From positions 1 to 64,000 of the forward strand of contig NZ_NUGT01000015.1 of the NCBI RefSeq assembly GCF_002574545.1: a stretch of DNA of 64,000 nt, in the 5' to 3' direction. The notes under the pieces were generated by a model, which saw only the letters and a program-made list of their open reading frames with translations, was not told the DNA's origin and ran no database searches. Position numbers and translations under genes: made by a program. This DNA is from Bacillus sp. AFS055030 (GTDB taxonomy: Bacteria > Bacillota > Bacilli > Bacillales > Bacillaceae_G). Position 1 is the stretch's first letter, and the number at the start of each line of letters is the position of its first letter. This document shows, in pieces, positions 1 through 64,000 of the stretch.

Positions 1-46
1 GTTATGAGGAAGTATCTTTCTATTTTTCGCTTGTTTACTTCCTCAT

Positions 47-77
47 GAACCTGTCATAAGTAGGTTCCTTTTTATTT
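47..77 (+). terminator. Rho-independent terminator of an upstream plus-strand unit
   Basis: A 6-bp stem GAACCT/AGGTTC with a 9-nt loop is followed by CTTTTTATTT on the plus strand. It would end a plus-strand transcript entering from outside the window. A second inverted repeat, GAGGAAGTA (6-14) with TACTTCCTC (36-44), lies just before it and may be an upstream hairpin. Confidence 0.6.
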
Positions 78-261
78 AACAGTCAGAAGTTAATTTTTTA
101 CCGATCGTTTTTATTTTTTCTCCAACCGTACATTTATTAATACAAAAAGATTGTGCGAATTTTTGGCTATGGTCTTTTCTAAACTGTTTGTAAACAAAAC
201 AACCATCGCAATAAGTCTTTATTAAAGTATCGATTTCGTCCAAGATTTCTTTACGTTCCAT
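76..261 (-). CDS. ypeQ: Small zinc-finger family protein (YpeQ-like)
   Basis: A 61-residue protein of unknown role. It has a Cys-rich pattern, YCDGCFVYK near residue 18 and FCINKCTVG near residue 39, i.e. two CxxC-type pairs that could bind one zinc ion. This matches the short Bacillus zinc-finger family I remember as YpeQ in both length and motif. An AGAGGTGA ribosome binding site sits just before the ATG. It lies 16 bp downstream of the RNase H-like ypeP on the same strand, the arrangement found in B. subtilis, so co-transcription is likely. Function is not known; a nucleic-acid link is only suggested by the neighbour. Confidence 0.8.
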   Translation of the reverse strand: MERKEILDEIDTLIKTYCDGCFVYKQFRKDHSQKFAQSFCINKCTVGEKIKTIGKKLTSDC

Positions 262-277
262 TATTCAATTCACCTCT

Positions 278-934
278 TCATGTAACTTCAATCGTACTGA
301 TTATCTTATTCCCTTTAAGTGCTTGTGTTGCTAAATTATGAGCTTCTTTATTATCATTACGTTTAATCAGTTCTAATTGTAAGGTTAATTTTAAGTTTTT
401 ACATTTTCTTTCGATTCGATTGATAAATCGTTCATGTTGTTCTTCATAGCAAGGCCAATCTCCATTTAACTGATTAATGACTACTTGTGAATCACCTTTT
501 ATAACGATTGTTTGTCCTGTAATATTCATTTCCTCTAATAGTAAGATTGCATTTTCAATTGCAGCAAATTCCGCTTCATTATTTGTTAATAACCCGTCTA
601 ATTTTTCATTAAACCTTTTTCGATAGTTTTTACCATTTTGATGAAAGTATAAGCATACACCGATTCCCGAACTAGCTGTTGATTGATCAAATCCACCGTC
701 AAAAAATATTGAAATATTATGAGGTTCTTCTTCAAGTTCTTTTAAATATTTTATTACTTGTTTTTTAGTCCACTCTGTTTCGAATTGATCGATAAAGATA
801 ATTTCTCTTGTTCTACCTGTACTCTCAAAATCTTCTGCTAAAAGTAGCGCTTCTTTTATTTCTAACCATTCAGTTTCAAGTGTAATTTGATACTTCTTTT
901 TGGTTTGATACTTCCAGCTGATCCTTAACTTCAT
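278..934 (-). CDS. ypeP: RNase H-like domain protein (YpeP)
   Basis: About 218 residues. The first ~70 residues form a separate N-terminal domain of unknown role and the rest is an RNase H fold: FFDGGFD (first Asp), LTNNEAEFAAI (Glu), VIKGDSQVV (second Asp) and a C-terminal RNDNKEAHNLATQAL. In most RNases H the last motif reads EAD.LA; here the Asp position is His, so full catalytic competence is uncertain. I place the start at the internal ATG (residue 4 of the longer frame) because AAAGGTG lies 6 nt upstream, while the upstream GTG overlaps that site. It is followed by ypeQ and divergent from another RNase H-like gene. It may process RNA in RNA:DNA hybrids or be a nucleic-acid binder. Confidence 0.85.
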   Translation of the reverse strand: MKLRISWKYQTKKKYQITLETEWLEIKEALLLAEDFESTGRTREIIFIDQFETEWTKKQVIKYLKELEEEPHNISIFFDGGFDQSTASSGIGVCLYFHQNGKNYRKRFNEKLDGLLTNNEAEFAAIENAILLLEEMNITGQTIVIKGDSQVVINQLNGDWPCYEEQHERFINRIERKCKNLKLTLQLELIKRNDNKEAHNLATQALKGNKIISTIEVT

Positions 935-1067
935 CTGACACACCTTTTCTATTGTTTAGTTTAAACGATCCTATCTTTAATATAAAATTACTCTATATTA
1001 TATTTTAAGTTTTCATTTTTTTGAATATATACTAAAATGATACATATATAAGTGTTGGAGGTTTACT

Positions 1068-1448
1068 ATGATTGAAGTTTATATTGATGGAGCTTCCAAA
1101 GGAAATCCCGGGCCTTCAGGTGCAGGTATTTTCATAAAAGGAATTAAAGAACCTGTTTTTTTAAGTATTCCATTAGATTCAATGTCTAATCATGAAGCAG
1201 AATTTCATGCATTGTTACTTGCATTAGATTATTGTGTCAAAAATAATTTATCAATTGTTTCATTTCGTACAGATTCGAAAATCGTTGAAGAAAGTATTGA
1301 TAAGAAATATTCAAAAAACGATATGTTTATTCCTTTATTAGAGAAATCACTTAAGTTAATTAATCAACTTGATCTTTTCTTTATTAAATGGATCCCATCA
1401 AGTGCAAATAAGGTTGCTGATGAACTTGCTCGAAAAGCCATAAAATAA
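1068..1448 (+). CDS. Ribonuclease H-like protein (RNase HI family, YpdQ-like)
   Basis: A compact 126-residue RNase H domain with all four expected acidic residues: Asp7 in YIDGASKGNPGPSGAG, Glu45 in NHEAEFHALLLAL, Asp69 in RTDSKIV and Asp118 in NKVADELARKA. By family it should cleave RNA in RNA:DNA hybrids in the cytoplasm. GGAGG precedes the ATG by a normal distance. It is divergent from ypeP, and the ~130-bp AT-rich space between them must hold both promoters. It resembles B. subtilis YpdQ in size and position. It lacks the basic protrusion of E. coli RnhA, as Bacillus short homologues do, so activity should be tested, not assumed. Confidence 0.85.
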   Translation: MIEVYIDGASKGNPGPSGAGIFIKGIKEPVFLSIPLDSMSNHEAEFHALLLALDYCVKNNLSIVSFRTDSKIVEESIDKKYSKNDMFIPLLEKSLKLINQLDLFFIKWIPSSANKVADELARKAIK

Positions 1449-1464
1449 AAAAGGAATGGACGAT

Positions 1465-2400
1465 ATGAAAAATAAATTAATCGCTTTTTCTTCTTTACTG
1501 ATTGTGTCCTTTATTTGGGGTTCTTCGCTTTTCATTGTTAAAGAAACACTAAAGTTTGTCCACCCATTTACATATAATGCATTACGATTTATTGTTGCAG
1601 CAATTGTATTATTTACAGTTCAAACTTTGTTAAATCAAAAAAATAATAAAAGATATCGCGGAAAACCTGGTTTTATTTTCCCTGGAATCGTCATAGGATT
1701 ATTTCTATTTCTAGGTTTTGTTTTTCAAACATTTGGTTTACGTTACACTTCTATCTCCAAATCTGGTTTTATTATCGGGATTAGTGTAGCAATTGTTCCT
1801 TTTCTTTTATTCTTTAAATATAAGAAAAAACCTACTTTACGGGAAAATTTATGTGCAATTATTGCATTTATCGGATTATTTTTATTAACCCTATCAACAA
1901 ATTCTAAATTTAATTCTGGTGATATTATTTCATTGTTCAGTGCGATTGCGTTTGCTCTTCATATTATTTATTCAACCATCTACTCACCTAATTATAATTC
2001 ACTACAACTGGCAACTGTACAAATAACTTTTGTAGCTTTAGCCTCTTGGACATTTGCTCTAATATTTGAAGATTGGCAAGTCATATTCAATCAAGCATTA
2101 TGGACAAATAAATTTTTTCTTTTTTCCATTCTATTTACTGCCATTTTTTGTACCGCTGCAGCTTTCTTTATCCAAATGTTTGCACAACGTACAATAAGTG
2201 CGACAGAAGTAGGGATCATTCTTGCTACTGAGCCAGTTTTTGCAGCGATTACTGGATATTACTATGGTGGAGAAAGATTACAAGAAATTGGTTTATTCGG
2301 TTGCAGTTTGATTTTAATTTCGACCATTGTCACTCAAATAAGAAAGAACAAAAGTAAAAAGAAATTATATAAAGAAGAAAAAACCATTCACAAAATGTGA
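1465..2400 (+). CDS. EamA/DMT-family membrane transporter
   Basis: About 311 residues with ten predicted hydrophobic segments in two EamA repeats. The first starts at LLIVSFIWGSSLFIVKETL and contains the usual N-terminal WG; the second carries TEVGIILATEPVFAAITGYYYGGE near the C-terminus, the hallmark of the drug/metabolite exporter superfamily. It ends in a Lys-rich cytosolic tail. The substrate cannot be told. The start is taken at ATG 1465 because AAGGA lies 9 nt upstream; the earlier ATG at 1456 has no site. It begins 16 bp after the RNase H-like gene and is probably co-transcribed. A strong terminator overlaps its stop codon. Confidence 0.85.
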   Translation: MKNKLIAFSSLLIVSFIWGSSLFIVKETLKFVHPFTYNALRFIVAAIVLFTVQTLLNQKNNKRYRGKPGFIFPGIVIGLFLFLGFVFQTFGLRYTSISKSGFIIGISVAIVPFLLFFKYKKKPTLRENLCAIIAFIGLFLLTLSTNSKFNSGDIISLFSAIAFALHIIYSTIYSPNYNSLQLATVQITFVALASWTFALIFEDWQVIFNQALWTNKFFLFSILFTAIFCTAAAFFIQMFAQRTISATEVGIILATEPVFAAITGYYYGGERLQEIGLFGCSLILISTIVTQIRKNKSKKKLYKEEKTIHKM

Positions 2401-2412
2401 ATGGTTTTTTTT
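2379..2412. terminator. Bidirectional Rho-independent terminator
   Basis: A 10-bp perfect stem AACCATTCAC/GTGAATGGTT is flanked by A-runs on one side and eight T on the other. It ends the EamA transcript on the plus strand and can equally end the 6S-like RNA transcript coming from the minus strand. Confidence 0.85.
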
Positions 2413-2598
2413 CCCGCAAATGCCGTTATTCCTTTTATGCCTAAAGTAAACCGAACTCCAAAGTGGATGTCCTCACAAGTAACGTTCATCCTCCTATAAA
2501 TAGGCACGATGTTGTTACTTAAATATCGGTCTTCCTATAAAAAATCATTGGTTTAAGGCATAAACTGACAACGCACACAGCAGGTTTTGTTAATTTGT
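2380..2598 (-). ncRNA. Candidate 6S RNA (6S-like rod-shaped RNA)
   Basis: No ORF fits here, but the minus strand folds into a long rod of about 170 nt. Pairing from outside in: GCAGG region (2580-2584) with 2413-2417; AGGCATAAA (2556-2564) with TTTATGCCT (2434-2442); then a large internal bubble; then AAGTAAC/GTTACTT (2477-2483 with 2514-2520) capped by the small hairpin at 2493-2504. The 3' side of the bubble holds its own small hairpin (2463-2476), a 6S hallmark. On the 5' side, just before the inner stem, it reads CCGATATTT (2521-2529). The same nine bases occur, from memory, at the pRNA start region of E. coli 6S RNA. It has its own promoter and terminator. 6S RNA sequesters sigma-A RNA polymerase. 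Identity is inferred from architecture; another structured sRNA is possible. Confidence 0.55.
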
Positions 2599-2604
2599 AT
2601 TCTC

Positions 2605-2633
2605 ATTCTATACCAATTAAAACTATTTTGCAA
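2605..2633 (-). promoter_or_regulatory. Sigma-A promoter of the 6S-like RNA
   Basis: On the minus strand TTGCAA (2628-2633), a 17-bp spacer and TAGAAT (2605-2610) form a near-consensus sigma-A promoter. The predicted start is near 2598. It lies just downstream of the sulfurtransferase stop codon and points into the structured RNA. Confidence 0.65.
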
Positions 2634-2637
2634 CTCA

Positions 2638-3471
2638 TTAATTTTTCTTATTCACAACATTTTCTTCATAAGATATCCAGTCACTAAAACTTCCTGGATA
2701 GAGTTTTACATTCGTATATCCAGCTTCAACTAACCCTAAATAATTAACACAACCCGTGACACCAGAACCACAATAAACAACAGTTTCAATGTCTTTTTTA
2801 AATGGTTTAAAGAGTGTTTGTAATTCTTCTTTTGTTTTAAACTCTCCAGTTTCGTTTAAAACATCTTTCCAAAATGAATTTTTCGCTCCAGGTATATGGC
2901 CAGCAATTCGATCAATTGGTTCAAATTCACCAATATATCGAATAGATTCTCTAGAATCAATTAAATTGAAATCCTCATTTTTACTTTTCTCTTTAACTTC
3001 ATCCATCGAACTAACCATATCGTCTTGGAGTTTAATTTCGAATTTTTTCGGTATCACTTCTTCAATTCCAGTAGTTACTTCAAAACCGTTCTCCAACCAT
3101 TTTTTATAACCACCATTTAGAACAAATGTATACTGATGCCCTACTAAATTACATAAAAACCAGCATCTTGCGGCATTATCATTTGTACCATCGTCATAAC
3201 AAATTACAATCGTATCATGATCGATTCCTAGTCTTCCTAAAAGATTTCCAAAATCATTTAAATTAGGAAACGGATGTCTGCCACCATGCTTTTGTACAGG
3301 ACTAGATAAGTCTTTATTTAAATCAACAAAACGAGAAAGCGGAATATGATTTTTCTGAAACTCACTTAAACCATAGTCAGGATTTGACAATTGAAATCGA
3401 CAATCTAAAAATACAACATTTTTATTCAAGCGTAATTTATTTGCAATGTTTACATCCATAATATTTTTCAA
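2638..3471 (-). CDS. Two-domain sulfurtransferase (thiosulfate/3-mercaptopyruvate type)
   Basis: A 277-residue protein with two rhodanese domains. The N-terminal, inactive domain holds FLDCRFQL and HIPLSRFVDLNKDLS; the C-terminal domain holds GHIPGAKN and the active-site loop VVYCGSGVTGC, whose Cys carries the persulfide. CGSGVT loops are usual in mercaptopyruvate/thiosulfate sulfurtransferases. It transfers sulfur to cyanide or thiols in the cytosol; the physiological acceptor is unknown. The start is a TTG with AAGGTGG about 10 nt upstream; an ATG four codons in is the alternative but lies too far from that site. It follows dynA at 21 bp on the same strand and may be co-transcribed. Confidence 0.9.
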   Translation of the reverse strand: MKNIMDVNIANKLRLNKNVVFLDCRFQLSNPDYGLSEFQKNHIPLSRFVDLNKDLSSPVQKHGGRHPFPNLNDFGNLLGRLGIDHDTIVICYDDGTNDNAARCWFLCNLVGHQYTFVLNGGYKKWLENGFEVTTGIEEVIPKKFEIKLQDDMVSSMDEVKEKSKNEDFNLIDSRESIRYIGEFEPIDRIAGHIPGAKNSFWKDVLNETGEFKTKEELQTLFKPFKKDIETVVYCGSGVTGCVNYLGLVEAGYTNVKLYPGSFSDWISYEENVVNKKN

Positions 3472-3492
3472 TTTTAATTGTCCACCTTCATA

Positions 3493-6400
3493 TTAAATTA
3501 ATTTTTTGAATAAGTTTAATACGTTTTCATCTACTACTACTTCATTTAAGTTTTCAGTTGCTTTAATTGTTTGCCTAACATCATTTTCGATTTGATTTGA
3601 GCAGTTTTGCAATATAGAATTTAATGCATCAACATATTGAGTGTGATAATGCTCAGCAAACAAGCTATTCATATTTGCTAAATACTCTTTTAATGGTGTT
3701 CTCAATTCAATAATGCATTCATCAATCATCGTTTCTTTCATGTTATCAACAAAAAAGCTTTTAGGATTTTTAAAGTAATTCTTTAAACTTTCAAATCGGT
3801 CTACATTAATAAATTGATCAGGATTTTTTATCGAAACAGGTAAGATTTCTTTCATTTCGCTTTTTTGAACGATAAATTCAGATTGAATCGAATGTATTTC
3901 CTCAATTACTCGATCTTGCGACATTGAAATTTCATTCGTTAAAAACTTCTCTAATCTAAATCCAGTTACTCTTAATTCCTTTAAAATCTCTTCTAATACT
4001 TCATAAATAAATTCACGAATTTTAGTCACAAATAATTGTTTACTATTTTTCGTTGTACTATTGAAAATACTCGGATTAAAGAAATAAGGGAAAAGATCAC
4101 GCATCCTTAACTCGATACGCTTTTCGATAAAGAAAATCAATTGCTCGTTTTCTTTCAAAAATGCTCTTGGTAATTCAGTAGGTTCTGCATTATTAATCGT
4201 TTCTTTAACTTTTTTCTGAATTTGCTCAAGTTCTTTGAAGAATTGACCTTTTTCACGTTTTATTCTTTCGAAACGATTTATCGTATCGCGCAAGATTTTT
4301 TCAATTGTTAATAGGTCATTAATAAAAGTTTTAAAGACTTCGTTCGCAATTTCAAATTGGAAGAAGTTTTGGATTTTCGTATTTAATTTCTTATAATTAT
4401 TTTGGATTTCTAAATTTAAATCTGAATCGCCGTATCCTTTCATTTGAAGCATACTTGAAATAGCAAACACAGATGGGAAACGGACTCCTAGTTTCGTTAA
4501 TTGGTTTACAAAGAAATTTTGCACGATTTCAATTTCGTTTCGATCCTTTGCTAAATCCGAAGCATTTAAGACAAAGTAAACTTTATCACTATCAAAACTC
4601 TCTCTCATTCGTCCGATTTGCATTAAGAAAGACTCATCTTGACGTGTAAAAGCATGTTGATAATGTGCAACATACAAAATTAAATCAGCTTTTTTCAAAT
4701 AGTCGAATGCGAGTTCAGTATGTCTTGAATGAATACTATTTCCTCCTGGTGTATCCACTAATACAATACCACTTAACGTGATATCACAATCAAAATAAAC
4801 AGTACTTTCTTTTACAAAACATGCTCTATTTTCTTCACTTATCACACTTACATACTCACTTAAGTCATATCGCTTAGTCGTACCTAGTAAACTTCTCATT
4901 TCTTCATAATTTTGACATACGCTTTCTGCATAGACGAACGCATCAGTAGGGATTTTATCCTTTTGTTTCTTAATTAAAGATTGAAGTGTACTAAACCACT
5001 CTTTTTCATTAGCTTCCACACCCCATTTTTTGAAGAAATCAAGAAACTCTTCTTTTAAAGATTCCTCTGATTTATAACTCACATCAGCTTTTTTATTACC
5101 AGATTCAACTGTTGATCGTTTAATTTTACAAATTGCCGCTGTAGTTGGGTGTGGAGAAACAGGTAGTACACGATCGCCAAGTAAAGTATTTATATACGAT
5201 GTTTTTCCTGAACTAAACGCTCCGAATAATGCAATTGTATATTCGTTTGATTTTATTTGTTCTCTTTTTTCTTTTAAAATACCGATTTTACTCTGAATAA
5301 ATTTATTTGAAGTTAGTTCATCTAATAGTAAATCAGCCACTTCATATTTAGCTTGAATTTCTTCGTTTGAATATTTTTTGGTATTCGTTTCTTCAATTTC
5401 GGTAATAATTTCTTCTTTTAGTTCTGGTGCTTGAACTGTTAAAATATTATGATTCATTAAATCACTTACAGATATTAAGGTAGGTTTAATTTCTGGTAGA
5501 TCTTGATTAAATGCTTGATCATTATTTAAAATCGCCTTTATTTCTGTCACCATATGTGAAATTTTTTGATTATTAAACTCTAATTCATCAAATCCTTCTA
5601 TTTTTGATTGTAAGGCATTTATTTTATTTTTAAGCTTTAAAATAGTTGATTCATTTTGTACCTTAAGTTCCTTTGAAAGTGTATGAATAAACTCGGAAAT
5701 ACTTTTTCGATATACCGCCTTAATCCCTTCACTGACTTCCTTTGTGTACTGTAATAAATAGTTTCCACCTGTATCAATTAAATGGGATGGTTTTGGACAA
5801 ATAATCTCTTCACTCAAATTAGGCTCTAAAAGTTGATCAAAGTCACTGCTATCAATTTTATTATTTTCAATTTGTTTTACAGTTCGAATTGCCGCTTCTT
5901 TTACAAAATACTCAATTTGTTTATTAGTTAATTCTTGTACTTTGTGAATAAATTGACTTTTCGATTCATGTACAGCATTTTCAAGTTTTTTTCTTGATTG
6001 AAATAATCCTTTATTTTGCAAAGCTTTTTCTGCTTCTAAATAGTTTGATGCTAATTCTCTCATCTCAAATGGTGTAATGTTAGAATTCGATAGTACTTGT
6101 TGTGTAGATTGCAAACAATTTTCCTCAAATGAAGAAACTGAGTTTTCAATCGCTTCAATTTCAAGATTTAAATCATTATATTCTTTTCGAATCTGATCAG
6201 CATTTTGATCGAGATCAATGTAATCGTTCTCAAGTTGTTGTATTTGTTCGTTCATTATTGTCAAAAAGCTTGCATAATCATTTTCGATTTGCACTACATC
6301 TTGATGAATGTATAAATCATTTAAATAATTAATAAATTGGTTATATTCGTTGTTATCAACAGATTTTTCTCTTGTAGAAATATAAAAAACTTGTAAATTA

Positions 6401-7089
6401 CCTAATCCTTGTTTTTTTAAGTTTCCAATTACTCCATGTTTAAACTCATCGAACGTCAATTCTGTTTCATCGTGTTTATCAATACATGTAATGACTAAAC
6501 AAACTTTATTATTTTTCTCAACTAAATTATGAATAAAATCGATATTTGTTTTTGAATGAACATGTTGATAATCCATTAAATAAAAAATACTATCCGCTAG
6601 ATGAATGACTGAATTGGTCGCCTCTAAATGGTCCATATCTGTTGAATCAATTCCTGGTGTATCAATTAAAACAGATCCAGTTGGAATTTTAAATTGTTCT
6701 TGTGCCCACTCGAGCTCAATAATTGAACCACTATCAGATGCTAACTGTTTAAGTTCATCTACTTGAATATCCTCTTGAATCTGATACATTTCACCATCTT
6801 TAAGCGTAATTAACATTTTACTTTCGCCATTTTTTAACTTTACTACGTTTGCACTTGTAGGAATTGGGCTTGTAGGTAGTTTTTCTACTTGTAAAAGATC
6901 ATTTAGTAAAGAGGACTTACCTGCAGAAAAATGCCCACAAAATACGTAATAACTTTCTTTATTTTGTATTTTGTATGCTAATTTTTTTAATTGAAATAAT
7001 TCCTTCGAATTTCCTTGTTCAGAAAGTAAATTGATTCCTGAAGAAACCTTACTCAGTAATTCCCCTCTGTTAATCTTAGTGTTTTGCAA
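3493..7089 (-). CDS. dynA: Tandem dynamin-like GTPase DynA (YpbR)
   Basis: At 1198 residues it matches the length of B. subtilis DynA and, like it, is an internal fusion of two bacterial dynamins. Head 1 has P-loop GHFSAGKS (residues 52-59) and DTPGIDST; head 2 has FGAFSSGKT near residue 625 and VDTPGGNSIHS. Each is followed by long Glu/Lys/Ile-rich helical stretches that should form the stalk and membrane-binding paddle. Known DynA tethers and fuses membranes in trans, helps repair pores and supports tolerance to phage and membrane-active antibiotics. It has no transmembrane segment and works at the inner face of the cell membrane. It begins just before an intergenic space after a small Fur-box unit and is followed by the sulfurtransferase gene. 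Confidence 0.95.
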   Translation of the reverse strand: MQNTKINRGELLSKVSSGINLLSEQGNSKELFQLKKLAYKIQNKESYYVFCGHFSAGKSSLLNDLLQVEKLPTSPIPTSANVVKLKNGESKMLITLKDGEMYQIQEDIQVDELKQLASDSGSIIELEWAQEQFKIPTGSVLIDTPGIDSTDMDHLEATNSVIHLADSIFYLMDYQHVHSKTNIDFIHNLVEKNNKVCLVITCIDKHDETELTFDEFKHGVIGNLKKQGLGNLQVFYISTREKSVDNNEYNQFINYLNDLYIHQDVVQIENDYASFLTIMNEQIQQLENDYIDLDQNADQIRKEYNDLNLEIEAIENSVSSFEENCLQSTQQVLSNSNITPFEMRELASNYLEAEKALQNKGLFQSRKKLENAVHESKSQFIHKVQELTNKQIEYFVKEAAIRTVKQIENNKIDSSDFDQLLEPNLSEEIICPKPSHLIDTGGNYLLQYTKEVSEGIKAVYRKSISEFIHTLSKELKVQNESTILKLKNKINALQSKIEGFDELEFNNQKISHMVTEIKAILNNDQAFNQDLPEIKPTLISVSDLMNHNILTVQAPELKEEIITEIEETNTKKYSNEEIQAKYEVADLLLDELTSNKFIQSKIGILKEKREQIKSNEYTIALFGAFSSGKTSYINTLLGDRVLPVSPHPTTAAICKIKRSTVESGNKKADVSYKSEESLKEEFLDFFKKWGVEANEKEWFSTLQSLIKKQKDKIPTDAFVYAESVCQNYEEMRSLLGTTKRYDLSEYVSVISEENRACFVKESTVYFDCDITLSGIVLVDTPGGNSIHSRHTELAFDYLKKADLILYVAHYQHAFTRQDESFLMQIGRMRESFDSDKVYFVLNASDLAKDRNEIEIVQNFFVNQLTKLGVRFPSVFAISSMLQMKGYGDSDLNLEIQNNYKKLNTKIQNFFQFEIANEVFKTFINDLLTIEKILRDTINRFERIKREKGQFFKELEQIQKKVKETINNAEPTELPRAFLKENEQLIFFIEKRIELRMRDLFPYFFNPSIFNSTTKNSKQLFVTKIREFIYEVLEEILKELRVTGFRLEKFLTNEISMSQDRVIEEIHSIQSEFIVQKSEMKEILPVSIKNPDQFINVDRFESLKNYFKNPKSFFVDNMKETMIDECIIELRTPLKEYLANMNSLFAEHYHTQYVDALNSILQNCSNQIENDVRQTIKATENLNEVVVDENVLNLFKKLI

Positions 7090-7194
7090 CGTGATTTCCC
7101 CATTTCATTTCATACTAAAAATCATTTCCCTAGCATTATTTTATCCCCATATATATTAATTTGGAAGAAGAATGTATAGGCATATGCATATAAA

Positions 7195-7226
7195 ATAAAA
7201 AAAACTAGGTAACATCACCTAGTTTT
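7195..7226 (-). terminator. Terminator of the small Fur-box unit
   Basis: A perfect stem AAAACTAGGT/ACCTAGTTTT with a 6-nt loop is followed on the minus strand by a run of T. The stop codon of the small ORF lies inside the stem, so the unit ends tightly here. Confidence 0.75.
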
Positions 7227-7308
7227 GAACTTGTTTAAGTACATATTTAGTTAATAAAAAGTATAAAAGAATTGTTGCTGACACAAATCCAAGAACCATT
7301 TGACGCAC
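7219..7308 (-). CDS. Candidate small membrane protein (26-29 residues), Fur-box controlled
   Basis: A very short frame that I do not recognise. From GTG (7308) it gives 29 residues, from the ATG at 7299 26 residues. The core LGFVSATILLYFLL is one transmembrane helix and the tail TKYVLKQVQN is basic. GAAAGG lies 2 nt before the GTG and 11 nt before the ATG, so the start is not settled. What makes it credible is the context: a near-perfect sigma-A promoter, a Fur-box match just downstream of the predicted start, and a strong terminator overlapping the stop. Size and basic charge recall the Fur-regulated small proteins FbpA-C of B. subtilis, but similarity in sequence is not claimed. Confidence 0.5.
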   Translation of the reverse strand: MRQMVLGFVSATILLYFLLTKYVLKQVQN

Positions 7309-7321
7309 AACCTTTCGAAGT

Positions 7322-7336
7322 TGATAATGATTTTCA
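7322..7336. promoter_or_regulatory. Fur-box-like operator
   Basis: TGATAATGATTTTCA matches the Bacillus 7-1-7 Fur consensus TGATAATnATTATCA at all but one position. It sits just downstream of the predicted transcription start of the small membrane ORF, where bound repressor would block initiation. PerR and Zur boxes are related, so the regulator is inferred. Confidence 0.6.
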
Positions 7337-7346
7337 TTCTACATTA

Positions 7347-7375
7347 ATCATAATCAGTTATTTTCCATTTGTCAA
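7347..7375 (-). promoter_or_regulatory. Sigma-A promoter of the small membrane ORF
   Basis: On the minus strand TTGACA (7370-7375) is perfect consensus, the spacer is 17 bp and the -10 is TATGAT (7347-7352). It begins four bases after the ypbQ stop codon. Confidence 0.75.
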
Positions 7376-7378
7376 TAA

Positions 7379-7882
7379 CTATTCGATTGAATGTAAAAGC
7401 GCTTTATTTTCTTCTCGGATTCGTACTTTTAATAAAAATAAATTACAAATAGAAAAAATTACTGCTGTTATATATGCATGAAACATAATTGGTATGACTA
7501 ATAATTCAATCGTAACGATTATGTAATTTGGATGCTTGACATATTTATAAAGCCCACGTTTTACTAATTTTTCATTAGGTAAAATAATGATTTTTGTATT
7601 CCATCTTTCCCCTAGCGTTGAAATAACCCATACCCTTGCTAATTGTAAAATGATCAGTACGATTAGCAGAAAATGTAAAAATCCAACTTCTATATATTGA
7701 ATGAAATAATTCTCAATTAGTATTGATATAAAAAACAGGCTATGTAAGATGATAAAAAATTTATAATGCTCTTGTCCAAATTCAAGCGCACCCCGCATTT
7801 TTAATTTTTTTTCATTATTCTTTGCTATACATAGCTCAATCACCCTTTGTATGATGATGAATAAAAAAATAATCTTTAACAT
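7379..7882 (-). CDS. ypbQ: Isoprenylcysteine carboxyl methyltransferase-family protein (YpbQ)
   Basis: About 167 residues, an integral membrane protein with several helices and the C-terminal ICMT-type signature WNTKIIILPNEKLVKRGLYKYVKHPNYI split over the methyl-donor binding region (key residues Arg, Gly, Tyr, HPNY). In B. subtilis the partner BcsA makes alkylpyrones and YpbQ O-methylates them, so the same job is likely here. The ATG at 7882 overlaps the bcsA stop as TAATG, which implies translational coupling; two in-frame ATGs slightly upstream lie inside bcsA and are less likely. A separate promoter for a small ORF starts immediately after its stop. Confidence 0.9.
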   Translation of the reverse strand: MLKIIFLFIIIQRVIELCIAKNNEKKLKMRGALEFGQEHYKFFIILHSLFFISILIENYFIQYIEVGFLHFLLIVLIILQLARVWVISTLGERWNTKIIILPNEKLVKRGLYKYVKHPNYIIVTIELLVIPIMFHAYITAVIFSICNLFLLKVRIREENKALLHSIE

Positions 7883-8973
7883 TAGCATTCTACCCATTTT
7901 AACAAAGATAGTTCCGAACTAAATCCTGGCCCTAAAGCACAAAGAAGACCGTATTCATCTGTTTTTCCTAACTTCATAAACTCACTTAACACAAATAACA
8001 CAGTACTAGATGACATATTTCCATATGATTTTAAAATATTTAAGGAAATCTCGATTTTCGTTTCGGGAAGATCTAAGGATTCGATATATGCATCCAATAC
8101 TTTTTTTCCTCCAGGATGAGCAATGAAGTGAGTTATATGCGTCATTGTTAGCTCATTTACCGTTAAAAAATTAGAAACAACGGGTTGCAACCAATTTTTA
8201 ACAATTGTTGGTATATCCCTTGAAAAAATGACAAACAAACCATCATTTCGAACATCCCACCCCATTACATCTAACGAATTTGGCATTAAAGTTGAATTAG
8301 TTTGTTCAATTGATGGTAAAGATTTATGTATCGTTCGATTTTTCAAATCACTCTCATCACCGATAACTAATACCGCTGCTGCTCCATCAGCAAATAATGA
8401 AGTTCCTATTATATTACTTTTGGAAAGATCTTCTTTTTGAAATGTTAAACTGCATAATTCAACCGCAACTAGTAAAATATTCGATTTTGGATGAGCTTTA
8501 CAATAATCAAATGCTCTAGAAATCCCACTAGCCCCACCTGCACATCCTAATCCCCATATTGGTATTCTTTTAATTGAAGAATTAAATGGTAGGATATTTG
8601 CTATATGAGCATCAATTGTTGGAGTAGAAATTCCAGTTGAAGATACAAAAATGATTCCATCAATTTGTTCATATGGAACTTCTGAAGATAAAAATTCATT
8701 ACTTGATAAACAATTTTTAATAGCTTCAACTGATAATTCAATCGAGATTTCTGTGTAAGCCTGATTTTTCTTTTCAAAGCTATGCTCTTCGCTATACCAA
8801 GAAAGCTCCTTAGCAATATACCGACTTTGAATCTCACCATTTTGAAATACAGATAACAAGCGATCGATTGAAGGGTATCTTTTCAAAAAAAGCTCTCGAA
8901 TAAAAGGTACTACATTTTCCTGGTCGATTTTATATTTAGGCACCGCTTTCCCAACAGATAAAATTAAAGGCAT
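7882..8973 (-). CDS. bcsA: Type III polyketide synthase BcsA (chalcone synthase-like)
   Basis: A 363-residue thiolase-fold enzyme. The catalytic triad is visible: Cys in WGLGCAGGASGISRAF, His in FIAHPGGKKVLD and Asn in YGNMSSSTVLF. It should extend long-chain acyl starters with malonyl-CoA to triketide pyrones, as B. subtilis BcsA does. I place the start at the ATG preceded by AAGGAG (start MPLILSVGKAVPKY), giving the family length; the frame can be extended upstream by 24 codons but without a site. It is translationally coupled to ypbQ, its methylating partner. Confidence 0.93.
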   Translation of the reverse strand: MPLILSVGKAVPKYKIDQENVVPFIRELFLKRYPSIDRLLSVFQNGEIQSRYIAKELSWYSEEHSFEKKNQAYTEISIELSVEAIKNCLSSNEFLSSEVPYEQIDGIIFVSSTGISTPTIDAHIANILPFNSSIKRIPIWGLGCAGGASGISRAFDYCKAHPKSNILLVAVELCSLTFQKEDLSKSNIIGTSLFADGAAAVLVIGDESDLKNRTIHKSLPSIEQTNSTLMPNSLDVMGWDVRNDGLFVIFSRDIPTIVKNWLQPVVSNFLTVNELTMTHITHFIAHPGGKKVLDAYIESLDLPETKIEISLNILKSYGNMSSSTVLFVLSEFMKLGKTDEYGLLCALGPGFSSELSLLKWVEC

Positions 8974-9052
8974 AATTTTCCACTCCTTATAGTTATTACC
9001 TTTTGTATCTAGTTGGAAAATTATTCTTTTACACATGAAAAACATATATAAA

Positions 9053-9110
9053 CAAAAAAAGACAATTCACTATTCATTCATGGACCATGAACAAATAATA
9101 AGAATTGTCT
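9053..9110 (-). terminator. Terminator downstream of the first M32 carboxypeptidase
   Basis: AGACAATTC and GAATTGTCT form a 9-bp stem followed by seven T on the minus strand. The long loop holds a second nested hairpin, TTCATGG/CCATGAA, so the structure is more elaborate than a simple terminator. Confidence 0.55.
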
Positions 9111-9234
9111 AAACGTTTCAAAGGAGTTTTCTTTCTGTTGTGCAATTTTAGTATATCTCATTTATTAAAAATCTACATTCGCAATTATTTCCATTAACCG
9201 AGTACTAAAAATTCGCAGCTCTTCTAAAAGGTAA

Positions 9235-10764
9235 TTAAGACTTATTTACTTCTTTTAGTTCATACAGTTTAGTATATTTTGACTCTAAATAATCAATAAA
9301 ATAGTTCACGTTCAATTCTTCACCAGTTACATCCTTCAGAATTTGTTGCGGTTTTTTCATTGCACCATATTGATGAATATTTACTTTTAACCAATCAAGA
9401 ATCGTTTGAAAATCATTCGTTTCAACTAATTCATCAAAATTTGGTAATTCTTTTTCCATTGTTGCTTTAATTTGAGCAGCATACATTGCACCTAAAGCAT
9501 ATGTTGGAAAGTATCCAAAATGCCCCATTGACCAATGCACATCCTGTAATACACCTTCTCGATCTGTTTTAGGTATTATTCCTAAATACTCCTCATATTT
9601 CTGATTCCAAATTGAAGGAAGATCTGTCACTTGGATTTTGCCATCTAATAAATCCTTTTCAATTTCATAACGAATCATTACGTGTAAAGGATACGTTAAT
9701 TCATCCGCTTCAATCCGAATAAATGATGGCTTACTTTGATTTATCACTTTATAAAATTCATCTAAAGTAACATTTTCTAACACGCCATTCAGTTTCTTTT
9801 TTAACATTGGATAATTTGATTTCCAGAATTCATAGCTTTGTCCAATCATCTTTTCATATAAAAGTGACTGAGATTCATGAATACCTAAAGACGCTCCTTG
9901 AGCAATCGGTAAACCCTCCAATTCTTTGGAAATGTTTTGCTCATATAGAGCATGACCACATTCGTGAATCGTACTAAAAATGGCTTTTTCAAAATTATTT
10001 TCATGATATTTCGTTGTTACCCGAACATCGCCTAAATTAAGAGAAGTTGCAAAAGGATGAGGAGTAGGATCTAATCTTCCGGCATCAAAATTATAGCCAA
10101 GAGTAGCTAATAATTCTTCACAAATTTCTTTTTGCTTTTGCGTCGAAACGAATGCTTTCATCTCTACTTTTTCAAAGTTTTTCCCGCTAGTCGATACGGC
10201 TTTAACAATCGGTACTAATTTATTTCTTACTTCCGAAAATACTTCGTCCAGTTTCTTTACAGTCATTCCAGGTTCATATTGATCTAAATATGTATCATAT
10301 TTACAGTCTTTGTATCCTAAATATTCAACGAATTTTCGTTTATACTCAATTATTTCCGTTAAATAAGGTTCAAATTTAGCAAAATTATTTTCTTCCTTCG
10401 CCTCTGCCCAAACACTCTCAGAAATTGCTTGGCATTTAACAAAGGCTTCAAACTCATCAACTGGTATTTTTGTATTTCGATCGTACTGCTTTCTTAAGTA
10501 TTTGACAGTTTGTTCAACTTCTACTGAACATTTGCCTGCACTAATCGCTTCTTCCATTGTAATTAAATAATGCGCCATGTCTTTTGAAGTACTCATTTTA
10601 AACACATCGGCTGATAATTGACTAATTACATTTGAACGCTGACTTACAGCATTTTTAGGTGCACCTGTTCGAAGATCCCAATATAAAACACTAATTGCTT
10701 CCTGAATGTTTAACATTTTTCTTACATATTCTAAAAACGAAGCCTCATATTCTTTCAAGCTCAT
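9235..10764 (-). CDS. ypwA: M32-family metallocarboxypeptidase (YpwA-like, paralogue 1)
   Basis: About 509 residues, close to B. subtilis YpwA (501). The zinc site is the HExxH motif in IHECGHALYEQ (near residue 267), with the downstream GIHESQS that supplies further ligands, the DPTPHPFATSLNLGDVRVTT block and the C-terminal GYFPTYALGAMYAAQ. M32 enzymes remove C-terminal residues from peptides in the cytosol. The start is the ATG preceded by AAAGGTGG; four extra upstream codons overlap that site. It is a close paralogue of the gene at 12.3 kb, and the order (bcsA, ypwA) suggests this copy or its twin is the ancestral one. Confidence 0.93.
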   Translation of the reverse strand: MSLKEYEASFLEYVRKMLNIQEAISVLYWDLRTGAPKNAVSQRSNVISQLSADVFKMSTSKDMAHYLITMEEAISAGKCSVEVEQTVKYLRKQYDRNTKIPVDEFEAFVKCQAISESVWAEAKEENNFAKFEPYLTEIIEYKRKFVEYLGYKDCKYDTYLDQYEPGMTVKKLDEVFSEVRNKLVPIVKAVSTSGKNFEKVEMKAFVSTQKQKEICEELLATLGYNFDAGRLDPTPHPFATSLNLGDVRVTTKYHENNFEKAIFSTIHECGHALYEQNISKELEGLPIAQGASLGIHESQSLLYEKMIGQSYEFWKSNYPMLKKKLNGVLENVTLDEFYKVINQSKPSFIRIEADELTYPLHVMIRYEIEKDLLDGKIQVTDLPSIWNQKYEEYLGIIPKTDREGVLQDVHWSMGHFGYFPTYALGAMYAAQIKATMEKELPNFDELVETNDFQTILDWLKVNIHQYGAMKKPQQILKDVTGEELNVNYFIDYLESKYTKLYELKEVNKS

Positions 10765-11017
10765 CAAAACACCCACCTTTTAAATTCAAATTTTTTTGTC
10801 AGCTAAATAGTATCATAAAAAATTTACAGATAAAGAAGAAATATCTCACTTTTTAAATAATATTTCTCGACAAAATGAATATTGTCTAACCGCTACAACC
10901 TAATAAAAGACTCTCAAATAAATGCCATTGATTGTAAATTTGAATGCAACAATTATTATAAGTTGAGAATCTATATAACAAGGCGTTATTTGTACCTTTG
11001 ACCAAATTAAAAAAAAT
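10765..11017. other. Intergenic region without a recognisable gene
   Basis: An AT-rich stretch between the first carboxypeptidase and the RDD gene terminator. It contains the carboxypeptidase promoter region. No ORF with a ribosome binding site and no clear RNA structure was seen. Confidence 0.5.
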
Positions 11018-11062
11018 AAAAATACCCTTTAAAGCTTGTAACTAGCTATAAAAGGTATTTTT
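11018..11062 (-). terminator. Terminator of the RDD gene
   Basis: AAAAATACCTTTTATAGCTAG pairs with a downstream CTTTAAAGGGTATTTTT arm (TACC/GGTA core, loop TTACAAG), followed on the minus strand by a long T-rich tail. It lies directly after the RDD stop codon. Confidence 0.65.
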
Positions 11063-11072
11063 ATTTGCTTTA

Positions 11073-11534
11073 TTAAAAATAAACAACTTTCGTTTTAGCG
11101 ATTAAATCATGCAATGTTCTCTGATCTTTTCGGAAGATGAAAAATAGATCGATGAGATACAAAATAGCGATTGCTTCTATCAATATTGGCAAATTTAGCT
11201 GACAACTAAAAGCAAAAATTGAACGTGATGTCATTGTTTTAAAATCTACTAAGTCCTCTGTATCCTTCATAACCATAATACTTAATAATCTTTTTCCTAT
11301 TGTTTGTCCGTTCCAAATATAAGTAGGTACTATGACATAAAATAAAAAAATAATGAATAGCGACCAAATTGAATAGAAAAACAGTTGCTTACTACTAAAC
11401 ATAAATAAGTCTAAAATATCTTTACTTTCTAACCCAAGGATTAGTAACCCTAGTTTAGAAAATAAAAGATTTAATGAGCCATCGATCCAAGCTGCAAACA
11501 ATCTTCTAATACGACTTGCCAGTTCAAAATCCAT
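11073..11534 (-). CDS. RDD-family membrane protein
   Basis: A 153-residue protein with three to four hydrophobic helices. The RDD signature is seen in degenerate form: RIRRLFAAWIDGSL at the N-terminus (Arg and Asp conserved) and YIWNGQTIGKRLLSIMV in the middle. The C-terminal RTLHDLIAKTKVV is also typical. RDD proteins are small membrane proteins of mostly unknown role; some are linked to sodium/proton antiport or compatible solute handling. It sits between two M32 carboxypeptidase paralogues and has its own terminator, so it probably forms a single-gene unit. No specific function can be given. Confidence 0.85.
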   Translation of the reverse strand: MDFELASRIRRLFAAWIDGSLNLLFSKLGLLILGLESKDILDLFMFSSKQLFFYSIWSLFIIFLFYVIVPTYIWNGQTIGKRLLSIMVMKDTEDLVDFKTMTSRSIFAFSCQLNLPILIEAIAILYLIDLFFIFRKDQRTLHDLIAKTKVVYF

Positions 11535-11719
11535 CTAGAACCTCATTCCACATTTTTATAAAAAATGGATCGTAATCGATATACTCTATTATACTTAAGG
11601 TATTCTATTTTTGATTAGTGATTTTTAACTATATGTACGAAATTTTTTATACAAGCTACATAAATAGCATTTTTCACTATAAATCTTCTTATTTAGAAAG
11701 AAGATCTTTCCACTATGAT

Positions 11720-11757
11720 TAAAATAAGACCACAATAAATAATTTGTGGTCTTATTA
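11720..11757 (-). terminator. Terminator of the Spo0E-like gene
   Basis: A 12-bp perfect stem AATAAGACCACA/TGTGGTCTTATT with a 10-nt loop lies just past the stop codon, followed by a T-rich tail on the minus strand. A-runs and T-runs on both sides mean it could act in both directions. Confidence 0.7.
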
Positions 11758-11766
11758 CTATTTTTT

Positions 11767-11970
11767 TCAAATTGGTTTAATGTTAACTTTAGAATTTTTT
11801 CCTGCAACCGTTTTCAACAATTTCTGTAGTTCTCTTAAATCAGTGTCCAACTGATGACGAATCTTGACTACTTCTTGATGATTGTCATTATTTTGATTTT
11901 GAGCTTCTTGCAACTTGATTCGTTTTTCTTCAATATTTCGTTGTAAAGATCTGGCTGTCCTAAAAAACAT
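11767..11970 (-). CDS. Small helical protein, probably Spo0E-like aspartyl-phosphate phosphatase
   Basis: A 67-residue, two-helix protein. LQRNIEEKRIKLQEA followed by a polar loop and EVVKIRHQLDTDLREL resembles Spo0E-family proteins, where helix 1 has I..KR..L and helix 2 carries SQ.LD. Here the signature reads RHQLD, so the Ser is replaced by Arg while Leu-Asp are kept; activity is therefore not certain. Spo0E proteins dephosphorylate Spo0A~P and delay sporulation. AGGAGG lies before the ATG at good spacing. Upstream is a duplicated promoter segment with two cre-like boxes. A different helical family remains possible. Confidence 0.55.
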   Translation of the reverse strand: MFFRTARSLQRNIEEKRIKLQEAQNQNNDNHQEVVKIRHQLDTDLRELQKLLKTVAGKNSKVNIKPI

Positions 11971-11998
11971 TCAAATTACCTCCTTTTCAAAAAAAGTA

Positions 11999-12012
11999 TG
12001 AACACGCTTTCA
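11999..12012 (-). promoter_or_regulatory. cre-like (CcpA) site, proximal
   Basis: TGAAAGCGTGTTCA on the minus strand fits the cre consensus TGWAARCGYTWNCW with one mismatch. It lies between the promoter-like AT stretch and the AGGAGG of the Spo0E-like gene, a roadblock or repression position. Confidence 0.5.
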
Positions 12013-12080
12013 TTTTTATCTATAATACTATAAAAAAATATGTTAAGACTTTCTAAATGTGAATATTTTTTGAACTTAAT
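11999..12080. repeat. Direct repeat copy 1 (promoter/cre-like segment)
   Basis: This copy begins with TGAACACGCTTTCA and continues through an A/T-rich promoter-like stretch. The first 39 bp match copy 2 (12144-12226) with about two mismatches; similarity then decays but can still be followed to TTTGAACTTA. It lies directly upstream of the Spo0E-like gene. Confidence 0.75.
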
Positions 12081-12143
12081 TTCGGTTGCTTTAATTCTTT
12101 AAAATTTCCTTTTATAAATTCAACTCTTCTTAATTAACATCCG

Positions 12144-12157
12144 TGAACACGCTTTCA
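12144..12157 (-). promoter_or_regulatory. cre-like (CcpA) site, distal
   Basis: The same 14-mer as the proximal site, TGAAAGCGTGTTCA on the minus strand, is conserved without change although the flanks have drifted. Confidence 0.45.
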
Positions 12158-12226
12158 TTTTTATCTACTATACTATAAAAAAGTAATTTATTAAATATCT
12201 AAATTTGTCTATTCTTTGAACTTATT
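12144..12226. repeat. Direct repeat copy 2 (promoter/cre-like segment)
   Basis: This is the distal copy of the segment at 11999-12080, 145 bp further upstream. It keeps the cre-like box and the AT-rich stretch but is followed by only a very short frame, so it looks like a duplicated promoter that has lost its gene. Confidence 0.7.
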
Positions 12227-12295
12227 AAAAAAACATAAAAAAATGATTAACTTAAATATAAAAATTTGTTTATTTTCGCTTAAATGATAAGTATG

Positions 12296-12316
12296 GGGAG
12301 GTTTTTAAAAACCTCC
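12296..12316. terminator. Palindrome downstream of the second carboxypeptidase
   Basis: GGAGGTTTTTAAAAACCTCC is a perfect 20-bp palindrome between the stop codon of the second M32 gene and the repeat region. There is no T-run after it on the minus strand, so it may be only a weak terminator. Confidence 0.35.
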
Positions 12317-12332
12317 AGCCACCTGAATTGGA

Positions 12333-13847
12333 TTATACTAAATTATATAATTTAGCGTATTTATCTTCTAAGTATTCGATAAAGTAATTAACATTCAAAT
12401 CTTCACCTGTCACATCAACTAAAAGTTCTTTCGGTTCTTTTAGTTTTCCATATTGGTGAATATTAAGTGTTAGCCAATTAATAATTTGATGAATTTCTCC
12501 GCTTTTTAAGATCATTTCATAATCGGTTAAATCCTGTTTCATTTTATGTTTAAACTGCGCTGCGTACATTGCACCTAACGCATACGAAGGAAAATAACCA
12601 AAATCTCCTCCTGCCCAGTGAACATCTTGAAGTACGCCTTCTCGATCGTTTGATGGAACAATTCCTAAGTATTCTTCCATTTTTTGATTCCATACTTTTG
12701 GTAAATCCTTAACTTGTAAATCTCCATCAAATAGTTCTTTTTCAATTTCATATCGAACCATTATATGCAATGGGTATGTACATTCGTCCGCTTCAATTCG
12801 AATTAATGAAGGCTCACTATGGTTTATTGCTTTATAAAATTCTTCTACCGATAATTTTTTTAAATAATCACCAGTTTTTGCAATTAAATTTTCATACTGT
12901 GCTTCCCAAAACTCTTTACTTCTTCCAATCATATTTTCAAAGAAAAGTGATTGTGACTCATGAATTCCCATCGATGCACCTTCACACAATGGTGTCCCAA
13001 TTAAATTCGATGATAAATTTTGCTCATAAAGTGCATGGCCACATTCGTGAATGGTTCCAAAAAGCGCACTCATAAAATTATTTTCTATATATTTCGTTGT
13101 CACTCGAACATCACCAGGATTTAATGTAATCTGAAATGGATGTACCGTTTCATCTAAGCGACCTGAATCAAAATTATAACCTAATTTTAATAGTATATCT
13201 TCACTTACTTCTTTTTGAAGATCAATAGAGATTGGTTGTGACAGCTCTTCGCGAATTAGATTTATTTGCGATTTAGAAATTTTGGCTACTAATGGTACAA
13301 GACTTTCTCTTACTTTACTAAAAACCTCATCAAGCTTCTTTGTTGTCATACCAGGCTCATAAAAGTTTAATAAAGTATCATATTTCTTATCCTTGTAACC
13401 CCAATATTCAATAAATTGCTTTTTCATTGCTACAATTTTTTCTAAATATGGTTGGAACTTACTAAAGTCACCTTCATTTTTAGCGTCTTCCCAAGCATTT
13501 TCGCTTAGCGAACAAAGCTTTACATATTCTGCATATTCATTTTTGGGGATTTTACAATTTAAATCATAATTTTTTCTACATTCCTTAACAGATTTTTCAA
13601 TGATTTCATTTAAGTTTCCTGTCCCTATTTCTTTTTCTAATAAATTCAAATAGTTTTCCATCGTACTTGATGTTGTCATTTCAAATACATCTGCAGAAAG
13701 TTGACTAATCACATTTGATCTTTGTTCTGCTCCATTTTTAGGCGCTCCAGTTCTTAAGTCCCAATACATAACATTAATTGCTTCATTATAATTTTCGATT
13801 TTCTTTAAATAATCAATAAATTCTTCTTGTATCTTATCTATTGCCAT
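12333..13847 (-). CDS. M32-family metallocarboxypeptidase (paralogue 2)
   Basis: A 504-residue enzyme built like the 9.2-kb copy: YWDLRTGAPKNGAEQRSNVISQ at the N-terminus (same order of key residues), zinc motif in IHECGHALYEQ near residue 270, GIHESQS, and a C-terminal EGVLQDVHWAGGDFGYFP. It should also release C-terminal amino acids in the cytosol. The two copies are clearly homologous along their full length but differ at many positions, so the duplication is not recent. An RDD protein and the Spo0E-like gene lie between them. The start ATG is preceded by AGAGGGG. Confidence 0.93.
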   Translation of the reverse strand: MAIDKIQEEFIDYLKKIENYNEAINVMYWDLRTGAPKNGAEQRSNVISQLSADVFEMTTSSTMENYLNLLEKEIGTGNLNEIIEKSVKECRKNYDLNCKIPKNEYAEYVKLCSLSENAWEDAKNEGDFSKFQPYLEKIVAMKKQFIEYWGYKDKKYDTLLNFYEPGMTTKKLDEVFSKVRESLVPLVAKISKSQINLIREELSQPISIDLQKEVSEDILLKLGYNFDSGRLDETVHPFQITLNPGDVRVTTKYIENNFMSALFGTIHECGHALYEQNLSSNLIGTPLCEGASMGIHESQSLFFENMIGRSKEFWEAQYENLIAKTGDYLKKLSVEEFYKAINHSEPSLIRIEADECTYPLHIMVRYEIEKELFDGDLQVKDLPKVWNQKMEEYLGIVPSNDREGVLQDVHWAGGDFGYFPSYALGAMYAAQFKHKMKQDLTDYEMILKSGEIHQIINWLTLNIHQYGKLKEPKELLVDVTGEDLNVNYFIEYLEDKYAKLYNLV

Positions 13848-14007
13848 TTTTACCCCTCTTTTCTAAATTTTGTCTGTTTATCTCATTCTATCATATCATT
13901 TATATTGAATTCATATTTAACTTAAAAAGCACTTTCATTATCAAAATACAGTTAATATTAAAGACATAATGAATAAAAATATTGTACAATACACCCTAGG
14001 TGATGTT

Positions 14008-14637
14008 ATGAAAATATTAGTATTAGGAGCAACTGGAAGAGTTGGTTCATTTTTAGTGGATTTATTATTAGAAGCTAAATGTGAAGTAATTGCTTTCGTA
14101 AGGGATGAACAAAAAATAACGATTCGTCATGAAGCTCTTACAGTTTTAAAAGGAAATACACTAAATGAAAAAGATTTAAATTTGGCTTTAGAAAACGTTG
14201 ATGGAGTAATTTCTGCTTTAAATACAGGGGGTGAAAATATATTGTCTAAAACAATGGAAATACTGATCCCTCTTCTTGAAATGAAAAAAATAGATAGGAT
14301 CGTGACCATTGGAACTGCAGGTATTTTACAATCTAGAGTCGATCCAACCGTTCTTCGTTATTTAAGCTCTGAATCAAAACGAAAATCAACAACCGCAGCA
14401 ACCGATCATGAAAAAGCATATAACTTATTAAATGGAAGTCAGTTAAATTGGACGATTGTTTGCCCAACCTACTTACCAGATGGTCCAGTAACGAAAAATA
14501 TTCGTGTAGAAAAAGATTTCTTACCGATTGGTGGCGAAAGTATCACGACTGGAGATACAGCTTTTTTCGCATTTAAAGAATTTTTCGAATGCAATTTTAG
14601 TAAATCTAGAGTCGGAATATGTAATGAAAAAAGCTAG
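14008..14637 (+). CDS. NAD(P)-binding Rossmann protein (atypical SDR, NmrA/NAD(P)H-binding type)
   Basis: About 209 residues. The N-terminal LVLGATGRVGSFLVDLLLE is a GxxGxxG dinucleotide-binding loop. The later segments DGVISALNTGG, VTIGTAGIL and WTIVCPTYLPDGPVT follow the pattern of YwnB/YwnB-like NAD(P)H-binding proteins that lack the usual YxxxK dyad. The reaction is unknown; a flavin reductase or redox-sensing role is possible. The ATG at 14008 has AGGTGAT upstream; the frame can be extended 13 codons but no site supports this. It is divergent from the second carboxypeptidase and convergent with ypvA, sharing a terminator. Confidence 0.82.
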   Translation: MKILVLGATGRVGSFLVDLLLEAKCEVIAFVRDEQKITIRHEALTVLKGNTLNEKDLNLALENVDGVISALNTGGENILSKTMEILIPLLEMKKIDRIVTIGTAGILQSRVDPTVLRYLSSESKRKSTTAATDHEKAYNLLNGSQLNWTIVCPTYLPDGPVTKNIRVEKDFLPIGGESITTGDTAFFAFKEFFECNFSKSRVGICNEKS

Positions 14638-14653
14638 CGAATGCTAGCTTTTT
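14627..14653. terminator. Bidirectional terminator between convergent genes
   Basis: AAAAAGCTAGC and GCTAGCTTTTT form a perfect stem with a 4-nt loop. It overlaps the last codons of the plus-strand gene and abuts the ypvA stop, serving both. Confidence 0.85.
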
Positions 14654-16583
14654 AAGATGGATTAACAGGCAAACTGTTTAAGATTTTTTCTTTCGTTTCA
14701 CTGTTCAGATCATTCTCGATAAATAACACGATTCTTCCTTTATCCTCATGACTACGGATTAGACGTCCAATTCCTTGGCGTAATCTTAATAGCATATAAG
14801 GCTCGTCGATCTCAGAATAAGGGTTTTGTGAATTTTGACGTTTTGATTGGAAGACTGGATCATTTGGCGGGAATGGTAGTGCGTGTATAATCACTTGACT
14901 AAGTGACTTACCTTGAATATCTAATCCTTCCCATAAATGAACAGCACATAAAGACGCGTTAAGATCTTCTTGGAATTTTTGTACAATCGAACTAATTTCC
15001 TCTTCACCTTCAAAGTATAAATTGAAGTCTAATTTTTCGTTTTCAACTTGTAATTTAAATTTTTTCATTTCTTGAGTTGAATTGAAGAGAATTAATGTAC
15101 TACCATTATTATCTTTTAACTTCTCAATAATCTTTTCATTTTTTTCCTCAAACTTGGTTGGGTCAACTTCATTTAGCTCTATCTTCATTTGTTCATCATA
15201 ATCAAACGGAGAATTCACTGAAAATGATAGGTAATCTTTTATCCCTAAACTACTTGCAATATAATCAAAAGAATTATTTTGTGAAAGAGTTGCAGATGAA
15301 AATACGATTGGCATTTTCTGATTAAATACTTTTTCTTGTAAAAGTTCATTTACAGCCTTTGGCATGATCACAAGTGTTAATTCATTTTGATTATATTCAA
15401 TCCATTGAATGGCAGTAATTTCATTAATAAATAAATTTAAGCAACGCTCAACATCATCTAAGTGCTCATCAACAATATTTAACTGATACTCATCAATCGT
15501 ATACATTTCACTTTCAAAGACTAATTCATCACCAATATTACTAATTTGAGACTTTAATCTTCTTGCTAATTTAATTAATCTCTCATTCATATTTAGCTTA
15601 AAACGTCTAGAACCTTCAACTTCTTCGGTATTGTTATCTAATTCATAAAAGAATTGGTCATACGTTTCTAATGTATCTTCTAGTAACTGTTGGAAGCTTT
15701 CACGTGTACCTGATTGCATTAAAAATGATAAAAATGTATTTAATGTCTCCTGTTGAAGACGATAAGTTAACGATTTTTGACTTGCAAATTCTAGTAAATG
15801 TCCTTCATCAAATACTACACAACTTGGATTAGGTAGTAACGGTAATTGACCTTCACGTTTTCTTGATTCTACTGTCCAAATATGTTCCATATAAAATTCT
15901 TGTGAGCATACAATTAGGTCAGTTGCTTTACGATAATGCTCTCTTGATAGAGTTTGTCCACATCTATGTCTTTGTTCACAAGTAGAACAATCTTGGAAAT
16001 AATCATATGAAATTGTATCCCACTCTTCATCTGTTAATTCCTTATATTCAGTACGGTCTCCATATGGAGTAAATTTTTGCAGTGTTCCATAATCATTTAC
16101 AAAACTAGGTAAATTTTCATAAACCCCTAAAACAGCATCCGACACATCAATTTCTGAACGTTGTAAATCTAATTTTTTTAAACATAAATAATTTGTAGTT
16201 GATTTAGCTAATCTAACATCAATTGACAAATTTAAAGCATTCGATAATTTTTCGATATCCCCATTTTTCTTTACAAGCTGTTCGATTAAAGATTCATCAG
16301 CACATGCGATAATAGCTGGCTTACCAGTATATCTTGCATAGCATAAACAATATAGCAAGTAGACAAACGTTTTACCTGTACCAACACCTGCTTCAGCAAA
16401 AATAACTTTCTTTTCTTTAAACGCTCTTTCAATCTGATAAGCCATAAAGATTTGCTCATCTCTTAATTCATAGCCAGCATCTGGTAATAAATCGTAAAAA
16501 ACGTCCCCAATCCATTCCCCTAGTTTTTCAATGAATTGGTCTTTTTTTCCTACCTCAAAAGGTAATTTAGTTGAATGACTCAT
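14652..16583 (-). CDS. ypvA: DinG/XPD-family ATP-dependent DNA helicase YpvA
   Basis: About 643 residues, superfamily 2. Motif I is AEAGVGTGKTFVYL near residue 63, motif II is DEGH (VVFDEGHLLEF, near residue 256), and motif VI is RQGIGRLIRS. Between I and II lie four cysteines, one in NYLCLKK and three in DCSTCEQRHRC, the arrangement of the XPD-type 4Fe-4S cluster. By family it unwinds DNA 5' to 3' in repair or at R-loops. The ATG start follows GGGGGT at 5 nt. The gene stands alone, convergent with the NAD(P)-binding gene. A second DinG-like helicase, with an exonuclease domain, is encoded at 33-36 kb. Confidence 0.92.
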   Translation of the reverse strand: MSHSTKLPFEVGKKDQFIEKLGEWIGDVFYDLLPDAGYELRDEQIFMAYQIERAFKEKKVIFAEAGVGTGKTFVYLLYCLCYARYTGKPAIIACADESLIEQLVKKNGDIEKLSNALNLSIDVRLAKSTTNYLCLKKLDLQRSEIDVSDAVLGVYENLPSFVNDYGTLQKFTPYGDRTEYKELTDEEWDTISYDYFQDCSTCEQRHRCGQTLSREHYRKATDLIVCSQEFYMEHIWTVESRKREGQLPLLPNPSCVVFDEGHLLEFASQKSLTYRLQQETLNTFLSFLMQSGTRESFQQLLEDTLETYDQFFYELDNNTEEVEGSRRFKLNMNERLIKLARRLKSQISNIGDELVFESEMYTIDEYQLNIVDEHLDDVERCLNLFINEITAIQWIEYNQNELTLVIMPKAVNELLQEKVFNQKMPIVFSSATLSQNNSFDYIASSLGIKDYLSFSVNSPFDYDEQMKIELNEVDPTKFEEKNEKIIEKLKDNNGSTLILFNSTQEMKKFKLQVENEKLDFNLYFEGEEEISSIVQKFQEDLNASLCAVHLWEGLDIQGKSLSQVIIHALPFPPNDPVFQSKRQNSQNPYSEIDEPYMLLRLRQGIGRLIRSHEDKGRIVLFIENDLNSETKEKILNSLPVNPS

Positions 16584-16792
16584 TGCGACCCCCAAAATGT
16601 AAATTAAAAAGAAAAAGTCCTCATGTGAGAACTTTACATTTGCAAATTTATTCGATCCATTCTATTTAATAAAAATTGTCTCTACCCGCTATCATACAAA
16701 AAATGCGGTGGAAAGGCAAGAGAAATAAGATACGATCACCTAAAGACTAAAGGATTCTTAAGTGGCGTATTTAAGACACTTTTTAATGATCT

Positions 16793-17719
16793 TTACCAGC
16801 CTTTTGCTTGTTTTATCATTTCTTCAACAATAATCTGAGATTTTAATGCTTCTTCTCCATTGATCGATGGTTCTTCATCAGAGTATATACAATTGATAAA
16901 ATGGTTAATACAATCCTCAAAACCTCTTTGCTTTAATGTTGTGTCCCATGATGATGAAAACGAATTATTTATTGAATTATTTTTTTCAACTTCAAAGTTG
17001 CTCATATTTTTTACCCTTATAATCGAACCTTCTGACAATACTTCTAAGCGCTCAAGATTAGTTCCTGACTTTCGATGCATTACTGTATTAATAGTTGTTC
17101 CCTCAAACGATTCATATTGGTGAGTAGCGTACACTAATTGATTATTATGAGTAAGTTGCACTCTTCCATTTATCAAGCTAACATCTCCATCTGCAAACCA
17201 TCTAATCGTATCAACTAAATGTAAATAATCATCAAGCATCGTAAACTCGAATGAATTTGACCCAATTTTATTCTCTCGATGTTTTTCAAATCTAATTAAC
17301 GCTATATTCTTTACTTGTTCTTTTGCCTGCACATACATTGGGCAGAATCGGCGGTTAAACCCAACCATAAGTTTTCGATTTAGTTTCATACTTAATTCAG
17401 TCAATTTTTCGGACTCTTCTAATGTAGCTGCTAATGGTTTATCAACATATACATCTTTACCTTTATTTAATAAATACGATACAACTTCAAAATGTGAACT
17501 AGTTGAACTATGTACAAATACTGCATCACTTTTTTCTGCAAGTAAATCCAAACTTTCAAAATCTTGAATTCGGTATTGTGAACATATTTTCTTACGTTTT
17601 TCATTATTTGGAGAAAATGCACCGATAAATTCCCAGTTTTCTTCTTTTGTCAGAATTGGTAAATATGCTTTTTGTGCAATATTACCTAATCCCACCATCC
17701 CGATACGTGGTTTTTTCAT
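16793..17719 (-). CDS. Gfo/Idh/MocA-family oxidoreductase
   Basis: A 308-residue NAD(P)-dependent dehydrogenase. The N-terminus has GLGNIAQKAYLP, the Rossmann loop, and DVYVDKPLA, the equivalent of the family's EKP motif with Asp in place of Glu. The C-terminal half is the alpha/beta substrate domain with FNRRFCPMY and HLVDTIRW. Substrates of the family are sugars, inositols or related polyols; none can be assigned here. It lies between ypvA and a short gene of unknown role and seems to be its own unit. Confidence 0.88.
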   Translation of the reverse strand: MKKPRIGMVGLGNIAQKAYLPILTKEENWEFIGAFSPNNEKRKKICSQYRIQDFESLDLLAEKSDAVFVHSSTSSHFEVVSYLLNKGKDVYVDKPLAATLEESEKLTELSMKLNRKLMVGFNRRFCPMYVQAKEQVKNIALIRFEKHRENKIGSNSFEFTMLDDYLHLVDTIRWFADGDVSLINGRVQLTHNNQLVYATHQYESFEGTTINTVMHRKSGTNLERLEVLSEGSIIRVKNMSNFEVEKNNSINNSFSSSWDTTLKQRGFEDCINHFINCIYSDEEPSINGEEALKSQIIVEEMIKQAKGW

Positions 17720-17879
17720 ATTTGATCAGTCCTTTAAAATGCGTTATTTTTCTAAATTTATTGTAACAAATAATGATAAGAAAATGATTAGATTACGAAA
17801 GAATCTATTGGCAATAACATTTTAATTATCGGGAAATCTATAAGATAAAGATAAAAAGTAGTCATTTGGAGGTGTTTAT

Positions 17880-18098
17880 TTGTACTTATATTCTTTAATT
17901 CAAACTAATTTTGATACAAATGATGATATAAGTGTTGTAAGAGACCTTTACTTACTTCAGCATGAAAAGAGTTTTACGAATGATGAATTCCATGATTTAG
18001 TCACTAGATATAAAAGTAGTGCAGAAACGAATTGGCATGTTGCACACTTGCTTGAAAAAAATCACGGATTTAGAATTGTACCTGCTATAAATTTATGA
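17880..18098 (+). CDS. Conserved-looking small protein of unknown function
   Basis: A 72-residue soluble protein that I do not recognise. It is probably real: GGAGGTG lies 5-6 nt before a TTG start, the frame is not the shadow of another gene, and the composition is normal for a small acidic/basic mixed helical protein (VVRDLYLLQHEKSFTNDEF, WHVAHLLEKNHGF). In B. subtilis a small gene (yptA) also lies between ypvA and ypsC, but I cannot say that it is homologous. It is convergent with ypsC. Confidence 0.65.
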   Translation: MYLYSLIQTNFDTNDDISVVRDLYLLQHEKSFTNDEFHDLVTRYKSSAETNWHVAHLLEKNHGFRIVPAINL

Positions 18099-18165
18099 TG
18101 TTAACAAAACAAATTGTTCAAATTTTGTTCGTAAGTACTTTAACGAAATCATTATAATAAAAATA

Positions 18166-18210
18166 AAAAGGTGCCCCAATCGTCTAAAATGGACAATTGG
18201 GAACACCTTA
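18166..18210. terminator. Terminator downstream of ypsC
   Basis: AAGGTGTTCCCAATTGTCC pairs with an arm reading GACGATTGGGGCACCTT, followed by TTTTTATTTTTATT on the minus strand. It is a strong terminator for ypsC, and the small plus-strand gene may also use it. Confidence 0.8.
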
Positions 18211-18219
18211 TTAACTTTT

Positions 18220-19371
18220 TTACTCTTCAATCCTTCTTGGCGGTCTTTTACCAAAGTATTGATAATAATCAGTTTTAATGAATCCATTAAATAATTTACG
18301 TTTTTTTGTTGCTGGTTTACCGTAAAATTGTTCAAATCCCTCATGACTAGTAAGTACATACACTGACCATGTATCCAATTTCGTAAATACATCCCCCATA
18401 TCTGAGTATAACTTTTCAACATAAGGTCGATCGTTTAATCGCTCACCATATGGTGGGTTTGTTACAACATACCCATACTCTGATTTAGTAGTAAAGTCCT
18501 TAACTTGCATTTGTTTAAAAGCAATTGAATCGGATAATCCAATTTCATCAGCATTCGCTTTTGAAACATTAATCATTCGATGATCAATATCTGACCCGAT
18601 TATTTCAAGTTTTTGATCATAATTTGCTAAATCTTCTGCTTCTTGTCTTGCTTCATTCCATCTTTTTTTGCCAATCCAGTGCCAATCTTCAGACGCAAAT
18701 CTTCTAAACGATCCTGGAGCAATATTATGTCCAATTAATGCAGCTTCAATTGGAATCGTACCTGATCCACAAAATGGATCAACAAAAGGTAAGTCAGCAT
18801 TCCAATTTGTTAGTAACACTAATGAAGCCGCAAGTGTTTCTTTTAATGGTGCTTCACCTTGGTCTACACGATATCCTCTTTTATGTAACCCTTCACGACC
18901 TGTAGTATCAATAGTTAACGTTACGATATCTTTTAATATAGAGACTTCCACTCGAAACAATGGACCATCTTCAATTAACATACCTTGAATATTTTGGATC
19001 GTCTTTAATTTATCAACAATTGCTTTTTTGACGATTGCCTGACAATCTGATACTGAAAACAATTTTGATTTATGAGATTTACCTGACACAGGAAATTGGC
19101 CGTTTCTTGGTATAAACAGATGCCAAGGTAAGGCTTTCGTTTTTTCAAATAATTCATCAAATGATGTTGCCTTAAATTCACCAACACGAAGTTTCACTCG
19201 GTCAGCTGTTCTAAGCCATAAATTCGCTTTCACAATGCCAGCTTCGTCTGCTTTAAATAATACTCGACCATTTTCAACTACTACATCTTCAAAACCTAGG
19301 CTTTTTATTTCTCTAGCGACTAAAGCTTCGATCCCCATTGCAGCAGTAGCAATTAATGTATATTTCGCCAA
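18220..19371 (-). CDS. ypsC: rRNA (guanine-N2)-methyltransferase family, YpsC
   Basis: About 384 residues. A THUMP RNA-binding domain occupies the first ~150 residues and a class I SAM methyltransferase the rest. The SAM motif is FVDPFCGSGTIPIEAAL (near residue 200) and the catalytic NPPY is in VVTNPPYGERL. This is the RlmL N-terminal-half type, expected to methylate guanine N2 of 23S rRNA. I put the start at a TTG giving MAKYTLIATAAMG because AGGTGG is 5 nt upstream; the GTG three codons earlier overlaps that site. It is downstream of rnpB, as in B. subtilis. Confidence 0.92.
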   Translation of the reverse strand: MAKYTLIATAAMGIEALVAREIKSLGFEDVVVENGRVLFKADEAGIVKANLWLRTADRVKLRVGEFKATSFDELFEKTKALPWHLFIPRNGQFPVSGKSHKSKLFSVSDCQAIVKKAIVDKLKTIQNIQGMLIEDGPLFRVEVSILKDIVTLTIDTTGREGLHKRGYRVDQGEAPLKETLAASLVLLTNWNADLPFVDPFCGSGTIPIEAALIGHNIAPGSFRRFASEDWHWIGKKRWNEARQEAEDLANYDQKLEIIGSDIDHRMINVSKANADEIGLSDSIAFKQMQVKDFTTKSEYGYVVTNPPYGERLNDRPYVEKLYSDMGDVFTKLDTWSVYVLTSHEGFEQFYGKPATKKRKLFNGFIKTDYYQYFGKRPPRRIEE

Positions 19372-19470
19372 TTTTACCACCTATCTCATTCAAATTAAGA
19401 ATGAATTTTTCTTTTCGTATTTTCATTTTAATTCCTATTTTCATTATGAACAATTTACGTCAAAATTACA

Positions 19471-19500
19471 AAAAACTCTCCATAAAATGAAGAGTTTTTA
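19471..19500 (-). terminator. Terminator of rnpB
   Basis: AAAAACTCTTC and a GGAGAGTTTTTT arm form a stem with an ATTTTAT loop, followed by T on the minus strand. It lies immediately after the predicted 3' end of the RNase P RNA. Confidence 0.8.
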
Positions 19501-19507
19501 AACAGTT

Positions 19508-19922
19508 TCATCATTTCAAATGTTCTGTAAGCCATGTTCTGTACCATTCGCACTTCAACCGGCTCTCGCCTCGTACTACTAGGTGGTAATCATCTATCTA
19601 CAGAATAATCTGTCCCTTTCTCAGTTCAATTCCTTTGAAAGGATTCCCCTACCATAATTTGGGTTTCTCGCTCGTGGGGTTTACCGCGTTCCACTCCTCT
19701 CATTTCTTCGAGGACTACGTCACTGTGGCACTTTAAAGGTAGTAGAACCATATCCTAAAATAGGACTTAGGTCCGTTCCCTGCCGTTAGCTGATTTCACA
19801 GCTACCCTATCTTATGACTTCGATAGGCACGAACACTACAGCCATCGCAGGACTGTGCGAGCATGGACTTTCCTCAACAACGTCTAGCGTTGCAGCGATT
19901 ACCCGAACATATTGAAACGAAC
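19508..19922 (-). ncRNA. rnpB: RNase P RNA, Bacillus type (class B)
   Basis: The catalytic RNA that removes 5' leaders from pre-tRNA. On the minus strand the conserved landmarks appear in order: GTTCGGGTAATCGCTGC at the 5' end, GAGGAAAGTCCATGCTCGCAC (CR-I, key residues GAGGAAAGUCC), GTGCCACAGTGACG, GTGGAACGCGGTAAACCCC, GAGCGAGAAACCCAAAT, and the 3' ACAGAACATGGCTTACAGAAC. Overall length of about 415 nt and the B-type elements match B. subtilis rnpB, as does the place between gpsB and ypsC. The 5' and 3' ends are set by the P1 pairing (GTTTCAATATGTTC region with GAACATTTGAAAT) and are accurate to a few bases. Confidence 0.97.
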
Positions 19923-19929
19923 ATTTATT

Positions 19930-19958
19930 AGTATAGTAAATTATACTTAAGTTTGCAA
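19930..19958 (-). promoter_or_regulatory. Promoter of rnpB
   Basis: TTGCAA (19953-19958), a 17-bp spacer and TATACT (19930-19935) on the minus strand. The predicted start falls on the first G of the RNase P RNA. Confidence 0.75.
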
Positions 19959-19988
19959 TGCTTTCTTAAAATATAAATTTAGTTAAAA

Positions 19989-20294
19989 TTATTCGAATAG
20001 TTTACTTCCAAAAACATGCTTCTCTAAATTTGATAATCTTTTTAGAACATCCGTATTCGTATTATTAAACGGTGAAGGTGGAGGTGTAGCTGTGTTCTTT
20101 TGATCCTCCAACAATTTTTTATACTTTGCATTTTCTTGTTGTAGGGCTACGATTTGATTTTGAAACGATTCATAATCTTTAATGATAGTGTCTAAGTATT
20201 GATCCACTTCCTCTTGATTATATCCTCGCATTGAAACTTTAAATTCTTTATTTAGGATATCTTTTATACTTAGTTTAATTTTTGTTGATTCCAT
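19989..20294 (-). CDS. gpsB: Cell division/cell cycle protein GpsB
   Basis: A 101-residue DivIVA-like coiled-coil protein. It has the lipid-binding N-terminal block [20 protein letters not shown] and [16 protein letters not shown], a Gln/Glu-rich coiled coil, a Pro/Asn linker and the C-terminal trimer segment [16 protein letters not shown]. GpsB shuttles PBP1 between side wall and septum, and ponA lies 6 kb away. The ATG at 20294 is preceded by GGGGTG at 6 nt; the upstream in-frame GTG is part of that site and is not used as start here. It follows ypsA and precedes rnpB. Confidence 0.95.
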
Positions 20295-20370
20295 GTGTGT
20301 CACCCCAAAACATTTAGAAATATTTACCTTCTATTTTTTCAAAGACTTCATAAATTGTCAATTATCTATT

Positions 20371-20937
20371 CTATATTTCCCTATATTTATTCTCATCATT
20401 CTCAAATGACTCTTCTGCAATCACTTGTAAATCATCAAATGTGATGGTTTCTACAGGATAATTAAATAGTTCATTTTTCTTATATGCTAAATCATATAAA
20501 TATCTAGGACTACCTTCTTTTTCATTATCGTAAAATAAAATACACCCTTCACTTTTACTAACTAAAAATTCATTTTTTGCTTTTAACTGGATTGGGGATT
20601 CGTATGGTTTTCTTGAAATTGAGTCGACATGATCTGCTCCAATTAAGATTTCATTATAATATTCTTTATTTGCTTCATTCCAATTTTTCTCTTGATTTTC
20701 GTATGGTGTAAAAATACCTAGCTTTAAATTTGGATAATCAAGTTGAAGTTCGAATACTACTTCTGCTGCCCATAATTCTGTCCCCATTTGACCAGAAATA
20801 ATAATCCATTCTAGTTCATCTATAAATAAAAGTATTTTATTTTTTATGGCTTTTTTTATGTAATTAACTGCCTCATGTTTATTCGAAAAAATTCCTAATT
20901 CAAATGATTTATAACCAGATATTAGTAGTATCTTCAT
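20371..20937 (-). CDS. ypsA: YpsA (DUF1273, SLOG-fold protein)
   Basis: A 188-residue protein of the SLOG superfamily, related to DprA and LOG-type nucleotide-binding proteins. Key features are an N-terminal beta strand with SGYKSFELGIF, the central IISGQMGTELWAAEVV loop, where Gly and Glu should bind a nucleotide, and GCILFYDNEKEGSPRYLYDLA. In B. subtilis and Staphylococcus YpsA influences cell division and links to GpsB, its neighbour here. The ligand is unknown. GAGGTAAT precedes the ATG. It shares a unit with gpsB, which starts 76 bp downstream. Confidence 0.92.
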   Translation of the reverse strand: MKILLISGYKSFELGIFSNKHEAVNYIKKAIKNKILLFIDELEWIIISGQMGTELWAAEVVFELQLDYPNLKLGIFTPYENQEKNWNEANKEYYNEILIGADHVDSISRKPYESPIQLKAKNEFLVSKSEGCILFYDNEKEGSPRYLYDLAYKKNELFNYPVETITFDDLQVIAEESFENDENKYREI

Positions 20938-21613
20938 ATTACCTCACAATAATAAATAGGAAGAACTAAATGTTCTTCCACAAATTAAATTTTATTTTAT
21001 TAAATACTCTGCAATATTTCAAATATTTAGTAACAAATAAACATTGTAAGTATAAATTTTTCTGGCAAAAATCTTAATTAAAATAATATTCAAATGTAGA
21101 ATTTATATTGAGGGAATCTAATATTTGACTTTGCATAGTAGTCGTAAGCTTAGTGGAAATCAACTATTAAGACATTTAAGATTAGTATTTAATATTTGAT
21201 TGCTACTCATAGAGGATATTTTATTCCCTTTTAGATTAGTTATGATGATAGGAATATTATTGTTAAAATTTTTTCATCGAAATTTTACAAATTTTACTTA
21301 TGATAAAATTACATATAAAGCTTGTTTAAAACTCGTAAAAATAATTAATGTTAATGTAATTGTGAAAAAATATAAAAAAAGTATTTTCTTCAAAATGATC
21401 CTCTCCAATATCCTAAATATACTTTAATGTCAACTTTTTTATTTTATTAGGTTTGAACATATTTCACAACAATAATTTTAACAATGTTTAAAAGTTTAAA
21501 TATTCTGATTTTTATGAGTATAGACAATGATTGCCGAAAGCATTTTATTCCTTTAAAATGAGTTATGAAATCGTTTTAAATACAGATAATTAATGCAATT
21601 CAAGGAGTAAAAA
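20938..21613. other. AT-rich intergenic region (~680 bp)
   Basis: This region separates ypsA from a GntR regulator. In B. subtilis several genes (cotD, yprB, yprA and others) lie between ypsA and yppG. A 75-codon plus-strand frame from 21200 has no ribosome binding site and is highly Phe/Leu/Lys/Ile-rich, as random AT-rich frames are. I see no convincing gene or RNA structure. Confidence 0.5.
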
Positions 21614-22342
21614 ATGATTAACAAAAATTCCCCAATACCAATTTATCATCAGTTATTAGAATACATAAAATGTAAAATCGCATCAGGTGAATATCCTGCT
21701 GATGAATTGATTCCATCAGAAAGAGAGTTTTCAGAGAAATTCCAAATATCTCGTATGACCGTTCGACAAGCATTAAATAATTTAGTTCAAGAAGGTATAG
21801 TTTACAGACAAAAAGGTAAAGGAACATTTGTTAGTCGTCAACAAGTTGAAAAAAAAATTAGTAGATTAAATAGTTACACTGAAGAAATGATTGAGAGAGG
21901 TTTAAAACCTAGTAGTAAATTAGTTCAATTTGATATCATAAATTCTGATAAAACATTATCCAATTTACTAAAAATAAAAGAAAACGATCCAATTTATTTT
22001 ATAAAACGCGTTCGTTTAGCAGACTCAATTCCGATGTCGATTGAAAGTATCTATGTCTCATGTGAGATCGCACCAAACCTAAATCAAAGTGTTCTTGAAA
22101 AATCATTTTTTGATTATGTAAATGCCAATATTCCCGACCCTATTCAATATGCTGATCAATCAATTCAAGCTAGAATGCCTTCGGAGGAAGAAGCAAAATT
22201 ATTAGAAATCCCAATGAATTGTCCCGTATTAGCAATTTATCGTACGACATATTTAAGAAGCGGAAAAATTTTAGAATACGAATTAACAGTATATAGAGCA
22301 GACCGCTACAAGCTTGTACATTCTTTATCTAGAAATGATTAA
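21614..22342 (+). CDS. GntR/HutC-family transcriptional regulator
   Basis: A 242-residue regulator. The winged helix-turn-helix spans the first ~75 residues (IPSEREFSEKFQISRMTVRQ, then a wing with YRQKGKGTFVS). The remainder is a UTRA ligand domain ending in the typical EYELTVYRADRYKL. HutC-type members such as NagR respond to sugar phosphates or amino-acid derivatives. No transport or catabolic operon lies nearby, so its target is likely elsewhere and it may be an orphan. CAAGGAG precedes the ATG. It converges on yppG with a shared terminator. Confidence 0.92.
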   Translation: MINKNSPIPIYHQLLEYIKCKIASGEYPADELIPSEREFSEKFQISRMTVRQALNNLVQEGIVYRQKGKGTFVSRQQVEKKISRLNSYTEEMIERGLKPSSKLVQFDIINSDKTLSNLLKIKENDPIYFIKRVRLADSIPMSIESIYVSCEIAPNLNQSVLEKSFFDYVNANIPDPIQYADQSIQARMPSEEEAKLLEIPMNCPVLAIYRTTYLRSGKILEYELTVYRADRYKLVHSLSRND

Positions 22343-22345
22343 GAT

Positions 22346-22375
22346 TAAAAAAGCCAGGGATTCCTGGCTTTTTTA
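22346..22375. terminator. Bidirectional terminator gntR/yppG
   Basis: AAAAAAGCCAGG and CCTGGCTTTTTT form a stem with a 4-nt loop between the two convergent genes. It overlaps the yppG stop region. Confidence 0.85.
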
Positions 22376-23161
22376 TTTGAATAAGCCACCAATTTGTTTA
22401 AATAATCCACCTACTTGATTCATCGTATTCATCATTTGACCAGCAGTAGACATCATTTTAGGTACATCGTATGAACCTGAACTATTTTTAAATTGATTTA
22501 ATATTGAAGAAAACTGAAAAGATTGGCCATTATTATTTTGCTGGTTTAATTTTTTGGGGTGAGCAGGATAAGGTGTACTAGGCGCAAACATTGGTGGAGT
22601 TGTGAAAGGACCTTGTTGTAACATTTGAGCTTGTTGAGATTGCACTCCAAACTGATTTTGAGGGCTTGTGAAATAGTTCGTTTGATTACCGAATTGTGAA
22701 GGATTCATTGCCATATATGGATATTGGCTTTGCATCCCCCCGTAATAAGTAGGATCGTATTGATATACTTGGTTATACATAGCAGTAGGATTTTGGGCTG
22801 TATAGTGCTGAGGTGCTAAAACAGGTTCTTGACTTAACTGACCATAATGACCAGATTGTATTTGTTGTCCCCCATAAGGAGATGGTTCAATCATATGTGA
22901 TTGTTGTTGGGCTTGAGTTGACTGTGCTTGTTGCATCGGCTGTGCATGCTGTATCTGTTGCGATTGTTCTGGCACTTGTTGTGTATTAATTGTAGGGTTT
23001 TGTGTAAAAGGTTGAATTGTATTCCCATAGTAACGCTGATCTTCATTCATAAATTGATTGATTTCTGGATAATTAAAATTCTCATCAATCATTTGATTTT
23101 GCTTTCTAAACCACTCAAAACTGTTATCTGAATGGTTTGGAGGAAACATTTGAGATTTCAT
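22373..23161 (-). CDS. yppG: YppG-like protein with Gln-rich spacer
   Basis: A 262-residue protein. The start (FPPNHSDNSFEWFRKQNQ) and the last ~45 residues (FSSILNQFKNSSGSYDVPKM, MNQVGGLFKQIGGLFK) fit the YppG family as I know it. The middle is low complexity: Gln, Tyr, Pro, Met and Asn rich, with QQ and AQ runs. At about twice the length of B. subtilis YppG, it owes most of its size to this insert. Gln/Tyr/Pro-rich composition is common in spore coat proteins, so a coat or surface role is a guess. It converges on the GntR gene and is divergent from yppF. Confidence 0.8.
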   Translation of the reverse strand: MKSQMFPPNHSDNSFEWFRKQNQMIDENFNYPEINQFMNEDQRYYGNTIQPFTQNPTINTQQVPEQSQQIQHAQPMQQAQSTQAQQQSHMIEPSPYGGQQIQSGHYGQLSQEPVLAPQHYTAQNPTAMYNQVYQYDPTYYGGMQSQYPYMAMNPSQFGNQTNYFTSPQNQFGVQSQQAQMLQQGPFTTPPMFAPSTPYPAHPKKLNQQNNNGQSFQFSSILNQFKNSSGSYDVPKMMSTAGQMMNTMNQVGGLFKQIGGLFK

Positions 23162-23361
23162 ATACTCACATCCATTATAAGTTTTCTCATTTATAAATAT
23201 GTTACAATTGCCTATTCTGTTACTTCTATTATGTTATGCGCTATTTGTCATAATATGTCGGAAGTTTAAATTTTTAAAAAAATTTAAATCTTGAATATTT
23301 ATGGTACATTTTAATTAGTTATACAAGTTACTAATTAAATTTTAATGTTGGAGGGGTAATA

Positions 23362-23538
23362 ATGACTTTACAAGAATTAAAGAACAAGTTTATTTCATCA
23401 AAAAGTTTCGAACCAATTGACTTTAATCAATTAATGGACTTTTTACAACAAAATTACCTAAATGGCGAGGTTACTATTCAACATTACAGAGAATTAGTTA
23501 AAGAACTTGAACGATTTGGTGCATGTAAGCCTATTTAG
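23362..23538 (+). CDS. yppF: YppF family small protein
   Basis: A 58-residue protein: MTLQELKNKFISSK, then PIDFNQLMDFLQQNYLNGE, then YRELVKELERFGACK. This matches the short YppF family in B. subtilis in size and place (between yppG and sspM/yppD). GGAGGGG lies 7 nt before the ATG. Role unknown; the family is found across Bacillaceae. A strong terminator follows at 23.6 kb. Confidence 0.82.
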   Translation: MTLQELKNKFISSKSFEPIDFNQLMDFLQQNYLNGEVTIQHYRELVKELERFGACKPI

Positions 23539-23571
23539 TGATCGCAAATATTGGAAAATTTATTTTATATG

Positions 23572-23620
23572 AAAAAAAGCGATACACTTTTACAATTTAA
23601 TAAAAGTGTATCGCTTTTTT
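23572..23620. terminator. Terminator of yppF
   Basis: AAAAAAAGCGATACACTTTTA pairs across TAAAAGTGTATCGCTTTTTT: a 16-bp near-perfect stem with a T-run. It is strong in the plus direction and possible in the minus. Confidence 0.85.
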
Positions 23621-23679
23621 CATTTCGATTATTGATGGATCCAATTTATTCATATTAAACGATTGCTACTATCTATTTA

Positions 23680-23931
23680 TTAAATATTAAAAGCTAATTG
23701 TCTTCCTAAAAATGGTGTTGAGATCCAACTTCCATCCTCTTTTGCTTGACTTACTTTCTTTTCAAAATGATGAAGATGCACTGTTGTTGACTGGACCTTA
23801 TTTAAAAGTAAATTTTTTTCTTCATCACATGTTTGATCAATTCTTAAAGCTAAAGATTGCTCAATGAATTCAACCTCATTTAAAAATTCATCAATTGCTC
23901 GAAAAAAATCATCTCTTTGAATTAATTCCAT
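23680..23931 (-). CDS. Small helical protein, YppD position
   Basis: An 83-residue, largely alpha-helical protein: MELIQRDDFFRAIDEFLNEV, an acidic helix with Cys, and a C-terminal FLGRQLAFNI. I do not recognise the family, but B. subtilis has small yppE and yppD genes at this place, and yppD is the closer in length. The ATG at 23931 is chosen because AGAGGTG lies 9 nt upstream; four earlier codons from a GTG overlap that site. It is divergent from sspM. No function can be given. Confidence 0.6.
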   Translation of the reverse strand: MELIQRDDFFRAIDEFLNEVEFIEQSLALRIDQTCDEEKNLLLNKVQSTTVHLHHFEKKVSQAKEDGSWISTPFLGRQLAFNI

Positions 23932-24127
23932 ACAGATCAACACCTCTTCCCAATTTTCTTTATAAATAAATTCAACAGCAGTTCATCTACCTCCTTCTCC
24001 ATTGACAAAACTAGTACTATTTCGCTAAACAAAGTGAATAAAGGTATTATCATCTAAAATTTCGACAAAAAAACTTGTAATGCAATACAGAATTGGGAAA
24101 GTTATATTACATGGAGGTGTTTTTCAA

Positions 24128-24229
24128 ATGGCAAAAAATAAAAATGTAAAAAAGAAAAAACAAGAAAAAAGTAAAAGTCAACAAACTGGCAATCCAAAAT
24201 TAGATGGGCCTAACTTCCCTGCTACATAA
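24128..24229 (+). CDS. sspM: Small acid-soluble spore protein M-like (SspM)
   Basis: A 33-residue protein: a Lys-rich first half (MAKNKNVKKKKQEK) and a C-terminal KLDGPNFPAT. The B. subtilis SspM sequence, from memory, ends KLGGPNRPST and is equally short and basic, and the gene lies at the same place next to yppC. Minor spore proteins of this type are made in the forespore. GGAGGTG precedes the ATG at normal spacing and a strong terminator follows. Such short genes are easy to miss; the shared C-terminal motif and synteny carry the call. Confidence 0.8.
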   Translation: MAKNKNVKKKKQEKSKSQQTGNPKLDGPNFPAT

Positions 24230-24270
24230 AAATGGCGCTATTTCTCCTATTGAAAAACTGATTTGAAAGT

Positions 24271-24301
24271 AAAAAGCTAGCATCTGTTTGCTAGCTTTTT
24301 T
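24271..24301 (+). terminator. Terminator of sspM
   Basis: AAAAAGCTAGC and GCTAGCTTTTTT... hairpin (loop ATCTGTTT) with a T-run on the plus strand, about 40 bp after the sspM stop. Confidence 0.8.
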
Positions 24302-24423
24302 CAGCTAAAAAAAATCCCGACTTGAAAGTAAATATCCTTTTGTGCAATTCATGTCTAGTTACTTTCTTTCCGTCTTAAATTTTGAAATGTTTGTGCTTTT
24401 CAAATCAAAAAAATCTAGCATTT

Positions 24424-25431
24424 TTATTGAAAAATTGATTTTAATTTTAACAATGAACTAAGTAACTCTTGCTTAATTAAAAAAGATTGCTTAAAGCTAT
24501 CTTCATTCGTAACTTCCTCATTTTCATACCATATAGTTAAAAATTTACTATTTATATACCAGTCATCATCAACTGTTCGAGTATGAGGAATGACTGGATA
24601 GACATCTCTTAACTTCGGATTATTTGAGCTTGTAATTCCAACTAAGGCTTCATAATCACTTCTACTGCCTGTGTGAATAGTTTGCTTAGCAAAATCGGTA
24701 AATTCAACATGTAATTCCTTATGAAATAAAATTGAATATAATTGTTTACCAATTTGTATCCTTTTCGTTAAATCTTCAAATTGGTAAACAACAAGTCCAT
24801 ACAGATCCCCCTTACTTGATGGGAATAGTACATAACTAAGTTTTAATTGTTCCTGAAGTTTAAATGCTAAAGAATTAAAAACTTCACTTTTAAAAAATTT
24901 ATTTTGAATGACTGGTCTTTCAATCATATTTTGTTCGTTAATGATCAATGAATAGACTAGTCTTTTTTTATCTCGATCCGTCCAATATTTTTCCCATTCA
25001 ATTTCCATAAAACTAGATACAGAAAAATATTTCAACAAATAAAAAAATGGTTTATTCTTTCTTTTTGAATATTCATAAAGAAGTAACTGTGGAAAAGCAT
25101 CTAAAAATATAATCCAATTTGCCCGTTCATACGTTATAAAAAGTTGTTTTCTTTGTTTTTCACTTAGTCCATTAACGAATAATTGGTTTTCCAAATCGGT
25201 CATGTTATAGCCTGCATTACGTGAAACCATACTTGCAAGAAAAGACCATTCAATTTCACTTTGTCTAAAAAAATATTGTTGGTATGCAATTGTTCTAGAA
25301 ATATTATCAGCATTATACTTAACTGTTTCCTTCTTAATTAAATCAATAAGTTTACCTTCATCCTTTGATAATTTATGATCTTCTCTTCTTTTTTTTATAA
25401 ACCCTTTCCAGCTCTCATGGTTTACATTCAT
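24424..25431 (-). CDS. yppC: YppC (DUF2515) protein
   Basis: About 335 residues; B. subtilis YppC is about 320. Recognisable DUF2515 segments are NISRTIAYQQYFFRQSEIEW, SMVSRNAGYNMTDL and YERANWIIFLDAFPQLLLYE. It is mostly alpha-helical with no clear signal peptide. Role unknown. I place the start at the ATG of MNVNHESWKGF with GGGGTGAG upstream; the longer frame would begin in the recU promoter region. It is divergent from recU, with ~95 bp between. Confidence 0.85.
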   Translation of the reverse strand: MNVNHESWKGFIKKRREDHKLSKDEGKLIDLIKKETVKYNADNISRTIAYQQYFFRQSEIEWSFLASMVSRNAGYNMTDLENQLFVNGLSEKQRKQLFITYERANWIIFLDAFPQLLLYEYSKRKNKPFFYLLKYFSVSSFMEIEWEKYWTDRDKKRLVYSLIINEQNMIERPVIQNKFFKSEVFNSLAFKLQEQLKLSYVLFPSSKGDLYGLVVYQFEDLTKRIQIGKQLYSILFHKELHVEFTDFAKQTIHTGSRSDYEALVGITSSNNPKLRDVYPVIPHTRTVDDDWYINSKFLTIWYENEEVTNEDSFKQSFLIKQELLSSLLKLKSIFQ

Positions 25432-25525
25432 TGACTCACCCCAAACAATCTGGTATTTTTTTACACGAACATCTGTTTTAGTGCTATAATACATGTTGTA
25501 TGTAAATTAAGGTGGAGTTGGTTTT

Positions 25526-26137
25526 ATGACAATAAGTTACCCAAATAGAAGGAATAATGTAGTTCAAAAAAGTCAAAAAAATAACGAAATAAAAGAGAAA
25601 TCAAATAATACTTATAGTAATCGTGGAATGTCACTTGAAGATGATTTAAATGCTACTAATACGTATTATTTATCAAATAACATCGCAAACATACATAAAA
25701 AACCTACACCTGTACAAATCGTAAAAGTAGACTATCCAAAAAGAAGTGCCGCAGTTATTCGTGAGGCCTATTTTAAACAACCTTCAACAACTGACTATAA
25801 TGGCATCTACAAAGGAAAGTATATTGATTTTGAAGCTAAGGAAACCAATAATAAGACTAGTTTTCCTTTACAAAATTTCCATTTACACCAAATACAGCAT
25901 ATGGAAAATGTACTGAATCACGGTGGAATTTCGTTTGTCATAATAAAATTTTCATTATATAATGAAATTTATTTTATGAAAGCAACTGATATTCTTACCT
26001 TTTGGAAAAGGCAAACAGATGGTGGAAGAAAATCAATATCAAGAGATGAATGCAAAGAGTATGGAACGTTACTTAAACCAAGTTATCCAATCATTGTTCC
26101 TTACTTAAAATGTATCGATGAACTTTTTGTAATTTAA
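25526..26137 (+). CDS. recU: Holliday junction resolvase RecU
   Basis: A 203-residue endonuclease that resolves four-way junctions during recombination and chromosome segregation. Signature motifs: [11 protein letters not shown] in the N-terminal third, QIVKVDYP, and the nuclease core [13 protein letters not shown], with Asp and Glu as metal ligands and the Lys. The C-terminal [15 protein letters not shown] is also typical. GGTGGAG lies just upstream of the ATG. It is followed at 50 bp by ponA, the gene pair seen across Bacilli. Confidence 0.95.
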
Positions 26138-26187
26138 TAGTTTACTAATTTCATTAAGTTCATTTGAAAGGCAGGAGAAACAAAAAA

Positions 26188-28881
26188 ATGGAAAAAGCGT
26201 ATAGTTCACGACAAGAACGTAAACAAATGGAAATGGAAAAGCCTTCAAATGGAAAACCAAAAAAGCGTGAAGGTTTATTGAAAAAAATTACTTTAACAAT
26301 TTTGACATTAGCGGTACTTTGTATTCTTGGGGGAGTGGGAACTTTCTATTATTTAGTAAGTGATGCACCAAAACTAGATGAATCAAAGCTAAAAGTACCC
26401 CTTTCGTCTACTATACTTGATAAAAATGGGAATGTTATTGCAGAGTTAGGAACTGAACAAAGAACGAAGATTTCATATAACGAGATTCCTAAAGTAGTAG
26501 AAGATGCATTTATTGCTACTGAGGACGTACGTTTTTATGAGCATAAAGGTGTCGATATCCGTCGTGTGATTGGTGCGGTTTTAGCTAATATTACTGGTGG
26601 ATTTGGATCACAAGGTGGTAGTACAATTACTCAACAAGTTGTCAAAAACTCATTCTTGTCTCCACAAAAAACAATTAAACGTAAAGTACAAGAATGGTAT
26701 CTATCATTCCAACTTGAACAAAAATATTCTAAACAACAAATTTTAGAAATGTATTTAAATAAAGTTTACTTCTCAAATGGTTTAAAAGGTCGAGGAGTGT
26801 ATGGTGTAGCAAAAGCAAGTGAAACATATTTTAGTAAAGATATATCAAAAATTACGTTACCTGAAGCAGCTACACTTGCTGGTATGGTACAAAGTCCAAA
26901 TAACTTCAATCCAGCAAAACATCCAGCTGAGTCAGAAGCAAGAAGAAATGTTGTATTAAGTCAAATGAAAAAATATGGCTTTATAACAAATGAACAATAT
27001 ACTAATGCAAAAGCAATTCCAGAGAAAACATTAGTTAAACTTCATGAGAGTGGTCAAACAAAATATTCAGCCTTCATTGATGTCGTTATGGATGAGGTAA
27101 AAAAATACGGTGGTGCAGATATAAATACAGATGGATTAACAATCGAAACGACTTTAGATCCAAAAGCACAAGCTAAAGCAGATGAAATTATTAATCGAGG
27201 AGCTGAATTTTATCCGAGTGATGATTTCCAAACTGGTTTTGTATTAACTGACACTAAAACAGGTGAGATCAAAGCTGTAGGTGCTGGAAGAAACACAACT
27301 AGTGGCGGTCTAAATTTTGCTACAGATATAAAAAGACAACCTGGTTCAACGATTAAACCAATCCTAGACTATGGTCCTGCAATTCAATATTTAAAATGGT
27401 CTACTAACCATCAAATTGTTGATGAGCCATATCAGTATTCTAATGGAACACCTATTCGAAACGCAGATAAATCATATAAAGGTAAATTATCGATTCGTAA
27501 GGCGTTAGCCGGTTCAAGAAATATTCCTGCTTTAAAAACAATGCAGGAAGTTGGATTAGATAAATCACGTGAATTTGGTAACGGACTCGGCTTTAACTTC
27601 CAAAAGAACAGTTTTTATGAGTCTCATGCAATCGGTGGTTTTACAGGTGTATCTGCAATGGAAATGGCAGGAGCATATGCAGCCTTTGGTAACGGCGGTG
27701 TTTATATAAAACCACATGCTGTAACGAAAATAATCTATCAAGATAAAACTGAAAAAATATTATCTCCTGAACCAAAACAAGCAATGAGCGATTACACAGC
27801 ATATATGATTACAGATATGCTACGTGATGTTGTTAAATCTCCTGGCGGTACAGGTGGTAGAGCTAATGTACCTGGTCTTGATATGGCAGGTAAAACTGGT
27901 ACAACAAACTACCCTCAAGAGGTAAAAGACAAGTATGGCTTCCCTTCAAACGCAACTCGAGATAGTTGGTTTGTTGGTTATACTCCAGATGTTACTATTT
28001 CTGTATGGACTGGATATGAGAAAAATAAAGAAGGCCATTATTTAAGTAAAACATCAACAAATTTAGCTAAATATATTGCAAGAGATATGTTAGCAGCAAC
28101 AGCTGATCGTTCATCTGAGTTTCATAAACCGAGTTCAGTTATGAGAATTCAAGACGAATTATATATTAGAGGTGAAAAAATAGATGATTATCCTACACCT
28201 GATAAATTAGATTCAGCGAAAAATGTTACTGCGAAATATGATGAAAAAACGAGCAGTGTTACGTTAAATTGGAAGTATCCTGCTGAGTTACTGGCATCTA
28301 CTACTTTTGAAGTTAACTATGATATAAACGGTGTTAATGGCCAGACTCAAAAAGTAAATGGAACATCAACAAAAATTGACGGAATCGTAGCTGGAAACAA
28401 AGTTAAAATAACAATCGTAGCAACTAATGGCGAAACTAAGAGTGCAGCTGTAACTGTTACAGTCGATTTAAGTACTACTGAGGAGCCAACTACCCCACCA
28501 GATGATAAAGACCATGGTAAGGGCAATGACAATAATAAAGATAAAGACAAAGACCATGGTAAAGACAAAGGCGATGGTAAGGGCAACGATAACGGTAAGG
28601 GCAACGATAACGGCAATGGTAATGGTAATGGTAATGGCAATGGTAACGGCAATGGTAACGGCAATGGTAACGGCAATGGCAATGGTGATGGCACAGGTAC
28701 TGGTGACGGCACGGGTACTGGTGATGGCAATGGTGATGGTAATACGAATCCAACTACACCTCCTACCACACCAGATCCAACTAAACCATCAAAACCAACT
28801 AATACGAATCCAACTTCGTATAACTCAGATTCATACTCTACTGATCGATTTAATAAGTTGGAACGTAATCTTATTGCATAA
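26188..28881 (+). CDS. ponA: Penicillin-binding protein 1A/1B (PBP1)
   Basis: A bifunctional class A PBP of about 897 residues. It has a cytosolic tail, one membrane anchor ([20 protein letters not shown]), a glycosyltransferase domain ([26 protein letters not shown]), a transpeptidase with STIK (nucleophile Ser), SRN and KTGTT, then an FN3-like domain ([12 protein letters not shown]), and a Gly/Asn/Asp/Lys repeat tail from ~residue 770. It polymerises and cross-links peptidoglycan. The start is the ATG at 26188 (AGGAGA 9 nt upstream); an upstream TTG in frame lies before the site. Partner GpsB is encoded nearby. The tail is encoded by a GGT/GGC-AAT/AAC microsatellite. Confidence 0.96.
28575..28742 (+). 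repeat. In-frame microsatellite in the ponA tail
   Basis: Tandem 6- and 12-bp units based on GGTAACGGCAAT encode NGNG, then GDGTGTGDG. The unit is a multiple of three, so slippage would change tail length without breaking the frame. Confidence 0.85.
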
Positions 28882-28885
28882 ATTA

Positions 28886-28914
28886 AAAACCTCCTCATTT
28901 TTTGAGGAGGTTTT
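28886..28914 (+). terminator. Terminator of ponA
   Basis: AAAACCTCCTCA and TGAGGAGGTTTT form a strong stem right after the ponA stop codon, with T after it. Confidence 0.85.
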
Positions 28915-28995
28915 GCTATGTAATAAATATTCTATACGAATTCACTTGCCTTTTTGGAACACTAATCCTAGGAATTGCCAATTTTCCATATATAT

Positions 28996-29031
28996 AAAAT
29001 AAGCCTCCTTACCTTGAGGAGGTTATTTTTT
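28996..29031. terminator. Terminator of ypoC (bidirectional)
   Basis: AAGCCTCCTTACC region pairs with AAGGTTGAGG-type arm (CCTCC/GGAGG core) with T-rich flanks on both sides. It overlaps the end of ypoC and can also catch ponA read-through. Confidence 0.6.
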
Positions 29032-29512
29032 GTTTATAATAAAGTTTTTCTAACTCCGTATATAAGCCGGAAAGTTGAATAAAAGAGTGATAGTGGTCGG
29101 GTTGATTTAAAACAAAACGAATACGCTCGTCTAAATTGATTGGCTTAACCTGTAATTTATCTAACTCAATCAATAAATTAGTTAAATTAAGTAGCATTTT
29201 GCCATTTATCCATGTAAGAATTGATATAAAATTTGCTAAGCCTCTAATCATCGGCTCATAAGCAAGTTTTCGATTCCGTTGTTTAAAGTAGTTAGAGATG
29301 TGTTCGGATTCCTCTTTCCACTCATTAAACATTTCTTTCATAATTTCATCACTTTCATTCGGTATGTTAGAGCTTTTATTAACTAGAATCTGATTACTTT
29401 CATAAAAAAACGGTTTATTTTTAATTTTAATTTCTTCATTTATTATTTGATCACTTGTATTGTCTTTATAAAATGGCGTTACGATAAATTCTTTATAAAT
29501 ATTATTTGTCAT
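29009..29512 (-). CDS. ypoC: YpoC-like protein
   Basis: About 167 residues. The C-terminal half carries segments I associate with YpoC: MFNEWKEESEHISNYFKQRN, PMIRGLANFISILTWINGK and INLDERIRFVLNQPDHYHSF. The N-terminal half is variable and polar. Function unknown. Its start overlaps the end of nth by 11 bp, so the two are translated from one mRNA. The same nth-ypoC pair is present next to ponA in B. subtilis. Confidence 0.82.
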   Translation of the reverse strand: MTNNIYKEFIVTPFYKDNTSDQIINEEIKIKNKPFFYESNQILVNKSSNIPNESDEIMKEMFNEWKEESEHISNYFKQRNRKLAYEPMIRGLANFISILTWINGKMLLNLTNLLIELDKLQVKPINLDERIRFVLNQPDHYHSFIQLSGLYTELEKLYYKQKITSSR

Positions 29513-30173
29513 TTACTTTCTTCACTTTCATTCGTTTTTTTCCTTCTCTACACATATCAAGTAAAGGACATACCTCACAACTTGGTCTTTGAGCTTTACA
29601 ATGGTATCTTCCAAAAAATATTAGTCGATGATGAGTTACTCCCCAATCTTCAATCGGAACTTTTTTCATTAATGTCTCTTCTACTTCTAAAACAGAATCT
29701 TTCCAACGGCATATCGCTAATCTTTTTGAAACCCGCTCAACATGAGTATCTACAGCGATTGCTGGAATATTAAATGCGACTGACATTACTACATTAGCTG
29801 TTTTTCTTCCAACTCCAGGCAATTTTACTAACTCTTCTCTAGTACGTGGGACTTCTCCATTAAATTCATTAATAATCATATGACTTAATTTTTGGATATT
29901 TTTTGCTTTATTCCTAAAAAGTCCAATAGATCGAATATCATTTTGTAATTCCTCTAAAGAAACATTTAAATAATCCTGAGGTTCCTTATATTTTTCAAAT
30001 AGATTTCTTGTCACTTTATTTACTAAAACATCAGTACATTGTGCAGATAAAGCAACCGCTACTACTAATTCAAATGGATTCTTATGATTTAACTCACAAT
30101 GTGCATCAGGGAACATGTCACCGATTATATTAAGAGCTTCATTTATTTGTTGTTTGTTTAACATTTTTAACAC
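29502..30173 (-). CDS. nth: Endonuclease III (Nth)
   Basis: A 223-residue DNA glycosylase/AP lyase that removes oxidised pyrimidines. The helix-hairpin-helix is LPGVGRKTANVV, with the catalytic Lys, followed by AVDTHVERVSKR with the catalytic Asp. The C-terminal 4Fe-4S cluster has the spacing C-x6-C-x2-C-x5-C in CKAQRPSCEVCPLLDMC. All residues needed for activity are present. It is the middle gene of a dnaD-nth-ypoC unit; 36 bp separate it from dnaD. Confidence 0.97.
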   Translation of the reverse strand: MLKMLNKQQINEALNIIGDMFPDAHCELNHKNPFELVVAVALSAQCTDVLVNKVTRNLFEKYKEPQDYLNVSLEELQNDIRSIGLFRNKAKNIQKLSHMIINEFNGEVPRTREELVKLPGVGRKTANVVMSVAFNIPAIAVDTHVERVSKRLAICRWKDSVLEVEETLMKKVPIEDWGVTHHRLIFFGRYHCKAQRPSCEVCPLLDMCREGKKRMKVKKVNDK

Positions 30174-30209
30174 TCCTTACTAAACAAAAGCGAGGAGCAT
30201 GTCCTCGCT

Positions 30210-30920
30210 TTATTTTTCAAGCCAATTATAAAAAGGAATTGATCCTGTATACTTTGTATCGTTTTGTGGTTCTCTTGTTTCTCTTTTTCTAAAATGCTTA
30301 CTATAATTCATAGCTTGGTCCACTTCTTTAATACCGTTTTTCTTCCACTCAAAAAGAATACGATCTATATAACGAAAATTTAATTTCCCACTTATTACTG
30401 CTTCTTTAAGTGCAGCCTTAATTAGTTTTTCATTATGATCATCTTGGTCCATCCACATTGTCAGCGTTTCAATCTCAAATGGAGATAATAATCTACCAAA
30501 TTCTTTTTCGAAGACTAAGTAAATTGATTCCTCATCTTGTTCAATTATTGAAGTAATAGCTTGCTTTTCTTTTGATTTTTGACCATTCTGGGTCAAGTCA
30601 ATTAATTTTAACCATAATGGGGAAAGTGAATATGCTTCACATCTTAAATTATGATGGTCTATTTCTTCTGTAATTTCTAATAAACCTTTTTTAAGAAGTT
30701 CTCGAATAACTTCCATGCATTTTTGTTCGTTTATTGACATAATCTTTGCTAATTGAGTAGGTGTTGGAAACGTATGACCTTGTTGTTGAAAAGAGTAAAG
30801 CTGTAGAATCATGACTAGTTCTTCTTCATTAATATTTAACGAAGAATAATGACTGAGAAGTATATTTGGAATACTAATATTCCCAAATTGAATCCAGTTA
30901 AGAATGCTATTATTATTCAC
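30210..30920 (-). CDS. dnaD: Replication initiation/restart protein DnaD
   Basis: About 236 residues. The N-terminal winged-helix oligomerisation domain (SIPNILLSHY, FPTPTQLAKIMS) is followed by the C-terminal DNA-binding DnaB/DnaD domain with FGRLLSPFEIETLTMW and the characteristic FRYIDRILFEWKKNGI. It acts with DnaB/DnaI to load the helicase. I choose a GTG start (MNNNSILNW) because AGAGGTG lies exactly 6 nt upstream; the longer ATG frame would run through the ribosome binding site. Downstream lie nth and ypoC. Confidence 0.94.
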   Translation of the reverse strand: MNNNSILNWIQFGNISIPNILLSHYSSLNINEEELVMILQLYSFQQQGHTFPTPTQLAKIMSINEQKCMEVIRELLKKGLLEITEEIDHHNLRCEAYSLSPLWLKLIDLTQNGQKSKEKQAITSIIEQDEESIYLVFEKEFGRLLSPFEIETLTMWMDQDDHNEKLIKAALKEAVISGKLNFRYIDRILFEWKKNGIKEVDQAMNYSKHFRKRETREPQNDTKYTGSIPFYNWLEK

Positions 30921-30987
30921 TTCGAACACCTCTAGCATAGTATAGCATGATTACATAAAATATACAGTAAAAGAAACTTGTGAAATA

Positions 30988-31027
30988 AAAATAAATAGAG
31001 GCATGGAACTCACACCTCTATTTTATT
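30988..31027. terminator. Hairpin with T-rich tail upstream of dnaD
   Basis: AATAGAGG and CCTCTATT form a stem with a ~15-nt loop and A/T-rich flanks on both sides. On the minus strand it ends a transcript before the dnaD promoter. Confidence 0.55.
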
Positions 31028-31044
31028 ATCTCTATTTTATATTT

Positions 31045-31069
31045 AAAAAACCAACTAATAAATTAGTTA
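31045..31069 (-). terminator. Second hairpin in the aspB-dnaD gap
   Basis: AACTAAT and ATTAGTT form a 7-bp stem followed by GGTTTTTT on the minus strand, a good terminator with no gene directly before it. Confidence 0.5.
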
Positions 31070-31137
31070 ATTACGGATATAGTTCAGAAAGTGGATTTCA
31101 CATTATCATACTTCTAACTCGTACAAAATCTTCCCAT

Positions 31138-31165
31138 GAAAAAAGCTAAGCATTCGCTTAGCTTC
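31138..31165 (-). terminator. Terminator of aspB
   Basis: AAGCTAAG and CTTAGCTT form an 8-bp perfect stem followed by TTTTTT on the minus strand, about 40 bp after the aspB stop. Confidence 0.8.
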
Positions 31166-31205
31166 ACTCTTGTTTATCATACGAGTTTTTTCGTACTGAT
31201 TGAAA

Positions 31206-32393
31206 TTAACTTAATATATTTGCTTTCATAAATTGCTCAATGCGATCTAAAGCTTTATCTAACTGTTCTTGAGATGTAGCATATGATAAGCGAATATTGT
31301 TAGGTGAACCAAATCCTGAACCAGGTATTACCGCAACATTAGCTTTTTCAAGTAATTCAGTAGAGAATTCATCTACATTTTGATATCCAGCCATTTTAGC
31401 TGCCTCAGTCACATTAGGGAATAAATAAAATGCACCATTTGGTTTAACACAACTGAATCCTGGAATTGAAATTAAACGCTCATACGTTTTATTTAAGCGA
31501 TCTTCAAACGCTACTCTCATTTCTTCTACAGGACCATCGCCTAACTCATATGCTTTGATCGTAGCAATTTGAGCCATTGTAGTTGGATTTGAAGTAGAGT
31601 GGCTAGCAAGATTTGTCATGGCATTAATGATTTCCTTATTACCAACAGCATACCCAATTCTCCATCCAGTCATTGAATGAGACTTTGATACACCATTAAT
31701 AATAATCGTTTGCTCTTTAAGTTCTGGGCTTAATGAAGCAATTGAAACATGCTTTGCACCATCATATACTAGTTTCTCATATATTTCGTCAGAAACGATT
31801 AATATATCATGTTTTAAACAAATTTCTCCGATTGCTTTTAATTCTTCTTCGTTATAAATCATTCCAGTTGGATTACTTGGTGAATTTATAATAATCGCTT
31901 TTGTATTTTCTGTAATTGCAGCTTCGATTTGTTCTGGTGTTACTTTAAATTGTTGATGTTCATATCCTTCAATAAAAACTGGTACACCTTCTGCTAATAT
32001 AACTTGCTCTGGATAACTTACCCAGTAAGGAGTCGGAATAATGACTTCGTGACCAGGATCTAAAATTGCTTGGAAAAGTGTGTATAGTGCATGTTTTGCT
32101 CCATTTGTGACAACAACTTCTCCTGGAGAATAAGTTAATCCTTGATCGTTCAATAACTTGTCACAGATCGTTTTTCTTAAAGCTGGTAAACCGTTTGAAG
32201 GTGTATATTTAGTTTGGCCTTTAAGCATTGCTGAATAAGCTTCTTCAATAATTTCTACAGGTGTATTGAAATCAGGTTCACCTGCTCCTAATCCAATTAC
32301 ATCGATTCCTTGATCTTTCATTTCTTTTGCTTTTGCAGTAATAGCTAGTGTAGTTGATGGTGTTAGTGCACTTACTCTTTTTGCTAGTTTCAT
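31206..32393 (-). CDS. aspB: Aspartate aminotransferase (class I/II)
   Basis: A 395-residue PLP enzyme of the Bacillus AspB subgroup (Igamma). Key features: GAGEPDFNTP near the N-terminus, TNGAKHALY, NSPSNPTGMIY (binds carboxylate), DEIYEKLVYDG, the PLP-Lys in GVSKSHSMTGWRIGY, and GSGFGSPNNIRLSYA with the final Arg for substrate carboxylate. It interconverts aspartate and oxaloacetate. GGGGGA lies before the ATG. It follows ypmB at 15 bp. In B. subtilis asnS comes after it; here a terminator does. Confidence 0.95.
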   Translation of the reverse strand: MKLAKRVSALTPSTTLAITAKAKEMKDQGIDVIGLGAGEPDFNTPVEIIEEAYSAMLKGQTKYTPSNGLPALRKTICDKLLNDQGLTYSPGEVVVTNGAKHALYTLFQAILDPGHEVIIPTPYWVSYPEQVILAEGVPVFIEGYEHQQFKVTPEQIEAAITENTKAIIINSPSNPTGMIYNEEELKAIGEICLKHDILIVSDEIYEKLVYDGAKHVSIASLSPELKEQTIIINGVSKSHSMTGWRIGYAVGNKEIINAMTNLASHSTSNPTTMAQIATIKAYELGDGPVEEMRVAFEDRLNKTYERLISIPGFSCVKPNGAFYLFPNVTEAAKMAGYQNVDEFSTELLEKANVAVIPGSGFGSPNNIRLSYATSQEQLDKALDRIEQFMKANILS

Positions 32394-32408
32394 CTTGTTA
32401 ATTTCCCC

Positions 32409-32873
32409 CTAAATACTATAACGTTTTAAAAGCTCTCCATTTTCGAAAGCAGCGTAGTAAAAATTATATCTGCCATTTTGGTCTATATATACTACTTCCC
32501 AAAGTGGTATTTTGTTCTCTATTCCTAATTTTACTTTATGTATTTTTTTTGGGTTTCTCTCACTGACTACTTTGTCAATGATTTGTTTTTTGGTCAATCC
32601 TTCACTTTTCTTTCGTGTAATAACTTCTCCATCCTGTATCCACGCGATCATTTCATTATTTGCATCATCTTTACCACTTACAACTATTGCTTGTTCTTTC
32701 CCATGGAAATAATCAATCGTATTGACAGATTTTAAATATCCTTGATTTAAAACAAGCTCTTTTGCATGTTTTTTATCATCACTTAGCTTTGAAATTGATG
32801 ATTGGTAAGTGGCGATTAAAAATAATGAAAGAAAAATGATGCTTAATCCTAGGATGACTAACCATTTTTTCAT
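32409..32873 (-). CDS. tseB: Cell wall elongation regulator TseB-like (YpmB)
   Basis: A 154-residue membrane-anchored protein: one N-terminal helix (WLVILGLSIIFLSLFLIATY) and an outward PepSY-like domain pair with LTKKQIIDKVVSERNPKKI and WEVVYIDQNGRYNFYYAAF. In B. subtilis YpmB (TseB) binds PBP2A and tunes lateral wall synthesis. It sits between ypmA and aspB in a compact operon. The length agrees with the family (about 160 residues). Confidence 0.88.
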   Translation of the reverse strand: MKKWLVILGLSIIFLSLFLIATYQSSISKLSDDKKHAKELVLNQGYLKSVNTIDYFHGKEQAIVVSGKDDANNEMIAWIQDGEVITRKKSEGLTKKQIIDKVVSERNPKKIHKVKLGIENKIPLWEVVYIDQNGRYNFYYAAFENGELLKRYSI

Positions 32874-32884
32874 ATATACCTCAT

Positions 32885-33055
32885 TTATGTTCGATAAATT
32901 GTAAATACTGCATATTCTTGGTCTTCTTTATCAAGTGCTAGTCCAAACATTAAATCTTTTTCTTTTAAAGTGCGATTTAAACTATCAACAATTTTGTATA
33001 AATCTCTAGTATATTCAATTTTTGTTGTTGATAATACTTCAATATTTGAATTCAT
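32885..33055 (-). CDS. ypmA: YpmA (DUF4264) small protein
   Basis: A 56-residue protein: NSNIEVLSTTKIEYTRDLYK, then IVDSLNRTLKEKDLMFGLAL and a final VFTIYRT. Closely matches the short YpmA family, whose name comes from the same operon position. AGGAGGAG lies 5 nt before the ATG. Role unknown. It is followed at 12 bp by ypmB and preceded by dinG. Confidence 0.88.
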   Translation of the reverse strand: MNSNIEVLSTTKIEYTRDLYKIVDSLNRTLKEKDLMFGLALDKEDQEYAVFTIYRT

Positions 33056-33162
33056 GTTGCTCCTCCTAAAAATGTATTATAAATACATTACAATTTATGT
33101 CATTATACCACACGTCTAGCCTGAAATCCCCTACTATTCACATGCTAAATTTTGAAAAACTA

Positions 33163-35952
33163 TTAAAAATCTTTTAATAATTCATCAATTGTATTTATTT
33201 TTATTTTACTTTTTGGGATTAACTTTAAAAACTCTGCACCATAACTAGTATTTATTATGCGATTATCTAAAACAAATAATGAACCTTGATCTTTTTCATT
33301 TCGAATTAGACGACCATAACCTTGTCTAAACTTAAATACCGCTAATGGTAAAGCCAACCTCGAGAAAGAATTTTCTCCAGCTTTTTTTAATAAATTTGAT
33401 TTAGCAATAAACATGGGCTTTTCAGGGTTTGTAAACGGTAAACGTACAATGATTAAACAATCTAATTCTTCATTAGGTAGGTCAATTCCTTCCCAAAAAG
33501 TGTTTGTACCTAATAAAATTGTTTGTTTAGATTGTAAAAACTGTTTTATTAACTTTTGTTTTCCTCCAGGAGAAACACCTTGAGCTAATACAGATGAATT
33601 CAGTGAGTCTATATCTTGTATTAATTGATCATAAGTCTGTTTTAATAAATCAAAAGCCGTAAATAAAACTAATGTTCTACCTTTTACTACGGTAACAATT
33701 TTGCGAATTGTATTCGAAGTTTGTAATGCATACTCTTCTTGCGTAATCTCTTTTATTCCCAATAAATCTGAAGGAATATATACTTGCATCCCTTGAGCAA
33801 AATCATTTGGTACGGGATATATTTTTTCAATGACATTGGCATTATCACTAATTCCTAATGATGACTTTATAAATGAGAAGGACGAATCAATCGAGAGTGT
33901 AGCAGAAGTTAGTACAATTGAATTTCTTCCACTAATTAAATAATTTTGTATTAAATCTGCATTTTCTACTTTCTCACAATAAAGCATCGTAGTATGAAAT
34001 GATCCTTTTGCTTCAGTTTCCATCCAGCATATATAATGATCATTTTTATCGAATAATATTTCATATAGACCATTTTTCATGTTTTTCAATTGGTCTATAA
34101 TCATTTTAAATTCCGATAAGATAGAACGATGAAACGCTGATACTTTCTTCTCTTCAATTAGATTCAAATACTGTTCGCATCCTGAAAATAACGTATTATT
34201 CACATGGATTAATCGATTAGCACATTCTTGTATAACCTTCCAATTTTGGCTAGCAGTATTTTTATCACTAAGTGTAATTGACTGTCTAATATTTTCTTTA
34301 TCTAGATCATTTTGTTTGCTTAAAATAAAGTCTCGTAATAATCTAAATAACTCTTCTGATTCATATTTGATTTCTTTTACTAGGTGATCGACTTTTTTCC
34401 ACCATTTTTCACGATTAGGTATTCCCTCATCAAATTTATATAATCGGTGAACGAGTTCATTACTATCAGTTGTACTTAATCTACTTAAATATTGATAATA
34501 TTTTAAACAAGAAAAAGTGATTCCAAAGGTTTTTGATGCAGTCTCTTCAAGAGCATGAGCCTCGTCAATTACAATCGTTTTGACAGAATTAATCAAATGA
34601 TCCTTATTTTTTAAAGTTGATAATAAATAAGCATGGTTTGTAATTATTATATCTGCTAACATTAATTGATTTTTAGCTCTTTGATAAAAACATTTGTGAA
34701 ACCACGGATTTGTTCTCTTATTTTCACTTTCTTCATTACAACAAACGCGATCCCATAAATGTAAACCACCTGAAGGTAGCGATAATTCATCTAATTCTCC
34801 ATTTTCAGTTTCAGTTAACCAAACTGTTATCATTGCTTTAGATAAAATACTATCGTAATTATCATCAAATTGTTCGCCAACAATGTATTCAAATTTTTGC
34901 AGACAGAGATAATTTCTTTTACTTTGTATAGACGCTATTTTCAATTGGAATGGAACGATTTTTTCAATCGTTTTTATATGTTTTTTAAGTAATTGTTTTT
35001 GTAATGAGATGGTACTTGTACTGATAACAACTTGTTTACCGAACTGTTTTGAGAAAAATGCTGACGGTATTAAATATCCAAATGTCTTGCCAACGCCTGT
35101 ACCAGCTTCAGCTAAGAGAATATTATCCTTTTGAAATGCATCGAATACATCATGCATATAGGCAAACTGTTCTTCTCTTTTTATAAAATTGGGGATTTCT
35201 ACAGCCATCTGATCTACAAGTTCACCCTTTAGATGCTCTTCGAATTCAACGAAATCTTCTTCCTCTTGAGGTAAACTAAAGCTTCTTTTTTTAAGAGCTA
35301 TTCGTCTAAATTCTTCGTAATCCACAGATTTATTTGAAAATGATTCAGATTGCTTTTGAAGTATATCCGAAATATAGTATGTAATGTCACTTTTAAAACT
35401 AGTACTAAGTTTTTCTAATATTTTTAACGATGCATATGGTAAGCTTTCCAGTTTTTTTAATAAAATTGTTAATAACTCAGCAGTTACTTCAGCATCACTA
35501 TCAGCTTGATGAGGATTTTCATGTTGTATATTGAATACTTTTGCTAAATCAGATAATTTATAACTCGTTAAAGTTGGATATAAAATTCTAGTTAACTCAA
35601 CTGTATCAATAGCTAAAGGTGAAATTTTTGGTAGACCGATCCGCTCAAATTCTTTTTGTAAAAATGTTAAGTCAAAATGCACATTGTGCGCAACAAAATA
35701 GGCGTCATTAAACATAGGGTATAATTCTTCAACTATTTGTTCAAATTGAGGAGCGTATTGAACCATTTCATCTGATATTCCTGTTAATTCAGAAATAAAG
35801 GTTGGAATCGTCATATTTGGATTAATAAAACTTGAAAACTGTTCAATTACTTCTCCACTTTCCAATAAAAAGGCTGCAATTTGAATAATTCGATCTTGAC
35901 CTCTATTATTATTTCCGGTTGTTTCTAAGTCAACGACCACAAATTTATTCAT
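33163..35952 (-). CDS. dinG: DinG-type helicase with N-terminal 3'-5' exonuclease domain
   Basis: A 929-residue fusion. The first ~170 residues are a DEDDh exonuclease: VVVDLETTGN (Asp8, Glu10), AHNVHFDLTFL, and HQADSDAEVTAELL. After a linker comes an XPD-like helicase with Walker A AEAGTGVGKTFGYL (near residue 286), DEAH in VIDEAHALEE (near 464) and motif VI FRQGYGRLIRN. Between motifs I and II there are cysteines in NYLCLQKF, RVCCNEE and HKCFYQ, but their spacing differs from the YpvA cluster, and related Firmicute DinG proteins have been described as lacking Fe-S, so a cluster should not be assumed. Probably a DNA repair enzyme. It lies downstream of panBCD. Confidence 0.93.
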   Translation of the reverse strand: MNKFVVVDLETTGNNNRGQDRIIQIAAFLLESGEVIEQFSSFINPNMTIPTFISELTGISDEMVQYAPQFEQIVEELYPMFNDAYFVAHNVHFDLTFLQKEFERIGLPKISPLAIDTVELTRILYPTLTSYKLSDLAKVFNIQHENPHQADSDAEVTAELLTILLKKLESLPYASLKILEKLSTSFKSDITYYISDILQKQSESFSNKSVDYEEFRRIALKKRSFSLPQEEEDFVEFEEHLKGELVDQMAVEIPNFIKREEQFAYMHDVFDAFQKDNILLAEAGTGVGKTFGYLIPSAFFSKQFGKQVVISTSTISLQKQLLKKHIKTIEKIVPFQLKIASIQSKRNYLCLQKFEYIVGEQFDDNYDSILSKAMITVWLTETENGELDELSLPSGGLHLWDRVCCNEESENKRTNPWFHKCFYQRAKNQLMLADIIITNHAYLLSTLKNKDHLINSVKTIVIDEAHALEETASKTFGITFSCLKYYQYLSRLSTTDSNELVHRLYKFDEGIPNREKWWKKVDHLVKEIKYESEELFRLLRDFILSKQNDLDKENIRQSITLSDKNTASQNWKVIQECANRLIHVNNTLFSGCEQYLNLIEEKKVSAFHRSILSEFKMIIDQLKNMKNGLYEILFDKNDHYICWMETEAKGSFHTTMLYCEKVENADLIQNYLISGRNSIVLTSATLSIDSSFSFIKSSLGISDNANVIEKIYPVPNDFAQGMQVYIPSDLLGIKEITQEEYALQTSNTIRKIVTVVKGRTLVLFTAFDLLKQTYDQLIQDIDSLNSSVLAQGVSPGGKQKLIKQFLQSKQTILLGTNTFWEGIDLPNEELDCLIIVRLPFTNPEKPMFIAKSNLLKKAGENSFSRLALPLAVFKFRQGYGRLIRNEKDQGSLFVLDNRIINTSYGAEFLKLIPKSKIKINTIDELLKDF

Positions 35953-36021
35953 ATTTTGCCACCTCCAAATTCTCTATATAGATATTATTTTGCATAAACA
36001 GATTAAACAATACAACCAACA

Positions 36022-36050
36022 AAAAAATCCCCTAAAGAAGGGGATTTCAA
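36022..36050 (-). terminator. Terminator of the panBCD operon
   Basis: AAATCCCCTTC and a TAGGGGATTTTTTT arm form a stem with a T-run on the minus strand, about 45 bp after the panD stop codon. Confidence 0.8.
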
Positions 36051-36094
36051 ATTGCCCTTAAAACGCTTGTTTTCTTCCTCGTTACTCTTGTCTA

Positions 36095-36478
36095 TTACTT
36101 AACAGTACCTGCAATTTCTTTGCCAATCATTTCGACAATCTCATTTGCATCATTTAAAATAGCAATCTTTGGTTCATGTTGATCCAGTTTCTCTTCCTCT
36201 ACCTGACCATATGCAATAATAATAACTTTGTCGCCTTCTTGAACCAGTCTAGCTGCTGCACCATTAAGACAAATTACACCACTACCACGTTTTCCTGGAA
36301 TAACATATGTCTCAAGTCGTGCACCGTTATTATTGTTTACAATTTGAACTTTTTCATTTTCAAGTACATCAACAGCATCCATTAAATCTTGATCGATTGT
36401 AATACTTCCAACATAATTTAAATTAGCTTCTGTAACCGTAGCTCTATGAAGTTTTGCTCTCATCATTGTGCGAATCAT
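36095..36478 (-). CDS. panD: Aspartate 1-decarboxylase proenzyme PanD
   Basis: A 127-residue pyruvoyl enzyme that makes beta-alanine from aspartate. Self-cleavage at Gly24-Ser25 in NYVGSITID produces the pyruvoyl group. [14 protein letters not shown] and [13 protein letters not shown] (Arg and Tyr of the active site) and [16 protein letters not shown] are family signatures. It is the last gene of the pan operon, 26 bp after panC. Its supply of beta-alanine matches the pantothenate ligation by PanC. Confidence 0.97.
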
Positions 36479-36504
36479 GTCATTTCCCCCTAGTTGTTCC
36501 TGCT

Positions 36505-37350
36505 TTATATAGAAATAATAATATTATCGATTAGGCGAGCATTAGAAAACTTTACTGCCAACGCAATAATTACTTTTCCATTTATTTTATTTAAAGGCTT
36601 TAAATCTGGATATGAATAAATACTTACGTAATCTACAGTTCCAGATGTTTCGCTTTGTATTGTAGAAATAATATTTTGCTTAAGTTGATCTGGATTTAAT
36701 TGCCCATTATTTATATCATCAACTGCTTTTTGTAAACTTTTATAAAGAACAGGTGCTTCTTGTCTTTCTTTTTCTGTTAAATAGACATTTCTAGAGCTTT
36801 TGGCTAATCCGTCTTCTTCTCTTATAGTTGGAACTGGATTTATTTTTACAGGAATATTAAAGTCTTCAACTAAACCTTCAATAACTGCAACTTGCTGAGC
36901 ATCCTTTAATCCGAAATATGCCTGATCTGGTTGAACAATATTAAATAATTTTGTTACGACTAATGCAACGCCATCAAAATGACCGGGCCTTTTTTCACCA
37001 CAAAGGACGTCTACTCGTTTTGTTACTTTCAAATTAGATTTTAATTCATTTGGATACATTTCTTCAACTGTTGGATAAAAGAGGCAATCTACACCAGCAT
37101 TTAGTGCAATTTTTTCATCTCTTTCAAAGTCTCTTGGATATCGATCAAAGTCTTCATTTGGGCCAAACTGAGTCGGATTAACAAAAATACTTAATACAAC
37201 GATATCATTATTTTTTCTAGCTTCTTCTAATAATGATGCATGACCTTCATGTAAAAAACCCATTGTTGGAACAAATCCAATCGTTTTATCATTTTTTCTG
37301 TGAATGTTTAATTCGTTTCTTAAATCCTTTATCGTGTGAAACACTTTCAT
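36505..37350 (-). CDS. panC: Pantoate-beta-alanine ligase PanC
   Basis: A 281-residue ATP-dependent ligase (pantoate + beta-alanine + ATP to pantothenate, via pantoyl-AMP). The nucleotidylyl HIGH-like motif is [14 protein letters not shown], followed by [31 protein letters not shown] and AKSSRNVYL. Its ATG overlaps the panB stop as ATGA, so translation is coupled. Between PanB and PanD in the operon it completes the pathway. Confidence 0.97.
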
Positions 37351-38189
37351 TGCGAACTTCCCCCGTATAATGCCTTTAACTGTTCTTCTTTCATTGTAAA
37401 CGAATGTTTAGTATCAGGAAATTGTCTTGTTTTAACTTCTTGTACATATGAAGCAATTGCATTTTCAATTGTTGTTGATACATTCGCATACTGTTTAACA
37501 AACTTTGCTACTCGACCAACGCCATATGTTATTAAATCATGATAAACAAGTACTTGACCATCTGTATCTACACCTGCACCAATTCCTATTGTTGGAATTG
37601 AAAGATCCTTAGTAATATCCTTTGCAATTTGTTTTGGAACACATTCAAGTACGATTGCAAAAGCGCCTGCTTCTTCACATTTTTTTGCATCGTTAAATAA
37701 TTTCATTGCACTTTCTGAGTCACGTGCTTGCACTTTATATCCACCTAAAACACCTACAGATTGAGGAGTCAATCCTAAGTGAGCTACAACTGGTACTCCC
37801 GCAATTGTTAATGCTTTAATCACTTCTAAAACATTCTCATCAGCGCCTTCAACTTTAACAGCATGCGCATCACCCTCTTGTATAATGCGACATGCACTAC
37901 GTAATGCCTCTTCTTTTGAAAAATGATAAGACATAAATGGCATATCCGTCACAATAAATGTATTTTTTGCCCCGCGCTTAACAGCTTTAGAGTGATGAAC
38001 CATGTCATCAACTGTAACCTTAATTGTAGAATCATACCCTAGGACAACATTCCCAAGTGAGTCACCGACTAAAATCATATCTACTTCACTTGCTTCTGCT
38101 AATAATGCTGAAGGGTAATCATAAGCTGTAATCATGACGATTGGGTCATTATTTTGTTTCATGTTTAAAAAATCTTTTGTCGTTTTCAT
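37347..38189 (-). CDS. panB: 3-methyl-2-oxobutanoate hydroxymethyltransferase PanB
   Basis: A 280-residue TIM-barrel enzyme, the first step of pantothenate synthesis (ketoisovalerate + methylene-THF). Motifs: [33 protein letters not shown] (Asp, Mg ligand), [18 protein letters not shown] and [23 protein letters not shown] lies just upstream. The operon starts here, behind a ~245-nt leader with an intrinsic terminator and an alternative antiterminator. Confidence 0.97.
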
Positions 38190-38435
38190 CTTTTTTCCTC
38201 CTTTTAAATGAAGAGGAAATGGGGGCTACAATAAAAAACCTTTGCTCTTAATTTAGAACAAAGGAAAATTGTAAACCGTCTCATTCCTCTGTCCCAGTCC
38301 TTAAAGGATCAAGGCAGACACATTTTTAAAATTGATTTTTTTAAACCTGGTGTAGTTCTTCTTAGGATACTAAAGTTTGATTGACCCTATTCAGATACCA
38401 CCCATGAAGCATCCACGTAAGTCGCGACCCTTCCA
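38190..38435 (-). promoter_or_regulatory. panB leader RNA with attenuator architecture
   Basis: An untranslated leader of about 245 nt. A terminator (38232-38264) ends before the panB ribosome binding site. Upstream GGGACAGAGG (38286-38295) can pair with CCTTTGTTCT (38255-38264), the 5' arm of the terminator, over 10 bp including G-U pairs: an antiterminator. That GGGACA is itself tied into another hairpin, TGTCTGCC...GGGACA, around TCCTTTAAGGA. Further 5' is a hairpin GGATGC/GTATCT with loop TTCATGGGTG. A pan RNA motif upstream of panB is known in Bacillota, and this may be a member; I cannot check its consensus. The ligand is unknown. Confidence 0.6.
38232..38264 (-). terminator. Conditional terminator in the panB leader
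   Basis: CCTTTGTTCT and AGAGCAAAGG pair with loop AAATTA and are followed by TTTTTTATT on the minus strand, before panB rather than after a gene, so it is likely regulated. Confidence 0.7.
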
Positions 38436-38441
38436 ATACAG

Positions 38442-38469
38442 TTTATAGTAAGAATAGCAATTAAGTAAA
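38442..38469 (-). promoter_or_regulatory. Probable promoter of the pan operon
   Basis: TTTACT (38464-38469), 16-bp spacer and TATAAA (38442-38447) on the minus strand; the predicted start is near 38435. Confidence 0.5.
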
Positions 38470-38517
38470 GAAAAAACTTGGTATTATTTACAAATATACG
38501 TGACAATTATACAGCAA

Positions 38518-38556
38518 TAAAAATAACTCTCTTTCAATCATCAAAAGAGAGTTGTT
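38518..38556 (-). terminator. Terminator downstream of birA
   Basis: AACTCTCTTT and AAAGAGAGTT form a stem around a TGATGATTG loop with T-rich flanks. It separates the birA unit from the pan promoter. Confidence 0.75.
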
Positions 38557-38570
38557 TTTGTTTGTATACA

Positions 38571-39566
38571 TTATTTATTAAACGAAATATCTGCAGAATA
38601 GATAGTATGAACATTACCTAGGTGATCTTCAATCAATAATTGACCTTCATCAGTAATTCCAATGGCATTACCTACAATTTCTTCTGTTAAAGTCGTTGCT
38701 TTTATTTGTTTGCCTAACGAAATTGCATAGCTTTCCCATAAAATTTTAATCGGTTTAAATCCTTTTTCTAAAAATATTTCATAGAACTTTTCAAATTCAA
38801 CTAAAATAGCTTGAATTAAACTAGCTCTCATAAAGGTTTGTCCTTTTTCAATACGTAATGAAGTTGCGATATCTGACAGTTCTAATGGGTAATCTTCTTC
38901 AACTTGATTTACATTGATTCCGATACCAATGACAACGCTTTTAATGCAATCAGCGTCTCCTTGCATTTCAGTTAAGATGCCACAAACTTTTTTATGATTG
39001 ATTAAAATATCATTCGGCCATTTAATATTTGGATGTAAACCGGTCACTTTTTCAATTGCTGAAGCAATGACTACAGCCGTTAATAATGTAAGTTGAGGTG
39101 CTACTCTTGGTGAAATAGCTGGTCTAAGGATCACACTCATTGCTATTGCTTTTCCATCTGAAGTTAACCAATTTCTTTGTAATCTACCTCTACCTAGTAA
39201 TTGACGCTCAGCCAAAACAATTGTGCCTTCAGGAGCATCATTTAGTACCAATTCATTAGCGATTGTTTGAGTTGAATTGGTTTCTTCCTGGTACACGACA
39301 TTTCTGCCAAATTTTTTCGTTTCTAACCCAAGTTGAATATCTGTTGGAGTTAATCGATCAGATTTGCCTGTTATTTTATATCCAAGTTTCCTAACTGCAT
39401 CAACTTCAATTCCTTCGTCTTGCAATTCTTTCATGTATTTCCATATTGCAGTACGTGAAATTCCTAATTCATCACTTAAAAATTGACCTGATAAATATTC
39501 ATTACTATTTTCTGTGAATAATTGTATGATTCTTTCTTTTACTTTTGAAGCCAATTTATAAACCAC
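38571..39566 (-). CDS. birA: Bifunctional biotin-protein ligase/biotin operon repressor BirA
   Basis: A 331-residue protein. The N-terminal ~60 residues are a winged helix (LSDELGISRTAIWKYMKEL), followed by the ligase: GRGRLQRNW (biotinyl-AMP loop), KWPNDILINHKKVCGIL, and VVIGIGINVNQ. The C-terminal SH3-like domain ends the protein. It activates biotin to biotinyl-AMP, loads it on carboxylase subunits and represses biotin genes when substrate is scarce. It overlaps cca by 28 bp, so both are translated from one mRNA. Confidence 0.95.
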   Translation of the reverse strand: MVYKLASKVKERIIQLFTENSNEYLSGQFLSDELGISRTAIWKYMKELQDEGIEVDAVRKLGYKITGKSDRLTPTDIQLGLETKKFGRNVVYQEETNSTQTIANELVLNDAPEGTIVLAERQLLGRGRLQRNWLTSDGKAIAMSVILRPAISPRVAPQLTLLTAVVIASAIEKVTGLHPNIKWPNDILINHKKVCGILTEMQGDADCIKSVVIGIGINVNQVEEDYPLELSDIATSLRIEKGQTFMRASLIQAILVEFEKFYEIFLEKGFKPIKILWESYAISLGKQIKATTLTEEIVGNAIGITDEGQLLIEDHLGNVHTIYSADISFNK

Positions 39567-40732
39567 TCCTTAATTGCAAGTTGGTTATTCTCAAGCTGGT
39601 TCTCTACTATTTGAAATTCTAGTTCACTTAATACTTCTTTCAACCAAGGGCCACCTTTTAATTGTGACCATTTTAATAAATCATTACCTGTAATACATAT
39701 ATCTGACTTTGAATAAATAGGTAATTGATTATATAAAGCCTTTAATAAATCCTCATTCAATTCATTTGCATCGATTTTATCAATTACACACTGTAATCGC
39801 TCATATTTTATTGCATCTGTTAATCCAACTTGATATAACTTTGTATTGCTCCATTTAAATTTCGTTTCTTTTAACAAATAATACAGCTTCAATATTTGTT
39901 TCATGCGATTATTCGACATCTTCCAACTTCTTAAAACCAGTTCTGGATCGTCAAAATTACATTTATATAGTATTAGCGCCCAAATCTCTTCAATTGTTTT
40001 TAACGATTGAAGAGGAAGTTCTAGTAGCTCATGAAACTGTTTTGTATAATCTTTTAAGCTTGGAAGATGATTTACTAAATTTGTTTCTATTAATAGTTCT
40101 ATCCCTTTTTTAGGTGACATTCCTACTAACATTTTTTCGATTTCTACCGAAATGCGTTCAATTGCGATATTCTCAATCAAATGTTTATGTGATTTAATGC
40201 CGTTAAACGTTTCATCTTGTAAACGAAAACCTAATTGACTTACAAATCGAATACCTCTTAGCATTCTAAGCGCATCTTCCTGAAATCTTTCCTTAGCTTC
40301 ACCAACACATCTAATTAAGCCATCATAAAGATCAATTGTGCCATTAAAAGGATCGATTATTTCATTGTTTGTCGTCATAGCAATGGCATTCATTGTAAAA
40401 TCTCGTCGTTTTAAATCTTCTTCGATTGATTTTACAAAAGTAACTTCAGATGGTCTTCGATAATCATAATATGTTGATTCTGTTCTAAACGTCGTAATCT
40501 CATATGGCTCGCCATTTTGTAAAACTAAGACTGTACCATGCTGTAAACCGGTAGGAACTGTTTTTGGAAATATCGACATAACTTCTTCAGGCAAGGCTGA
40601 AGTAGCAATATCAATATCTCCAATTGTTCTATTTAATAATTTATCTCTTACACAACCGCCGACAAAATAGGCTTCATAACCATTTTTAATTAATTTATCT
40701 AAAATGGGCTTTGCTTTATCAAAAATTTCCAT
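39539..40732 (-). CDS. cca: CCA-adding tRNA nucleotidyltransferase
   Basis: A 397-residue class II enzyme, the same length as B. subtilis Cca. The N-terminal head has VGGCVRDKLLNRTIGDIDIA (metal ligands Asp-x-Asp), RRDFTMNAIA and RMLRGIRFVSQL, followed by the neck with LERISVEIEKML. The rest is the body and tail. It rebuilds the 3'-CCA of tRNAs. It begins one base after bshA on the same strand and overlaps birA at its end. Confidence 0.96.
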   Translation of the reverse strand: MEIFDKAKPILDKLIKNGYEAYFVGGCVRDKLLNRTIGDIDIATSALPEEVMSIFPKTVPTGLQHGTVLVLQNGEPYEITTFRTESTYYDYRRPSEVTFVKSIEEDLKRRDFTMNAIAMTTNNEIIDPFNGTIDLYDGLIRCVGEAKERFQEDALRMLRGIRFVSQLGFRLQDETFNGIKSHKHLIENIAIERISVEIEKMLVGMSPKKGIELLIETNLVNHLPSLKDYTKQFHELLELPLQSLKTIEEIWALILYKCNFDDPELVLRSWKMSNNRMKQILKLYYLLKETKFKWSNTKLYQVGLTDAIKYERLQCVIDKIDANELNEDLLKALYNQLPIYSKSDICITGNDLLKWSQLKGGPWLKEVLSELEFQIVENQLENNQLAIKEWFINWLQK

Positions 40733-40733
40733 A

Positions 40734-41864
40734 TTATTTCATTCCTAATATCTCATTATAAATGGATAAATATTGTGAAACGATTTTATTTGATTGAAAT
40801 CTTTCTTTAACAATTTCTTGGGCACGATTTGATATGCGCTTAAATAGTTCTTCATCTTGTAATAAGTTGAGCGTATAGTAAGCGATTTGTTCAATATCTC
40901 CTAGTTCACAAATATATCCGTTTTCCCCATGTTCGATTACTTCTGGAATTCCACCAACTCTTGTACCGATACATGGAACTCCGCAAGCCATCGCTTCAAG
41001 TAAAACTAAACCAAAGCTCTCTTTTGATGAAAGAAGTAATTTGATATCACTCATTGAAAGTAACTCTTCAACATTTTCTTGTTTTCCTAAAAATAAAACA
41101 TCTTTCTCAATTCCAAGCTCTCTTACTAATTTGCATAAACTTGAGATTTCTGGACCATCACCAACTAATAGTAACTTGGATGGAATTTCTTTTCTTACTA
41201 AATTAAATACATCTACTACATCTTTTGTACGTTTAACTTGACGGAAATTAGAAATATGTATAATGACTTTTTCATGTTCTAAAATGCCATACTCTGCTTT
41301 TAATGCCCGACAATTTCTTTTGTAATACACTCTTTCATCAATAAAATTATACACAGTTTGGATTTCTTTATCAGGGTTAACTAATTCTACTGTCTGCTGT
41401 ATTAAATCATTTGAGACCGCAGTTACAACGTCTGATTTTTCAATCCCAAACTTAATTAGCTCTGTTAAAGATGGATCATAACCAAGAACTGTTATATCAG
41501 TTCCATGTAATGTCGTTACAATTTTAATATCGTGATGAATCATTTGTTTTGCTAGAACAGCACATATTGCATGCGGAATCGCATAATGTACATGTAAAAT
41601 ATCTAATTTTTCACGGTTTGCAATTTCAGCCATCTTACTCGCCAATGCTAAATCATATGGTGGGTATTGGAATACCGAATATTGATTTACTTCAACTGCA
41701 TGATAATAAATATTAGGATATACTTTATTTAAACGAAACGGCATACTTGATGAAATAAAATGAATTTCATGTCCTAGTTCTGCTAATAACTTACCTAGCT
41801 CAGTCGCAATCACACCAGAACCGCCTACTGAAGGATAACATGTAATCCCAATTTTTAATTTCAT
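40734..41864 (-). CDS. bshA: N-acetylglucosaminyl-L-malate synthase BshA
   Basis: A 376-residue GT4 glycosyltransferase. It has [19 protein letters not shown] at the N-terminus (acceptor domain), [36 protein letters not shown] and the C-terminal [19 protein letters not shown], which includes the EX7E donor motif. It joins GlcNAc from UDP-GlcNAc to L-malate, the first step of bacillithiol synthesis. Directly upstream lies bshB1, the second enzyme. The two start the set bshB1-bshA-cca-birA. Confidence 0.97.
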
Positions 41865-41895
41865 TTTTTTCTCTCCTAAACTTCTTCATTTCTAC

Positions 41896-42606
41896 TTAAA
41901 CTAACCAATCTGCATTTAAGAGAAGTGGTTTCTTTGTCATAAACCCTTCCCCGTACGGAACTCCAGCTTCTTTGCCAAAAATTTTCTCTCTTGCAATTAC
42001 GCTATTTACATAGTCGTTTGTTAAAGGCGTAACAACACCATCTGGACCAGGAGTAAATTGACTTTCATATGCTTCTAATGCTGCTCTTTTAATTTCAATC
42101 GTTTCTGAAACATCAACAATAAAATTAGGTCGATGAAACCCATTAATCATATATTGAAAAACATGTTTTACCTTGTGAGCTTCATGATTTGTATTTACAT
42201 TAAATTTTCTTATCCCTGATGAAAATACTGCTTCTTCAACTATTTTTGTACAATTACCATGATCAGGATGACGATCGACTTCATAAGGTGAGAAGATTAT
42301 ACAAGGCTTGGTCATTCGAATTAATGCAGCTACTTGTTTAATCGCTTCCTCAGATAAGTATAGCCCTCTATCTGGTAATGATAAATTAAAACGCTTTGAT
42401 ACCCCTAAAATTTTATCTGCTTCTTCTGCTTCTTTTCTTCTAGTAATCGTATCCCCATTTGATGAGAGCTCTGCTTCAGTTAAATCACAAATTGCAACCT
42501 TATAGCCCAACTTCGTAAATTTAGCAATCGTACCTGCCATACCGATCTCAACATCATCTGGATGCGCTCCAAATGCTAGTACATCAAAATATTCCACATA
42601 TCTCAC
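41896..42606 (-). CDS. bshB1: N-acetyl-GlcN-malate deacetylase BshB1
   Basis: A 236-residue LmbE/PIG-L-family zinc deacetylase. The metal site is in FGAHPDDVEIGMAGT, with a second ligand in VDRHPDHGNC and the C-terminal SQFTPGPDGVV loop. It releases acetate from GlcNAc-malate, giving the substrate for BshC. The start may be the GTG at 42606 or a second in-frame GTG at 42597; weak AGTGAG-type sites precede both. In B. subtilis mgsA lies between it and dapB; here it is absent. Confidence 0.95.
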   Translation of the reverse strand: MRYVEYFDVLAFGAHPDDVEIGMAGTIAKFTKLGYKVAICDLTEAELSSNGDTITRRKEAEEADKILGVSKRFNLSLPDRGLYLSEEAIKQVAALIRMTKPCIIFSPYEVDRHPDHGNCTKIVEEAVFSSGIRKFNVNTNHEAHKVKHVFQYMINGFHRPNFIVDVSETIEIKRAALEAYESQFTPGPDGVVTPLTNDYVNSVIAREKIFGKEAGVPYGEGFMTKKPLLLNADWLV

Positions 42607-42685
42607 TCTCTTTTCAACTAACTAAAAAATTTTAACAACTGCTTAAGTGGTTTGACTATTTGTTACCACTAAAGGACATGGAAAG

Positions 42686-43489
42686 TTAGTCCATTATATT
42701 TTCTAAACCATAGACTAGCTCTGATAGTTTCATTACTTCCTCAACTGCTACTTGAACACCGGACATAAAAGAAGCTCGGTTCATTGAATCATGTCGAATT
42801 GTTAATAGTTGACCATCACCACCGAATAAAACTTGTTGATGCGCAACTAAGCCAGGTAATCTTACGCTATGAACTCTCATTCCGTTTAAATCAGCACCCC
42901 TAGCACCTCTTTTTGTTTCAACTTCATTTGGATGTCCTTGTACTTTAGATTCACGAACTTCCTCAATCATTTGAACTGTTTTAAGAGCTGTACCTGAAGG
43001 CGCATCTAATTTTTGGTCATGATGTAATTCAATAATTTCAATATCTTTAAAATACTTCGCTGCCATTTGTGAGAACTTCATCATTAATATAGCACCAATT
43101 GCAAAATTTGGCGCAATAATACAACCTAGCTCATTATTTGAAGCTATTTCTTTTAAATCATCAAGTTCCTCTTCTGTAAAACCAGTAGTACCGATTACAG
43201 GACGAATACCATTTTTTAAAGCTAAAAATGCATGTTTTTTTCCAATTTCAGGTGTTGTTAAATCAATAAGTACATCAAAGTCTTCATTTTCAATACATTG
43301 CTCTAATGTTTCATATATTTTTGCTTCACCTTTAAACTCAGGGTTAACCTTTTGAATTTGTTCTCCACCTAATTTATAATCTACTGCTGCAACAAGTTGA
43401 AAATTCTCAGTTCGATCAATTAATTGTAAAGCTTCCATGCCCATTTTACCTCTAGGTCCTGCTAATACTACTCTAATTACTTTTTCCAT
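42686..43489 (-). CDS. dapB: 4-hydroxy-tetrahydrodipicolinate reductase DapB
   Basis: A 267-residue NAD(P)H-dependent reductase of lysine and dipicolinate synthesis. It has [15 protein letters not shown] at the N-terminus (nucleotide loop), [20 protein letters not shown] and [17 protein letters not shown], which contains the catalytic His and Lys. The last part has [11 protein letters not shown] and [12 protein letters not shown]. Dipicolinate is a spore-core component, which suits a sporulating host. It begins one base after ypjD. Confidence 0.97.
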
Positions 43490-43490
43490 T

Positions 43491-43820
43491 TTAAACTTCC
43501 TTCCTTGTCCAACGATCTTTATCTCGAGTATTAAACTTCTTCATCACCATATCATGTGCCTCTTGTAAATCTATATTTAGGCTATTTGCTAAACAAATCA
43601 TCACAAATAATACATCACCTAGCTCTTCTTCAATTAGCTTTTCTTTTTCAGTACTTTTCTTTGGCTTTTCACCATAGGTGTGATTGATTTCTCTAGCTAA
43701 TTCACCCATTTCTTCAGTTAACCTTGCCATCATTGCTAAAGGACTAAAATACCCTTCTTTAAATTGACCTATATATGTATCGACTTCTTTTTGCATTTCT
43801 TTCATCGTTTTTTCGTGCAT
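43491..43820 (-). CDS. ypjD: MazG-like nucleotide pyrophosphohydrolase YpjD
   Basis: A 109-residue helical protein of the all-alpha NTP pyrophosphohydrolase superfamily. The metal ligands lie in [17 protein letters not shown] (ExxE) and [16 protein letters not shown] (ExxD). It probably removes aberrant nucleotides. The unit ypjD-dapB-bshB1-bshA-cca-birA runs in one direction with small gaps. GAGGAG is 11 nt from the first ATG; an ATG five codons later is possible. Confidence 0.92.
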
Positions 43821-43956
43821 ACTAATCTCAACTCCTCAATTAAATCTTATCGAATTGACCACTTTTTGACAAATTATATATTATTTTACTTGAAAAAAAT
43901 ACAAGATAAGATAAAAATAAGAGTTTAGGGTAATTTTTATAGTATGGAGGAAGTAT

Positions 43957-44829
43957 ATGAATTTTAAATTGAAGTTACGCAATATTTTATTTATTATTTT
44001 AGGTTCTGCAATTTTTTCTTTTGGAATTATGAATATCAATATTCCAAACAATCTTGCTGAAGGTGGCTTTACGGGAATTAACTTAATTCTTTTAGCAGAA
44101 CTAAATATCCCCGTTTGGATCTCAAACTTAGCTTTAAACGTTCCTTTATTTTTTATTGGTTGGAGATTACTCGGTACAGTGACGATGCTTTATACAATTA
44201 TTGGAACTGTTGCAGTCTCTTTCTTCTTAAAATTATTTGAGAAATTTTCGTTCAATATAGATGTTCACGGCGATTTAATGTTAGCTTCATTATTTGCTGG
44301 TGTATTTATTGGTGTTGGATTAGGCATTATTTTTAGATTTGGTGGTACGACTGGTGGAGTTGATATTATTGCCCGTTTAGCCTATAAATACAAAGGGATT
44401 AATATGGGGAAAACGATGTTTATTTTTGACTTTGTTGTCATTACGCTTTCACTATTAACTTACTTAAAAGCATACGAAGCAATGTATACTTTAGTAGCGG
44501 TTTTTGTTGGTGCTAGAATAATTGATTTTATGCAAGAAGGTGCATACGCTGCACGTGGTGCAAATATTATTTCTGAGAAAAATGACCTAATAGCGGCTCG
44601 TATTATGAAAGAAATGGACCGTGGGGCAACCTATTTAAAAGCTACTGGAACTTTTACTGGAGAAAGTAAAAACGTTTTATTTTGTGTCGTACCTAAAAAT
44701 GAATTAGTTCATTTAAAAAACATCATACAAGATATCGATCCACACGCTTTTGTAGCTGTTACAGAAGTGCATGATGTACTTGGTGAAGGCTTTACATTAG
44801 ATGAAAATAAAGCCCCTCTTCACCCTTAA
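43957..44829 (+). CDS. ypjC: YitT/DUF161-family membrane protein (YpjC-like)
   Basis: A 290-residue protein. Five to six membrane helices span residues 10-190 (GSAIFSFGIMNINIPNNLAE, GGTTGGVDIIARL and YTLVAVFVGARIIDFM); the C-terminal ~80 residues form a soluble DUF2179 domain (GATYLKATGTFTGESKNVL, then VVPKNELVHLKNII). Several paralogues exist in Bacillus; the position next to ypjD suggests YpjC. The transported species, if any, is unknown. GGAGGAAG precedes the ATG. Confidence 0.88.
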   Translation: MNFKLKLRNILFIILGSAIFSFGIMNINIPNNLAEGGFTGINLILLAELNIPVWISNLALNVPLFFIGWRLLGTVTMLYTIIGTVAVSFFLKLFEKFSFNIDVHGDLMLASLFAGVFIGVGLGIIFRFGGTTGGVDIIARLAYKYKGINMGKTMFIFDFVVITLSLLTYLKAYEAMYTLVAVFVGARIIDFMQEGAYAARGANIISEKNDLIAARIMKEMDRGATYLKATGTFTGESKNVLFCVVPKNELVHLKNIIQDIDPHAFVAVTEVHDVLGEGFTLDENKAPLHP

Positions 44830-44833
44830 ATTT

Positions 44834-44884
44834 AAAATTAAAAGAGGTTCTTAGCACTAATTGCCAAGAACCTCTTTTAATTTT
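44834..44884. terminator. Terminator after the YitT-family gene
   Basis: TTAAAAGAGGTTCTT and AAGAACCTCTTTTAA form a 15-bp stem around AGCACTAATTGCC. T-rich flanks on both sides serve the convergent protease gene too. Confidence 0.85.
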
Positions 44885-44894
44885 TGAATTGATA

Positions 44895-45575
44895 TTAATC
44901 ATCACTACGTGTCATACCTGTATAAATCAAAATTAATCTTAATAATTCTGCGACAGCTACAGCAGCCGCTGCAACATATGTCAATGCAGCTGCATTTAAA
45001 ACACGTTTTGCATAAACATGTTCATTCGAATTGATAATCCCCAAAGTCGTAATCTGTTTTAAAGCTCTACTCGAAGCGTTAAATTCAACAGGTAGTGTAA
45101 CAACTTGGAACAGTACACCTAAGGCTAATAAAACGATTCCTATTAAAAACGCACCTGATAATTGTGAAAACATGCCAATTAATATAAATATATATGAAAA
45201 ATTGGAACTGAAATTAGCAATCGGTACTAATGAATGACGGAATCTTAAAAAGCTATAGTCGTTCGCGTCTTGAATTGCATGACCCACTTCATGAGCAGCA
45301 ACTGCAGTACCAGCAACTGAATATCCATGATAATTTTCAGTTGATAATCTGACAACTTTTGCACGAGGATCATAATGATCAGATAAATACCCTCGAGTCT
45401 CTTCTACTGCAACATTGTATAATCCATTTTCATTTAAAATTTTTCGCGCTACTTCTGCACCCGTTAAATGCGATGTAGAACCAACTTGAGAATACTTTTT
45501 AAAAGTTGATTTAACCTTCATTTGCGCATAGATAGGTACAATCAACAAAATTAAAAAGTAAATTAAATAACTCAT
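44895..45575 (-). CDS. Zinc metallopeptidase, membrane type (YugP-like)
   Basis: About 226 residues. A first helix (YLIYFLILLIVPIYAQ), a zinc site HEVGH in AVAAHEVGHAIQDAND, and two hydrophobic segments in the second half (IFILIGMFSQLSGAFLIGIV, then AAALTYVAAAAVAVAELL). It is of the family that includes B. subtilis YugP. It is predicted to be an intramembrane or membrane-bound protease; the substrate is unknown. The start is placed at the ATG with GGAGGAAT 6 nt upstream; 20 more codons are open but would overlap ypjB. In B. subtilis yugP is elsewhere, so this is a local insertion in the ypj cluster. Confidence 0.88.
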   Translation of the reverse strand: MSYLIYFLILLIVPIYAQMKVKSTFKKYSQVGSTSHLTGAEVARKILNENGLYNVAVEETRGYLSDHYDPRAKVVRLSTENYHGYSVAGTAVAAHEVGHAIQDANDYSFLRFRHSLVPIANFSSNFSYIFILIGMFSQLSGAFLIGIVLLALGVLFQVVTLPVEFNASSRALKQITTLGIINSNEHVYAKRVLNAAALTYVAAAAVAVAELLRLILIYTGMTRSDD

Positions 45576-45631
45576 TGTAATTCCTCCAAGGTGTGATTTT
45601 ACGATATTGTAATAACTTTTAGAGAAATTTG

Positions 45632-46414
45632 TCAATCATTATGTTCTCTTCTTTTATTGTTCTTATTTCGATCACCTATATATTTTCTCCAACCTACATA
45701 ACTTAATGTACCGACAATAATTACCCCTGTTGTAAAGATTGTCCAAATGGAAACAGGTGGAATGATTGAGTTACCCTGATCAAAGATGAATAATAATTCA
45801 CTTTTCGTCTCGTCCAATTTTTGTTGAAAAGCTGGTATGGAATCTTGGTTAATTCGATAATCATCTAAAAACGAAACAAGTGAATTTAATTTTTTTACTT
45901 CATCATATGGAAGATCCATAATAAGACTTGGATAAATGATTTCAAATTGGTGTAAAAATAGATTTAATTGTGTTTCATACGCTTCAGAATTACCACGTTT
46001 ATATGCTGAATCCATATTCTCTAGTGGCGTCATAACCGACTTTTTCATTTCCTTCCACATCGGCTGCATTGTTGTTTGTCCAGCATCAATCAATAATCTT
46101 AAACCAAGTACATCAGCAACTTTTTCCTGTGGATCAATTGCATCATTTGTTAAAGATACAAGCGCATTTTGAAAAGTAACTGAAATGGTTTCTAACTCTT
46201 TAGGTGTATAATCCTTATTCTTTTTTGCTTTTTCCATATACTTTGCTTCTAATTGCTCTAATAAATTAGCCCCATGTACATAATCACCATCTTGTACTAA
46301 AGAGAGCGATTTTTCAATTAGAGAAGTTTCTTGATCTATTTTAGCGTACCCTTTTACGGTATTAAATGAAAAAAATATAAAAAAAACACTGATCCCCGCA
46401 ATTAATTTTTTCAT
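45632..46414 (-). CDS. ypjB: Sporulation-associated protein YpjB
   Basis: About 260 residues. A signal peptide (LIAGISVFFIFFSFNTVKGYA), a long helical extracellular or intermembrane domain with SLVQDGDYVHGANLLEQLEA, and one C-terminal membrane anchor (WTIFTTGVIIVGTLSYVGW) followed by a basic tail. Known as a sporulation protein in Bacillus, but its molecular role is not established. I use the ATG at 46414, with GGAGGGG upstream; the TTG just before is less likely. A small inverted repeat (CTCATAA/TTATGAG) lies directly before the ribosome binding site. Confidence 0.87.
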   Translation of the reverse strand: MKKLIAGISVFFIFFSFNTVKGYAKIDQETSLIEKSLSLVQDGDYVHGANLLEQLEAKYMEKAKKNKDYTPKELETISVTFQNALVSLTNDAIDPQEKVADVLGLRLLIDAGQTTMQPMWKEMKKSVMTPLENMDSAYKRGNSEAYETQLNLFLHQFEIIYPSLIMDLPYDEVKKLNSLVSFLDDYRINQDSIPAFQQKLDETKSELLFIFDQGNSIIPPVSIWTIFTTGVIIVGTLSYVGWRKYIGDRNKNNKRREHND

Positions 46415-46473
46415 CAAACCCCTCCCTCATAACTACTAATAATTATGAGAGAAAGGACAAGATTAGAACTTTT

Positions 46474-47058
46474 TCAACCACGAGCTCTTTTTTTAAAAAT
46501 TAACTGGTAATAAGCAATTAAAATAACAAATATAGTTAACCAAAATGTAACGAAAGCAATCCAAATTCTGTAATCAGAAAGCATATAGTATTCTGGCATT
46601 GTTCCAAAAACATAGTCAAAAATAAGATCTTGTAAGACCCAAATACTTGCAACTGCTAAGTGCCACAATTTAACGTTAAAAGCCGGAGCATACAAAGCCG
46701 CCTGTATTGCCATAGCACCATGCGAAAAAATTAATAAGTATGCAATCGCATCAAGCCCACCTGATAAATAAAGAACCATTCCGTTCATTAAAACTGCCCA
46801 TATACCATATTTCATTAAGCTTACATATGCTAGTGCTTCTATTAACCCATTTTGTTTATTAAAGATGAAAAGCAGCAATACAATACAAAAAAATAATGAT
46901 GCAGTTGGACTATCAGGTACAACTACTTTTAACCAACCAGGTGTAATATCAAGTTGATACCGATACCAATAGTAGCCATAGATCGTTCCAAGTACATTTA
47001 TGATAAATAAGGCAATTAAGTTAGGTTTAAGGCGTAACATAGTGTAAATTCCGTTCAC
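46474..47058 (-). CDS. ypjA: DUF1405 membrane protein YpjA
   Basis: A 194-residue membrane protein with about six helices: LIALFIINVLGTIYGYYWYR, VVVPDSPTASLFFCIVLLLF, YGIWAVLMNGMVLYLSGG, and a final VTFWLTIFVILIAYYQ. It is the DUF1405 family, which follows the qcr operon in Bacillus. Role unknown. The ATG at codon 7 (MLRLKPNL) is an alternative start with GGA upstream. It lies ~150 bp downstream of qcrC, after a terminator, so it may have its own promoter. Confidence 0.88.
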   Translation of the reverse strand: MNGIYTMLRLKPNLIALFIINVLGTIYGYYWYRYQLDITPGWLKVVVPDSPTASLFFCIVLLLFIFNKQNGLIEALAYVSLMKYGIWAVLMNGMVLYLSGGLDAIAYLLIFSHGAMAIQAALYAPAFNVKLWHLAVASIWVLQDLIFDYVFGTMPEYYMLSDYRIWIAFVTFWLTIFVILIAYYQLIFKKRARG

Positions 47059-47174
47059 TGTTTCACTTCATCTCACTTTCACTTTTGAGATTTTATAAAT
47101 TTATAACACAAAGTTCACAATTTATATGTATCATCACATTTTTTACATGTTATTATTTCAGTATACAATACAAC

Positions 47175-47206
47175 AAAAAAAGAGTCGAAAATTCGACTCT
47201 CTTTTA
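47175..47206 (-). terminator. Terminator of the qcr operon
   Basis: AAAGAGAGTCGAA and TTCGACTCTTTTTTTG form a stem next to the qcrC stop codon with a long T-run on the minus strand. Confidence 0.85.
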
Positions 47207-47207
47207 A

Positions 47208-47984
47208 TTACTCTGTTTTACCTGCTTTTGAAACGAATTCAGCTAGCACTTTAAGTTCTTCGTCAGTACCTTTAAATACACCAGCTGGCATCGCTTTTCG
47301 ACCGTTTCTTGCAATATGAGCGATTTCTTCAGGTTTTAAACCATTATTTTGAAGACTTGGAGCTGCTGCGCCACCTTCAAGATTATCGCCATGGCAAGAT
47401 ACACAAGTATTTTTTTGCAATAACTTATATGCTGGATCTTCTTTATTTAATTCAACAAAAGTACGGATTTTACCTTGTTCTTTTTGTTTTTTCCAGTCAT
47501 GGTGAGCCGCAGCTTCCCATGTTAAATAAATAACACTAGATAAAGCCAATAACATAAAGCCTGTAGCTAATGGACGTTTAATTGGTTTTCTATGTGGACT
47601 ACGATCTAAGAATGGCGCTAATAATAAGCCACCAAACGCTAATCCAGGAATTACGAAAGCACCAATTATGTTATAGTCACCAGAAGCATAGCTATATTTT
47701 AAGAATTGATATAAGAATAAGAAATACCAGTCTGGTAATGGCGTATAACCAGTATCAGTTGGGTCTGCTACCCTCTCAAGTGGAGATGGATGTGCAATTG
47801 TTAATGTTAAGTATCCAATTAAGAAAACTGCTCCTACCATCCATTCTTTTAATAAGAAGTTTGGCCAGAAAGCTTCAGTTTTACCAGGATATTCTGAATA
47901 ATCCTTTGGAACATTAGGTTTACGTCCTGCCATTGCAGGTACACGTGAGTCACCTACAAATTTCATTCCTTTACCGCGATGCAT
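47208..47984 (-). CDS. qcrC: Menaquinol:cytochrome c reductase, cytochrome b/c subunit QcrC
   Basis: A 258-residue fusion typical of Bacillus: the N-terminal ~170 residues hold subunit IV-type helices (PLPDWYFLFLYQFLKY is the conserved PDWYFLF quinol-site segment), then a soluble cytochrome c domain with the haem motif CVSCH and the axial Met in RKAMPAGVF. It passes electrons from menaquinol to cytochrome c on the outer face. The gene is third in qcrA-qcrB-qcrC, 62 bp after qcrB. Confidence 0.97.
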   Translation of the reverse strand: MHRGKGMKFVGDSRVPAMAGRKPNVPKDYSEYPGKTEAFWPNFLLKEWMVGAVFLIGYLTLTIAHPSPLERVADPTDTGYTPLPDWYFLFLYQFLKYSYASGDYNIIGAFVIPGLAFGGLLLAPFLDRSPHRKPIKRPLATGFMLLALSSVIYLTWEAAAHHDWKKQKEQGKIRTFVELNKEDPAYKLLQKNTCVSCHGDNLEGGAAAPSLQNNGLKPEEIAHIARNGRKAMPAGVFKGTDEELKVLAEFVSKAGKTE

Positions 47985-48046
47985 GTTCTCCCTCCTTTAT
48001 TTCGACACACTTTAGTCATTTTTACTAAAGCCCCATGCACTAAATC

Positions 48047-48721
48047 TTATAGTGGACCTGAAATACCTTGCTTACGAATAATTAAGAAATGGGCACCCAT
48101 AAGAGCAAGTAAAGCACCAGGTAAGAAGAATACATGGATTGCGAAGAAACGAGTTAATGTTTGTGCACCGATGATTTCCGGATTACCTGCAATTAACGTT
48201 TTCACTTGCTTACCAATAAATGGTGTTTGTTCAGCAATTTGCAGACCTACTTTAGTCGCAAATAACGCTTTCATATCCCAAGGTAATAAATATCCTGTAA
48301 AGCCTAATCCAAGCATTACGAAGAAGATTAAAACCCCTACAACCCAGTTAAGCTCACGAGGCTTCTTATATGCGCCTTGGAAGAATACACGTAAAGTATG
48401 TAAAAACATCATAACAATTACTAAACTTGCACCCCAGTGATGCATACCACGAACGATTTGTCCGTATGCAACGTTGTTTTGTAAGTAATAAACTGATTCC
48501 CATGCATTTTTGATATCTGGAACATAGTACATTGTTAAGAACATTCCAGATAAAATTTGAATTACTGTAACGAAAAATGTTAATCCACCGAAGCAATATA
48601 CGAATGCTGAAAAATGGTGTGCTGGATTAACGTGTTCTGGTACTTCATGATCAGCGATATCTCTCCAAAGAGGCGTAATTTCTAATCGCTCATCTACCCA
48701 GTCGTAAATTTTGTTAAGCAC
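48047..48721 (-). CDS. qcrB: Menaquinol:cytochrome c reductase cytochrome b subunit QcrB
   Basis: A 224-residue integral membrane protein, the same length as in B. subtilis. Four helices carry the two haem b His pairs (HHWGASLVIVMMFLH, RFFAIHVFFLPGALLALMGAH); a Cys in HHFSAFVYCFGGLTF is at the position that binds a covalent haem in b6f-type subunits. GFTGYLLPWD is the quinol-site loop. It oxidises menaquinol. It follows qcrA at 2 bp. Confidence 0.97.
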   Translation of the reverse strand: MLNKIYDWVDERLEITPLWRDIADHEVPEHVNPAHHFSAFVYCFGGLTFFVTVIQILSGMFLTMYYVPDIKNAWESVYYLQNNVAYGQIVRGMHHWGASLVIVMMFLHTLRVFFQGAYKKPRELNWVVGVLIFFVMLGLGFTGYLLPWDMKALFATKVGLQIAEQTPFIGKQVKTLIAGNPEIIGAQTLTRFFAIHVFFLPGALLALMGAHFLIIRKQGISGPL

Positions 48722-48723
48722 GA

Positions 48724-49227
48724 TTATTTACCTCCTGTATTTGGTTCTAGTTTACCAAGATAGAAAGAATCACCTTTCACTTTTACCGCATAGTTGTCTA
48801 GTGGACCAAGCGGTGGCGTACCTTTAATGTTTTTACCATCCTTCTCGTAACGACCGCCATGACATGGACAGAAGAATTGATTTGGAAAATCTTTATTGTC
48901 GTTCCAACCAACTGTACAGCCTAAATGCTTACAAGTAGGTGATAACGCAACGATGTCTCCATTTGAATTCTTGTACACCCATGCAATGTGTGACGCATCA
49001 GATTTAACCCAACCATCTACCTGTTTAACTTTAAAGTCAAATCGTTTTGGTTCAGTCGTTAAATCTTTAACTAGTCCAACTTGCACCATTGCTCCAGCTT
49101 CTTCTTTTTGTAAAACTGGGTCAATGGCAAAACGAGCCAATGGCATAAGCATTCCTGCCGCCATAAAGCCGCCTACACCTGTTAAAGTGTAGTTTAAAAA
49201 CTGGCGTCTTGAAACCTTTTCACTCAT
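48724..49227 (-). CDS. qcrA: Rieske iron-sulfur subunit QcrA
   Basis: A 167-residue protein, the length of B. subtilis QcrA. The N-terminal SRRQFLNYTLTGVGGFMAAG is an anchor with a Tat-like RR. The 2Fe-2S site is CKHLGC and CPCHGG, with Cys/His pairs. The start is the ATG preceded by GGGGGGA; the frame extends seven codons but without a site. Known to be a Tat substrate in Bacillus. It heads the qcrABC operon; ypiF lies ~145 bp upstream. Confidence 0.96.
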   Translation of the reverse strand: MSEKVSRRQFLNYTLTGVGGFMAAGMLMPLARFAIDPVLQKEEAGAMVQVGLVKDLTTEPKRFDFKVKQVDGWVKSDASHIAWVYKNSNGDIVALSPTCKHLGCTVGWNDNKDFPNQFFCPCHGGRYEKDGKNIKGTPPLGPLDNYAVKVKGDSFYLGKLEPNTGGK

Positions 49228-49370
49228 GAAAATTCCCCCCTCTATCACAAGTACTCCTGTACGGACAACAGCTATAATAATAAAACTAGGACACTTTCAT
49301 AATATAATAACAAATTTAGAAGGTCAATAATATCCTAATAATAATCATAGTAATAATGTTGTTTTTATTT

Positions 49371-49820
49371 TTATCCCCATATTTTAGAAAATAATGCATT
49401 TATGTGTGATAATTGTTTATCTACTATTACTCGTTGTGATGATTCATCTAAACTATTGATATTTAAATTAGGTAACCAAATTAATGACTCATTCAGTTCA
49501 GATTCTAACTGTCTCCAATCAAAATCACATGTTAAATAAAAAACATGCTTAATTCCACTAGTCTTAAACTCTTCATACCAAGCTTTTAATCGGTTTATTT
49601 TATTAGGTTCTTCAGGTAAATAAGTAAATTCCGGAGCAATTACAACTCTGCCTTTATATGTACGTTCAAGTTCCGAAGTAAGTATTATTAAGTCCTCTCT
49701 TTGCTCAGCTAGACCAATATTTTCTTTTTTCAAAGAAACAGGACAAAGTGGAATAATGATCGTGTCGATGTACTCCAGATTCTCAATCACTTGATTTAAT
49801 TCATTAGTTGTCCATTTCAT
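49371..49820 (-). CDS. ypiF: YpiF (DUF2487) protein
   Basis: A 149-residue cytosolic protein of the DUF2487 family: IIIPLCPVSLKKENIGLAEQ, VVIAPEFTYLPEEPNKINRL, VFYLTCDFDWRQLESEL. It always accompanies qcr in Bacillus but its role has not been shown. The ATG with GAGGTAATT upstream is chosen. Preceded by a ~520-bp region without a normal gene. Confidence 0.88.
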   Translation of the reverse strand: MKWTTNELNQVIENLEYIDTIIIPLCPVSLKKENIGLAEQREDLIILTSELERTYKGRVVIAPEFTYLPEEPNKINRLKAWYEEFKTSGIKHVFYLTCDFDWRQLESELNESLIWLPNLNINSLDESSQRVIVDKQLSHINALFSKIWG

Positions 49821-49908
49821 CAAAATTACCTCTTTCTATTAAAATAATTTATTTATAATTGTGAAATTTTTGTGAACAAATTTCCATTTCCAATTTAACC
49901 ATACAATA

Positions 49909-49965
49909 CTATTTTAAGAAAGAAAAAAGTCCGTTCATAAAGGAATTTCTAATGGATGAATTCAT
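49909..49965 (-). CDS. Candidate micro-protein (18 residues)
   Basis: MNSSIRNSFMNGLFSFLK, amphipathic with three basic residues. AGAGGTG lies 6 nt before the ATG, the best ribosome binding site in the gap. It overlaps a 10-bp inverted repeat. It is too short for homology; it may be a real peptide, a leader or chance. Confidence 0.3.
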   Translation of the reverse strand: MNSSIRNSFMNGLFSFLK

Positions 49966-50195
49966 TACAAGCACCTCTATGAACAATTTGCTAATTAATT
50001 AAAAAGTTGGGAATATAATTGAGCTTCCATCTTGAAGTATTTAATTAAGAAACAAAGTCTATTTCAATTTTAGTGACTTTTTTACTATTTTTTATTAGAG
50101 TATAGTTTTATGAGTAGTAGCTAATCTTAAATTTACTACTAAATTTAACTTATATGTTGAAAAAACGCTCGAATACTCATAGTATTACATGAATA

Positions 50196-50246
50196 CTAAA
50201 GAGCTAAAAGGGATAAATATGACGAGAAAGAGGATGTATTTTGCAT
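50196..50246 (-). CDS. Candidate micro-protein or leader peptide (16 residues)
   Basis: MQNTSSFSSYLSLLAL, six Ser or Thr and four Leu. GAGGT lies 6 nt before the ATG. A promoter-like TTGCAA-17-TTATTA lies upstream. Its stop codon falls inside a hairpin followed by TTTTTT. This leader-like arrangement is only suggestive. Confidence 0.25.
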   Translation of the reverse strand: MQNTSSFSSYLSLLAL

Positions 50247-50307
50247 CGCTTTACCTCACATATCTTATATTTAATAATAATAAATAATTGTGTTCAATTG
50301 CAAAAGT

Positions 50308-50337
50308 AAAAAAGTCCCCATAAATGAGGACTTTTTT
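50308..50337. terminator. Terminator of ypiB
   Basis: AAAAAGTCCTCA and a TGGGGACTTTTTT arm form a stem with a TTTAT loop directly after the ypiB stop codon; T-rich flanks on both sides. Confidence 0.85.
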
Positions 50338-50347
50338 CAAGTTTTCA

Positions 50348-50887
50348 TTAAGTTAATGAATTCAGTTGCTTCGTTAATTCTTGGAAAAGCTTTTTGTCTT
50401 GTTGATCTAATGCTTCATCAATCATTTTCATCAGTCTGTCTTTTTGGAAATTAATAATTGAATCTGATAATAGCTTTTCAGCGATTACACGATCTTTTTC
50501 GTTACTATTTAAGTTCTTTGGTATATGTGGGTTCTCTTCTAAAACTGAAACAAACATCGGATATTGAAAAGAAGATTTAAAATTCAGCTGGATATAAATA
50601 TCCTCATCCCTATTTAAACGAATATCATGAAATGATTTTTCTGCATCTGTCGTCATAACATTTTGTTTATAAAAATGAAATGGGACTTCTTTAACACAAT
50701 TTGTCGACATCACTAATCCGCGTGGACAATATTTAGACTGTTCTACAAAATGAACCTTTTTCATTAAATAATCATGACTCATTAAGTAATTTAAAATCCA
50801 TACACATTCTCTTTGCTTTAACTGAAAATTACTGAGAAACCATTTAACAAAATCTTTCTTCTCATTCACAGATACAGGGGTTGCCAT
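50348..50887 (-). CDS. ypiB: UPF0302 protein YpiB
   Basis: A 179-residue protein of UPF0302. Signature segments: [55 protein letters not shown] and a C-terminal helix [19 protein letters not shown]. The family is found only in Bacilli and lacks an agreed function. AGGAGG precedes the ATG. It follows ypiA at 54 bp. Confidence 0.92.
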
Positions 50888-50941
50888 TATTAAATCCCTC
50901 CTCTGTCCTTTAAATTTGTCCCCTTTTCTGAATAAAGAAAA

Positions 50942-52201
50942 TTACAGAATTTCATTTATTCTTTCAAGACGTTCTCTTACTTCTTCTTGCAGATATTCAT
51001 CGTCTACAAGTTTACTATAAACCTCTTTTGCTTCTTGTACTAAGCCTTCTTCAAACAATAGGTCTCCGTATTCCTTTAAGAAGGAAATTTCCTGGTTAAA
51101 GTCATTATATGCTAGACGATATTGTTTTAATGCCAATTCATAATTTTCATTTCCATAATATGCTTTGCCTAAGTCCCAATTAAAGTGAGGATCTGAAGCC
51201 CCATGCTCAATTGCTAGTTCAATTGTACTAATGATGTCATCGAAATCTTCTTCTTCAAAAAGAATTCCGACTAATAACTGAACTGCCTCAATTAGCGAAG
51301 GATCATAAATTAATGCTTCTTGTAAATGCTTTTTACTTGCGTCTATATTTTTCAATTTTCGAGCTAATTTTGCTGCTGATAAAAGGCATTCTACATTTGT
51401 TTCATCAACAAGTAAAGCTTTTTGTAATATATCATAGCCTTCTTGAATTTGCCCTTCCAAATCATGTGCTTTACTTAGCCATAAATGTGCGACTAAATAT
51501 TCAGGATCAAAGAAAATTGCTTCTTCAAATACTGGTATAGAGGCTGCATAGCGTTCAGCTTGAAATAACGTAATACCATATCCTAATAAGGTATGGAAGT
51601 CTTTTGTTTTCTGAATTCCTTTTTCATAATAGGAAATTGCATCTTCCCATTCACCTTCAGCACTTAAACATTCAGCAAGTCTTAAATCTTTATTTACTCC
51701 ACTCACTTCAATTTCTTGATTTGTAAGTTTTTCGTAAAATGGAATGGCTTTTTTATAATCATATTTACTAAAATAGTACTCCCCTAACGCAAAATCTACT
51801 ACAGGTTCATTAGGTAAAATTCTTTTAGCTTCAAATAATTTTTGTTCAGCAACTTCATCAAGACCTTGGACTTGATATAGATCAGCCATTAATAACAGCG
51901 CTTGAACTCGACTCTCACTATCTTCCTTTATTGCAAGTAAAATTTCTAATGCGTCGTCTTCTAAATCAAGATCCAACAATATTTCTGCATACATTATTTT
52001 TAGATCGTCGTCGTCATCGTATAAGTAAACTAAATCTTCAATGATATTTTTTGCATCACTTACAAATCCTAATGATTGAAAAATAAGTGCTGCTTCGTAT
52101 TTTTCTTCATCGTTTGCAGTTTTTACATTCTTTCTTAATAAATCTAATCCCTTTTCAGTATGACCGTTCTCTATTAATTGAACAGCTTCGTATAAACTCA
52201 T
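50942..52201 (-). CDS. ypiA: TPR-repeat protein YpiA
   Basis: A 419-residue protein made of about eleven tetratricopeptide repeats, e.g. AIPFYEKLTNQEIEVSGVNK, AISYYEKGIQKTKDFHTLLG, ASIPVFEEAIFFDPEYLVAH and ALKQYRLAYNDFNQE. It is soluble, strongly acidic and likely a scaffold or chaperone-like binder. Position after aroA is as in B. subtilis, where YpiA has been linked to sporulation or competence timing only loosely. It starts 16 bp after aroA. Confidence 0.92.
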   Translation of the reverse strand: MSLYEAVQLIENGHTEKGLDLLRKNVKTANDEEKYEAALIFQSLGFVSDAKNIIEDLVYLYDDDDDLKIMYAEILLDLDLEDDALEILLAIKEDSESRVQALLLMADLYQVQGLDEVAEQKLFEAKRILPNEPVVDFALGEYYFSKYDYKKAIPFYEKLTNQEIEVSGVNKDLRLAECLSAEGEWEDAISYYEKGIQKTKDFHTLLGYGITLFQAERYAASIPVFEEAIFFDPEYLVAHLWLSKAHDLEGQIQEGYDILQKALLVDETNVECLLSAAKLARKLKNIDASKKHLQEALIYDPSLIEAVQLLVGILFEEEDFDDIISTIELAIEHGASDPHFNWDLGKAYYGNENYELALKQYRLAYNDFNQEISFLKEYGDLLFEEGLVQEAKEVYSKLVDDEYLQEEVRERLERINEIL

Positions 52202-52217
52202 TCTTACACCTCTATGA

Positions 52218-53501
52218 CTACTTAATTAAATCATTTAATTGCTCTTTAAAGTTTGGAAAAGATACTGCTATACATTCTGTATTTTCAATAATTGTATCAC
52301 CTTTAGCAAGTAATGCAGCAATTGAAAGCATCATTCCCATTCGATGATCTCCATGTGAATTGACATTTGTACCTTTTAAAGAACTATTTCCTTGTATAAT
52401 CATACCATCTTTTGTTGCTTCAATGCTTACACCAAGATTTGTAAGTTCTGTTACAACTGTCTTTATACGATCAGTTTCCTTTACTCTTAGCTCCTGAGCA
52501 TCTTTTATAATTGTCTCTCCATCCGCTAAAGCTGCTGCTAATGCCAAGATCGGTAACTCATCAATACATGTAGGAATTTCAGCTCCACCGATTACAGTTG
52601 ATTTTAATTTAGAAGATTTCACTCGAATATTCGCAATTGGTTCTCCGTTTACAACTTTTTCATCTTCTAATGTTATATTGGCGCCCATTCTTTCTAAAAC
52701 AGTTAATATCCCTGTTCTAGTAGGGTTGACACCGACATTTTTTAACAATATTTCGCTATTTGGTACGATTGACCCAGCTACTAAGAAAAATGCTGCTGAT
52801 GAAATATCCCCTGGTACAATAACATCTGTTGCAGTTAATTCTTGGTTTCCATTAATTGAGACTTTGTTATTCTCAACTTCTACCTCACAACCAAATGCCT
52901 TTAACATTCTTTCAGTATGATCACGAGACTTTTCTGGTTCAGTCACAGTCGTTGTACCTTTTGCAAATAAACCAGCTAGTAAAATTGAAGATTTAACTTG
53001 TGCACTTGAGACAGGAGAAGCATAAGAAATACTATTAAGTGAACCTCCTCTAATAGAAATAGGCGTATATGTAGCATTTTCTCGTCCATCTATAGAAGCT
53101 CCCATCATTTTTAATGGCTTAGTAACACGCTTCATTGGTCTTTTACCAATCGATTCATCACCAATTATAACTGAATGGAAAGGTAAACCACTTAATATTC
53201 CCATCATTAGTCTTGCTGTTGTCCCCGAATTTCCTACATCAAGTACTTCATTTGACTCGTTAAGTCCTTCAATTCCTTTACCATAAACGATAACTTCATC
53301 TTCTGATACTTCGATTTGTACACCTAATTTTCTAAAACACGCAATCGTACTTAAACAATCTTCACCTAATAGAAAGTTAGTAATTTTTGTAGTCCCTTTC
53401 GCTAATGATCCAAACATAATTGCTCTATGAGATATTGATTTATCTCCTGGAATTGTCACATCACCAACTAATCGGATTTTTTCTAACTGGGAATTTCTCA
53501 T
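52218..53501 (-). CDS. aroA: 3-phosphoshikimate 1-carboxyvinyltransferase (EPSP synthase)
   Basis: About 427 residues. Motifs: [18 protein letters not shown] (substrate Lys, Ser), [14 protein letters not shown], and [15 protein letters not shown] with the preceding RVKET. The enzyme joins PEP to shikimate 3-phosphate. In B. subtilis the gene is called aroE. Three ATG/GTG codons lie near the start; I use the ATG with AAGGTGA at 6 nt. It starts 197 bp after the aroB stop, not in a trp operon. Confidence 0.96.
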
Positions 53502-53698
53502 CATCGTCACCTTATCTAACCTTTCTATATGTATTTACATTCCATTTTTTACTAAATCAAACCTTTTTTTTCTCTAAAATTCTATTCGACGAATTGTCCT
53601 ATGTTTTTCATTTCCAATGATCAGTTTAGCTTAATTTAGAAAAAGAAAATGATATTTTGATTTAACTATTGATCAAAACACCATTTTCAGGTAAGTAT

Positions 53699-54784
53699 TT
53701 ATGAAATTACTCGTTTTAAAAAACGTTCTAAATTTTCTTTAATAAAGTCTGCCTCTAATTCGCAAATCACTGGATTTCCAAAACTTTTTAATAAGATATA
53801 TTTTATTTTCAGATCTATATTTTTCTTATCTTGTTTCATTAGGTTTACAATCGTTTCTAATGCTAAATTTGAATAAACAGGATAATTCAATCGATTATAC
53901 CAATTTAAAATCTCATTAAATTTTAGGTCAATGTCAAAGAACTGTTCACTCAAATAAATTGAAAATAAAGTTCCAAATGCAATTGCCTCACCATGAGTTG
54001 TTTTAGCATAACCTAAATATGCTTCAATTGCATGGCCGAGTGTATGGCCTAAGTTTAAAAATGCTCTTTCACCAGTTTCGCGCTCGTCCTTAGATACAAT
54101 TTCATTTTTTACACTTATTCCCATTGTCACACATTTTTCCACTAATTCATCATCTAAATCTTTAAGTGAAAGAATATGATCCATTAACCAATTCAAATTG
54201 TCAGAAGAAGAGATCATCGCTTCTTTACTAATTTCAGCAAAGCCTGATCTCCATTCCTCTATTGGTAATGTCGTTAAAAAGTTTAATTCATATAGTACTA
54301 ATTCTGGCTGATAAAATGCACCAACGATATTTTTAGCTTTTGGAAGATTGATTGCTACTTTACCGCCTATTGCACTATCGTGGGCTAGTAAAGTAGTTGG
54401 TAATTGGATAAAACGAATACCACGCATATAAGTTGCTGCAACAAATCCTGCTAAATCACCAACCACTCCCCCACCTAAAGCAATTATTAAACTATTACGA
54501 TCTAATTGAACATCAAAACAATAGGTTAAACAATTTTCATATACCTGAAAACTCTTACTTTTTTCACCATGTGGAATGATAAAGTGTTCAACTTTATTTG
54601 CTTTATTACAATTTTGTAGTACTTCCTCTAAATAAAGTGGAGCAACTTGATCATCTGTAATAATTAATATTTTTGAAACCTTAGGGACTAAGCTATCCAC
54701 CTTTGTCTGCAGTTGACTCAATACACTAAACCCTATACAAACATCGTATTGTTTAGAGCTTGTATTTACCGTGATCACACTCAT
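53699..54784 (-). CDS. aroB: 3-dehydroquinate synthase
   Basis: A 361-residue NAD- and zinc-dependent enzyme, second step of the shikimate pathway. It has ALGGGVVGDLAGFVAATYMRG (NAD loop), QLPTTLLAHDSAIGGKVAIN, the zinc ligands Glu in SGFAEISKEAMI and His in NLGHTLGHAIEA and THGEAIAFG. Its start codon overlaps the aroC stop (TAATG), so the two are translationally coupled. In B. subtilis aroH and trp genes follow; here aroA follows directly. Confidence 0.97.
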   Translation of the reverse strand: MSVITVNTSSKQYDVCIGFSVLSQLQTKVDSLVPKVSKILIITDDQVAPLYLEEVLQNCNKANKVEHFIIPHGEKSKSFQVYENCLTYCFDVQLDRNSLIIALGGGVVGDLAGFVAATYMRGIRFIQLPTTLLAHDSAIGGKVAINLPKAKNIVGAFYQPELVLYELNFLTTLPIEEWRSGFAEISKEAMISSSDNLNWLMDHILSLKDLDDELVEKCVTMGISVKNEIVSKDERETGERAFLNLGHTLGHAIEAYLGYAKTTHGEAIAFGTLFSIYLSEQFFDIDLKFNEILNWYNRLNYPVYSNLALETIVNLMKQDKKNIDLKIKYILLKSFGNPVICELEADFIKENLERFLKRVIS

Positions 54785-55953
54785 TAAAAATTCCTCGCAT
54801 ACTCACGGAAATCTTCAATATTACGTTTTAGGCGCTCAAGTTGATCTGATTCAAATTGTTCAGTTATTGCTTTTGCAACTTCAAAGGCAACAATATGCTC
54901 AGCTACTACACTTGCTGCTGGAACAGCACAGCTATCAGATCGTTCGATACTAGCTTCATAAACTTCTTTTGTTTCAATATCAACGCTCTGTAACGGCTTG
55001 TATAGCGTCGGGATGGGCTTCATTACTGCTCGCACGACGATAGGCATTCCTGTTGTCATACCGCCCTCAAAACCGCCAGCACGATTCGATAATCGATAGT
55101 AGCCTTCTTCTTTAGAATAAGCAATCTCATCATGAACTTCACTACCTGGTAAGGATCCAGCTTGGAACCCAATGCCAAATTCAACACCTTTAAAGGCATT
55201 AATACTTACGATCGCACCTGCAATTTTTGAATCTAGCTTTCTGTCATAATGAACATAGCTACCAACACCAGCTGGCATTCCTTCAACGACAACTTCTACA
55301 ATACCACCAACTGAATCTCCATTTTGTTTTGCTTCATCAATTAATGATTTCATATTTTCTGTAGCTTCTTCGTCTATACATCTTACTTCAGAGTTTTCAG
55401 CTCTATTATGTAAGTCTTCTGCATTTTTATAGTCTAAATTTTTTGCTTTAACTCCACCAATTTCAATTACATGGCTAGCAATTGTGATTCCTAGCTCACT
55501 CAACAATTTTTTTGCTACCGCTCCAGCTGCAACACGTACAGTTGTTTCACGAGCTGAAGATCGCTCTAAAACATTTCGTACGTCTCTAAAACCATATTTA
55601 ATCGCTCCATTTAAATCGGCATGCCCTGGTCTTGGTTTTGTAATGCTTCTTTTTCCTTCATATTCAAGATTATCCAATGGTTCGGCACCCATAACATTAG
55701 TCCAATGTTTAAAATCGTTATTTTCAACAACCAATGCGATTGGAGAGCCTAAAGTATAACCATGTCGAACACCGCTAGTAATTTGAGCAGTATCCTTTTC
55801 TATTTGCATTCTTCGACCTCTTCCATATCCACCTTGACGTCTACGAAGTTCAACATTTATTTCTTCTGCTAATATTGGTAATCCTGCTGGAACGCCTTCA
55901 ATAATTGTAGTTAATTGTGGACCATGTGATTCACCAGCTGTTAAATAACGCAT
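54784..55953 (-). CDS. aroC: Chorismate synthase
   Basis: A 389-residue FMN enzyme that converts EPSP to chorismate. Motifs: [67 protein letters not shown] and the C-terminal [15 protein letters not shown]. In B. subtilis it is aroF. It is the first gene of aroC-aroB and begins 250 bp downstream of ndk, with terminators between; cheR, which lies there in B. subtilis, is absent. Confidence 0.97.
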
Positions 55954-56157
55954 GTCAACACCTTCTCTTTATGTAAGTTTAAAATTATTTAGTTACTACT
56001 ATACCACAACCTAATCTGAATTTAACATAAAAAAAGAACCATAATTTGGCTCTTTTTTTGATTTTTTGCAAAAAAATGAAATATTCTACACGAAAAAAGT
56101 TATTCAATGCGTAAATTTTTGTCATACTTTGAAACGAGATCATTATTTTCATATAAA

Positions 56158-56196
56158 AGAAAAAGCCAGCAATTATGCTGACTTTTCTTATGCAAA
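56158..56196 (-). terminator. Terminator of ndk
   Basis: AGTCAGCATAA and TTGCTGGCTTTTTC form a stem on the minus strand right after the ndk stop. A second hairpin, AGAGCCA/TGGTTCT with T7, lies at 56028-56058. Confidence 0.75.
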
Positions 56197-56205
56197 TCTA
56201 TTTTA

Positions 56206-56652
56206 TTAGTATACCCACTCTTTAATTAGTTTAGAGTATTCAACTAATTCGTTTTGATTGAAGAAAATTCCAATTTCACGTTCTGCACTAGCAGGTGAAT
56301 CTGAACCGTGAATAATGTTTTTTCCTACAGTTGCAGCATACTCACCACGGATTGTTCCTGGTGCTGAATCTTTAGGGTTTGTTGCTCCCATCATTTGACG
56401 AGCGGTAGCGATTACATTTTCGCCTTCCCAAACCATAGCGAATACTGGGCTTGAAGTAATGAAGTCAACTAATTCACCAAAGAAAGGACGCTCTTTGTGT
56501 TCAGCATAGTGAGTTTCAGCTTGTTCTTTACTCACTTGCATTAATTTAGCTCCAACTAATTGGAAACCCTTTTTTTCGAAACGTGAAACGATTTCACCAA
56601 TTAAGTTACGTTGTACACCATCAGGTTTTACCATTAAATAAGTTCTTTCCAT
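56206..56652 (-). CDS. ndk: Nucleoside diphosphate kinase
   Basis: A 148-residue enzyme that phosphorylates NDPs. The phospho-His is in [16 protein letters not shown]; other motifs are [26 protein letters not shown] and [15 protein letters not shown]. All active-site residues are present. GAGGTAGAGC precedes the ATG. It lies between hepT and the aro genes as in B. subtilis. Confidence 0.97.
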
Positions 56653-56831
56653 TATGCTCTACCTCACTTGAATTCAATTATGTATAAACAACACAGTTAG
56701 AATAGTAACATCAATTTATAAAATTATCAATAGTTTAAAATCTTGTTATATTATAAAAATTGCAATCGCTTCCAGATTTTTGATTAACTTTTATTAAAAT
56801 ACTTGAAACAAATGACATTCTTAGGTTAAAA

Positions 56832-56878
56832 AAGCCAAAAGAGGCAGTTGTAAATGCACTAGCATTTTCCCCGCCTCT
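56832..56878 (-). terminator. Terminator of the hepS-menG-hepT unit
   Basis: AGAGGC and GCCTCT form a stem enclosing an inner GCATTTAC-type arm; TTTTGGCTTTTTT follows on the minus strand. It overlaps the hepT stop codon. Confidence 0.7.
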
Positions 56879-57839
56879 AGTTTTTTCGATTTCCAATATT
56901 TTTAGCAATTAATATTAACATTTCCTTTGCCTCGTTATTTGGAAGGCCACTTATACTGTTTAAAGATTTTTGTAAATATGCTTCGCTAACTTTTCTAGCT
57001 GCATTAATATATGTACTTTTTCGAATTTGATTGATAAGTGGTTTAACAGTTTCCGGATTAATTCCTTCATAGATCGATTCAATTTTCTCTTTAAAAGCTG
57101 AATCATTCATCGCAAACAAGACAGGTAATGTAATATTACCTTGAATTAAGTCGCTACCTGATGGCTTTCCTAATTCTTTCTCAGAAGCCGTAAAATCAAG
57201 AATATCGTCCATAATTTGAAAAGACATACCTAAATAGTATCCGTAATCTTTTAAACACTTTTGATAAGCTTTAGAGGCTCCTGATGCAATTGCACCTATT
57301 TCACAACTTGCTGAAATTAAAAGTGCAGTTTTTCGTTTAATTCTTCTTAAATAACATTTTAAATTTTGGTCAAAATTATATTTATCTTTAATTTGTTCAA
57401 TCTCACCTAAACAAATCTCTAAAATAGTCTCAGATAATTTTTGATGGGCCAATGGGATTTCGATTTCTGACATACATTCCAATGCCTTTGCAAATAAAAA
57501 ATCCCCTGCATACATCGCAACACGATCATTGTAAGTTGAATTGATTGTCGGTTTACCCCTTCGTAAACTAGCTTCATCAATTACATCATCATGAACTAAT
57601 GATGCCATATGTATGATTTCCAAAGTAGCTGCTACATTTTTAATCGATTGAAGGTTATATTGTCCAAATTTAGCACTAAGCAATACAAATACTGGTCTAA
57701 TTCTTTTACCACCAGATTCAAGCAACTGTACAGATGCATTTTTTAAAATTGGCTGTGAAGAATTGACTACTTTATGAAGCGTGCTTTCAATCTCATTAAT
57801 GTCCTTTTTTAAATAAGAATATTTCCATTTAACCTTCAT
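56877..57839 (-). CDS. hepT: Heptaprenyl diphosphate synthase component II (HepT)
   Basis: About 320 residues, the catalytic polyprenyl synthase half. The two Asp-rich motifs are VHDDVIDEASLRRG (FARM) and QIMDDILDFTASE (SARM); GGKRIRPVFVLLS and the GDFLFA segment are also present. It elongates farnesyl diphosphate to C35 for menaquinone-7. The start is set at the ATG giving MKVKWKYSYL with AAGGTGA upstream; the frame extends 21 codons into menG. It works as a heterodimer with HepS. Confidence 0.95.
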   Translation of the reverse strand: MKVKWKYSYLKKDINEIESTLHKVVNSSQPILKNASVQLLESGGKRIRPVFVLLSAKFGQYNLQSIKNVAATLEIIHMASLVHDDVIDEASLRRGKPTINSTYNDRVAMYAGDFLFAKALECMSEIEIPLAHQKLSETILEICLGEIEQIKDKYNFDQNLKCYLRRIKRKTALLISASCEIGAIASGASKAYQKCLKDYGYYLGMSFQIMDDILDFTASEKELGKPSGSDLIQGNITLPVLFAMNDSAFKEKIESIYEGINPETVKPLINQIRKSTYINAARKVSEAYLQKSLNSISGLPNNEAKEMLILIAKNIGNRKN

Positions 57840-57882
57840 TCCGTTCACCTTACTATTCATCCCATTTTCTCGCTTATTGTAA

Positions 57883-58593
57883 CTAGCTTTTTGGTTTAAC
57901 ACCTAAATGCATTGCTGCTACACCAAAAGTATAAGGTTTTATCTTTATTTTTTCCAATCCAGCTTTTTTGAAAAGATTTGCAAGTTCATTCATCCCTGGA
58001 AACGTGCTTGCGCTTTCTTGTAACCAAGAATATTCTTTAAAGCTTTTAGCAAATATTTTCCCAAATATCGGCATGATGTATTTAAAATATGCTTTATACA
58101 CATGTCTAATACCAAATGCGGTCGGTTGTGATGTTTCTAAGCACACAACAATTCCTCCAGGCTTTACGACTCTTGTCATTTCCTTCAACACTTGATAATA
58201 ATCTGGAACATTTCTTAAACCAAAACCAATTGTAACGACATCAAAATAGTTGTCCTCAAATGGTAACTCCATAGCATTTCCATGAATTAGTTTTACTTGG
58301 TCTAAATGCATATTTTTAACTTTTTCTTCACCGATAGACAGCATATTTTTACTAAAGTCTAATCCGATCACTTCTCCATCTTTTCCAACTGTATTTGCAA
58401 GTGCAATTGTCCATTCACCAGTACCACAACATACATCAAGCGCTTTCATACCTTTTTGAACATTCATAATTTTCATTGTTTGTTTGCGCCAAGCAATATG
58501 TCGTCTAAAACTAATAATTCCATTCATTGTATCATATTTATTGTAAATCTTTTCAAACACGTCATGTACGCGTTCTTCTTTTGATTGAGTCAT
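57883..58593 (-). CDS. menG: Demethylmenaquinone methyltransferase MenG (UbiE)
   Basis: A 236-residue SAM enzyme that adds the last methyl group of menaquinone. Motif I is [16 protein letters not shown], with [21 protein letters not shown] and [15 protein letters not shown] following. The start at the ATG ([10 protein letters not shown]) has GTGGGGG upstream and fits B. subtilis MenH (MQDSKEQRVH). It lies between hepS and hepT, a typical menaquinone tail-and-ring pairing. Confidence 0.96.
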
Positions 58594-58635
58594 ATAAACC
58601 CCCACTAAACTAATTACGATTACTTCTTATGTAGA

Positions 58636-59307
58636 CTAATTTTGTAATTGTATTATTTTTGATAATTCTTCTTTTGTTTGAGTTAAATCAACAATCCCCT
58701 TGATTCTTTGAAATTGCGAAATAAAATCAGAGCAGTTTTCAGCTGATAAGCGTTCGAATTCTTTTTTCAGTCTAGATATTAAACACTCTTTTTCAATCTG
58801 CTTTATTGATTCTTCACCTGAAATAAACTTTGCAAAATGTACAAGTATAGTTGATTCGATCACTGTTATACAGTTGAAAAGATCTTCTAAAGAACTAAAT
58901 TGTTCGTGAACTAGATTGATTTTCTCCTCATTCATTTCTTTAACAGCATATGAAAGTTCTCGAATCAAACCAATTTCTCCAGTTTTAGCTAGAGCATCAT
59001 AATATAGTCCACTATATAAGTCTCCTTCTAAAACGGTTAATTGTTTCTTTTCACGATCCATTGGAGTACCTTTATATGTAGATACTTTTTCGTGTGTATC
59101 TAATGCAATTTGATGAATCATCAAGGCTTTACAGTAATGTATAATTTTATCTTTTGTAAAATCGTGATCTTTTAACAAATTTATTAATAAAGTAACCTTT
59201 ACATCATCAATTGTTGGAGCTTGAAGATGTTGATTTAAATATGGGTGTCTAATCGTATGTAAGATTTGAGTGATTACTTCGTTTTTTAACTCCTGAATAC
59301 TATTCAT
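58636..59307 (-). CDS. hepS: Heptaprenyl diphosphate synthase component I (HepS)
   Basis: About 223 residues, all helical. Typical segments are KVTLLINLLKD, HQIALDTHEKVSTY, LEGDLYSGLYYDALAKTGEI and SYAVKEMNEEKI. It lacks the Asp-rich motifs, as the regulatory subunit should. It pairs with HepT and measures chain length. The start may be the ATG at 59307 (GGATGG nearby) or six codons earlier. In B. subtilis mtrB (TRAP) lies between folE and hepS; here it is missing. Confidence 0.92.
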   Translation of the reverse strand: MNSIQELKNEVITQILHTIRHPYLNQHLQAPTIDDVKVTLLINLLKDHDFTKDKIIHYCKALMIHQIALDTHEKVSTYKGTPMDREKKQLTVLEGDLYSGLYYDALAKTGEIGLIRELSYAVKEMNEEKINLVHEQFSSLEDLFNCITVIESTILVHFAKFISGEESIKQIEKECLISRLKKEFERLSAENCSDFISQFQRIKGIVDLTQTKEELSKIIQLQN

Positions 59308-59414
59308 TATTTCCATCCATTCCATTTATAACTGATTTTTTCATTATACCATAAGTATTTTAGATGGTATAAGTTGATTCTTCATCAACTTGAATTATTT
59401 ATAATGAATATTTT

Positions 59415-59469
59415 AAAAAAGCAGGACTTTTTGGCTTTTTAGACTGCCTGTCAAATGCCCTGCTTTTTT
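59415..59469 (-). terminator. Terminator of folE
   Basis: AAAAAAGCAGGGC and a CCTGCTTTTTT arm form a stem; the loop region holds a second small pairing. A T-run follows on the minus strand. Confidence 0.75.
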
Positions 59470-59480
59470 GATTAATTGAT

Positions 59481-60053
59481 TTATTTAGTTGAATGAATCA
59501 TTGCAAGAATTTCATTTCTTCCTTGCACATCCTCTTTAAGTGAGCCACGCACCGCAGTCGTAACTGTTTTTGAGCCTGGTTTTCTTACACCACGCATTGA
59601 CATACACATATGTTCTGCCTCTACAACTACCATTGCTCCGTGTGGCTGTAGTACGTCCATAATTGCATCAACTACAGAAGCGGTAATACGCTCTTGTAAC
59701 TGAGGTCTTTTTGCTACTGTTTCTACTGTACGTGCTAATTTACTTAATCCAGTTACTCTACCATTTCTAGGTATGTAAGCTACATGTGCTACCCCGTAAA
59801 AAGGTAATAGATGATGTTCGCACATTGAATGGAATGGAATATCTTTTACAAGAACTAGTTCTTCATGATCTTCACCAAATACTTTATGTAAATGAGCCTT
59901 TTCATCTTGGCGCATACCAGAAAATACTTCAGCATACATTTTCGCAACTCGCTTTGGCGTTTCGTAAATTCCTTCTCTATTTGGATCATCACCGATAGCT
60001 TCGAGAATTAGACGAACCGCTTGTTCAATTTTTTCTAAATTAACTTCATTCAT
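59481..60053 (-). CDS. folE: GTP cyclohydrolase I FolE (MtrA)
   Basis: A 190-residue enzyme that opens GTP to dihydroneopterin triphosphate for folate. The zinc site is [13 protein letters not shown] with a later Cys in [25 protein letters not shown] and [10 protein letters not shown] are signatures. The ATG with GGGGGAT upstream gives [13 protein letters not shown], the B. subtilis length. In B. subtilis it is followed by mtrB; here by hepS. Confidence 0.96.
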
Positions 60054-60220
60054 TAATTGATCCCCCATGCTAAAAAAAATTCTAATATACACTATCAGAT
60101 TCGTTTTATTTTAACATAATTCTTTTTTTATAGGCAAAAAAAAGAAGGATACTTTCTTTTTCTTACTTTTTGATCCTCTTTCCATGTCCACTATTATGAG
60201 ACTTTTTGGACTATTTTAAC

Positions 60221-60258
60221 AAAAAAAGAAGGATGCTTTTTTTAGCATCCTTCTTTTT
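60221..60258. terminator. Terminator of hbs
   Basis: AAAGAAGGATGCT and AGCATCCTTCTTT form a 13-bp stem around TTTTTT, just after the hbs stop. A weaker sister hairpin lies near 60138-60180. Confidence 0.85.
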
Positions 60259-60274
60259 CGCTTAAATTATGTAA

Positions 60275-60547
60275 TTATTTTACTGCATCCTTAAGCGCTT
60301 TACCAGGTTTGAAAGCTGGAACTTTACTAGCTGCGATTTCGATTTCCTCGCCAGTTTGTGGATTACGTCCTTTACGAGCTGCACGCTCACGAACTTCAAA
60401 ATTACCAAATCCGATTAATTGTACTTTATCCCCGTTTTGTAACGCACCAAGAATTGATTCGAATACAGCATCTACAGCTAAAGTAGCTTGTTTTTTAGTT
60501 AACTCACCAGCTTCAGCAACTGCATTGATTAAATCTGTTTTGTTCAT
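60275..60547 (-). CDS. hbs: Nucleoid protein HBsu (HU family)
   Basis: A 90-residue HU homologue: [20 protein letters not shown], then the DNA-binding arm [20 protein letters not shown] and the C-terminal [13 protein letters not shown]. It bends and wraps DNA and is essential in B. subtilis. The ATG at 60547 follows GGAGGAGGTG; the extra GTG codons upstream belong to that site. The product is highly expressed, which fits the strong site. Confidence 0.97.
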
Positions 60548-60957
60548 GTCTTTCACCTCCTCCCAAAATTTTAGAAATGTTTCTTAATTTCATTTGTGAC
60601 CAAAATTTTAAATTTTATACAACAAATTCCAATTAATTTCTTTGTCATGCCTTATATTATACGATTCTAAGGCTTTTTTCAATATGTTTTATAAGAAAAT
60701 GTTGGAATTACTCGAAAACAGGTAGTAATTTTTCTGAAAAATTCATTTTTCAGCCTCAATTTTGTTAATAGACCTTGTGAAAGTACGATGGTGACTGATT
60801 TATCGGCATTTTTTTAATTTTTTTGAGGATTTTTAATAAATTTATTTTTTGTTGAATTTTGTCGATTAAATTTTGGTTCAACTTAATAATTTTCGATCAT
60901 TTTTTCAACGTTTCATTACTTCTGATAAAATATGACTAGTAGATTTTTTTACAAAAC
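60548..60957. other. Non-coding region between hbs and the spoIVA terminator
   Basis: About 410 bp of AT-rich sequence that holds the hbs promoter (TTGAAA-17-TAATAT). No convincing ORF or RNA fold; long T-rich stretches near 60810-60850. Confidence 0.5.
60654..60682 (-). promoter_or_regulatory. Likely promoter of hbs
   Basis: TTGAAA (60677-60682), 17-bp spacer and TAATAT (60654-60659) on the minus strand; TATAAT two bases upstream offers an alternative -10. Confidence 0.5.
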
Positions 60958-60988
60958 AAAAAAAATCAGATGGTTTTTACCACCTGAC
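60958..60988 (-). terminator. Terminator of spoIVA
   Basis: CAGGTGG and CCATCTG form a stem around TAAAAA, followed by ATTTTTTTTG on the minus strand, just after the spoIVA stop. Confidence 0.85.
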
Positions 60989-60998
60989 CAATTAATAA

Positions 60999-62477
60999 TT
61001 AAAGGATAATCGCAATTAAACCGCCGCTTCCTTCGTTAATAATTCTTTCTAAAGTTTCTTTCAATTTATATCTTGCATTTTCAGGCATTAAAGAAAGTTT
61101 CGCTTGGATGCCTTCACGCACGATTGAACTTAATGAACGTCCAAATATATCTGAGTTCCAAATTGATAAAGGATTATCTTCAAAATCTTGCATTAAGTAT
61201 TTAACAAGTTCTTCACTTTGTTTCTCAGTTCCAATGATCGGTTCAAATGTTGACTCGACATCAACTTTAATCATATGAATTGAAGGTGCTACTGCTTTTA
61301 ATTTCACCCCAAACCTTGAACCGTGGCGGATTATTTCTGGCTCATCTAAGCTCATATCTAAAAGTGAAGGTGCAGCAACTCCATAGCCGGTTTGTTTCAC
61401 CATTCTTAAAGCATCTGATACTTGATCATATTCTTGTTTTGCATGAGCGAAATCTTGCATTAGTTCTAGTAAATGATCTTTACCACGAATTTCTACTCCT
61501 ACAACTTCTTTTAAGACTTGATCATATAACTCATCTGGTGCAGATAAATCAATTTCTGCAACCCCTTGCCCCATATCTATTCCTGCTAGTTGTGCATGTT
61601 CAATAAATTCATAATCACTAAATTGGCCAACTACATAATCAACATCTCTTAACCGCTTAATATCTTTAACTGTTTCTTGAATTGCTTCTTGGTAGCTTTG
61701 GCGTAGCCAGTGATTTTCTTTTAATACTAATACCCAGCTAGGTAAGTTTACATTCACTTCAAGCACTGGGAATTCGTATAAAGCCTCGCGAAGTACGTTC
61801 ATCACATCTCCTTCGCGCATTGCTTCAACACTTAATGCGATGACAGGAATATCATACTTTTCAGATAGTTCTTGTCTCAGTGCCTCTGTATTAGGATGAT
61901 ATGGTTGAGAAGAGTTGATCACCATAATGAAAGGCTTTCCAACTTCTTTTAATTCATTAACGACCCTTTCCTCTGCTTCGATATAATCATATCTAGCAAT
62001 TTCTCCAATTGTGCCATCAGTTGTTACAACAACTCCAATTGTAGAATGCTCTTGAATAACTTTTCTTGTACCGATTTCAGCCGCTTCATTAAATGGAATC
62101 GGCTCTTCATACCAAGGAGTACTAATCATTCTAGGACCATTTTCATCCTCGTAACCTTTAGCCCCTGGTACACTATAACCAACGCAATCTACTAATCGAA
62201 TATTTACATCTAACCCATCCGCCACATGAATTTTTACGCCTTGATTCGGAACGAATTTTGGTTCAGTAGTCATTATTGTTTTACCTGCAGCACTTTGAGG
62301 TAATTCATCATGTGCTCTAGCACGATCCGCTTCATTTTGAATATTAGGGATAACAACTGCTTCCATAAAGCGTTTAATAAATGTTGATTTACCAGTACGC
62401 ACAGCACCTACAACACCTAAGTAGATATCTCCTCCTGTGCGCTCGGCAATGTCTTTAAAAATATCTATCTTTTCCAT
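60999..62477 (-). CDS. spoIVA: Spore coat morphogenetic ATPase SpoIVA
   Basis: A 492-residue protein, the size of B. subtilis SpoIVA. The N-terminal TRAFAC-type ATPase has Walker A GAVRTGKS (residues 24-31) and VDCVGYSVPGA; the C-terminal part, ending GSGGLIAIIL, is the region that binds SpoVM. It hydrolyses ATP to form the basement layer of the spore coat on the forespore surface. It is transcribed from a sigma-E type promoter in B. subtilis. It lies between hbs and yphF as there. Confidence 0.97.
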   Translation of the reverse strand: MEKIDIFKDIAERTGGDIYLGVVGAVRTGKSTFIKRFMEAVVIPNIQNEADRARAHDELPQSAAGKTIMTTEPKFVPNQGVKIHVADGLDVNIRLVDCVGYSVPGAKGYEDENGPRMISTPWYEEPIPFNEAAEIGTRKVIQEHSTIGVVVTTDGTIGEIARYDYIEAEERVVNELKEVGKPFIMVINSSQPYHPNTEALRQELSEKYDIPVIALSVEAMREGDVMNVLREALYEFPVLEVNVNLPSWVLVLKENHWLRQSYQEAIQETVKDIKRLRDVDYVVGQFSDYEFIEHAQLAGIDMGQGVAEIDLSAPDELYDQVLKEVVGVEIRGKDHLLELMQDFAHAKQEYDQVSDALRMVKQTGYGVAAPSLLDMSLDEPEIIRHGSRFGVKLKAVAPSIHMIKVDVESTFEPIIGTEKQSEELVKYLMQDFEDNPLSIWNSDIFGRSLSSIVREGIQAKLSLMPENARYKLKETLERIINEGSGGLIAIIL

Positions 62478-62616
62478 GCGTTCCCCTCCCGATTTATCAA
62501 TACATGGGAATAATTGACTTGAAGTAGTATACCTATGACAATATCATTCTATGATGTTGTCCTAGTGAGTTATGACAAGATTTTTTATTTTTTCTTTTCT
62601 TAACTTGGGATCAAAT

Positions 62617-62658
62617 AAAAAAATCCTTCGATAAAATGTATTCTTTTATCAAAGGATT
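62617..62658 (-). terminator. Terminator of the yphE-yphF unit
   Basis: AATCCTTTGATAAAA and TTTTATCGAAGGATT form a 15-bp stem followed by TTTTTT on the minus strand. Confidence 0.85.
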
Positions 62659-62672
62659 ATGATTTATATTAT

Positions 62673-63389
62673 TTAATTTTGTTCTAAAAACACTGGTTGT
62701 CCATCTTTAATTGTATATGGAAGTGAGTATGCAGGCACGATTGGTGAGTCTTTTACTAAGATCGAACGAATATCTTCACCGAATTTATAATGTTTGGCTT
62801 CCTTAATTTTTGCATACAAATCCATTGAATAGTCAACATAGAACTCGCCATCGTTTCCCATTATGATTGGTAAATGCTTATTACTATAAGGACTGACTAC
62901 GAACGGTTCTTCTTTGAAACCCATCTTTTTATAGTTTAATAGAAAAACGCCGTTAGCCAAAGTTTTTTTGATTGGTGGATAAGTATGTTTATCTTTATAA
63001 ACTTGTACTCTTAATGAAACATCACTTAGTTTATCTGTCATTCTAAGATCGACTAATTTAACAGTCGGATTCTTTTCTGCATCTATTAATACGTATTGAA
63101 AAATACCACCGTTTTCATAAGAATTACCAGGTACATCACTTAAATAGCCTGGTGTTAGTTTAGTAAAATCAATTGGATATTTAATATAAATTGGTGTATC
63201 CATATCCTTGTTTTTGATCGGTAACATTCCCGAATTGTTTTCTTTAAATTTATTAACTGCAGTTTGAACAGATTGCAATTGATCATCATATGGTACTTGA
63301 TTTTGTGCAAGTTGATCTTGCGGATATAAACAGCCACTTAATAAACTTATTACAAAGCATATTAGAATGGAAAGAAATAGCTTTTTCAT
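62673..63389 (-). CDS. yphF: Predicted lipoprotein YphF
   Basis: A 238-residue exported protein. A lipoprotein signal (FLSILICFVISLLSGC, lipobox LSGC with Cys20) is followed by a globular domain with FKENNSGMLPIKNK, FTKLTPGYLSDVPGNSYENG and the C-terminal SLPYTIKDGQPVFL. It matches YphF in length and position next to spoIVA. Function unknown. It follows yphE at about 20 bp. Confidence 0.88.
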   Translation of the reverse strand: MKKLFLSILICFVISLLSGCLYPQDQLAQNQVPYDDQLQSVQTAVNKFKENNSGMLPIKNKDMDTPIYIKYPIDFTKLTPGYLSDVPGNSYENGGIFQYVLIDAEKNPTVKLVDLRMTDKLSDVSLRVQVYKDKHTYPPIKKTLANGVFLLNYKKMGFKEEPFVVSPYSNKHLPIIMGNDGEFYVDYSMDLYAKIKEAKHYKFGEDIRSILVKDSPIVPAYSLPYTIKDGQPVFLEQN

Positions 63390-63410
63390 GTTAGTCCCCT
63401 TTATTGTAAA

Positions 63411-63608
63411 TTAACTTGGCCAGCTTAATACGATATATGTAATTAAAATTCCTGAAATAATTAAAGACATATATGCAATGAAGGCCGTTATCATTTTTAA
63501 AAATTTAATTTTTATTTTGTTTCTACTCAAGAAAATTAAAAATAATGATAAAAGCATTAATCCGATTCCTACAAAAGAAATAATTTCATTAATATGTGCC
63601 GCGTTCAT
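63411..63608 (-). CDS. yphE: YphE (DUF2768) small membrane protein
   Basis: A 65-residue protein with two helices: IISFVGIGLMLLSLFLIFLS and MITAFIAYMSLIISGILITY, with a positively charged turn (RNKIKIKFLK) between. This is the DUF2768 pattern found between gpsA and yphF in Bacillus. GGGGGAA precedes the ATG. Role unknown. Confidence 0.85.
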   Translation of the reverse strand: MNAAHINEIISFVGIGLMLLSLFLIFLSRNKIKIKFLKMITAFIAYMSLIISGILITYIVLSWPS

Positions 63609-63802
63609 TATGTTCCCCCTATGTATTTTCTACCTTTATTATAGTATCAAAATAATTACATGATTTGAATTAAAATCTTTTTATTCCTATTAAGTCATTA
63701 TCGACTTATTTAATGCTTAAGTATACTTGTTATTGTTATTAATTTAATTCTGTAAAATCAACTAGAACATATTCACTAGTTACACCTTGATCAAACTCGA
63801 AC

Positions 63803-63834
63803 AAAAAACCTCTTTGTTATAACAAAACAAAAAG
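63803..63834 (-). terminator. Terminator near the right edge
   Basis: CCTTTTTGTT and AACAAAGAGG form a 10-bp stem (one G-U) around TTGTTAT, followed by TTTTTTG on the minus strand. No protein frame runs into it from 64000, so it ends a non-coding unit or a gene outside with a long 3' UTR. Confidence 0.65.
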
Positions 63835-63975
63835 GCAAGCGGGACAATTCACCTATTCACTTGTTCAAAATAAAAAGAAAGAAAAAGTAAATACATACTC
63901 CTTCTTTCTTCGAAGCAAACTGGGGCAATTGCTTCGTTTTCTCGACTAACACCCACCAGAACACATCCGGTATAA
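63803..63975 (-). ncRNA. Candidate small RNA or structured 3' UTR
   Basis: All three minus frames meet stops near the right edge, yet the region is structured. A hairpin CGAAGCAA/TTGCTTCG (63914-63939) and a ~14-bp hairpin AAGAAAGAAgGAGTA with its reverse partner, ending in T-rich sequence, are followed by the terminator. A possible -10 (TAGAAT or CATAAT) lies at ~63980; the -35 would be outside the window. It is either an sRNA or the 3' end of gpsA mRNA. Confidence 0.3.
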
Positions 63976-64000
63976 GTCATTCTATATTATGCGAAAATGT

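Follow-up and report, generated by a model that had tools for sequence, protein, structure and literature searches.

The pan RNA leader of panB in Bacillus sp. AFS055030: a conserved terminator/antiterminator and a long-range helix of a candidate two-stage off-switch

Background

How would the RNA leader in front of the pantothenate synthesis genes of Bacillus sp. AFS055030 control their expression, and which of its pairings are kept in relatives? The minus strand of the window (the whole stretch of 64,000 nt analysed here) carries birA (38571-39566), the leader, panB, panC, panD and a gene for a dinG-type helicase, in this order (Table 1). The 3′ end of panB and the start of panC overlap by 4 nt, so translational control of panB could reach panC. 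The closest named relatives of PanB come from Gottfriedia (99, 98 and 92% identity) and from one 'Bacillus sp.' (99%), which makes a Gottfriedia (family Bacillaceae) the probable host. The window also holds a bacterial class B RNase P RNA (19523-19910, minus strand, 310 bits).

The original prediction, made from the sequence of the leader, was that of a pan RNA combined with an intrinsic terminator and an alternative pairing in the layout of a transcription-attenuation riboswitch. The describers of the pan motif (Weinberg et al. 2010) suggested a dimeric protein as its binder (PMC2864571). Pan has been listed in leaders in PMC4342826, PMC4634765 and PMC5670726, two of them before panB, and panB and panD have been described among valine-induced genes (PMC2743287). 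As of 2022 CoA was without a validated riboswitch class, according to PMC10043782. Searches of open-licence PMC papers gave no experimental study of the ligand or of the expression platform of pan, and a word search of PMC7266159 and PMC11477304 gave no mention of the motif.

Table 1. Features of the pan locus in the window
Feature	Coordinates	Strand	Basis and details
pan motif RF01749	38285..38404	-	cmscan, full model 1-92; bulged-A hairpins P1 and P2
P1 hairpin	38348..38404	-	cmscan alignment; end counted from sequence
P2 hairpin	38289..38317	-	cmscan alignment and folding; CTGCC..GGGACAG, two bulged A's
Switch strand	38286..38295	-	GGGACAGAGG; P2 3′ arm and conserved tail, 5′ strand of the antiterminator
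LR 5′ strand	38268..38290	-	AGAGGAA 38290-38284 (proximal); 38277-38276 and 38274-38268 (distal)
Intrinsic terminator	38239..38264	-	10-pair stem followed by a T-run (38238-38233); 5′ arm 38264-38255
LR 3′ strand	38212..38232	-	38232-38224 (distal); TTCCTCT 38218-38212 (proximal)
Shine-Dalgarno of panB	38194..38202	-	AGGAGGAAA; sequestering hairpin possible with 38219-38212 (ends determined by inspection)
panB	37347..38189	-	NCBIfam TIGR00222, 374 bits
panC	36505..37350	-	NCBIfam TIGR00018, 375 bits
panD	36095..36478	-	NCBIfam TIGR00223, 195 bits

Methods

The taxonomic order of the window genome is called 'the order' throughout. The 212 pan loci studied are a part of all matches, namely the best-scoring ones and a hand-picked rest, which usually has a single locus per genus within the order. 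Start codons were assigned by rule at 211 of the 212 loci; L141 is without a start and stands outside all start-dependent counts. Since the terminator finder is loose (it calls a hairpin somewhere within 320 nt at 208 of the 212 loci), only terminators located before the start codon were counted. The finder overlooks the long terminator of L030, and the terminator of L079 is hidden by a mis-assigned start. For a further set of named genomes 80 were fetched, of which 78 had a recognised pan, and 13 duplicates of earlier loci were removed; a terminator was called at 64 of the 65 loci and 63 were used for the long-range test.

The swap test compares the pairing of each tail with its own partner and with the partners from other loci. 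Its long-range version requires at least 15 nt before the Shine-Dalgarno sequence (SD), which left 89 of 93 loci in the order, 64 of 92 outside it and 63 of 64 in the further set. An initial dereplication by 4-mers left 6 loci only.

The leader alignments, the column counts and the tests of SD accessibility and of the SD hairpin are based on an older locus list split by protein pattern, and L064, L128 and L133 in the alignments are loci from outside the order; all claims about clades are based on loci re-sorted by taxonomic order. Fixed columns were counted in a MAFFT alignment of 42 of 56 leaders (39 of them from the order) after 14 longer leaders had been dropped. Another alignment comprised 54 leaders, obtained from 71 by dropping 8 long or odd and 9 near-identical ones. 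For the SD-hairpin test an anti-SD motif was present at 121 of 135 loci, which were dereplicated to 56.

Results

An ordinary pan RNA precedes panB

The identification of the panB leader as a pan RNA was borne out by a full-model match to Rfam RF01749 with 63 bits (gathering cut-off 36.2), the single match in the source genome. The cmscan alignment of P1 and P2 has the two conserved bulged A's that interrupt the tandem stems, and the RNA lies upstream of panB-panC-panD, as is typical of the family. No other Rfam leader (T-box, PyrR etc.) exceeded its gathering cut-off in 38190-38520. P1 had been overlooked originally, and the hairpin said to lock GGGACA is real and is P2 of the Rfam model, extending from CTGCC to GGGACAG in a register slightly different from the one predicted. 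The loop region of P1 has 32 nt in the window versus 4 in the consensus; among 13 members of the genus the pan match is 120-121 nt long in 10 and 90-92 nt in three. The window copy is an ordinary pan member. The likeness to RF01749 covers the whole model but ends with it: the model stops at the tail, and the terminator, the antiterminator and the long-range helix (LR) described below lie outside.

A pan match at E ≤0.001 was present in all 19 genomes from the family, in 163 of the 199 sampled from the order and in 152 of the 398 sampled phylum-wide. One genome (G003) has two pan copies (L002 and L020) with a panB gene after each.

Terminator and exclusive antiterminator in the window

The terminator before panB and its 10-bp alternative pairing were found as stated in the original prediction. 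The switch strand GGGACAGAGG (38295-38286) is complementary to the 5′ arm of the terminator, CCTTTGTTCT (38264-38255), at 10 of 10 positions, three of them G-U, and one extra A-U pair adjoins the ten. P2 and the antiterminator are mutually exclusive as both use GGGACAG within 38295-38286. For the window alone, 5 of 2000 shuffled versions of the downstream leader contained an ungapped match of equal quality to the 11-nt tail, and 14 of 2000 shuffled terminator 5′ arms paired equally well. According to folding, RNA cut after the 5′ arm of the terminator adopts the antiterminator fold (-19.1 kcal/mol), while for the complete terminator RNA the predicted states are balanced, with -24.5 kcal/mol for P2 plus terminator versus -22.6 kcal/mol for the antiterminator. 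Since GGGACAG is shared between P2 and the antiterminator, stabilisation of P2 should lead to termination, i.e. to the OFF state.

One might suppose that the terminator is constitutive, serving birA or stopping spurious transcripts, and that the alternative pairings arose by chance. Loose pairings are indeed frequent in this AU-rich leader: a less stringent count in the window copy is not specific, with 6 of 10 shuffled arms also forming at least 6 pairs in the MFE structure. However, birA is equipped with a terminator-like hairpin of its own (38553-38525), and the conservation and the swap tests presented below speak against this explanation, which we consider highly improbable.

An expression platform common to pan loci

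The visible expression platform had been regarded as an addition of this copy, a view that did not survive the comparison. Pan loci in general have such a platform: a terminator precedes the start codon at 185 of the 211 (93 of 102 within the order, 92 of 109 elsewhere). When the 13-nt tail is matched without gaps over 150 nt, its best complement is part of the 5′ arm of a terminator at 138 of the 212 loci, these arms making up 11.7% of that sequence. Single loci give a weak signal, the tail being better than all 20 shuffles of its own downstream sequence at 70 of 212.

Swapping of partners outside the order weakened the antiterminator from -7.84 to -6.81 kcal/mol (n=92), a difference reached in 0 of 2000 permutations both there and after dereplication to n=77 and n=47; control segments were not significant in the same comparison (473/1000 and 342/1000). 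An ungapped version with all 185 loci gave 15.17 for own and 13.55 for swapped partners, the best of 2000 permutations being 14.16. A clear compensatory change replaces A-U by G-C at the tail position GGGAC[A/G]G. Inside the order the pairing is strong (-10.12 kcal/mol versus -2.72 for the linker control) and its covariation slight (2/2000 for undereplicated loci, 224/2000 at n=53 and 1389/2000 at n=13); the further set was in line with this (334, 430 and 831 of 2000). The sequence of the antiterminator is conserved inside the order, so swapping costs little there.

The absence of covariation in relatives had been named beforehand as the result that would speak against the antiterminator; covariation is present outside the order at all three levels of dereplication and hardly detectable inside it. 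The attenuation layout is supported, with a terminator and an exclusive antiterminator that are both conserved in relatives. The riboswitch label attached to it is unproven, a dimeric protein having been the proposal of those who described the motif.

A long-range helix uses the same strand within the order

Reading the leaders of the order revealed that the tail (AGAGGGATGAA..., AGAGG(G/A)ATGAA...) has a complement in TTCAT.TCCTCT, a stretch immediately before the SD and, in the window, 9 nt away from it. This second pairing of the tail, with 38232-38212 next to the ribosome-binding site, had escaped the original prediction. LR is often extended by a further helix, with the result that the terminator is enclosed. 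It is not significant in the window alone (176/2000 shuffles), and support for it in the window comes from the order to which the window belongs.

The swap test for the order gave -16.22 kcal/mol for own and -13.16 for swapped partners (n=89, 0/2000), with 0/2000 also at n=52 and n=12 after dereplication; the P1-P2 linker and the upstream flank, used as controls in the order, were not significant. The further set behaved likewise (-16.31 versus -13.85, n=63, 0/2000; dereplicated n=27, 0/2000), except at the strictest dereplication, where n=10 gave 157/2000, and one control segment reached 11/1000. Outside the order the swap test for LR was negative (267/2000). LR ranked in the best 5% of its own shuffles at 75 of 99 panB loci of the order versus 9 of 77 outside. 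An impression that LR also occurs outside the order came from the early split by protein pattern, which had put many Bacilli panB loci among the 'others'; after re-sorting by order LR was undetected there.

Counts in fixed columns of the 42 leaders gave 30 double-change cells versus 17.9 in shuffles (sd 3.3, 0/500), and the covariation score of LR was reached in 0 of 500 shuffles. Paired cells amounted to 78.2% versus 75.4% shuffled (2/500) and to at most 63.1% when the partner was slid; sliding it by -1 also gave 30 double-change cells, but with 56.6% instead of 78.2% of cells paired. The number of LR pairs with a double change was equalled in 39 of 500 shuffles. The eight outer pairs alone gave 29 double-change cells versus 17.6 (0/500), with the caveat that 113 of 500 shuffles had as many pairs with a double change and that the slide by -1 gave 29 cells as well. 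One position of LR is U-A in 20 leaders, U-G in 6, C-G in 5, A-U in 2 and unpaired in 9. With the 54-leader alignment 261 outer cells were paired, the best of 5000 shuffles reaching 259. RNAalifold applied to these 54 leaders returned P2 only, probably owing to the variable register of the long-range strands. Judged by these sequence comparisons, LR covaries within the order of the window and is undetected outside it. An order-wide LR that shares the switch strand is a new part of the pan leader.

Nine loci of the order lack a called terminator, L030 and L079 (see Methods) among them. LR is kept without a terminator at L067, L107, L120 and L124, where 11, 2, 0 and 1 of 2000 shuffles were as good, and at L082, which has a weak sub-threshold hairpin (7/2000). 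L125 has neither LR (1768/2000) nor a terminator. The independence of LR from the terminator at the terminator-less loci argues for a role in translation. The LR test was negative at L084 (1858/2000), which has a compact 6-bp version only. The compact leader of L084 carries an SD-holding hairpin at the position of the terminator, with a 5′ arm complementary to the tail, and might represent an intermediate between the two platforms.

The long-range helix and the ribosome-binding site

The proximal strand of LR contains CCTCT (within TTCCTCT 38218-38212), which is also able to pair with the SD. The SD hairpin has a mean of -9.1 kcal/mol and does not covary (791/2000), and it could thus be a by-product of pairing with the purine-rich tail; pairing of the tail with that 13-nt stretch is stronger (-11.2 kcal/mol, 0/2000). 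Proximal LR was stronger than the SD hairpin at 46 of 56 loci. Folding predicts an SD that is mostly paired with or without the tail: its mean unpaired fraction of 0.244 falls to 0.188 when the tail is blocked, versus 0.238 in the control, and accessibility drops by more than 0.2 at 10 of 135 loci (control 6/135). The in silico block of the tail lowers SD accessibility consistently but slightly. Release of the SD by LR is plausible in the light of these models, and a second, translational platform in the order is likely but unproven. P2 and LR overlap by only about 2 nt, which counts against the putative step in which an occupied pan would withhold the tail from LR.

These data bear on whether the transcription stage alone matters, with LR a non-regulatory aid to structure or mRNA stability. 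Terminator and antiterminator are a common property of pan loci, LR has been detected in the order only, and the predicted effect on SD accessibility is small, all of which suits such a view; the retention of LR where the terminator is absent and the position of its 3′ strand beside the SD in the aligned leaders do not, and we regard it as unlikely.

Discussion

A proposed two-stage off-switch worked by one strand

The reading that we prefer, with a probability of about 0.6, is that pan RNA acts in cis to switch off pantothenate synthesis, a single strand operating two expression platforms. As long as pan is free, the antiterminator would form in the nascent RNA and transcription would continue; the longer and stronger LR would then capture the tail and hold CCUCU off the SD, allowing panB to be translated. 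A ligand, either a metabolite of the CoA pathway or a protein that reports one, would hold P2 and the tail and thereby let the terminator form, and in any read-through mRNA with an occupied pan the SD would be paired with CCUCU. Outside the order the terminator/antiterminator stage only is supported.

The same platforms could be worked by a dimeric protein in place of a metabolite, to which we give a little less than an even chance. Two similar, simple hairpins with bulged A's fit the proposal made by the describers of pan (PMC2864571), and TRAP of B. subtilis is described as controlling attenuation as well as a structure that sequesters the SD of trpE (PMC12288461). Nothing in the leader comparisons made here speaks directly against a protein, but two similar aptamers are likewise described for NAD+-I riboswitches (PMC10043782). 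Alternatively, pan may be a riboswitch that senses a metabolite, either CoA or one of its precursors, and whose single 3′ strand in the order works the antiterminator and then the SD-releasing LR; we consider this less likely than not.

Relation to known systems

The closest mechanism is that of the B. subtilis trpEDCFBA leader, where TRAP is reported to cause attenuation and, in the read-through RNA, an SD-sequestering structure (PMC12288461); in pan, unlike the trp leader as described there, both stages would depend on a single RNA strand, and homology is not claimed. Dual-platform riboswitches (Barrick and Breaker 2007, PMC2258182) likewise attenuate transcription and translation through one sensor, but their ribosome-binding site is described as part of the 3′ side of the terminator, whereas the terminator (38264-38239) and the SD (38202-38194) are separate in the pan leader. 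The NAD+-I riboswitch resembles pan in having two similar aptamers before cofactor genes, the second overlapping the ribosome-binding site (compare L189, L193 and L194 below); it differs in its genes and in having a known ligand, and the likeness is one of description (PMC10043782).

Pan targets outside the order

First genes other than panB or panC, picked by rule, follow pan at 82 loci outside the order, and 60 of them match DUF2520. The 82 also include 7 ECF S components, 6 members of the bile-acid symporter family, 3 BioY, 3 OPT and 2 biotin ligase matches, two of the three BioY matches being counted among the ECF matches as well. The symporter-family genes (6 Pfam matches) follow pan at L134, L136, L140, L173, L190 and L206; for L134 and L190 the best NCBIfam match is PanS with 298-300 bits, below the cut-off of 400. 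ECF S genes at L189, L193 and L194, from three genomes, have no terminator before the start; GGGAGG of the tail stands where an SD would be, an in-frame AUU or AUA follows after 8 nt, and the first in-frame AUG is 12 codons further in. This arrangement suggests that pan may repress translation directly at these loci. BioY-type S components were found after pan at L147 and L167 (Pfam) and at L209 (similar protein start); their substrate may be pantothenate and not biotin, as the analogy with PanU of B. subtilis suggests. OPT-family transporters follow pan at L156, L178 and L179 and possibly carry a CoA precursor. A biotin protein ligase of the BirA type is the first chosen gene downstream of pan at L063 and L176.

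Conclusions

The conserved expression platform gives a likely direction of control, folded pan being off, and a read-out for screens of ligands or proteins. Since the second pairing lies beside the ribosome-binding site, reporter constructs that end at the terminator would leave out half of the control; the terminator-less relatives L067, L107, L120 and L124 offer translation-only versions. Genes for DUF2520, PanS-like and ECF S proteins, those of the BioY family included, widen the pan regulon from synthesis to uptake. The orphan motif pan is turned into a testable two-stage off-switch.
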